DNA of 34,234 bases from a virus. Both the position numbers and the translations under genes were made by a program. A model generated the notes under the pieces. That model worked only from the letters and a program-made list of their open reading frames with translations, made no database searches and was not told the origin of the DNA. Of the stretch, positions 1 to 34,234 are shown piece after piece. The first letter of the stretch is position 1, and every line of letters starts with the position of its first letter. The DNA lies in the IMG/VR virus record IMGVR_UViG_3300050026_000033, positions 1-34,234 of that record, one strand, 5' to 3'.

Positions 1-334
1 TGTTTTCTTTTTTGGGCCGCCCGCCCTTGAGGCCATTTGCGGCGGATGATTTTGCTTTACGGTCTGATTTAACAGAGCCGCCTTTACGGCCTAACGCGGC
101 GGCGGCTTTATTAAGTTCAATTTCCGCCTCGTTTGCGGATTGCTCTACAATCTTATCGCCAACAGCATCACAAGCCTCTCGCGTGATTGCAAACCATACA
201 CCCATATTTGTTTGCGCCTCAAGTCGATCAACAACATCATTAAGTCCATCGGCCAGTAAGATTTTTTTGACTTGCGCTCTTTTGGTTTTATCAATCCAAT
301 TATACAGCGCGTCATACGATTTTTTTGTCCACAT
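1..334 (-). CDS. Hypothetical basic-tailed protein, C-terminus cut by window edge
   Basis: Minus-strand reading frame starting at 334 and running off the left edge, giving about 111 residues. The start is well supported: an AAGGAGG ribosome binding site lies at about 344-350, and the upstream gene stops at 339, four bases before this ATG. The N-terminal half is mixed helical (MWTKKSYDALYNWIDKT...). The visible C-terminus is Lys/Gly/Ala-rich with two similar blocks, GRKGGSVKSDRKAK and GLKGGRPKK. Such GRKGG...GGRP tails recur in small phage and plasmid proteins that may bind nucleic acid. That link is inference, and no defined domain is recognised. It is probably co-transcribed with the zinc-ribbon gene from the promoter at 794-822. 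Confidence 0.7.
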   Translation of the reverse strand, partial: MWTKKSYDALYNWIDKTKRAQVKKILLADGLNDVVDRLEAQTNMGVWFAITREACDAVGDKIVEQSANEAEIELNKAAAALGRKGGSVKSDRKAKSSAANGLKGGRPKKEN

Positions 335-338
335 AATG

Positions 339-761
339 TTAATCCTCCTTATAATTTGGTGTGTTGTCTGGTCTCTCGGTTGCTCTCTCTTGCATGGGGG
401 TGTACTCGCCCTTGCCAATCTCGGTCAACAACTGGCGGCAATGATTGCAATAATAAGCGGCTACTTTAACCGTGCTGCCGCCAAAAGACATACGCTCTTG
501 TTGATGGTATGCTTTGCGCGTGTCAATCGCCGTGCCGCATCTATCACACGTCCCCTGATAATCGCTCTCCTCCATCTCAACCACCGCATCAATATTGCGG
601 TAAGAGATAACTTCACCGCGCCCAGCGTCCGCCATTGCCTTTTTCATCTGGGTAAATATTGCGGGTGTAAAATAATCAACCTTAGGATGCGTGATTGTCT
701 CAACCGTACCATCGGGGCGTTTGACCGTTACTTCTGCTTTTCTCGTTGCGATTGTTTTCAT
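339..761 (-). CDS. Small zinc-ribbon-like hypothetical protein
   Basis: This gene encodes 140 residues. It has two CxxC pairs (C72/C75 in TCDRCG and C105/C108 in YYCNHC) separated by about 30 residues, the spacing of a treble-clef or zinc-ribbon knuckle. The second half is likely a metal-stabilised domain; the first 65 residues and the charged tail have no recognisable family. A GGGAGGT ribosome binding site lies just before the ATG, and a near-consensus promoter lies 33 bp upstream. Role unknown: a regulator or nucleic-acid-binding protein is possible because it is first in the divergent operon, but no DNA-binding motif is visible. The plus-strand reading frame overlapping it has no such support. 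Confidence 0.75.
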   Translation of the reverse strand: MKTIATRKAEVTVKRPDGTVETITHPKVDYFTPAIFTQMKKAMADAGRGEVISYRNIDAVVEMEESDYQGTCDRCGTAIDTRKAYHQQERMSFGGSTVKVAAYYCNHCRQLLTEIGKGEYTPMQERATERPDNTPNYKED

Positions 762-793
762 TTTTTTGACCTCCCTTATCTATTGTTGATGCT

Positions 794-822
794 AATATAT
801 CCTAAGCGGTTAGGTTTGTCAA
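794..822 (-). promoter_or_regulatory. Sigma70-type promoter with embedded operator-like palindrome
   Basis: Read on the minus strand, a perfect TTGACA (817-822) is followed by a 17-bp spacer and TATATT (794-799), about 33 bp before the gene at 761. The spacer contains a perfect inverted repeat, CCTAA-N4-TTAGG (801-814), placed where a bound repressor would block RNA polymerase. The promoter is seen directly; the operator role is inferred. No repressor gene is present in the window. Confidence 0.8.
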
Positions 823-913
823 GGATTATTTTTAATTATTTTAATTTATTTTGTAATAATAAGCAATATCATGGTGTTACATGCTAAAAAAGATTGAAAA
901 TAAACAAGGAAAA

Positions 914-935
914 GGGAATAAAGTATATAATTCCC
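914..935. promoter_or_regulatory. Inverted repeat upstream of the late operon promoter
   Basis: GGGAAT at 914-919 and ATTCCC at 930-935 form a perfect 6-bp inverted repeat around an A/T spacer. It lies 12 bp upstream of the -35 box of the plus-strand promoter, a usual place for an activator or repressor site. It also contains a TATAAT (926-931), but no -35 box lies at proper spacing on the plus strand. Confidence 0.45.
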
Positions 936-946
936 AAAATTTACTC

Positions 947-975
947 TTGACGTTACCTTTAAACGGGTGTATTTT
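947..975 (+). promoter_or_regulatory. Sigma70-type promoter for terminase/late operon
   Basis: TTGACG (947-952) and TATTTT (970-975) are separated by exactly 17 bp and lie 35 bp upstream of the small terminase ATG. It is divergent to the promoter at 794-822. It is the best promoter candidate for the long plus-strand operon, in which I saw no other strong promoter between genes. Confidence 0.7.
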
Positions 976-1010
976 ACTCTAAAGTGGCAAACTAAACACA
1001 AAGAGGTTTT

Positions 1011-1499
1011 ATGCCCGTAGGTACACTTAAACCTAAGCAATTACTTTTCTGTAAAGAATATCTTATTGATTTTAATGGAACTCAGGCCGCTATAAGAGCG
1101 GGATACAGTAAAAAAACTGCTGCGGTAATTGCTGTTCAAAACTTAACAAAACTTAATATTCAATCTCAAATCCAAAAAGAATTAGACAAACGTACTGATC
1201 GTATTGATAAATCCGGTGACGAAGTTGTGCGCCTTTTGTGGAAGATGGCGACTCTTGATCTTGCTAACTACATTACCGTTGCAGAAGGTGGAGAAGTCCA
1301 GGCTATTGCCTTTGACCAACTACCCGAGGGCGCTTCAAAGCTAATCAGCGAGATAGTATTTGAGACGAACAAATTAAAATATAAACTGCCGGAGAAAACA
1401 AAGTGTCTTGAAATGCTTGGAAGGCATTACGGTTTGTTTAACGATAAATTAATCCATAGTGGTACCATTAAACTCGAAGACGTTGTTGCCGGTGAATAA
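1011..1499 (+). CDS. terS: Terminase small subunit (Terminase_2 family)
   Basis: This 162-residue protein recognises phage DNA and brings the large terminase subunit to it at the start of packaging. The N-terminal signature is characteristic of the Terminase_2 family: LKPKQLLFCKEYL, then FNGTQAAIRAGYS and a helix-turn-helix-like stretch through KKTAAVIAVQNL. The middle section is helical and suited to ring oligomerisation, and the C-terminus ends LEDVVAGE. A weak ribosome binding site (AAAGAGG) lies just before the ATG. It is the first gene of the late operon. Its partner, the large subunit, lies 30 kb away on the opposite strand, which is unusual. Confidence 0.92.
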   Translation: MPVGTLKPKQLLFCKEYLIDFNGTQAAIRAGYSKKTAAVIAVQNLTKLNIQSQIQKELDKRTDRIDKSGDEVVRLLWKMATLDLANYITVAEGGEVQAIAFDQLPEGASKLISEIVFETNKLKYKLPEKTKCLEMLGRHYGLFNDKLIHSGTIKLEDVVAGE

Positions 1500-1510
1500 G
1501 GAGCGAGAGC

Positions 1511-1588
1511 ATGAGCGATGGAACTTTCATGGACATATACGCGTGGATTTTAGTTGTCGGATTTGTAATATGCCTTGTTTTTAAATAG
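1511..1588 (+). CDS. 25-residue single-pass membrane peptide
   Basis: A short reading frame (MSDGTFMDIYAWILVVGFVICLVFK) with a good ribosome binding site, AAGGAG at 1498-1503, overlapping the terS stop. Residues 9-24 form one hydrophobic helix followed by a single Lys, so it should insert into the inner membrane. Function unknown. Very small membrane peptides are common in phage late operons. Position and ribosome binding site are the main evidence that it is expressed. Confidence 0.5.
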   Translation: MSDGTFMDIYAWILVVGFVICLVFK

Positions 1589-1642
1589 GAGTGAGAGTAT
1601 AATTCAAAAAAAGCACCCTACTCTTAGCGGGGGAAAATATGG

Positions 1643-1810
1643 ATGGTCTATGAGAATTTTCGCTTTTGGGCTATCTTAAACGGGTATAAGGAACCATTAA
1701 CACTTGATAGGATTAAATCAAATGGAAACTATGAACCGGCAAATTGTCAATGGCTTACGAAGAGCGAGAATTCTCGCAGGGCATATTGGGATCATCATAA
1801 AGCTAACTAG
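1643..1810 (+). pseudogene. Remnant of an HNH homing endonuclease (C-terminal part)
   Basis: The 55-codon frame contains YENFRFWAILNGYKEPL then TLDRIKSNGNYEPANCQWLT, ending in a Lys/Asn/Arg tail. This is the conserved C-terminal signature (LTLDRI..NGNYEP.NC.W) of phage HNH/AP2-type homing endonucleases. The N-terminal part is missing. Upstream, an AGGAG followed by GAGAGTATA at about 1587-1601 may be the old start region with a lost ATG, and the frame is closed by a TAG at 1625-1627. It is therefore probably a decayed free-standing endonuclease, although a short product from the ATG at 1643 cannot be excluded. Confidence 0.6.
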
Positions 1811-1811
1811 G

Positions 1812-2033
1812 ATGTGCTTGTTTATGTTAGTATTTCCCTGCTTCGGCGGATCGCCCAGTGCACAACCACTACCATCCTCAGCTCCACAAGCCGGACAGGG
1901 CAACGTGCAAGCAGTAGAGGATGCAGACAAAGGGCGTAAGCAGGCGGCGGCAAGTAACACTATATTAACCAGTCCGTTTGGCGTGACGAATCCACAGAAG
2001 ACGACACCAAAATCTCTATTGGGGAGTAATTAG
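1812..2033 (+). CDS. Small podovirus-conserved protein (TILTSP...KSLLG type)
   Basis: This gene encodes 73 residues from the ATG at 1812, two bases after the stop of the preceding frame. The N-terminus is hydrophobic (MCLFMLVFPCFGG), followed by a Pro/Ala/Gln-rich linker and a C-terminal segment, NTILTSPFGVTNPQK...KSLLGSN. Small proteins ending in a TILTSP.G....KTLLG motif are common next to terminase and portal genes in podoviruses, where they are usually left as hypothetical. Start choice is uncertain: a longer frame opens at 1704 but overlaps the endonuclease remnant, and an ATG at 1824 is also possible. Function unknown. Confidence 0.6.
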   Translation: MCLFMLVFPCFGGSPSAQPLPSSAPQAGQGNVQAVEDADKGRKQAAASNTILTSPFGVTNPQKTTPKSLLGSN

Positions 2034-2034
2034 C

Positions 2035-2280
2035 ATGAAGGTTAATGATTTACTAGGTGGTGAAATATTAAATATTCATTATTCTAAAGAGCCGAATGTC
2101 CTTGAGGTTCATACAACAAAGGGAATTTTAAGGGTTGTGATTGACGGTTGCTCTTTAGAGGGACATGGCGAACTGATAAGCCATGATAACGACTTCTTGT
2201 ATTTAGAGGTCATTGAATTATTAAAATATAATGGCCCTATTGGACGCTATAAAATAATGTTAGAAACAAAGAAAGGCTGA
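2035..2280 (+). CDS. Hypothetical 81-residue protein
   Basis: It starts one base after the upstream stop, with a GGGGAG ribosome binding site at 2021-2026. The protein is compact and acidic, with alternating hydrophobic strands (ILNIHYSKEPNVLEVHTTKGILRVVIDG) and a likely small beta-rich fold. No family is recognised. Its place in the closely packed cluster of small genes between terS and the portal supports it as a real gene. Confidence 0.6.
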   Translation: MKVNDLLGGEILNIHYSKEPNVLEVHTTKGILRVVIDGCSLEGHGELISHDNDFLYLEVIELLKYNGPIGRYKIMLETKKG

Positions 2281-2283
2281 TTA

Positions 2284-2574
2284 ATGGAATCTTTAACGAT
2301 GTTATTTATTCAAAGCACAATCTTAATGGGGAAGTTTGATGTGCAGTCTGGCCGATTAACAGACCCTCAACGCTTTCAAATGGTGGCTAATCCTCAGAAT
2401 CCTAAACAAGTGACGATGATGTTGCAATCACTTCCCGGGAATCCTGCCTTTATAGTGGCTAAAGACTGGGGGTTTTATTATCCTGTCAAGGACGAGGGGA
2501 TGATTGCGCAGTACCGAGAACAGACAACAGGGCTTGTCACGCCGGAGAAAAGCAAACTGAGTTTGGTGAATTGA
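2284..2574 (+). CDS. Hypothetical 96-residue protein
   Basis: It follows the previous gene by three bases, and its stop TGA overlaps the next ATG (TGATG). It begins with a hydrophobic strand (MLFIQSTILMGKF) and contains the phrases LQSLPGNPAFIV and KDWGFYYPVKDEGMIAQY, which look like a small beta-barrel or adaptor protein. I do not recognise the family. Context (terminase-portal interval) suggests a minor structural or assembly role, which is inference only. Confidence 0.6.
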   Translation: MESLTMLFIQSTILMGKFDVQSGRLTDPQRFQMVANPQNPKQVTMMLQSLPGNPAFIVAKDWGFYYPVKDEGMIAQYREQTTGLVTPEKSKLSLVN

Positions 2575-2954
2575 TGATTAGAGTAATTTATATCTTGGGG
2601 GATATATTAAGAGAGGAATCTTTACTTACTAAAAAAGTTAATTCTGTTTGCAAGACAAATCCAACCTTTGAATCGGCTCTTAATACAATGTTTAAGTGGA
2701 TGGAAAAAAACAAAAAGGTCAAAATTGAATATCAAGGTATCCTACCTCAAGCAGATTATGAAGATGGCAAATTGTACAAGGTTTATCGTACGAGGATCAC
2801 GAAGGGGAAATATGAGGCTATTCGGGAAGTTGACAAAGTGCTTATTGATATAGCCCCTTCTTTGGAGATATCTATTCGCTGTTTATGTGGTGAAGTTCTA
2901 ATGAGTATCAAAGCTGTGATTGAAGCAAAGAAACAAAGATTAGCGGTGAATTGA
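2574..2954 (+). CDS. Hypothetical 126-residue protein
   Basis: The ATG at 2574 overlaps the upstream stop, and a TTG at 2571 is an alternative start. The protein mixes basic helices (MFKWMEKNKKVKI) with strands, and ends SIKAVIEAKKQRLAVN. No motif is recognised. The boundary sequences on both sides share the same 13 bases (GGTGAATTGATGA), so both starts depend on the same coupled stop/start context. Confidence 0.6.
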   Translation: MIRVIYILGDILREESLLTKKVNSVCKTNPTFESALNTMFKWMEKNKKVKIEYQGILPQADYEDGKLYKVYRTRITKGKYEAIREVDKVLIDIAPSLEISIRCLCGEVLMSIKAVIEAKKQRLAVN

Positions 2955-3244
2955 TGAAATACGGACACTCAAACAAGTTCCTGCGTAAGCAGGCAATGAA
3001 GCGACTTACTAGAATCCCTGAGAATCAATGGACAGAGGCGGATATAAGATTTGCCCGGATGGTTGCCGTTGAGCAGGAAGTTGAAAGAGCCTGCATGTTT
3101 GGCGACAGTATGGTTGAACCAACAGCTTTTCAGGGTTTGGCGGCAAGGTTTTCTTCAAAACCGCCAAGACCTATTTGGTGTAAATTTAATGGTATATCTT
3201 CATTTAAACAGAACCTTCTTGCACAAAAGGCTAAAGGTCTATGA
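2954..3244 (+). CDS. Hypothetical protein containing a capsid-like motif
   Basis: This 96-residue protein is translationally coupled to the previous gene through TGATG, and a TTG at 2951 is an alternative start. Its N-terminus is Lys/Arg-rich (HSNKFLRKQAMKRLTR). Residues 48-68 (MFGDSMVEPTAFQGLAARFSS) match residues 132-152 of this phage's own major capsid protein (MYGDCTLNPEQYNGLAPRFSS) at about half the positions, including GD, P, GLA and RFSS. It may be a decayed or repurposed piece of a related capsid gene, or the similarity may be coincidental. No other function can be assigned. Confidence 0.6.
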   Translation: MKYGHSNKFLRKQAMKRLTRIPENQWTEADIRFARMVAVEQEVERACMFGDSMVEPTAFQGLAARFSSKPPRPIWCKFNGISSFKQNLLAQKAKGL

Positions 3245-3339
3245 GCGACGAAACAAAGCAGTTTGTTAAATTAATAATTCGTGGTATGAAGTTCACAATA
3301 TCCCTGCTTGAGAAATGGCTGAGGGGTGAAAAGGTATGA
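3241..3339 (+). CDS. 32-residue hypothetical phage peptide
   Basis: An ATGA overlap with the upstream gene and an AAAGG ribosome binding site support it. The product has an amphipathic helix (QFVKLIIRGMKFTISLLEKWL) with a basic end, so it could lie along the membrane. Similar tiny proteins with an LIIRG..F.ISLLEK core occur in podovirus genomes next to the portal gene. Function unknown. Confidence 0.55.
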   Translation: MSDETKQFVKLIIRGMKFTISLLEKWLRGEKV

Positions 3340-3503
3340 ATGAGATAATGACGGCAAACGAAATCCTTTACAGAAACGAAAATGGTTATAAAAAGATGCA
3401 AGAGGATTTCAACGTCAAACAGCAGAAACTCATAGAGGAACTAATGAATCCTCTTATAGATACCTGTTTAAAGATTATAAAAGAAAAAGGTATAAAGGTA
3501 TGA
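3336..3503 (+). CDS. 55-residue hypothetical protein
   Basis: It is joined to the genes on both sides by ATGA overlaps, and its ribosome binding site AAAAGG sits in the tail of the previous gene. The protein is Lys/Glu-rich and helical throughout (GYKKMQEDFNVKQQKLIEEL), consistent with a small coiled coil. No family is recognised. Confidence 0.5.
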   Translation: MNEIMTANEILYRNENGYKKMQEDFNVKQQKLIEELMNPLIDTCLKIIKEKGIKV

Positions 3504-3652
3504 CCTCCAAGAAGAAGAAAATAATAGTATGGGGAAAACAAACCCTTCAGGTAGAAGAGTTTCATGCCAAACTGGCACCGGTAACAGATACTATTAAATT
3601 AAGATTTGATCCTGTGAATGATAAGATTTACAAGTTATCTAAAGTAAAATAA
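3500..3652 (+). CDS. 50-residue hypothetical protein
   Basis: It starts by an ATGA overlap with the preceding gene, with AAAGG just upstream. The product begins with a basic patch (TSKKKKIIVWGKQ) and continues as short alternating strands. It is the last of the coupled small genes. It ends at 3652, and an 86-bp spacer with a hairpin follows before the endonuclease gene. Confidence 0.5.
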   Translation: MTSKKKKIIVWGKQTLQVEEFHAKLAPVTDTIKLRFDPVNDKIYKLSKVK

Positions 3653-3704
3653 ACAGTTTCTTATCTCTCGCTAGTCGAAACGTAAGAAATTAAATCAAAA
3701 CGCG

Positions 3705-3738
3705 AAAGCCTCTTGATGAATATCAGGGGGCTTTTTTT
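3705..3738 (+). terminator. Hairpin with T-run that also covers the HNH ribosome binding site
   Basis: A 12-bp stem (3705-3716 with 3723-3734, two G-U pairs, loop TGAATA) is followed by seven Ts (3732-3738), the form of a Rho-independent terminator. The only ribosome binding site for the endonuclease gene, AGGGGG at 3725-3730, lies in the 3' arm of the stem, and its ATG is at 3739. The structure can therefore attenuate transcription and also hide the ribosome binding site. Confidence 0.75.
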
Positions 3739-4413
3739 ATGGCAGACAGTTCAAAGATATGTTCTCGGTGTAAATCGAACAAATCAAGAAGTGAATTTAA
3801 TCACAATAAATCAAATAAAGATGGGTTGCAATACTACTGCAAGGATTGTCAAGCAAAGTCCTGTAAGGAATATTTTAAAAAAGAATCGGCAAAAGAAATA
3901 AAAAGAAAATGGGATAAAGAAAATGTAGTGAATATTCGTCTTGCCAGAAAAAAGTATCGAGCTGCTAATATGACGAAGGTGTTAGAACAACAAAAAAACT
4001 GGCGAATAAATAATCCCGGTAAACATAAAGTAATTTCTGATAAGAGTTATTATAAGAGATCCAGTAAGCCCGCCTTTAAAATTTCAGCAAGAATCCGCAC
4101 AGGAATGTGGAAGTCTATAAGATTATTAAAAGATAATCGTCACTGGGAAACACTTGTTGACTATACAGCAAAACAATTAATGAATCATCTTGAGAAGCAA
4201 TTTCTATCGGGGATGTCGTGGAAAAATATGGGCGAGTGGCACATTGATCACAGAATCCCGATCTCGGCTTTTAATTTTAATTCACCAACAGACATCGATT
4301 TTAAGCGTTGTTGGGCCTTGTCTAACTTGCAACCGTTGTGGGCTTCGGATAACGAAAGGAAAAATAATAAATTAACTCATCCATTTCAACCAGCCCTAGC
4401 AATGGAGATTTAA
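3739..4413 (+). CDS. HNH homing endonuclease with N-terminal zinc finger
   Basis: This 224-residue protein has an N-terminal zinc-finger-like module (C8, C11, C34, C37) followed by a basic helical linker. The C-terminal HNH nuclease motif is EWHIDHRIP (H168, D170, H171), then LSNLQPLWASDNERKNN. This is the common free-standing phage homing endonuclease layout. Such an enzyme cuts DNA lacking the insertion and spreads itself by repair. It sits between the small-gene cluster and the portal gene, with its own hairpin in front, as expected for an inserted selfish gene. It appears intact. Its target is probably a nearby portal or packaging sequence in related phages (inference). Confidence 0.88.
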   Translation: MADSSKICSRCKSNKSRSEFNHNKSNKDGLQYYCKDCQAKSCKEYFKKESAKEIKRKWDKENVVNIRLARKKYRAANMTKVLEQQKNWRINNPGKHKVISDKSYYKRSSKPAFKISARIRTGMWKSIRLLKDNRHWETLVDYTAKQLMNHLEKQFLSGMSWKNMGEWHIDHRIPISAFNFNSPTDIDFKRCWALSNLQPLWASDNERKNNKLTHPFQPALAMEI

Positions 4414-4415
4414 TA

Positions 4416-6110
4416 ATGAAAGATAATACTAGTAAAATAGAAGAGTTAAGAGACCACCTACAGAGGCGCATGAGCAGCATGGAAAATGAGCGCATCTCTT
4501 TCCTCAACCATTGGCAGGAGATAGCCGATCATATCCGCCCGCGCTCGCTTCGTATTAATACCACCATAGACGAAAGCAAGGGCGTAAAAACCAACCGTAA
4601 AATAATTGATTCCACGGCGACACTGGCGAGTAGAACGCTACGTTCTGGCCTGATGGCTGGGCTGACATCACCAGCTCGCCCGTGGTTCAAACTCGGCACT
4701 ACCGACCCTCAGTTACAGGAGTTCGGGCCGGTGAAGCAATGGCTTTACGATGTTGAGGTCACCCTTAAAGATATTATGACCAAATCCAATCTATACCAGG
4801 TATTGCCATCTATTTATGGCGCATTAGGAGATTATGGTATGGGGGCTATGTATGCGATGGAAGACGATGCCTCAACTGTCCGTTTTTACTTTTTTATGAA
4901 CGGCCAGTACATGATCGCAGTAAATGAGCATAACCGCTGCGATACCCTATACCGCCGCTATCCGATGACCGTAAGACAATTAGTCAAGATGTTCGGTGAA
5001 AACAAAGTCTCTCCGTCCGTCAAGAATATGTACGAATCTAAGCAATACGAAACTGAAATTGAGGTAGTCCATTGCATAGAACCTAATGATGATAGGGATA
5101 GGATAAGAATTTCAGCCGACAATAAGCCCTACAGATCAGTCAAGTATGAGTGGGGTTCAAGTCAGAATCTAGTTTTAAATCAATCCGGCTTTGATGAATT
5201 TCCGATCATGGCGCCGCGGTGGGATTTGTGGGACGATTCTTGTTATGGATATTCCCCTGGCATGGATGCGTTAGGTGACATCAAAGGACTAATGTTAGAG
5301 CATAAGCGCAAAGCTCAGGCCATTGACAAATGGGTCGATCCGCCGATGTTGGGAGATTCGCTGCTCAGGACGGCGAGAACATCCACTTTACCCGGAGATA
5401 TAACCTATATTGATGGACTTGCATCAAACGCTCACGCAGGATTTAGGCCACTTTATGAAGTAAGGCCGGAGATTTCCTCACTCCTTGAGGACATTCATGA
5501 AACACAATCAAGGATAAAGCGATGCTACTTTGAAGATATGATGCAGATGATCACCGAGTCGGACAATCCTGAAATGACTGCTAGAGAGATTGAAGAACGG
5601 CACAGCGAGAAAGTTCTGGCTTTGGGGCCGGTGATGGAACGTCTCAATGATGAGCTTCTTGATCCTCTAATTAAAAGAGTTTTTGGGATATGTTTCCGTC
5701 GAGGCATTATCAAACCTCCGCCTCCCGCACTGGCTGGTCAGGACTTCCCACAAAAGATCGAATACACTTCAATCCTTGCGCAGGCTTCAAAGCTGATAGG
5801 GACTGCCAATATTGAGAGAGTGGCACAGTTCACTGGAGAGCTGGCACAGGCGCACCCAGAAGTAATTGACAAGTTTGATGCTGATGAGGCTGTGGACACC
5901 TACGCAGAGATGCACGGAATAAATCCGAACATTATCAGAACAAAAGAACAGGTCAAGCCTTTAAGGGATGCGAGACAAAAGAAGGAGCAGGCGGCGCAGA
6001 TGGCCCAGATGGCCCAGCCCTTAAAAGACGCTGCGCAAGCTGGCAAGGCTATGGGGGACACAAATTCAGGCGGCGTTCAAGATTTAGTTAAATCGATGAC
6101 AGGGCAATAA
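4416..6110 (+). CDS. Portal (head-tail connector) protein
   Basis: At 564 residues the length is typical of the T7-like head-to-tail connector family. The N-terminus (RDHLQRRMSSMENERISFL then HWQEIADHIRPR) and LRSGLMAGLTSPARPWFKL are hallmark segments. GYSPGMDALGDIKGLMLEHKRKAQAIDKWVDPP and MTAREIEERHSEKVLALGPVM are also diagnostic. It forms the dodecameric ring at one capsid vertex through which TerL pumps DNA and to which the tail attaches. The C-terminus is a Gln/Ala/Met-rich helix. A GGAG lies before the ATG, and the gene ends with a one-base overlap with the next start (TAATG). Confidence 0.95.
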   Translation: MKDNTSKIEELRDHLQRRMSSMENERISFLNHWQEIADHIRPRSLRINTTIDESKGVKTNRKIIDSTATLASRTLRSGLMAGLTSPARPWFKLGTTDPQLQEFGPVKQWLYDVEVTLKDIMTKSNLYQVLPSIYGALGDYGMGAMYAMEDDASTVRFYFFMNGQYMIAVNEHNRCDTLYRRYPMTVRQLVKMFGENKVSPSVKNMYESKQYETEIEVVHCIEPNDDRDRIRISADNKPYRSVKYEWGSSQNLVLNQSGFDEFPIMAPRWDLWDDSCYGYSPGMDALGDIKGLMLEHKRKAQAIDKWVDPPMLGDSLLRTARTSTLPGDITYIDGLASNAHAGFRPLYEVRPEISSLLEDIHETQSRIKRCYFEDMMQMITESDNPEMTAREIEERHSEKVLALGPVMERLNDELLDPLIKRVFGICFRRGIIKPPPPALAGQDFPQKIEYTSILAQASKLIGTANIERVAQFTGELAQAHPEVIDKFDADEAVDTYAEMHGINPNIIRTKEQVKPLRDARQKKEQAAQMAQMAQPLKDAAQAGKAMGDTNSGGVQDLVKSMTGQ

Positions 6111-6445
6111 TGGCTGAAAAGGCAAAGACATACGCTGAGAAATTGGCTGAATATGATGATGAAAATCTACGGTCAATTCTCAAGTTGAAATACGGCAGAG
6201 AGTTTGTATGGCGGATTCTAAGTAAATGCGGAGTGTTTCAGCAATCTCTTGTGCCGGACAATATGTATATTACATCCTTCAATGAAGGACGCAGATCAAT
6301 AGGAAACACCCTGCTTGCTCAGGTTATAAGACTCGATCCTGACGCTTATTTACTGATGATGAAAGCGGGAAGACAGGAAGAAAAATACGCCAAGCAAGCG
6401 GCAGATGAAGAAATAAAAAAGAAGGGAGAAAAAGATAATGACTGA
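6110..6445 (+). CDS. Bbp19-like phage protein
   Basis: This 111-residue protein has the conserved core of the Bbp19 family named after Bordetella phage BPP-1: GVFQQSLVPDN...TSFNEGRRSIGNTLLAQV, then DPDAYLLMMKA. The C-terminus is strongly charged. It overlaps the portal stop by one base and the scaffold start by eight bases, and the portal-Bbp19-scaffold order matches BPP-1-like phages. The molecular role is unknown; involvement in head assembly is inferred from position. Confidence 0.8.
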   Translation: MAEKAKTYAEKLAEYDDENLRSILKLKYGREFVWRILSKCGVFQQSLVPDNMYITSFNEGRRSIGNTLLAQVIRLDPDAYLLMMKAGRQEEKYAKQAADEEIKKKGEKDND

Positions 6446-7193
6446 AGCAAACGAGATTGAAAAAACTGAAATAAGCACAGAAGTAAAAAATGATCTACCC
6501 ATTGATCCAAAGGCACAACCACAGCCTGATGATCTGTCCAAGTTATTTACAGAGGATGACATCAAGGCGAAGAAAGAGACTATTGCCAAGACCAAAGCCG
6601 ATGAGGAACGGAGGGCGAAACTGTCCGAAGCCGAACGTAAGGCCGAGGACAAGGTGAAGTCTGACGAAGCAGAGAAGAAAGCGAAAGAAGCGGCAAAGGA
6701 TATTGTGCCGGAAAAGTATGACGAGTTCAAAGTGCCTGACGGTATGGAGCTCGACAAAGAAATGATGAATGAAGCTACGCCTCTATTCAAGGAGATAGGA
6801 CTGTCTCAGGAGAAGGCGCAGAAAATAGCAGACCTCTACGGAACCAAGATCGTTCCGATGATGTTGAAACGCTGGCAGGATTCTATGGAACAGCAGAAGG
6901 CCGCCTGGCACGCCGAGACCATAGCCAACAAGGAAATAAAACTAGATGCGGACGGTAAGAACTTGGACGCTATCAGGGTGATTAATTCCCTGTTTCCGAA
7001 GGACAAGGCTGATGCCCTTAGGGCGGATTTTGTCAAATTGGGAATGGATCAGCATCCCGGACTCAACCTTTTGCTGGCTAAGATGGCTGTCCATTTGAAA
7101 GAAGACACCATTGAACTTGGCAGAGACAAAGGCGGGAAGACGGCTCCGAAGACAGTAGAGAGTTACGCAGCCGCGCTATACGGTAAAAAATAA
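6438..7193 (+). CDS. Capsid scaffolding protein
   Basis: This 251-residue, highly charged, Lys/Glu/Ala-rich protein has a long predicted coiled coil (about residues 30-95) and lies directly before the major capsid gene. Residues 95-150 contain PEKYDEFKVPDGMELD then TPLFKEIGLSQEKAQKIADLY, a segment conserved in podovirus scaffold/capsid assembly proteins. It should guide capsid protein into procapsids and then leave. It overlaps the previous gene by eight bases and uses the GGGAGAAA ribosome binding site at 6424-6431. Confidence 0.85.
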   Translation: MTEANEIEKTEISTEVKNDLPIDPKAQPQPDDLSKLFTEDDIKAKKETIAKTKADEERRAKLSEAERKAEDKVKSDEAEKKAKEAAKDIVPEKYDEFKVPDGMELDKEMMNEATPLFKEIGLSQEKAQKIADLYGTKIVPMMLKRWQDSMEQQKAAWHAETIANKEIKLDADGKNLDAIRVINSLFPKDKADALRADFVKLGMDQHPGLNLLLAKMAVHLKEDTIELGRDKGGKTAPKTVESYAAALYGKK

Positions 7194-7215
7194 AATTAAA
7201 GGAAGGTAAACTATT

Positions 7216-8271
7216 ATGGCAGTAATGTTTGGAACGGGCAATTGGCCCTCATTGTTAAATGTGACGAAGACGCTTGACCCCGATGGGAAAACAGCGGCGA
7301 TCGTCGAGTTGTTACAGCAAACCAATCAACCCCTTTTGGATATTCCGTGGAAAGAGGGCAACTTGCCTGACGGCGAAAGAACTACGATAAGGACGGGGCT
7401 TCCTGTTCCTATCTTTAGGAAGTGGTATCAGGGCGTCCCGGTAACCAAATCGAACTACGCTCAGATAACCGACACATGCGCGGACTTACAGGCACGGCAC
7501 GAAGTGGATAAGAAGGCCGCCGATTTCAACGGCAACTCCGATAGCTTCAGAATGATTGAAGCTCTTGGTGAAATCGAAGGCATGAACCAGACGCAGATGA
7601 CCGCCCTTATGTATGGCGATTGCACGTTGAACCCGGAGCAGTATAATGGCTTAGCGCCCCGGTTTTCGTCTCTGTCAGCAGGCAACGCGCAGAACATCAT
7701 TGACGCAGGTGGTACAGGTGCAGACAATATGTCAATATGGCTGGTATGCTGGGGCATGTACACCGTATTCGGTATTTACCCGAAAGGAAGCAAGGGCGGT
7801 TTAAATCATCAGAACCTCGGTGAGATTGACTGCTTTGATGTTAACGGCGATAAGTTCCGTGGCTACGCGGACATTTGGGATTGGGAATGCGGCCTCTGTG
7901 TGAAGGACTGGAGATACATCGTTCGTATCGCCAATATCGATGCGTCAGACCTGATTGCCCAGAATGCGAGTGCGGCGAACATCGTAACTCTGATGGTCAA
8001 GGCTTTGCATAGAGTCCCGAACCTCGGCATCGTACAGACCGGAATCGAGAACCCGACTGTGAACGGTGCGGCTTCTATTCCTCTGGCTCCTAATCCTGTG
8101 TTCTATTGCAACAGGACGGCAGCGGAATATCTGGACATCGAATCCCTGAACAAGACGCAGTATACTCTGAAATCAGGAAATGATGTCTTTGGCAGGCCGA
8201 TAACCTTCTGCCGTGGTATTCCGGTAAGGACTTGCGACCAGTTGACATCGGGTGAAGCGCAGGTAACGTGA
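7216..8271 (+). CDS. Major capsid protein (Bbp17-like)
   Basis: This 351-residue protein follows the scaffold gene and has a strong ribosome binding site (AAAGGAAGG). The sequence resembles the BPP-1-type major head protein: N-terminal DPDGKTAAIVELLQQTN, then LMYGDCTLNPEQYNGLAPRFSS (residues 131-152). Later segments include SIWLVCWG and YVAAD-like capsid text such as VFYCNRTAAEYLDIESLNK. It should adopt the HK97 fold and build the icosahedral shell. The spacing, the length and the following cement protein gene all fit. Confidence 0.9.
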   Translation: MAVMFGTGNWPSLLNVTKTLDPDGKTAAIVELLQQTNQPLLDIPWKEGNLPDGERTTIRTGLPVPIFRKWYQGVPVTKSNYAQITDTCADLQARHEVDKKAADFNGNSDSFRMIEALGEIEGMNQTQMTALMYGDCTLNPEQYNGLAPRFSSLSAGNAQNIIDAGGTGADNMSIWLVCWGMYTVFGIYPKGSKGGLNHQNLGEIDCFDVNGDKFRGYADIWDWECGLCVKDWRYIVRIANIDASDLIAQNASAANIVTLMVKALHRVPNLGIVQTGIENPTVNGAASIPLAPNPVFYCNRTAAEYLDIESLNKTQYTLKSGNDVFGRPITFCRGIPVRTCDQLTSGEAQVT

Positions 8272-8306
8272 GATTAATTAATAAAATAAATTAAAGGAGA
8301 AAACAG

Positions 8307-8810
8307 ATGAATTTAGACATATTAACTAGTTTTTGCTACGCGTATGCGTTAACTGGCGCGGGGCCGATGTACTCCACCGGAGCTACGACAGGTGGTACAT
8401 TCGGGACGGGATATATCGATCTCGGCGCAAGCGATGAATTTTCCCTAAGCGGCGGGAAGGTATACGAGGGAGTAGGAGAACCGCTGATGGTTGAAGCCCT
8501 GCTTTCAACCACGTTAAACGATGCCAATACGCCAAGGACGATCACCTGCGTAGTGACGTTGCAGTCGGACACCGTGGCTACCTTTAACAGCGGCAGCCAG
8601 TTTACAATTATGACGCTCGGCACTTTCGCCGCAGGCGCAAAGGCAGGCTCTTTGCTGATAGGCTATCTGCCTGTCAGCCAGGGGTTCTACCGGTATTTGA
8701 GAATGGTATTTACATTCTCTGGTTCTCTGACCGGCGGCGCGATTTCAGGATTCTTGCTGCATGATGCACAGCTCAATGTGTGCTATCCGTCAAGAATCAC
8801 TATCGGTTAA
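8307..8810 (+). CDS. Bbp16-family capsid cement protein
   Basis: This 167-residue protein is placed directly after the capsid gene with a good AAAGGAG ribosome binding site. The sequence follows the Bbp16 pattern: LDILTSFCYAYALTGAGP at the start, TGYIDLGA, GVGEPLMVEALL, and the C-terminal FYRYLRMVFTFSGSLTGGAISGFLL. In BPP-1 the related protein forms jelly-roll trimers that sit on the capsid and stabilise it. No enzyme motif is present. It is probably expressed at the level of the capsid protein. Confidence 0.85.
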   Translation: MNLDILTSFCYAYALTGAGPMYSTGATTGGTFGTGYIDLGASDEFSLSGGKVYEGVGEPLMVEALLSTTLNDANTPRTITCVVTLQSDTVATFNSGSQFTIMTLGTFAAGAKAGSLLIGYLPVSQGFYRYLRMVFTFSGSLTGGAISGFLLHDAQLNVCYPSRITIG

Positions 8811-8833
8811 TTTGTAACCTAACTATTTGACCG

Positions 8834-8861
8834 GGGGCGAGAGCAAAAGGTCTCTCGCTCC
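8834..8861 (+). promoter_or_regulatory. Strong intergenic RNA hairpin, not a classical terminator
   Basis: GGGGCGAGAG (8834-8843) pairs with CTCTCGCTCC (8852-8861), giving a 10-bp stem with one G-U pair and an 8-base loop. No T-run follows, so it is unlikely to be a Rho-independent terminator. It separates the high-demand capsid genes from the enzyme module. It may protect or process the upstream mRNA, or act as a partial transcription barrier (inference). Confidence 0.6.
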
Positions 8862-8885
8862 TCACTGAAATAATTAGGGGGTTAA

Positions 8886-9392
8886 ATGGTTCTAATCATT
8901 GTAGGCTCCGCGCCGTGCGCGATAGAAGACATCTTAAACTTTTCTACGCTGGGGAATGATGAATGTGATTTTATGGCCGTAGGGATGGACGCGTTTAAAA
9001 GCCCTGTGCCGTGGAAATATGTCGCCTCAGGTCATACAGAGGACTTGTCTTCAATTAAAGCCTACGCGGGGCTCCGCAAGCAAAAAGGCTATGAATTGAT
9101 CCACTACCAGCCCTTAAAGGGTGTGGACATTGTTGTGCCGTTGGATATGTGGGAAGGCGGGTCATCGGCTCTCATGGGGGTTATGGCGGCGCTTAAACTT
9201 GGTTACAATAAGATTGTTCTTTGCGGAGTGCCTCTTGAAGGCCCGAACCCCGGACATCCCGGCGCGGACTATTCGATGTTTCAAGGTAAATGGACGGAGA
9301 GCGTTTCTGTTTTATGTCATTACGTAAGGTCTATGAGTGGGTTCACAAAGGGACTTCTGGGAGAACCGACTAAGGAATGGTTAAATGATTGA
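8886..9392 (+). CDS. Rossmann-like protein, possible DUF115/glycosyltransferase-like
   Basis: At 168 residues, it begins with a hydrophobic strand and loop, VLIIVGSAPCAIEDI, and has a second strand, ALKLGYNKIVLCGVPLEG. This layout is seen in DUF115/MAF-like and sialyltransferase-like Rossmann folds. The C-terminus (GKWTESVSVLCHYVRSMSGFTKGLLGEPTKEWL) recurs in phage proteins of this type. No catalytic residues can be assigned with confidence. It opens a four-gene module with methyltransferase and glycosyltransferase genes, so a role in sugar or nucleotide-sugar chemistry is a reasonable guess. An AGGGGG ribosome binding site precedes the ATG. Confidence 0.6.
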   Translation: MVLIIVGSAPCAIEDILNFSTLGNDECDFMAVGMDAFKSPVPWKYVASGHTEDLSSIKAYAGLRKQKGYELIHYQPLKGVDIVVPLDMWEGGSSALMGVMAALKLGYNKIVLCGVPLEGPNPGHPGADYSMFQGKWTESVSVLCHYVRSMSGFTKGLLGEPTKEWLND

Positions 9393-9942
9393 CCTTAATC
9401 AAAAAAATAAATTTGAGCAAATATGGGATAAAGGAGATTATCGCCTTGGATCAACTGCTCAACGTATGCTTCCGCTTATCTTAGAGGTCATTCCTGAAAA
9501 TGCAACGATCAATGATTATGGTTGCGGAACTGGGCGGATGGAAGTTGAGCTTATAAGAGAACGTCCCAAACAAAATGTGACAATGATTGATATTGCCGAG
9601 AACGCTCTGGAATATGAATTGATCTACCTTAAATTTATCCTGGCCGATTTGACCGATCTTTCATCTGCGCCTCATGCTGATTGGGGAATTTGTATTAATG
9701 TTTTAATGACAGTTCAGCCAGATAATCTTGATACGATATTAAAAGAAATCCGGCGAACCTGTGACAATCTGATTATGGAAGTTTACGACTTCGATGATTC
9801 AATCCGGTTAGGCCTTCAGCTTACCACCGTGAAAAAGAATGCCGCCGAATGGATGGACAAACTAAAAGAGCATTGGCAAGACATTGAGTGTATGCAAAGC
9901 CCTGAATCGAAACAAAGATATATTTTTATATGCAGGGAATAA
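9385..9942 (+). CDS. Class I SAM-dependent methyltransferase
   Basis: This 185-residue protein has motif I DYGCGTG (residues 44-50), the SAM-binding loop of class I methyltransferases, followed by the acidic strand-2 end MIDIAENAL and a motif IV-like region WGICINVLMTVQPDN. No target-recognition domain typical of DNA methylases (DPPY or PC motifs) is visible, so a small-molecule, sugar or protein substrate is more likely. It overlaps the previous gene by eight bases. Confidence 0.8.
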   Translation: MIDLNQKNKFEQIWDKGDYRLGSTAQRMLPLILEVIPENATINDYGCGTGRMEVELIRERPKQNVTMIDIAENALEYELIYLKFILADLTDLSSAPHADWGICINVLMTVQPDNLDTILKEIRRTCDNLIMEVYDFDDSIRLGLQLTTVKKNAAEWMDKLKEHWQDIECMQSPESKQRYIFICRE

Positions 9943-11012
9943 TGAATATTTTAGAACTGAAAAACTCCTATAAATACCAGACTTGCTATATTGTTGGCCG
10001 AGGAGCTTCGTTGCTTCAGATAACGAAAGAACATTTTGGAGATGGCCCTATCATCGTTTTAAATGAGGCTATTTATAACATCTCTGAACTTGGTTTAGGG
10101 AATGATATTTATTCGCAGTGGCGAAATGGAGATATGCCGGATAATTTATTAAAATATTTCAAAGAAGGTGACGCGCTTTTACTGTGCGAAAATCCCGTTC
10201 CTGAATATGTTTCGACAGCGGATCAATACAAAGATTATAGTCCGCTTTATACATTTGAATGTCAACGCGATCTTAATTGCGAACCACGATTGACCTTTTC
10301 ACACAAAGCAGCGGTGGAAATCGCTGTTAATATTTTTGGTTGCACCAAATTGGTTATGATCGGATTTGATTCTTTCCGTGGAGATAACCGAACTGTATTA
10401 CAGGGCGATTTCGTTCAATCCGAATACCGCCCAGGGGATTACCATGAGCAGATAGTCATTGTGCAAAGAAGAATTGCTGAATTGAATATTTCCGCTGAGT
10501 GGGTGTTTCCCGCTGAAACATTCAAGGAAGCGGCACTTATCCGACTAAATATAGGTTGCGGTTCTGTCAAAGAGCAGGGCTACATCAATATTGATTTGCA
10601 TGATTCAAGTGCAGATTTAATCATGGACACACGCGATCTTGAATATGTCGATAACTCCGTGGATGAAATTTACTCAAGCCATTTACTCGAACACATGGGT
10701 AAATATGAAGTCCTGCCGGTATTGAAGGAATGGGCGCGGGTTCTAAAATCAGGCGGTCTTTTAAAACTGAATCTTCCTAATTTGGAATGGTGCTTGAAAA
10801 ACTGGCTGGCTCAATCGGAAGATAAACGATGGGGACTTAATCTTGATATGATCTTCGGCTTACAGTCGAACCCTGGCGAATATCACAAGACAGGATTTTC
10901 CAAGGCTCATTTGGAATGTTATCTGAGGCAGGCAGGATTTGAAGAAATTAAAATAGCCGATCACTGGTCGCACAATCAACAGTGTTTTTGGGTGGAGGCC
11001 GTGAAACGATGA
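9942..11012 (+). CDS. Fusion of a DUF115-like domain and a SAM methyltransferase
   Basis: This gene encodes 356 residues from the ATG at 9942 (AGGG ribosome binding site; overlaps the upstream stop); an in-frame ATG lies at 9930. Residues 1-195 form a Rossmann-like domain with CYIVGRGASL, IIVLNEAI and KLVMIGFDSFRGD, reminiscent of DUF115/MAF-type proteins. Residues 200-355 form a methyltransferase: LNIGCGS (202-208), acidic INIDLHD, then SSHLLEHM and EWARVLKSGGLLKLNLPN, as in the Methyltransf_11 group. Linking the two domains in one chain suggests successive steps on the same glycan-like substrate (inference). Confidence 0.75.
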   Translation: MNILELKNSYKYQTCYIVGRGASLLQITKEHFGDGPIIVLNEAIYNISELGLGNDIYSQWRNGDMPDNLLKYFKEGDALLLCENPVPEYVSTADQYKDYSPLYTFECQRDLNCEPRLTFSHKAAVEIAVNIFGCTKLVMIGFDSFRGDNRTVLQGDFVQSEYRPGDYHEQIVIVQRRIAELNISAEWVFPAETFKEAALIRLNIGCGSVKEQGYINIDLHDSSADLIMDTRDLEYVDNSVDEIYSSHLLEHMGKYEVLPVLKEWARVLKSGGLLKLNLPNLEWCLKNWLAQSEDKRWGLNLDMIFGLQSNPGEYHKTGFSKAHLECYLRQAGFEEIKIADHWSHNQQCFWVEAVKR

Positions 11013-12070
11013 TTTCTGTAATCACAGCTACAGGAGATAGGCCGGAAACGTTTGACCTCTGCCAAAAATGGATGGCGGCGCAAACTGTCCAACCCGATCA
11101 ATGGATAGTTGTTGATGACGGAAAAACTCCCATGGCCTCAATTTCTGGTTGTGATTATATCCGGCGTGAACTGCAAAAAAGTGATCCACTACACACAATG
11201 TTATTAAATATTAAAACAGCACTTCCTCACGTCAAAGGCGATTCAATATTATTTTGGGAAGATGATGAATACTATGCGCCTGCCTACATTGAGGAAATGA
11301 ATAAGCGTCTAAAGCAATATGAAATAGTTGGCATAGGAAGGAGCAAATATTATCATTTTCCCGCCAGTATGTATCTAAGGCATGACAATATGGGTCATGC
11401 TTCTTTAGCGCAGACGGCTTTTAATTCATCCTTCCTGCCGTCTGTAAATAAATTAATAGCAGGGGATATGTTTCTTGATATCAGAATGTGGGAGAAGTTC
11501 AACGGCAAAGATGCTCCGTTATGCGCGGACACTGACCACAGCGTAATAGAACGTAAAACAATCCACGGACAGGGAATAATCTTTGACGATGGCGAAGATA
11601 ATTGTCTTTATGTTGGCATAAAAGGATTGCCCGGGCGCAAAGGTATAGGATCGGGGCATAGAGATTTTAGTAAATACATTTCCGACTCAGACGGAAGCGT
11701 ATTTAAAAAATGGATTCCAAAGGATCATAAAATATACGCGGATTCTTTTTTAAAGATACCTTTAGAAAATTTAAAAAAAAGGAGAGATTACACAATGAAT
11801 TACAGAGCAATCAATAACGGCGGTTTCATTCCCGCTAATAGTCCTTACAAATCTTCGGTGTATGGGCGCATCAATCCCGGAACGGTTTTTGAATATGACG
11901 GGCCGGAAGGTCTTTGGATGCAACCTATCGAAGAGCCGGAAAAGAAAATAATCCCTGTAGAGGAACTTCCTGTTTACGATGCGGCGAAGAAGATATCAGA
12001 GAGTCGCGGATTGCCTTCTTTGGAGAAAACGCCGCTGGATTCCAAACCAAAATTAAAGGGTAAAAAATGA
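11009..12070 (+). CDS. Family 2-like glycosyltransferase with C-terminal extension
   Basis: This gene encodes 353 residues from an ATGA-coupled start with a GGTGGAGG ribosome binding site. Residues 1-100 show the GT-A nucleotide-sugar fold: ISVITATGDRPETF, WIVVDDG (DDG at 36-38) and LFWEDDEYYAPAYIEEM, whose EDD (84-86) fits the metal-binding DxD position. It should transfer a sugar from a nucleotide donor. Residues 263-353 form a separate extension (NYRAINNGGF...PGTVFEYDGPEGLWMQPIEE) resembling small stand-alone phage proteins. A perfect AAGGAG lies eight bases before the Met at that junction, so a second short product is possible. Confidence 0.8.
   Translation: MISVITATGDRPETFDLCQKWMAAQTVQPDQWIVVDDGKTPMASISGCDYIRRELQKSDPLHTMLLNIKTALPHVKGDSILFWEDDEYYAPAYIEEMNKRLKQYEIVGIGRSKYYHFPASMYLRHDNMGHASLAQTAFNSSFLPSVNKLIAGDMFLDIRMWEKFNGKDAPLCADTDHSVIERKTIHGQGIIFDDGEDNCLYVGIKGLPGRKGIGSGHRDFSKYISDSDGSVFKKWIPKDHKIYADSFLKIPLENLKKRRDYTMNYRAINNGGFIPANSPYKSSVYGRINPGTVFEYDGPEGLWMQPIEEPEKKIIPVEELPVYDAAKKISESRGLPSLEKTPLDSKPKLKGKK
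11779..11797 (+). promoter_or_regulatory. Internal ribosome binding site and in-frame start
   Basis: AAGGAG (11779-11784) precedes an in-frame ATG at 11795 inside the glycosyltransferase gene. Initiation here would give a 91-residue protein identical to the C-terminal extension. A run of eight As (11773-11780) lies directly upstream and could be a slippage site or the scar of a gene fusion. Confidence 0.5.
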
Positions 12071-12735
12071 ACACTGCAAATCAAATAAGCATTTACAACA
12101 TGGCCTTAAATGCCATTGGAGTTTCAGATAATGTGCAGGATGTGAATGAAGGCAGTCAGCAATCGAACACCTGCAATACTTTTTGGGATGCTGTAGTGGA
12201 TCAGGTCTTGCAGGCGTTCCCTTGGGGATTTGCGATGGCGTATGCTGACCTGCAATTAATTTCTTTGACAGTTCCGGGATGGCGTTTCTGTTATGCTTAC
12301 CCCTCGGACTGTGTTCAGGCAAGAATAGTTTTACCTCAAACCCGGCAGCCTTCGGTTGATTTTGTGGCATTGGGATATTGCGCAGTATTTGATGGCGGTT
12401 GGGATTTAAGGGATGGCTGGGGCCGGAAGGTTCCCTTTGCGGTTGTTTCTGACGCGGCGGAAGGTCGCAATGCTATTGCAACCAATTTACCTAATGCCAT
12501 ATTGGGATATACTCAACGGATGGTGATAAGTCCTTTGTGGAGTCCGGCTTTTGTCAACTGTGTGGTTTGGCTTCTAGCTTCAAAGATAGTTGCACCCTTA
12601 GCAAAGAGCCCAGACTATGCACAGATGGCGGGAAAGGCTTACGAAAGCGCTTTATTAGAAGCGGGCGCATTGAGTTTAAATGAAGGAAAAGAAAGGCGAG
12701 AACCCGAATCAGAACTGATCACTTGCCGTTATTAG
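12067..12735 (+). CDS. Tail tubular protein A-like adaptor
   Basis: At 222 residues, the opening (NQISIYNMALNAIGVSDNVQDVNEGSQQSN then FWDAVVDQVLQAFPWGFA) is the typical N-terminus of podovirus head-tail adaptor/TTPA (T7 gp11-like) proteins. It is followed by PGWRFCYAYPSDCVQAR. The protein is expected to form a ring beneath the portal and join the nozzle. It overlaps the glycosyltransferase gene by ATGA and is followed directly by the nozzle gene, the usual gene pair. Confidence 0.85.
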   Translation: MNTANQISIYNMALNAIGVSDNVQDVNEGSQQSNTCNTFWDAVVDQVLQAFPWGFAMAYADLQLISLTVPGWRFCYAYPSDCVQARIVLPQTRQPSVDFVALGYCAVFDGGWDLRDGWGRKVPFAVVSDAAEGRNAIATNLPNAILGYTQRMVISPLWSPAFVNCVVWLLASKIVAPLAKSPDYAQMAGKAYESALLEAGALSLNEGKERREPESELITCRY

Positions 12736-12741
12736 GATACT

Positions 12742-15213
12742 ATGGCCAGCAAAGCAAACATAGCAAAAGGATTGCCGCAAGCGAGTTTTACCGCGGGTGA
12801 GTTATCCCCTCTATTGTATGGGCGCATTGATTTTGAGCAATACTACAAAGGCCTGCGTACCTGCCGGAATTTTATTATTACCAAGTACGGCGGAGCCGAC
12901 AACAGACCGGGGAATGAGTTTGTTTCCGCGGTTGATGATTCAACCAAAAAGCATAGGGGAATCGCCTTTACGTTTAACAACGTCCAGCAATATGGATTGG
13001 TCTTTGGTGACTATACGATGCAAATCGTTAAAGACGGGGCCTTGCTCAATGACGATTCTCATTCAGTCCTTATTGTTTCAACGCCGTGGGCCGCTACCGA
13101 TCTTTTTATGTTGAAATTTACGCAGTCGGCGGATGTGCTAACAGTGTGTCATCCTGATTATCCTACTTACCAAATCGAAAGACTCTCTGATACCGTTTGG
13201 CAGGTTATTGCTTTTGCTAATATCAACGGGCCTTTTCAGGACATTAATATAGATGAGACGATTTTAATAGGAGCCTCGGCGACTACCGGAACTGTCACCC
13301 TCGTATCCAGCAAGGCTTTCTTTACGCCGGACATGGTAGGACTTCCATTCTATCTTCAATCGCCATTCGATATGAGCACCCCGCCCTGGCAGGTGGATAT
13401 ATCTATAACGGCAGGGGATATTGTTATTTGGGGCGTTAATTACTATCAGGCACTTACAACCGGCAAAACAGGGACTATCCCTCCTACAGTTACCGAGGGA
13501 ACTCAGCAGGACGGGCATACGGGCATTGTGTGGCAGTATTTACATTCAGGATCGGGGATTGTTCTGATTACCGCTTATTCTGATCCGCAACATGTGACAG
13601 CCGTGGTTCAGTCAATAAATCCCGGCCAACAGGGATATTTGCCGTCATTGGTGGTTACGGCTACTCCCGGAGCGCCACCATTGACAATTTCAGCTTTGGG
13701 TCTAAACTCCCCCGGAGCCGCAGAAATAGACACCACCACGCCTCACGGTCTTGTTGCTGGTGATCAAATACTAATTACAGGTTCTTATCATGGAATAGCT
13801 GATGGCTATTGGTTAGTTCTTAATGTGACAAGTCCTACCGCCTTTACCATTGGCATCTATGCTGGTTCGGGTTCGAGTCAGCCAGGCGGAGGTACAGTTA
13901 CACCCCTGACCGGAACGTATCTTTGGGCATTACCGGCGTGGGGAATGACAGCGCAGGGATATCCGGCAACGACATGTTATTTTCAGAATAGGCAATTATT
14001 CGGCGCGACAAACGGCCAACCTGCGGTATTTTGGGGTAGCCGGTCAAATGAGTTTTATGATAATGGTGTCGGTAATCCGGCACTCGACGATGACGCAATT
14101 ACTTATAAAATACTTTCAGATAGAGCCAACGTCATTAAACATTTTCTTAATCTGCAATATTTATTGATACTTACATCCGGCGGTATTTGGATGGTACAGA
14201 ATGGGAACAGTGGGCAGACTGTCCTCACCGGAACAGGAACCCTTGATTTAAGTTGGCAAGGCGAGAACCCTGCTTGTGATGTTCCTCCGTTAAAAATTAA
14301 TAACTTCGGGCTGTTTGTTTCAGAATTAGGAAATGAAGTCAGAACGCTCGGATATAGTTTCGCGGAGAACGCTTTTGTCGGGACTGATATAACGATCATG
14401 TCTCACCATCTTTTAGAGTTCAACCAGATTGTAGATTGGACGTACCAGAGGAATCCGTATTCATGTATCTGGGCGATTCGAGATGACGGGGAGTTACTCG
14501 GCTGTACTTTCTTCCCTGAACAGCAGATTAACGCTTGGCATCACCACGACACGCAGGGGACTTTTGAGTCAACATGGTGTGTTATTGAAAATAACGTCAA
14601 TGTGGTTTATTTCATTGTCAATCGAACACTGAACGGTCAAACAGTAAGATGTATTGAAAGAATGGCTCCAAGACAGTTCAAAGACCCAAAGGACGCTTAT
14701 TTCTTAGATTGCGCTCTTGCCTATGACGGCAGACCCAGCACTCCGGCTACTCATTTCTCTGGCGCTTCACATTTGGCCGGAATGACGGTTTCGGTTCATG
14801 CTGATGGATTTGTGTTATCACCTTTTGTCATGCCTGACAATGGAGAATTTGATCTTGATAATCCCGCTCTTGTCGTCCATGTAGGGCTTGCCTACACTTC
14901 CGATTTTGAAACACTGGATATATCGTCTATGAAATCAGACATTAGGGACAAAGAGAAACTCATTAATTCTGTGTCGCTTATTGTCGATCAGACTTCAGGA
15001 CTTCTAATAGGTCCTGATGCGGATCATCTAAAGCCTTACAAACAAAAGAGACCGGCAAACTACGGAGAGGCAGACGCTTTGTTGAGTGAATTGGTCGATC
15101 TCAATATCCCGTGTGGTTGGAATAAAAAAGGTCGCATATTCATCCGCCAGGCGCAACCTTTGCCTTGCAGTATATTGGCGGTAATTCCTCAGCTCATGGC
15201 AGGTGGAAATTGA
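12742..15213 (+). CDS. Tail tubular protein B-like nozzle
   Basis: This large 823-residue protein has the conserved N-terminus QASFTAGELSPLLYGRIDFE then YYKGLRTCRNFIITKYGGADNRPG, diagnostic of podovirus TTPB/nozzle proteins (T7 gp12-like). The body is beta-rich. Residues 365-480 contain GYPATTCYFQNRQLFGATNGQP and FWGSR, another conserved section. It should form the hexameric tail tip through which DNA leaves. It has no enzymatic motif. Confidence 0.92.
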   Translation: MASKANIAKGLPQASFTAGELSPLLYGRIDFEQYYKGLRTCRNFIITKYGGADNRPGNEFVSAVDDSTKKHRGIAFTFNNVQQYGLVFGDYTMQIVKDGALLNDDSHSVLIVSTPWAATDLFMLKFTQSADVLTVCHPDYPTYQIERLSDTVWQVIAFANINGPFQDINIDETILIGASATTGTVTLVSSKAFFTPDMVGLPFYLQSPFDMSTPPWQVDISITAGDIVIWGVNYYQALTTGKTGTIPPTVTEGTQQDGHTGIVWQYLHSGSGIVLITAYSDPQHVTAVVQSINPGQQGYLPSLVVTATPGAPPLTISALGLNSPGAAEIDTTTPHGLVAGDQILITGSYHGIADGYWLVLNVTSPTAFTIGIYAGSGSSQPGGGTVTPLTGTYLWALPAWGMTAQGYPATTCYFQNRQLFGATNGQPAVFWGSRSNEFYDNGVGNPALDDDAITYKILSDRANVIKHFLNLQYLLILTSGGIWMVQNGNSGQTVLTGTGTLDLSWQGENPACDVPPLKINNFGLFVSELGNEVRTLGYSFAENAFVGTDITIMSHHLLEFNQIVDWTYQRNPYSCIWAIRDDGELLGCTFFPEQQINAWHHHDTQGTFESTWCVIENNVNVVYFIVNRTLNGQTVRCIERMAPRQFKDPKDAYFLDCALAYDGRPSTPATHFSGASHLAGMTVSVHADGFVLSPFVMPDNGEFDLDNPALVVHVGLAYTSDFETLDISSMKSDIRDKEKLINSVSLIVDQTSGLLIGPDADHLKPYKQKRPANYGEADALLSELVDLNIPCGWNKKGRIFIRQAQPLPCSILAVIPQLMAGGN

Positions 15214-15659
15214 AAGCAAAGATAGTAAAAGCCCTGGCAGAACATATTGATGTTATCGCCCCTAATGTGCGCGAGGCGGATAGAGAAGAAATGCTGGCCT
15301 ACAACGGGATGACTCCTCGACAGGCATTAGAACTTTCACTTTACAACTCACAAGGTGAAGCATGGACAGGAATGGCTAATGACGTGCCGGTGTGCATCTT
15401 CGGAGTTGCAAAACCAAATTATATCTGGTTAGTCGGTACGGAAGATATTCACAAATACGATAAATTGTTTCTTAGTAAGAGCCGCAAAATATTGAAAGAG
15501 TTGCTTGAAAAACATCCTATACTTGAAAACTACGTTCAGGCAAAGAATACGCGGTCTGTTCAATGGCTTGCTTGGCTCGGATTTAATATGGAGCAACCCG
15601 AACCGATGGGCGTTAATAATGAATTATTCTGTCATTTTTGGTTGGAGGGAATCAGATGA
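15210..15659 (+). CDS. gp13-like internal virion protein with GNAT-like fold
   Basis: This gene encodes 149 residues from a TTG whose last bases form the upstream TGA (TTGA overlap); no ATG is suitably placed, since the only in-frame ATG at 15165 would overlap the nozzle gene by 49 bases. The text VIAPNVREADREEML, MTPRQALELSLYNSQGEAWTGM and KNTRSVQWLAWLGFNMEQPEPMG matches T7 gp13-type proteins, which look like GNAT acetyltransferases. In T7 gp13 is needed for normal infectivity, but no acetylation has been shown as far as I know. Position between nozzle and internal proteins fits that family. Confidence 0.75.
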   Translation: MKAKIVKALAEHIDVIAPNVREADREEMLAYNGMTPRQALELSLYNSQGEAWTGMANDVPVCIFGVAKPNYIWLVGTEDIHKYDKLFLSKSRKILKELLEKHPILENYVQAKNTRSVQWLAWLGFNMEQPEPMGVNNELFCHFWLEGIR

Positions 15660-17026
15660 TTAAGACTCCTCAAGGGTTTATATTAGCACCGGAGAAAAAA
15701 AACATAACGGTAATGCCGAAGATTGACCTTTCAAAGAAGAAAGCCCTTGTTTATGGATATGGTATATTTGATGTGTTCCTCGCTCAAACTTTGGCTCAGG
15801 ACTTCGGGGAAGTCTTTTTATTTGTTCCGTGGATGGGGCCTTGGCCTACTCCTGATTATCAGAACATAGGAAAAGGAATCCCCGGGGTAACAAGAGTTGA
15901 AAGCTATGAGGATACAAAGGCTATCGTCAAGGAAAACAAAGGCACATTCTTTTTCTTCGATGTTGGGGATGCCGATAAGCAATGGGAATTGAGACAGGAA
16001 GGTTGCAATGTTTTTGGCGCTGGCGGAATCAGAAATGAACAGGGTAGATATCCTGCTCAGGACTTGGAAATAGACCGTTCCTTTTTTAAGGACACTTTAA
16101 AAGAAGTCGGGCTTCCATTTGCTCCTTATCGTATTGTTCACGGTATTGATGAACTGACACCTATATTAAAAAAAGAAGATGATCTTTGGGTGAAGATGGA
16201 TGTCACTATTCGGGGAATCAAGGAGACCTTTCATCATATTGATTGGAAAAGTTCAGTCAACGAAATAGATGAACTTGCTCACAAGCTGGGTTTTTATCGG
16301 GATGTTGCAGAGTTTATGATTGAAATACCCGTTGAAAAGGAAGGTGTGGAAATCGGGGACGATTCTATGCGTCTACATGGAGAGTCGCTGGAAAATTCCC
16401 TTTATGGAATTGAAGTAAAAGGTGACGGGTATTCCTGTAAAGTTTGTCCGACAGATAAACTTCCTATTCCGATACAAATAGTAAATAAGGCCATGCTTCC
16501 TATCTATCAGAAGTACGATATTAACGGTGCTATCTCTACTGAGGATCGCTGGGGTAAAGAGAAAAAGGCTTATTATATTGATGCCTGTCAGCGCATGGGG
16601 AATCCTCCGGCTGCGTGTATTTCGGAAATCTATAAAAACTTTTCTCGTGTTACAGATGGCATTGCACGAGGAGAAATGATCAAGGCCGAGTTCAAAGCGA
16701 AGTACGCCGCAGAACTAAGCGTGGAAGCTCAGAACGCGGACACCGAGTCAATCCCTATGGACATCAGCGAAAAAGATTGGCACTCGATCAAGATACGGAG
16801 AGCCTGCAAGATCGGCGATCAGTATTACAATATTCCTTTCAGGGATAAGGTAAGCACGGTTGTCAAGGCGGTAGGGCTTGGTGAAACACTGGAAGAAGCT
16901 CAGGACAACTGCATGAATGCGGCAGAGAATTTTAAATGCAAGGGCAAGCAATTTAATGCTAACACATTTGTTGAGTTAAATGAGATAATTGACCGGTCAG
17001 TTAGTTTGGGAATTGAAAAATTATGA
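15656..17026 (+). CDS. ATP-grasp-like phage protein
   Basis: This gene encodes 456 residues from an ATGA-coupled start with a GGAGGGA ribosome binding site. The N-terminal Rossmann part has ALVYGYGIFDVFLAQTLA. A central helix-strand, FKDTLKEVGLPFAPYRIV, and LWVKMDV (Lys180 as the likely nucleotide-binding Lys) follow. The C-terminal AYYIDACQRMGNPPAA (D309, R313) replaces the usual metal-binding E-x-N-x-R-x-G of the PurD/carbamoyl-phosphate-synthetase type. Loss of the Glu/Asn pair makes ordinary catalysis doubtful. Proteins of this kind occur in other podovirus late operons. Substrate unknown; ligation of an amine to a carboxylate is the family's chemistry. Confidence 0.65.
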   Translation: MIKTPQGFILAPEKKNITVMPKIDLSKKKALVYGYGIFDVFLAQTLAQDFGEVFLFVPWMGPWPTPDYQNIGKGIPGVTRVESYEDTKAIVKENKGTFFFFDVGDADKQWELRQEGCNVFGAGGIRNEQGRYPAQDLEIDRSFFKDTLKEVGLPFAPYRIVHGIDELTPILKKEDDLWVKMDVTIRGIKETFHHIDWKSSVNEIDELAHKLGFYRDVAEFMIEIPVEKEGVEIGDDSMRLHGESLENSLYGIEVKGDGYSCKVCPTDKLPIPIQIVNKAMLPIYQKYDINGAISTEDRWGKEKKAYYIDACQRMGNPPAACISEIYKNFSRVTDGIARGEMIKAEFKAKYAAELSVEAQNADTESIPMDISEKDWHSIKIRRACKIGDQYYNIPFRDKVSTVVKAVGLGETLEEAQDNCMNAAENFKCKGKQFNANTFVELNEIIDRSVSLGIEKL

Positions 17027-17364
17027 ACGTCACATGTAACAAGACTGATAACGGCTGGGAAGCGGAGGCCATAGAGAATGGCAAGATTGCCGCGACTCTT
17101 AGTTTTAAAGTCTATGGAACGATTGCGGTCATTCATAACACCGTTCACTTATGGACTCCCAGGGCTTTACGATTTTATAGAAAGGCTTTTGATCTGGTAA
17201 AAAAAGGCATGAAGGAAACGGGAATAAAAACTATTATTACCGGAAATAAATTAAGCGATGACTTATCGAAAAAAGAAAAATACTGGCGCATGATGGGATT
17301 TAATACTTTTAAGAATTTTGAATGGGAAGGCAATAAAGTCCGTTGCGCCGGACAGGAGCTATAA
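17023..17364 (+). CDS. GNAT-like protein
   Basis: This 113-residue protein is coupled to the previous gene by ATGA. The pattern LWTPRALRFYRKAFDLVKKGMKETGIKTIIT then KYWRMMGFNTFKNF follows the second half of the GNAT fold (helix-strand-helix with the MMGF beta-bulge region). A clear acetyl-CoA pyrophosphate loop (Q/RxxGxG/A) is not visible, so acetylation activity is uncertain. It may be a second gp13-type protein or a partner for the ATP-grasp gene. Confidence 0.6.
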   Translation: MNVTCNKTDNGWEAEAIENGKIAATLSFKVYGTIAVIHNTVHLWTPRALRFYRKAFDLVKKGMKETGIKTIITGNKLSDDLSKKEKYWRMMGFNTFKNFEWEGNKVRCAGQEL

Positions 17365-17365
17365 T

Positions 17366-17905
17366 ATGGCTGATTTTGGAATAGGCGAAATAATAATGGC
17401 AAACCTGTACGCGCTGGGAACGGCAGCGGCATACGGAGCGAGTTCTGTAACTGCTAGCGGGGTTGCGGCAGCGGCGACCGTTGCAGGGGCGGGAGTATCG
17501 GGGTATTCGGCAATTCAAGCAGGAGCCAACGCCAAAACTCAGGCTAACATGACAGCCGATGCACAGAAAAAAACTGCGGAAAGCGTAGAGAACGCCGCCG
17601 CCGTGTCAGCCTCTAACGAAAAGCTGAAAGCGAAAAGGATTGAGGCCGCGCAAGTCAACGCCGCCGGGGCGGGCGGAGTCAGCCCGTCAACCGGAACTCC
17701 TTTGACTATTGAAAGCCAGACCGCCGAATTTGGCGAACTGAACAGCCTGCAAATTATAAACAATGCCCAGAGGACGGCGTGGGGATATGATACACAAGAG
17801 GATATTAACGAAAATAAAGATTATGAAACAGCAGGATATCTTAAGGGTGCAGGCAGTTTACTGGGCGGCGTATCGAATGCTTCTTTCGGATATGCTAGGA
17901 GTTAA
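17366..17905 (+). CDS. Internal virion protein B-like
   Basis: This gene encodes 179 residues from the ATG at 17366, chosen because AGGAG lies at 17354-17358; the longer frame from 17318 overlaps the GNAT-like gene. The sequence is an Ala/Gly-rich hydrophobic stretch (AAAYGASSVTASGVAAAATVAGAGVSGY) then a helical region with GANAKTQANMTADAQ and LKAKRIEAAQVNAAGAGGVS. This is the layout of T7 gp14-type proteins, which are ejected and form a pore in the outer membrane. The sequence SPSTGTPLTIESQTAEFGELNSL is also common in this family. It is followed by two larger ejection proteins. Confidence 0.75.
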   Translation: MADFGIGEIIMANLYALGTAAAYGASSVTASGVAAAATVAGAGVSGYSAIQAGANAKTQANMTADAQKKTAESVENAAAVSASNEKLKAKRIEAAQVNAAGAGGVSPSTGTPLTIESQTAEFGELNSLQIINNAQRTAWGYDTQEDINENKDYETAGYLKGAGSLLGGVSNASFGYARS

Positions 17906-19653
17906 TGATGCAACTTCCACAATATAACGAAAGAGTCGAACCCAATACTTTGCCGGTTGCCAATTATGACACGGGAGACCCAGTGGCAAAAGCCGCTGAA
18001 GGTCTAGGTAAAACGATTGAAGGTGTTGGTGGTCAGATGCAGGACTTCGCTTATCAGGAGAAAGTGAAGGCCGACAAAACGGTTGTCCGTGACAGCTATG
18101 TTAATTTTTCAAAGGAGATCATTGACCTTGAATCAGACGGCCTCAGAAGAAAAGGCAAGGATGCTTTCGATGTTGATTCCTACAATCAGAAATTTTCAGA
18201 AATAAAAGATAAATATAAAAGCCAACTAAATAACAAAAACCAAAATTTCATGTTCGACAACCAGACGAAGATGGAAGAGATAAGGTTTACCACTTCCCTT
18301 CATCGTCATTCAGCAATAGAAGCTGATGAATTAAACAAAGGCAATGCCAAAGCCCAGACGGAAATGGATGAGCAGAAACTATCTCTCGGCTATCAAGACC
18401 CTGCTAATTATGACGAGAAGAACCCTAACAGCATGATCAGCAAGTTTCTTGTTTCCGCAGATGAGCAAGCAAAAATACATGGCCTTTCGGAGAAAGACCC
18501 TGAATATCAGGAAGTGATGGCAGGCGCAAGGTCTAAGGCTTATGTTGACAGGATTAAATTACTAATGACTGACAGGCCGTCAGAAGCCCTGAAATTCTAC
18601 AAGGAGCATGAGAGCGACATTAATGTTGAACAGCGGGAAACTCTGGGAAAAACGCTTGAGCATTTAAGCGATGAACAGCAGGGAATGAACGCGGCCTTTT
18701 CTTATTTGACTGACATTACCAACGGCAAGAAAAGCGAAACGGAAATCACAAAGGAACTGCATGATAAGTTTGCCGACAATCCCGGCTCTTTTAAAGTCGC
18801 TCAGGCGGAACTTAATCATCTGTATGCTCAGAACCATGCCGATCAGGTAAGTGCCGCGGCGAGAGTAGGCACAAAGATAGAAGCGACAGTTGATAAGGCC
18901 GTAGGGAATGGACAGGTTGTTTCCCTTAAACTTTTAAAGGGTATTCCCGAATACAACGATCTTGAGAAATTGGCGGCTGGAGGTAACAAGGCCGCTGAAC
19001 TCGAACTCAATAGAATGAAATCCTATGTCTCAAAGACGGAAGGTCAGCAGAAGCGGGAAGCCAAACAGGAGGCAATACAAAACAGGCAGTTGGCTTTACA
19101 GGAAAAACAGATTAAAAAGGCAGAAGCGGAAGATTTCATGCGGGGCATTCAAGACCCTCAAACCTTGACTAAGATGACGGAAACGGATTTGGTAGAGCAA
19201 GGCCGTAAGCATGGTTTGTCCTATGCACAAATAGATAAGGTTAAAGCTGACCGGAAAAAAGAAATCAAAGATATGCAAGACCCGAAGATGCAACATAATC
19301 AGAATTTGAAAAACTCTATGGTTAATTCCGTTCTTGATTCAGCGCAAGTAAAAGACGAAGATGCGCGAGCCGCTTTTGGGCAGTATTTTAGAATAGCCAT
19401 TAAGAAAAAAGAGGATGAACTAAAACGCCCTTTGACCGATGATGAAATTAAACAAGCCGGAATAGAAGGTTTGCAGAACGGAGCCCTACATTGGAATCCT
19501 GGCAAGAAAGGCATATTTGGAATTGGCGCAAAAGAGGGCGCATGGGAAGATACAAAGAAGCAAAACATGTCAGAAGATAAATACGGCCATGCGGTAGGTG
19601 ACACTTTTAAAGGCTATAAATATATAGGGAACGATCAATGGAAGAAAATATAG
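17905..19653 (+). CDS. Internal virion protein C-like
   Basis: This 582-residue protein is hydrophilic and predominantly helical, with long Lys/Glu/Gln coiled segments (about residues 260-430). It begins QLPQYNERVEPNTLPVANYDTGDP and has a GVGGQMQDFAYQEKVKAD region, the usual start of podovirus gp15-like internal core proteins. It lies in the standard B-C-D order. It should be part of the inner core and be ejected to form the DNA channel across the periplasm. Start overlaps the upstream stop (TAATG); an ATG three bases later is equivalent. Confidence 0.72.
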   Translation: MMQLPQYNERVEPNTLPVANYDTGDPVAKAAEGLGKTIEGVGGQMQDFAYQEKVKADKTVVRDSYVNFSKEIIDLESDGLRRKGKDAFDVDSYNQKFSEIKDKYKSQLNNKNQNFMFDNQTKMEEIRFTTSLHRHSAIEADELNKGNAKAQTEMDEQKLSLGYQDPANYDEKNPNSMISKFLVSADEQAKIHGLSEKDPEYQEVMAGARSKAYVDRIKLLMTDRPSEALKFYKEHESDINVEQRETLGKTLEHLSDEQQGMNAAFSYLTDITNGKKSETEITKELHDKFADNPGSFKVAQAELNHLYAQNHADQVSAAARVGTKIEATVDKAVGNGQVVSLKLLKGIPEYNDLEKLAAGGNKAAELELNRMKSYVSKTEGQQKREAKQEAIQNRQLALQEKQIKKAEAEDFMRGIQDPQTLTKMTETDLVEQGRKHGLSYAQIDKVKADRKKEIKDMQDPKMQHNQNLKNSMVNSVLDSAQVKDEDARAAFGQYFRIAIKKKEDELKRPLTDDEIKQAGIEGLQNGALHWNPGKKGIFGIGAKEGAWEDTKKQNMSEDKYGHAVGDTFKGYKYIGNDQWKKI

Positions 19654-22600
19654 TATCATCCAAAGACCTATTTGGAGAACAAAATAATACTATAACAACG
19701 GCGGAGTTATTTAAGGATACTCCGGGATCATCTCTTTCCCGGTCTGCTATAATTTCTCACAATACCGATTCGGACAAGTACGCTCAGAACCGTAAGGCAA
19801 CGACAGATCAGGGTATCCCTGCGGCCTTTGCTACGCCTGCTAATAAGGCTTCAAATATGGATGATATGCTATCCACGATCAAAGATTTCTTAGGCTTGAA
19901 AGGCAAGACTGCCAAACATATGAGTGACCCTGAATTTGCGAAAGTGGCGAAAGACGATCATAAACCTTTGACGGATTTAGAAAACAAATTTAATAATAAG
20001 CCGTGGTATTTACAAGTTGCGGATGTTGCAAAAAGCGAAGGCCAGACAATAGCCTCTCTGGGCTTAGGTGCTACTGGCTGGATTCCTGCTGGACTGTCAA
20101 TGTTTTCCTTTGATAAGCGTTCTCTTTCTGAAAGGGCGCAGACCGCTAAAGATATTCAAGAATCATTATCCTATACTCCGACAGACCCCGAAGCAAAAGA
20201 GATAGTGGATAGCGTGTCAAAACTTTTTCAATATCCAGCAGAAAAAGGGCATGAAAGCGAAGCATACTGGAACAAATTAGCAGACGAATCTAAAGCTAAG
20301 GGCAACCATAAACTATCTGAAATGTATCGTGCTTTTTCTTTTACGGCAGGTTTTGGCGGTGAAGCGGCTCCTTTTCTTGCTCCGATAGCTGCGGAGATTG
20401 GAATGAAACATATCGGAGGAATCGTTGACACCGCTAAGCAAATCAAGAGCAAGGGCGACCCTCTTGTCAAAGAAGCCATTAAAGATATGACCGGTGATTC
20501 CACGGTTCAGGCTCCCCTTGCCGTAGTTGATGACATCTTGACCAAAGCAAAGACCACGCCGGAAGAAGCCCTGACCGACCCGACAGCCTACTATGAGCAG
20601 AAGTTTGAGGGCATGGCAAGCGATACTCCTGTAAAAGCAGACTTACCCATGCCTGACGTTGCCACCCTTTCTAACCATATTACCCCTGAGCATATCAAGG
20701 ACATGTCAGTGGAGGGTATTCCTTCTCAAAATGAGGCAGAAGCCCTCAAAGCTGAAGAGCAAGCCAAGACACAGGCCGAGGGAGATAATGCCGTGGCGGG
20801 GGCAAATTCAAAGGATGCAGAGACAAATAAGGCTAATCCTGACCAACCCAAGCCCCAAGGTCTATCCGCTGAAATGAAGGGGGCGGATGAAACCGGCAAA
20901 CCTTTATCCGAGCAGACACCGGACAAGACGGGTGATATGTTTGGCAATGAGAAAGGCATGGTTGACCTTGAACCCGCCATCCAATCGGCGCGGGAAGCCC
21001 TCCAAAAAATAAGAGAAGGAAATGAAGCATCTAAGTATGGAGAAGCACTAAGGACTTTCTATACAGGAGCAAGAGATTACAGAATTGCCGAAACTAACCA
21101 ATTAAGAGACGGTTTAAAGAAAATCATCCCTGATTTCAAAGATCAAGAGGCTCTCAGTTTATTAAGAGACTTCAAGGGAAAAGAAGCCGATTTAGCAAAA
21201 CGGCGTGCGGAGTACGAAAAGGCAGGTGATAAAAAGATTGTTTCCGTTATTGACCGCGCCTTAAATCCTTCTAAAGAACTTCTCAAATCCGATAAGCGGA
21301 TGACTGCCTATTTTGAGAAGCATTTGGAAGAAGGGAAGAAGCTAGGATTTCTTGATAGCTCCATAACAAACGAACAATACATTACCCATCTTTTGGAGCC
21401 GGAAGAAAAAGTAGGCGGTAAAGGTAAGGGCGGCATAGGCGGCGGAAAGATAGGCCGCAACTTCCAGTTTGCCAAGTCAAGAAAATATGAAAACATCTTA
21501 GATGCTTACGATAATCCAAGCGTCAAAGTCAAGACAATGAATGCTCTTGATGCCATGACGATTTACGGAGACAGGCACGCAACGGCGGCGGCAACCAAAC
21601 TCCTTACAAATGAACTCAAGAATACCGAGATGGGTAAGTGGGGATTTAGGACCTCCGATAAAATACCTCGCGAATGGGTTGAATTAAGCCCAGGGCGCGA
21701 GTTATTCCGAAACAGGATACCTTATATAGACAAAGAGACGGGCGAGGCGGCAATCGCGACACAGAACCTTTATGTGCCCGAAAAAGTGGCTGATGCCTTG
21801 AAACCTATCATTGACCCCGCGAGCATAGCTAATGTGCCGGGATTTAAAAAGGGCAGAATGTATCAGGCGTATATCAAGGGTGTTGAATTAGGTCTGTCTG
21901 TCTTTCATATGAAGGCCCTGAACATTACGGCTTTGAATAATGCCAAACTGTCATCTATGGTAAAAAGTTTTGCTTCCGATATGGGATCACCGGAATTTAC
22001 GGGAGAAGAACTTGACCTGATAAAACACGGCGGAACTACTTCTGTTTTGGGAAGAACGATTGAAGCATACAAAGCGGCGCAACCTTCTACATTCCCTTCA
22101 AGAATGGACATGATAAGAAATCTCCCCGGAATCAAACAAGCAGACAAAGCGGCTCAATTCCTCACGCATGAAACTTTTGACGTAGTGCAAAGAAAATTTA
22201 AGGTTATGGGATATGCTTTGCAGAAAGCTCAATGGATGGCTAAACATCCAGCGGCGGATGCGCTGTCTTTGACTGAGGCCAAGAGGTCTATTGCAAAAGA
22301 AATCAATGCGGCATTTGGTGGCTTGCATTGGGAAAATATGGGCATGAATAAGAATACCCTTGAACTAAGTCGTGCTTTAATGCTTGCCCCTGATTGGACA
22401 TTTTCAAACGTAGTCAATGCCAAATACTCATTTGAAGGTGGGCCAGGCGGAAAGGCGGCACGGAAGTTTTGGATTAAATCTGCTGTCACCGGATGCCTAT
22501 TGACTCAAGCCATGAGCATGGCTGTTTCTGGGAAATATTCAAACCATGCTACGGAAGTTTATTTAGGCAAAGATAAGAACGGCGAGGACGTTTATTCAAA

Positions 22601-23273
22601 TACATTTTTCGCCGGTGCGCCAAAAGACGCTACGACTCTCTTTGAGAACATAAGGCAATTCGGAGCCATTGAAGGATTAGCTCATTCAATCGCCAGTAAG
22701 TTAGGCCCATTGGCAAGAACAGGAATGGAATTAGCGACAAACAAAGATTGGATGGGAAAAGACATTACAACCAAAGGCGCAGGATTCGGAAAGAACACTA
22801 TGAGGGCCGCAGGAGAAATCGCTTCTAACCTTGCACCTGTTCCTTTCAGCGTGAGTAATATTGCCAAGATGATTACTGACCCGAATGACAAAGAAGGTTT
22901 CTGGGATTACCTTTCAGTGTTGGGCGGAACTCCACCGCGCCATATGTCCGACGCGAGATCAAATATTTATGATCTGGAAAGAAAGAACGATCAAGACCAG
23001 ATGGAACAGTCGAAGATGAAATCGGCAATCGTCAACGCTTTCAGAAAAAACAAACCACTCGCCCCGGATCAGCGCAAGGCTTACAATGCAATGACTGAGG
23101 CACAGAAAAAAAACATTGACAAGGAATCCGAGATGACACCATTGCAGGTGGCTTTCTCTCATTTGTCACCCGCAAAAGTAGATCAAGTATGGAATAAATT
23201 AAGTGCGAAAGAAAAGATGGAACTCGGAGAGATTTACGAAAAGAAAATTGAAAATGAAGCAAATAAGGAGTAA
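19638..23273 (+). CDS. Internal virion protein D-like (large ejection protein)
   Basis: This 1211-residue protein is the largest in the window and overlaps the previous gene by 16 bases. Its size and place as the third internal protein match T7 gp16-type ejection proteins, which span the inner membrane and pull in DNA. Hydrophobic stretches occur around residues 140-160 and 235-255 (FTAGFGGEAAPFLAPIAAEIG). A low-complexity linker (KGKGGIGGGKIG) lies near residue 600 and a charged tail at the end. I see no lysozyme or transglycosylase motif at the N-terminus, unlike T7 gp16, so the peptidoglycan-cutting activity must lie elsewhere or be absent. Confidence 0.7.
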   Translation: MEENIVSSKDLFGEQNNTITTAELFKDTPGSSLSRSAIISHNTDSDKYAQNRKATTDQGIPAAFATPANKASNMDDMLSTIKDFLGLKGKTAKHMSDPEFAKVAKDDHKPLTDLENKFNNKPWYLQVADVAKSEGQTIASLGLGATGWIPAGLSMFSFDKRSLSERAQTAKDIQESLSYTPTDPEAKEIVDSVSKLFQYPAEKGHESEAYWNKLADESKAKGNHKLSEMYRAFSFTAGFGGEAAPFLAPIAAEIGMKHIGGIVDTAKQIKSKGDPLVKEAIKDMTGDSTVQAPLAVVDDILTKAKTTPEEALTDPTAYYEQKFEGMASDTPVKADLPMPDVATLSNHITPEHIKDMSVEGIPSQNEAEALKAEEQAKTQAEGDNAVAGANSKDAETNKANPDQPKPQGLSAEMKGADETGKPLSEQTPDKTGDMFGNEKGMVDLEPAIQSAREALQKIREGNEASKYGEALRTFYTGARDYRIAETNQLRDGLKKIIPDFKDQEALSLLRDFKGKEADLAKRRAEYEKAGDKKIVSVIDRALNPSKELLKSDKRMTAYFEKHLEEGKKLGFLDSSITNEQYITHLLEPEEKVGGKGKGGIGGGKIGRNFQFAKSRKYENILDAYDNPSVKVKTMNALDAMTIYGDRHATAAATKLLTNELKNTEMGKWGFRTSDKIPREWVELSPGRELFRNRIPYIDKETGEAAIATQNLYVPEKVADALKPIIDPASIANVPGFKKGRMYQAYIKGVELGLSVFHMKALNITALNNAKLSSMVKSFASDMGSPEFTGEELDLIKHGGTTSVLGRTIEAYKAAQPSTFPSRMDMIRNLPGIKQADKAAQFLTHETFDVVQRKFKVMGYALQKAQWMAKHPAADALSLTEAKRSIAKEINAAFGGLHWENMGMNKNTLELSRALMLAPDWTFSNVVNAKYSFEGGPGGKAARKFWIKSAVTGCLLTQAMSMAVSGKYSNHATEVYLGKDKNGEDVYSNTFFAGAPKDATTLFENIRQFGAIEGLAHSIASKLGPLARTGMELATNKDWMGKDITTKGAGFGKNTMRAAGEIASNLAPVPFSVSNIAKMITDPNDKEGFWDYLSVLGGTPPRHMSDARSNIYDLERKNDQDQMEQSKMKSAIVNAFRKNKPLAPDQRKAYNAMTEAQKKNIDKESEMTPLQVAFSHLSPAKVDQVWNKLSAKEKMELGEIYEKKIENEANKE

Positions 23274-23276
23274 ACT

Positions 23277-25082
<1,806 letters not shown>

Positions 25083-25090
25083 AGGATAAA

Positions 25091-25330
25091 ATGAAAAAAC
25101 TTATCTTAACAATTTTTCTAATACTGATTGCGAGTCCAGTGTGGGCATATACCTTTGCTGACCAGTGGAGTAAGACCGACACAGTCCTTGAAGCTGTATA
25201 TGCTGGCCTAACTATCGTTGACTGGGGACAGACAAGAGATATTGCTAAACATCCACAACAGTATTCAGAAATGAACCCTTTACTGGGTAAACATCCTTAT
25301 TATAATGCAGGTCTAAGGATAGAATTTTAG
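25091..25330 (+). CDS. Short exported protein, possibly internally deleted
   Basis: This 79-residue protein has a signal peptide (KKLILTIFLILIASPVWA, cleavage after A19). The mature part has WSKTDTVLEAVYAGLTIVDWGQTRDIAKHP then SEMNPLLGKHP, which matches the first half of a small phage protein family usually about 110-130 residues long. Members commonly end in a G(V/I)(K/R)(I/F)-type beta strand, and this one jumps from LGKHP straight to YYNAGLRIEF. It therefore looks as if a central 40 or so residues have been lost in frame. Family function unknown; an outer-membrane or periplasmic role is likely. Confidence 0.65.
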   Translation: MKKLILTIFLILIASPVWAYTFADQWSKTDTVLEAVYAGLTIVDWGQTRDIAKHPQQYSEMNPLLGKHPYYNAGLRIEF

Positions 25331-25338
25331 GAGGAAAT

Positions 25339-26604
25339 ATGAAAAAGATATGGCGGTTTTTATTTTTACTTTTGTTTTTAATTCCCAGTGTATCTTGGGC
25401 GGCTGGTCCAAATGCTCATCAGTTCGGGCCGCAAGGCTGGCAGGTTCAAAGCGACTGCACAGGAAGCACAGCGAATGGAGTCGGATGTTGGAACGGGACA
25501 ACGCTTTGCATAGGGAATGGAACGAGTTGCGCTGTTGTTAGCGGCGGTTCTGGCTGCACTACCTTTTCCTGTCTTGCTGGAATACCCTCAACGATTGCAG
25601 GATATGGATTAACCGGTGTTGTCCAACCTGCTGGTTCTTATGCTCCTGCTTTCACATCTGGCACAGCAAACTACTTCTGGGCTACTCCGAATGGTTCAGC
25701 TGGAGTTCCTTCATTGAGAACGATTGTAGCCGCAGATATACCAGCATTATCTTATGCTCCTGTTAGTGGTTCTGCTAATTATCAAGCAACTCAGGCACTG
25801 CTTACGTCGTTGTCTGGATTATCGGTTTTAAAGGGTGGTTTACCTTACTTTGCATCTGCTACGACAATGGGAGTAATAGCTCATCCCGGTGCGGCAAATT
25901 ATCTTTTCTACACAAACGCAACTGACACGGAAGCATGGCTTCAGTCCTCTGCTAACATGATTTCCCTTCTAGGTTCTGCTGATTATGCAACTGCAAGGAC
26001 AAATCTTGGTCTGGCTATTGGAACTGATGTTCAAGGTTACAACGCCAACATGGTGATTAGTTCAGGCACACGTAGTGCTAACCAATTTACATGTTGGGAT
26101 TCTACTGGAACTTATGAGGTGTCCTGCGGTGCTCCGGTGGTTGACGGTTCGACTGCTTCGACTTCAACCGAATTGCATTTTCTGAAAAAGCACACGGATG
26201 GGACTGTAGCCGATGCGTTAATAGTGGAAAAGCTGGCTGTCTTTAATTGGGATGGCGGAGGTTCTGCTTTAACTGCCGCCGCTACAACCAAGAGATGTGC
26301 TTTCATTCCTTATGGCGCAACGCTTACAGGTCTATACGCTTCAAGTCAGGCTGAATCAACCTCTAATGTAACCATAGCTTTATACAAGGATGCTTTTGCG
26401 GCTGGTTCTCATTCCACCACAGCTATGATTTCAGGTACAAACGCAGTAGTTATTCCCAGTGCGGGTACTGTCTTGAATGTGAATGATACCACTCTGACAG
26501 GGTTCACAACTGCCATCAGCGCGGGAGATCAGATATGCGCCACGATAACGGCAACGGACACTACGACTTGGTTGCAACTAACCCTTTATGGAAAGAGGAA
26601 ATAA
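25339..26604 (+). CDS. Exported tail-fibre/adhesin-like protein
   Basis: This 421-residue protein has a signal peptide (KKIWRFLFLLLFLIPSVSWA, cleavage after A21-A22) and an AGGAGG ribosome binding site. The next 50 residues contain six Cys in short loops (DCTGST, VGCWNGTTLCIGNGTSC, GCTTFSC), compatible with disulfides in the periplasm. Residues 80-250 have typical phage fibre phrases: IPSTIAGYGLTGV, LRTIVAADIPALSYAPVS, and SADYATARTNLGLAIGTDVQ. The C-terminal 150 residues are a beta-rich domain (ALTAAATTKRCAFIPYGATLTGLYASS) ending LYGKRK. Probably a receptor-binding or decoration protein. Confidence 0.75.
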   Translation: MKKIWRFLFLLLFLIPSVSWAAGPNAHQFGPQGWQVQSDCTGSTANGVGCWNGTTLCIGNGTSCAVVSGGSGCTTFSCLAGIPSTIAGYGLTGVVQPAGSYAPAFTSGTANYFWATPNGSAGVPSLRTIVAADIPALSYAPVSGSANYQATQALLTSLSGLSVLKGGLPYFASATTMGVIAHPGAANYLFYTNATDTEAWLQSSANMISLLGSADYATARTNLGLAIGTDVQGYNANMVISSGTRSANQFTCWDSTGTYEVSCGAPVVDGSTASTSTELHFLKKHTDGTVADALIVEKLAVFNWDGGGSALTAAATTKRCAFIPYGATLTGLYASSQAESTSNVTIALYKDAFAAGSHSTTAMISGTNAVVIPSAGTVLNVNDTTLTGFTTAISAGDQICATITATDTTTWLQLTLYGKRK

Positions 26605-26606
26605 TT

Positions 26607-27467
26607 ATGATTAAGAAAATACTTTTATCAATATTACTTTTACTGACCTTTGCAGTTCCTTCTTTCTCAGCCACTTATTACGGAGTCAAAGGAAACAGCA
26701 ACTGGAACTCCGGCAACTGGTCAACAACGGCGGCCAAAGGTGCTTTTAGGACAGGTTCTGCCATAACTCCTACAGCTACGGATGATTGTATTCTTGATGA
26801 CTGGACGAGTAATGGCGGCGGTGTAGTATGGACAGTTAACGCAACGACTTGTGTTTGTAAGACTTTAACCATGACTGGCTATGCTGGTGATCTGGCTTTC
26901 ACTGCAGGCCAGACTCTTGGCATATCTGGTAACATTACTTTTGCGAATACTCATACATTATCGGGAACAGGGACTTTACAACTAAAAGCCGCAGGAACAA
27001 TTACAATGGCTGGGTTAACATTTCCAGGCTCAGTTATGACTGTTGATACTGCAACATATACTCTTGCAGGAGATCTTAATATTACAGGTAATTTAAATAT
27101 TGGAGCGGCTACTCCAACCTTTGCAGGTGCATATAATATCACTTGTGCTGCTTTTTACTTTTACGGAACGACACTGACTTTAGTTTCTGGGCAAACGCTT
27201 ACCGTTTCAACAACACTTAACCTTGATTCAGGCGCAGGTGTCTCAGTTGCAACAATTAAGTCATCAACTGCGTCCTCTGATACATATTTACACTTTAATG
27301 GTCTTGCTTCTGCTAGTAGGGTTGTTGGAATGACTTTTACCGATGTTAATGCTGCCCATGCTTTAGATAACTGGTACGGCGGAACTCTTACACGCACAAC
27401 AGGAATAACGAATAGGACCAGTGCTGATATAGGGGGAGTTAGCGGAGGTGGAGCATGTGGATTCTAG
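26607..27467 (+). CDS. Exported beta-repeat adhesin-like protein
   Basis: This gene encodes 286 residues from the ATG at 26607, three bases after the upstream stop with AGAGGAA before it; the longer frame from 26535 overlaps the previous gene. Signal peptide: IKKILLSILLLLTFAVPSFS-A. The mature protein has repeated short strands with Gly/Thr turns (LTMTGYAGDLAFTAGQTLGI then NITFANTHTLSGTGTLQLK), as in right-handed beta-helix or autotransporter passenger repeats. The first 60 residues have Trp-rich GNSNWNSGNW. No catalytic motif. Likely a fibre or adhesin part related to its neighbours. Confidence 0.7.
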   Translation: MIKKILLSILLLLTFAVPSFSATYYGVKGNSNWNSGNWSTTAAKGAFRTGSAITPTATDDCILDDWTSNGGGVVWTVNATTCVCKTLTMTGYAGDLAFTAGQTLGISGNITFANTHTLSGTGTLQLKAAGTITMAGLTFPGSVMTVDTATYTLAGDLNITGNLNIGAATPTFAGAYNITCAAFYFYGTTLTLVSGQTLTVSTTLNLDSGAGVSVATIKSSTASSDTYLHFNGLASASRVVGMTFTDVNAAHALDNWYGGTLTRTTGITNRTSADIGGVSGGGACGF

Positions 27468-29275
27468 TAAAAAAAATAGTATTTGTACTAATCTGTTTAC
27501 TCTTATCTTCTCAGGCGTGGGGAGTTTGCACAGGAGGAGGCACATCCTGCACAAAATCAAGCACGACATATACCTGCACAGATGCTTCTTATGGTTGTAT
27601 TCAAGACGCTGTCACAGCCGCAACGACAGGTGATACAATTAATGTAACTGCAACTGGCACAGTCTCATGGCCTACCAGTGCAGTAACTATACCAGCAACT
27701 AAATCTTTAAATATCGTTGGCCCCGGTGCATCAAACCTAACTATAATCCAAACTGGAGATTGGGCTTTTACTATTGGTTCAGGAACTTCTGCGTACATGG
27801 GAACTTTATTAGACCCATCAACAAGAATATCCGGCTTCTATTTTAAATCTCCTGTTACAGATGTAAGTTACTCTTCCATCGCCGCTTATGGCACTGGATG
27901 GAGAGTACATCATTGCACGTTTGAGGCGGTTAAATCAGAGACGCAAGGAAACGGTCAAGAATTTGTATTCGCCGCATCTAATTCTACTGGTGCTTATGCC
28001 TCAAGCGGTTTAGTAGATAACAATATTTTCACTAACGGAGGGGCAAGTTGTGGTGGAGGGTCTAATTTTGCCGCAATGGGTGCGATCTGGGACACCGCAT
28101 TAGACTTGGGAACAATCAACGGAATATATATAGAAGATAACACATTCCTCAATCCGTCAACAACTGCGGTACGCAGAACAGGTGACTGTGCCGCTGGCGG
28201 ACGTTTAATCATGCGCTATAATACTTTTGGAAATAATAAAATTGAAGCTCACGGACTACAGACACGATCAGGGCGTGGTACAAAAAGTTGGGAGTTTTAC
28301 GGGAATGTTCTGTCAACAAACTGGTTGTCTGGACTTGGTTTCCAGCCATTAGCGGGAACAGGAGTCGTATTTTATAACGGATGGAATGAAGTTTCTGGTT
28401 CAATCCCAGCTTACCCTATAGCCTTTGGACACGAAAGAAGTGTTTACCAATCAATATGGGGGGTATGTGATGGAAATCCTGGAGACCCTGCGGGATGGGA
28501 TGGGAATACCAGCCCATCCTCGACATATCATGGCTGGCCTTGCCGTGACCAGATAGGAACAACTACAGATGCATCTTTGTTCAGCGACCCTGCGGGAGCA
28601 GGCCCAGCACAAACTTTAGCACCTGCTTATGTTTGGGGTATAAGAAATTTAACTCATAGTGCAAATGTTGCCGCTGGTATAAGATACGGCAGGACAAGTA
28701 CTGAAGGAATCCATGTAAAAGAGAATAGAGATTATTTCACACAACGCTCAGCGGCCTTCACTGGCGCAAAAGGTGTTGAGGGCGGAGATACCACCAGTGG
28801 TGTAGGTTGTGGTACTCTCGCTAATCGCCCGGTAACTTGCACGGTGGGCGTTGGATATTGGGCTACAGACCAATCCTGTACTGATCTGACCGGAATGATT
28901 GGAGCAACCCCTGGAACGCCTATTTCCGGCACTCTTTATAAATGCACCGCAACAGACACTTGGACTTCTTATTATACGCCGTACACTTATCCCCATCCAT
29001 TGAGAACAGATGAAGCCATGCCCTCTTACAATATAACCGTATCACATACGGGAACGGGGTGTTCTCTTGATGACGGCGTTCATGCTGTTTTGACAGGTGG
29101 TTCGTATAATTCCGTATTGACTTTAAACAATGGCTGGAAAGGAACGTGGGCGGGAACGTGTGGTGCTACGGGCGCGGGAACGGATAGTCAGGCTTATACA
29201 AAATCACCAACAGCAGATTGCACGGTGTCTTTTGCCTGTTCCGCAATACCTATCCTACCGTGGGTAGCACCATAA
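27455..29275 (+). CDS. Exported right-handed beta-helix protein
   Basis: This 606-residue protein overlaps the previous gene by 13 bases; GGAGGTGG is the ribosome binding site. Signal peptide: LVKKIVFVLICLLLSSQAWG. The mature N-terminus is Cys-rich (VCTGGGTSCTKSSTTYTCTDASYGC), followed by a pectate-lyase-like opening, IQDAVTAATTGDTINV, and SLNIVGPGASNLTII. Coils such as RVHHCTFEAV, SGLVDNNIFTNGG and NGIYIEDNTFLNP continue the beta-helix. The C-terminal 90 residues form an Ig/repeat-like domain ending in TKSPTADCTVSF. It could be a tailspike or depolymerase, but no catalytic residues can be named. Confidence 0.78.
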   Translation: MWILVKKIVFVLICLLLSSQAWGVCTGGGTSCTKSSTTYTCTDASYGCIQDAVTAATTGDTINVTATGTVSWPTSAVTIPATKSLNIVGPGASNLTIIQTGDWAFTIGSGTSAYMGTLLDPSTRISGFYFKSPVTDVSYSSIAAYGTGWRVHHCTFEAVKSETQGNGQEFVFAASNSTGAYASSGLVDNNIFTNGGASCGGGSNFAAMGAIWDTALDLGTINGIYIEDNTFLNPSTTAVRRTGDCAAGGRLIMRYNTFGNNKIEAHGLQTRSGRGTKSWEFYGNVLSTNWLSGLGFQPLAGTGVVFYNGWNEVSGSIPAYPIAFGHERSVYQSIWGVCDGNPGDPAGWDGNTSPSSTYHGWPCRDQIGTTTDASLFSDPAGAGPAQTLAPAYVWGIRNLTHSANVAAGIRYGRTSTEGIHVKENRDYFTQRSAAFTGAKGVEGGDTTSGVGCGTLANRPVTCTVGVGYWATDQSCTDLTGMIGATPGTPISGTLYKCTATDTWTSYYTPYTYPHPLRTDEAMPSYNITVSHTGTGCSLDDGVHAVLTGGSYNSVLTLNNGWKGTWAGTCGATGAGTDSQAYTKSPTADCTVSFACSAIPILPWVAP

Positions 29276-29320
29276 GCAGGCGGCGGTCACACAGGCGGAA
29301 TACATTAAGGAGAAGGGCGA

Positions 29321-29617
29321 ATGTCCGATTTTAATATTGAACTGAACGAAAATGAGATAGCGCATATGTCTGATACGAATAAGCTTAATACTCTTTTAAA
29401 AGTAGCTTATTTGAATCATAAACTCTTAGATGAACACGGGAAAATCATCTTCGGAAATGGAGACCCTCAAGCAGGATTATGTTTTAAGCTTGAGGAACAT
29501 AAAAAAATACTAGATAGGCATGACTCAATCTTTAAGTGGATGGTTGGTCTGTTTACAGCGGGAATAATAGCTGCTATGACTGCTGTTTTTAATTTATTTA
29601 GATATCATAAAGGGTAG
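29321..29617 (+). CDS. Small C-terminally anchored membrane protein
   Basis: This 98-residue protein has a very strong ribosome binding site (AAGGAGAAGGG). A hydrophilic helical N-terminus is followed by IIFGNGDP and one transmembrane helix, IFKWMVGLFTAGIIAAMTAVFNLF (about residues 70-92), with a basic end. Similar arrangements (soluble part, GNG..., tail anchor) occur in phage lysis-cassette and superinfection proteins. Holin-like or spanin-associated roles are possible but not proven. It begins the block of lysis-type genes. Confidence 0.6.
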   Translation: MSDFNIELNENEIAHMSDTNKLNTLLKVAYLNHKLLDEHGKIIFGNGDPQAGLCFKLEEHKKILDRHDSIFKWMVGLFTAGIIAAMTAVFNLFRYHKG

Positions 29618-29653
29618 ATAAAAGAAGTTGAACCTTTAACATTAGGAGGATTT

Positions 29654-29803
29654 ATGTATTTAGTATTAATTATTATCTTAGTTCTTTTATGTATAGGCGG
29701 ATTTCCAGTTTGGCCTCACAGTGCAAATTGGGGATATTACCCCAGCGGTGGAATTGGATTAATCGTTATCATTTTAATAATCGTTTTGCTATTGAGAGGG
29801 TGA
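29654..29803 (+). CDS. DUF3309 family small membrane protein
   Basis: This 49-residue protein (LVLIIILVLLCIGGFPVWPH, then SANWGYYPSGGIGLIVIILIIVLLL) carries the DUF3309 signature: a hydrophobic helix, the PxWPHS loop, WGYxPSGG and a second hydrophobic helix. It has an AGGAGG ribosome binding site at 29644-29649. It should be an inner-membrane hairpin. DUF3309 is common in proteobacterial genomes but has no known function; its presence in a phage lysis region suggests a host-derived gene or a holin-like use. Confidence 0.85.
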   Translation: MYLVLIIILVLLCIGGFPVWPHSANWGYYPSGGIGLIVIILIIVLLLRG

Positions 29804-29804
29804 T

Positions 29805-30221
29805 ATGAACGGAGCAATCGTACGACTTGAACATTCAATTCAAGGTGATTTAGGAGCATGGCTCTTTGATGGAGTAATTTTCTGTTTTACTTTGCAGCCG
29901 GATGAAACCGATGCAGGGAGATTCCATTTACCGGCGGGGGATTATATCTGCACGAAATACAATAGCCCCAAGCATGGCATGACCTTTATCATCCATAGAC
30001 CGGAAACGCCTGTATCCGTCGACGGGCATGATTATCTCGAAGTCCACGCAGGTAATGACATTGAAGATACTCTGGGCTGTACGGTCATCGGTTCTTCCGT
30101 AGGCAAATTAAAAGGAGACAGGGCTGTATTGAACAGCGGCTTGACATTTCAACTCTTTCAGGAGTATACTAAAGACGTTGATTCGTTTACACTGAAAATC
30201 ATTGACTGTTATACAGCGTGA
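29805..30221 (+). CDS. DUF5675 family protein, probable lysis enzyme
   Basis: This 138-residue protein has the DUF5675 outline: an early VRLEHS...GDLGAWL strand set, FCFTLQPDE, PAGDY, a central YLEVHAGNDIEDTLGCTVIGSS with conserved His/Gly/Cys, and a closing FQLFQ helix. Family members lie in phage lysis cassettes and have been suggested to act on peptidoglycan. The HAGN...GC element resembles L,D-transpeptidase active-site text, but activity is unproven. No other endolysin is seen in the window, so this is the best candidate for cell-wall cleavage. Confidence 0.75.
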   Translation: MNGAIVRLEHSIQGDLGAWLFDGVIFCFTLQPDETDAGRFHLPAGDYICTKYNSPKHGMTFIIHRPETPVSVDGHDYLEVHAGNDIEDTLGCTVIGSSVGKLKGDRAVLNSGLTFQLFQEYTKDVDSFTLKIIDCYTA

Positions 30222-30229
30222 GGTGAATT

Positions 30230-30604
30230 ATGAAAGACTTTTTCTTAACTAAAATATTACAATATTTAAGCCGCCGTTTTGACGGCTATAAAACCTACGC
30301 CGGCGCCGCGGGAAAAGCACTTGCTGGCCTGGGAACTCTCATTAGCGGAATTATCGGACTAATCGGTATTGCATTCCCCGACCAAGGTCTGCCCCAAATG
30401 GACATACAATCCGCACTAGGACTTATTGGCGCGGGTGCTTTTGCCATCTCGTCAGGTCTCTCAAGTTATGGCGTAGGTAAAAAACTCGATAAAGCGGCTG
30501 ACCAAAGAGTTGCAATATCAGAGACAGCCCAGAATCAAAGAATTGACATAGCAGCCATAGCTCAGACTGATACAACTCGTGCCGGTGGATTAGCACCGCG
30601 GTAG
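30230..30604 (+). CDS. Two-helix membrane protein, holin-like
   Basis: At 124 residues, the N-terminus (ILQYLSRRFDGYKTYAGAAG) is followed by two hydrophobic helices, ALAGLGTLISGIIGLIGIAF and SALGLIGAGAFAISSGLSSYGVG. These are separated by a short PDQGLPQ loop. A charged helical tail (KKLDKAADQ) follows. The F/LDGYKTY start and two-helix shape are common in phage proteins annotated as holin-like or small membrane proteins in lysis cassettes. It lies right after the DUF5675 gene. GTGAGG is the ribosome binding site. Confidence 0.65.
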   Translation: MKDFFLTKILQYLSRRFDGYKTYAGAAGKALAGLGTLISGIIGLIGIAFPDQGLPQMDIQSALGLIGAGAFAISSGLSSYGVGKKLDKAADQRVAISETAQNQRIDIAAIAQTDTTRAGGLAPR

Positions 30605-30614
30605 AAGTAAAAAG

Positions 30615-30779
30615 ATGTTACTAAAAGACTTATTTAATAAATTCAAGAAGTGGCTTGCTTACAAGCCTGAGGATGTTCAGCTTTCGGGGCCACCTGATCC
30701 TGACGAATTTACTGCCAGAGAAATGCCGACACCGAAGGATGACATAACGAGCATAGGCTCAATTAAAATTAAATTCTAA
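30615..30779 (+). CDS. 54-residue hypothetical protein
   Basis: A short frame between the holin-like gene and the last gene of the operon. It starts with a basic amphipathic helix (LLKDLFNKFKKWLAYK), then a Pro/Asp/Glu-rich section (SGPPDPDEF), and ends SIGSIKIKF. The ribosome binding site (GAAGTAAAAAG) is weak. Its length, codon use and position without overlap support it modestly. It could be a peripheral membrane peptide. Confidence 0.5.
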   Translation: MLLKDLFNKFKKWLAYKPEDVQLSGPPDPDEFTAREMPTPKDDITSIGSIKIKF

Positions 30780-30799
30780 ACATGAAAGGGGAAAGAACT

Positions 30800-31114
30800 A
30801 TGAGTTGGGCAACAGTTTGGGAAGAAATGAAAAGTTGGTTTGTAAACGAAGGCAAAGAACTGGAAGAAGAAATGGGGCCTTTTGTAAAGACGTTTGCCAG
30901 TGCAATCGGTCAGGCTACATTGACCGCCGCCACTAAAGCTGTGGCAGTTTTTGCAGCACAAGAACTCACCGGAGTAGCAAAGCAGGCGGGAGCCTATAAT
31001 CAGATCGTGAACGACCTTAAAGATCAGGGATTGACAGCTGCGGTTAGCCTTGTGAATGATTCTATTGGTGTGGCTTTGGCAAAACTTAAAGCGACTCCTC
31101 CGGCGGCAAGCTAA
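30800..31114 (+). CDS. Hypothetical 104-residue helical protein
   Basis: The start at 30800 is chosen because AAAGGGGAA (30786-30794) lies at good spacing; an ATG at 30782 lies upstream of that site. The protein is helical: TVWEEMKSWFVNEGKELEEEM, then an Ala-rich amphipathic middle (ASAIGQATLTAATKAVAVFAAQEL) and a final helix. No domain is recognised. It ends the plus-strand operon 10 bp before the bidirectional terminator. Confidence 0.6.
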   Translation: MSWATVWEEMKSWFVNEGKELEEEMGPFVKTFASAIGQATLTAATKAVAVFAAQELTGVAKQAGAYNQIVNDLKDQGLTAAVSLVNDSIGVALAKLKATPPAAS

Positions 31115-31124
31115 CAGCAATAAA

Positions 31125-31152
31125 AAAGGCGGGATTTAATCGTCCCGCCTTT
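31125..31152. terminator. Bidirectional Rho-independent terminator
   Basis: AAAGGCGGGA (31125-31134) and TCCCGCCTTT (31143-31152) form a perfect 10-bp stem with an 8-base loop. On the minus strand it is followed by a T6 run, which makes it strong for the terminase gene; on the plus strand the tail is shorter (TTTGCTTTATT). It lies between convergent genes and should stop both transcripts. Confidence 0.92.
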
Positions 31153-31193
31153 GCTTTATTCGGTTGTTGCGTCTTTAGCGCGGATTCATAAGC

Positions 31194-33722
31194 CTACCTC
31201 CATTCTGCGAACGGATTATATTCATGAACGTGTCTTTCTCTCTGAGTAAGAAGTTCTCTCTCTGTCATCCTCGGAGCCACGGGAAAAGCAAAGGTCAAAG
31301 CCAAAGCATCCGCTAAATCAGGAGAACGTCCAAGCCTCTTTTTAACCTGATCCTTGTCCTCAAGAATTATCTTGCCGTTAGTGAAAGAATAGGTCGGTGT
31401 CGTCATTTCAGCTACAAGTTCAGGAATAGGCGGCAACATACCACCACCCTTCACCCAATCAGCCATTGCAAACCACATCTCAGCCCGTTTGTTTCGATAT
31501 CGCGGATCAATTGCTGGCCCGTGGAACTGAACGCCCAAAGGATGATAACCGGCTGTATGTAGATTATCAATCACACCGTGTCCCCAATGGCCGGTATCGT
31601 CTATAAAAAAAGCGTCGCACTCCCAATCTTTCTTGATGACAGCGCATTTAGCGGCTATGTCAGTTGTTCTAACCTGCCGCATTATCGTAGGCATCCCTGC
31701 AAAAAGCCCTTGCCGCGGAAAGATAACAGTTCGATCATCGCCAAACCTTGCAACATCAATCCCTAACACTCTGCCAGCCCACTCAAATTGATCTGCCTTT
31801 AAATGTACTTTCATCGCCGCTTCGACTTCTTCAATACCCAGTAAAGCATTAAAACCTTGCGGCGGGAACAGACCAAGGATTGTAGCCATTACCCAGGGAT
31901 TCTCTCTCCCGTGAGTTTCGATCTGTTCTTTGGCGTAGTCTATTGAAACGCGACTTGTCCTGTTTGGATCTTCAGGGTCAGCGGTAACAGTGACCACTTT
32001 CCATTGTCCTCTTAGCGTATTGCAGATTTGATATAATAATCCGTTTGTTGATGTAGGATTTCCACCAGTCGCAATTAAAGCATCTTTAGGATCGCCTGTG
32101 AATATTTGTTCTGCAGCCCTCCCTACGGCAACGGCCATATCTCCAATTTCATCGAGTAGAATAAAAGGGTATTTGCTATGCAGTCCCGACAATGCCCTAC
32201 CGATAGCGTCCGCATCGGCATCTTTAGCGTAAGACCGCGCAGATAAAAACCAAGTCTCTGGATGGTCTTTTGCTTGTATTCTTTCCTTGTGCCACTCGAA
32301 GGCATTACTTAGGTAGGTTGATTGTGATTGCCACTTAGAGAGTTCCGGCCAGAGGTTATCTGAGAGATTATCTTTTGTAATTGATAGTGCCGCGCCTTTT
32401 GGATGTTCTCCCTTATCGGCAAAACATGACAGCCTCCACCAACCGATGAGAGCGAGAACCATTGTGTTATGAGTGCATATAAAATCGTTTGTAAGATAAC
32501 ACTGTGATTCGTGGGCTACTTGAATACACATAGATTCCGCATCTTTTATCTGTTCAATCTTATCGATAAATCGCGTTAGATACCGTTGTTGTGGTAAAGT
32601 CCACCGTTTTGATTTTCTTTCTACCTTGAAAGGATTAAACGGTAGAGCTAACGTTACGCGATAACAAGTACGGCATATTATTTTTTCACCAGTTATTTTA
32701 TCTTTATATGAGCCCTGTTTTTCTCTTATCCTACCCGCTACCCCACCTAGAGACCTTACAAGCCATGCCACATCTGCCACAAGCTTCCGGGAAGTGCAAT
32801 CAAAACTAATATTATTATCTGTAGAGATACAACCATCAGTATCAAGTAATCCAGCGAGAATGTCCTTTCTTTGTTGGATTGATGATTGCTTGTAAAGAGG
32901 TGGAATAAACCGTTCATGGCTGCCCAATTCTGATAAGCCCAGATCCCTCAACTCTTTTAAAATCCCATAAATAGTGATATTTTTTCCTTCATTGGTGCGC
33001 CGTGTTGTATATCCTCTTTCAATAACTTCATTGTCGATTTCCGCGTCCATCCACGATGCGCTGCTTGTTTTTCTACAACCATCACCCAACCACGCACCCA
33101 AAACATAAGGATCTAAACTTAGATCAATACGGGGAAGTATCACGGCTGCTTGCGTTGGAATTTCAAATTGCCTTCTCGTTTTTCCATCGTTTGATTTATT
33201 GCGTGTTATGATTTGTTCTAAACTTATAACTGACCACCCATCAGCGGGAGTTCGCCAGTGTCTTTGGCTGATAGCAAGAGCCTCTTTCTTATCGCTCCAT
33301 TTACCACCACGCTGCTTTACGTGCCGCCTTTCGGTACGTCCGCGAACTTTCCATAGATGTTCGCGGCAACATTCTGTTTCTGATCCATCATTGAAAGTAA
33401 CACGAAAAACAGGAATAATACCCTGCATAAAAGTATGTAGAATTATCGTTTGAGTTCCATCGGGTGCAAAAACACTGTCCCCCGCTTTGAGATCACCCCA
33501 CCGGCGAAGACCATCGGGTGTATTTAGCAACATATTTACTGGTTGCGCTTTGCCGGGGCCGGTGCAAGCCTTCATAGCTACACGATTATTACCGGGCAAT
33601 GAATCAATAACTTCTTGTTGCCACTTGTCTAAAACGACATTAGGCCAGTTATCAGCAATAAACTTAGAAGCTGATTTGCGCCAGCTTTGTATTTTTTCTC
33701 TTGCCTTTTCAAGTGTGGTCAT
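31194..33722 (-). CDS. terL: Terminase large subunit containing an intein
   Basis: This gene encodes 842 residues, of which 361 are intein, so the mature protein is 481. The exteins form an ATP-driven packaging motor with an RNase H-like nuclease. The Walker A motif ACTGPGK is at residues 52-58, completed by Thr420 after splicing. Walker B is FILLDEIGD (D524, E525). Nuclease acidic residues are GIDVARFGDD (D656), FFIDD (D708/D709) and SPDLADAL (D802, D805). The protein cuts and pumps DNA through the portal. It is on the strand opposite to all other core virion genes. There is no clear ribosome binding site before the ATG. Confidence 0.95.
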   Translation of the reverse strand: MTTLEKAREKIQSWRKSASKFIADNWPNVVLDKWQQEVIDSLPGNNRVAMKACTGPGKAQPVNMLLNTPDGLRRWGDLKAGDSVFAPDGTQTIILHTFMQGIIPVFRVTFNDGSETECCREHLWKVRGRTERRHVKQRGGKWSDKKEALAISQRHWRTPADGWSVISLEQIITRNKSNDGKTRRQFEIPTQAAVILPRIDLSLDPYVLGAWLGDGCRKTSSASWMDAEIDNEVIERGYTTRRTNEGKNITIYGILKELRDLGLSELGSHERFIPPLYKQSSIQQRKDILAGLLDTDGCISTDNNISFDCTSRKLVADVAWLVRSLGGVAGRIREKQGSYKDKITGEKIICRTCYRVTLALPFNPFKVERKSKRWTLPQQRYLTRFIDKIEQIKDAESMCIQVAHESQCYLTNDFICTHNTMVLALIGWWRLSCFADKGEHPKGAALSITKDNLSDNLWPELSKWQSQSTYLSNAFEWHKERIQAKDHPETWFLSARSYAKDADADAIGRALSGLHSKYPFILLDEIGDMAVAVGRAAEQIFTGDPKDALIATGGNPTSTNGLLYQICNTLRGQWKVVTVTADPEDPNRTSRVSIDYAKEQIETHGRENPWVMATILGLFPPQGFNALLGIEEVEAAMKVHLKADQFEWAGRVLGIDVARFGDDRTVIFPRQGLFAGMPTIMRQVRTTDIAAKCAVIKKDWECDAFFIDDTGHWGHGVIDNLHTAGYHPLGVQFHGPAIDPRYRNKRAEMWFAMADWVKGGGMLPPIPELVAEMTTPTYSFTNGKIILEDKDQVKKRLGRSPDLADALALTFAFPVAPRMTERELLTQRERHVHEYNPFAEWR
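32466..33548 (-). mobile_element. Class 3 intein with LAGLIDADG homing endonuclease
   Basis: The intein covers residues 59-419 of the terminase precursor (361 residues), inserted exactly between Lys and Thr of the Walker A motif. It starts with Ala (AQPVNMLLNTPDGLRRWGDL), not Cys or Ser, and ends FICTHN before Thr+1. Class 3 inteins are defined by a Trp-Cys-Thr set, and all three are present: Trp124 two residues after block B His122, Cys399 at block F position 4, and Thr417 before the terminal His418-Asn419. The endonuclease part has both LAGLIDADG helices (LGAWLGDG 208-215; LAGLLDTDG 289-297) with their Asp residues, so homing activity is probably intact. Cys399 is the expected branch nucleophile. 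Confidence 0.93.
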
Positions 33723-33767
33723 TAGTTAAGTTATAGATTTATTAAATCAGCCTTCAAATTCGATTCC

Positions 33768-33796
33768 TATTTACTACTTTTGACCATCTTTGTCAA
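33768..33796 (-). promoter_or_regulatory. Candidate promoter upstream of terL
   Basis: On the minus strand a perfect TTGACA (33791-33796) is followed by a 17-bp spacer and a weak -10 TAAATA (33768-33773), about 45 bp before the terminase ATG. TTGAC and GTCAA form an inverted repeat across the -35 region (33780-33796), a possible operator. The weak -10 keeps confidence moderate. Confidence 0.5.
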
Positions 33797-33847
33797 GTCT
33801 TAAATCAGCACAACTCCTAGTTTAACCTCCTCAAGTTATTTCACTTA

Positions 33848-34228
<381 letters not shown>

Positions 34229-34234
34229 ACCGGA

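Follow-up and report, generated by a model that had tools for sequence, protein, structure and literature searches.

Between the cement and head-tail connector genes of the virus studied here lies a late module that we read, with about an even chance of being right, as a cytoplasmic glycan cassette for a virion protein. Its GT2 glycosyltransferase would be made as a fusion with a small protein of the capsid operon, the same small protein would also be made in free form, and the fused domain probably docks the enzyme. The window is the whole stretch of DNA analysed, 34,234 nucleotides of IMG/VR record IMGVR_UViG_3300050026_000033. We call the interval between cement and connector genes the slot and the small protein the slot protein; L followed by a number denotes one of the loci compared. 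The features are the following.

8307-8810 (+): cement/decoration protein, left border of the slot (phrog_427; decoration/cement matches in the PDB)
8886-9392 (+): g1, protein of 168 aa with a predicted Maf/GT42-like fold (AlphaFold2 model; structural matches to CstII and Maf)
9385-9942 (+): g2, predicted SAM-dependent methyltransferase (Methyltransf_25)
9942-11012 (+): g3, N-terminal half weakly DUF115/MptE-like, C-terminal half methyltransferase (Methyltransf_11; relatives in L002 and L060)
11009-12070 (+): g4, predicted GT2 glycosyltransferase in frame with the slot protein (PF00535; motifs DDGK and EDD; free homologues of the slot part)
11778-11784 (+): internal Shine-Dalgarno (SD) sequence AAGGAGA ahead of ATG 11795 (read directly)
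11795-12070 (+): putative gene hidden in frame within g4, conserved small slot protein of 91 aa, stop codon in common with g4 (free homologues)
12067-12735 (+): head-tail connector/adaptor, right border of the slot (phrog_394, 7e-42; PDB 8ck1)

A widened slot in the structural operon

The window belongs to an epsilon15/BPP-1-type podovirus, as marked by its portal (phrog_332), GP7-type capsid protein, cement (phrog_427), connector (phrog_394), and tail (phrog_376) genes. The GP7-type major capsid protein (PF20911, 3e-118) is encoded upstream of the module, and the cement protein matches decoration protein 8cjz and, weakly, the BPP-1 cement protein 3j4u. The four overlapping ORFs that the initial annotation had placed at 8886-12070, between the cement gene and the next virion gene, were found there. 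It had labeled the downstream gene tail tube; head-tail connector/adaptor fits better, given the phrog_394 match and a best PDB match to 8ck1, ‘Connector Protein’ (6e-17). Its view that the module occupies an unusual position was confirmed, as the capsid-to-connector gap is 3.8 kb here and about 0.8 kb in other phages. Of 71 loci examined, 64 have a gap of 650-1590 nt, and 36 public phage records range from 717 to 1267 nt; the five module carriers whose sequence covers the whole slot have 2.9-7.9 kb. Every module found in this podovirus clade sits in the cement-connector slot. Scans of the module region for promoters and terminators gave results near shuffle level.

Other large inserts occur in the slot. 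Those of L144 (10890-13622) and L214 (2701-4863) were considered as glycan genes and rejected; by eye they are long tailspike-like ORFs, which adjoin a free slot gene. In L019, as read by eye, four more ORFs lie between cement and g1 (3927-5986). All six module carriers have a cement protein of 166-168 aa, whereas the median length in 87 others is 144 aa; it has about 20 extra residues in the carriers relative to empty-slot relatives and extra loops rich in S/T/G. We regard the longer cement protein as a mere lead to the glycan acceptor, because its overall S/T content is not raised in module carriers and the six carriers form one clade.

Elsewhere in the window, three ORFs are worth recording. 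An 842-aa terminase large subunit-like ORF (31194-33722, minus strand) has, at about residues 288-350, a homing endonuclease domain of the LAGLIDADG type, and this insert is probably an intein. A short ORF at 2951-3244 (plus strand) resembles, over residues 36-70, the stretch 115-149 of phrog_212, a profile of major head proteins (E 2e-4), and is possibly a displaced head-protein fragment. The 1211-aa late-region ORF at 19638-23273 has an LPD22 domain (large polyvalent protein associated domain, E 2e-6), and its product is possibly an ejected internal virion protein.

Enzymes of the module and their exchange among phages

The first gene had been described as Rossmann/DUF115-like, and comparison of a structure prediction with MAF/Pse transferases had been suggested. 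The AlphaFold2 model of g1, built from 39 sequences, is confident (pLDDT 96.5), and its best structural match (VIA) is the Maf glycosyltransferase 5MU5 (Z 12.1, rmsd 3.4, 162 of 168 residues), with the CstII sialyltransferase at Z 11.6 and also at the top of the Foldseek ranking. The lead of the Maf/GT42 fold is modest, as some other Rossmann-type structures reach Z 10-11. A Pfam search with g1 found no family up to E 1, and the best PDB profile match was 2p2v (Cst-I, E 0.28). Despite the missing Pfam match, the predicted structure supports g1 as a putative DUF115/Maf-like transferase. Maf enzymes attach nonulosonic acids to Ser/Thr of flagellin through O-linkage (PMC11339370). The likeness of g1 to the Maf of Magnetospirillum (5MU5) and the CstII of Campylobacter lies in a predicted fold shared over nearly the whole length; however, with just 168 aa, g1 is shorter than Maf, and its sequence identity to Maf/GT42 enzymes is 11-17%.

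The g2 gene overlaps g1 by 8 nt. Its assignment as a methyltransferase stands above the curated Pfam cut-off (Methyltransf_25, 39.8 bits versus 27), and the motif DYG(C/S)GTG is kept in relatives. For g3, we place the start probably at ATG 9942 rather than at ATG 9930, to which the ORF extends, because of the TAATG junction, the AGGG upstream, and the L002 homolog that begins there. The third gene had been called a DUF115-methyltransferase fusion pairing two activities. This pairing holds as far as the C-terminal half, a methyltransferase (Methyltransf_11, 33.2 bits, cut-off 21.2); the N-terminal half has only a weak MptE-like match (E 0.11, 12.7 bits versus a cut-off of 34.6) and a weak hhalign match to g1 (19%).

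The GT2-like assignment of g4 holds: PF00535 is over its curated cut-off (24.2 bits versus 23.3; 94.7 bits for the L003 homolog), and the acidic nucleotide-sugar motifs DDGK (36-39) and EDD (84-86) are invariant across seven sequences. GTG 10982 was rejected as the start in favor of ATG 11009, which has a strong SD and an ATGA overlap with g3; a 4-nt ATGA overlap at 12067 also joins g4 to the connector gene. A structure model of g4 from seven sequences was discarded (pLDDT 52). No TM-like stretch was found in g1-g4.

Across the compared sequences, the module has constant ends, and its middle is swapped between phages. The first glycan gene is g1 in all six carriers, and the GT2 with its C-terminal domain is last in the five that reach it. 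In between, the window has methyltransferases, L003 and L016 have a CDDD-type transferase and a second GT2, and L017 has a CDDD-type domain alone; the CDDD family (L003:3010-3600) has no match in Pfam or PHROGs. The middle of L019 (6318-9451) is longer, with ORFs that by eye are methyltransferase-, radical-SAM-, and glycosyltransferase-like. Parts of the module also occur in L002 and in the 92-kb myovirus-type contig L005. L060 carries a four-part module in which g2 and g3 are fused and the GT2 has no slot domain, within a tail operon of siphovirus type (typed by eye). Structural genes flank the homologous modules in siphovirus- and myovirus-type contigs. More broadly, the g1 family was found in 45 IMG/VR loci; upstream genes are often structural (tail completion, baseplate, fiber, head), and downstream genes include methyltransferases, GT2, acetyl-, amino-, and sulfotransferases. 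In 50,697 public phage records, tblastn found no match to g1 or g4, and here both families are known almost only from metagenomic viruses. A genome scan returned three loci (a Verrucomicrobiota MAG, a Gottesmanbacteria MAG, and Kaistia), with no host for the phage among them.

The slot protein encoded within g4

The GT2 core of g4 covers about residues 1-245 and the slot domain about residues 263-353. The last 91 residues are not glycosyltransferase; they are homologous to a small protein for which other podoviruses have a gene of its own in the slot. The four-gene count of the initial annotation was correct for the ORFs themselves, but it overlooked the fifth gene inside g4 (11795-12070), the fusion, the internal start, and the exchange of the middle. 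The slot protein is free in the sister phage L141 (10568-10840), whose capsid protein is 77% identical and whose slot has no glycan genes, and in most relatives; free homologs are phiV10p12 (phrog_590), zth2-2, and the L141 gene. A matching small gene or domain was found in 58 of 71 slots. When fused tails were compared with free slot proteins by hhalign, the match was 94.6% (7e-8), and BLASTP of the slot domain to the free copy of L017 gave 3e-8; the slot domain of the window alone has no direct match in PHROGs. A search for the domain fused elsewhere returned only the loci already known and free genes.

An SD and a start codon stand at the domain boundary in the window (ATG), L003 (GTG), L016 (ATG), and L019 (ATG), with differing linker residues. 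The same genomes contain 722 internal in-frame starts, and in a ranking by anti-SD pairing the four came among the seven strongest; as the sites are homologous and the lineages form one clade, they do not count as four independent events. Nucleotide identity between the window and L003 is about 60% in the GT2 part and 45% in the linker, then 82% from 11804 on, a rise at the 11795 start that points to a small gene constrained together with the structural genes and to a diverging GT2 part. In our reading, g4 would yield two products, the fusion and, from the internal start, the free slot protein.

The main competing view, which we consider rather unlikely, keeps the virion-glycan cassette and takes the fusion as incidental: the stop codon that separated the GT2 from the next gene disappeared, translation of the small protein still begins at its own start, and the tail on the GT2 has no docking role. 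The small gene has indeed retained a full SD and start, the step in identity at 11795 is sharp, and the GT2 relatives examined elsewhere have no slot domain, ending shortly ahead of the junction or going into other sequence. However, the GT2-slot junction is open in all five lineages with spanning sequence, despite in-frame indels. In addition, the L017 GT2 ORF (6506-8023), which combines a CDDD-type putative transferase, GT2, and slot domain in 505 aa, finishes with a slot-domain copy whose boundary shows neither a start codon nor an SD, although a separate free slot gene with its own SD (ATG 7968, AAAGGAG) follows directly. That the fused copy is kept beside a free gene argues that the fusion is not mere gene sharing, and this combination, seen in one contig, favors a use for both forms.

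Proposed mechanism, alternatives, and known systems

In the mechanism that we propose, g1 as a Maf-like transferase and g4 as the GT2 would be the constant first and last genes of the cassette, and the exchangeable middle genes would set the chemistry of the glycan. The full-length g4 product would carry the GT2 joined to the slot protein, and the internal SD and start at 11795 would supply the free slot protein, needed by the phage anyway. The fused domain would then probably dock the GT2 onto the assembling head or head-tail junction. That the domain docks to the particle is a guess, because the slot-protein profile has no relative among PDB chains up to E 10. A fuller version, in which the slot protein is a docking handle that lets glycosylation take place on the nascent particle, the internal start provides the free form for assembly, and swaps of the middle alter the chemistry, is put forward tentatively.

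The initial annotation had the enzymes probably acting at the time of assembly, adding methylated sugars to capsid or tail proteins or modifying a surface glycan. The late structural position in unrelated phage types, the lack of a TM segment or carrier partner, the Maf-like fold of g1, and above all the GT2-slot fusion lend indirect support to action on virion proteins during assembly, with a virion protein as the putative acceptor of a sugar.

It is improbable, and less likely than an incidental fusion, that the enzymes instead alter a host surface glycan such as LPS for superinfection exclusion, with the late position as a convenient insertion site. Host surface glycan modification with superinfection exclusion is the role of GtrABC in P22-like phages, and O-antigen conversion is known from epsilon15/phiV10-type relatives; there are also GtrB-like phrog_841 matches among the GT2 homologs, in L003 and elsewhere. 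However, the module encodes no flippase or carrier-lipid enzyme and no TM segments, its position in structural operons recurs across unrelated phages, g1 is Maf-like, and the GT2 is fused to a capsid-operon protein. Although DNA can be a substrate of phage glycosyltransferases, glycosylation or hypermodification of the phage DNA by this module is highly improbable, as a base-modifying partner gene was not identified in the window, the location is late and structural, and the fold of g1 is Maf/GT42-like and not that of a DNA glucosyltransferase.

If a virion-directed cassette with both g4 products is correct, one gene would link a structural-operon protein to the enzyme that decorates the particle and would direct glycosylation to the virion. 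The widespread phrog_590-type slot protein would gain a testable role as a particle-binding domain, and phages would exchange surface chemistry through constant ends and a swappable middle. Standard annotation overlooks the small protein nested in the glycosyltransferase and would therefore record it as absent from the carriers, as if lost.

Virion glycosylation is described for mycobacteriophages Che8 and Rita (Freeman et al. 2023, as cited in PMC11256854). In them, as proposed for virion proteins here, phage-encoded glycosyltransferases are tied to capsid-protein sugars. In the F1 phage Maravista, the glycosyltransferase genes are located close to the genomic 3′ end and not, as in the window, between cement and connector, and the excerpt of PMC11256854 mentions neither a fusion of glycosyltransferase and slot protein nor an internal start. 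The open-access literature searched yielded no case of such a fusion with an internal start, or of glycosylation directed to the virion in this way.

Some phage endolysin genes give two polypeptides through an in-frame internal start, and share with g4 a long ORF, an internal SD and start, a short C-terminal product, and a common stop (PMC9430671). In g4, however, the long product would be a glycosyltransferase, and the short one a capsid-operon protein that is separate elsewhere and not the binding domain of the enzyme itself. The phrog_590 slot protein of epsilon15/phiV10-type phages (phiV10p12) is homologous to the C-terminal domain of g4 and occupies the same cement-connector slot, but there it is a free gene, and here its sequence closes a GT2 ORF in the same reading frame.
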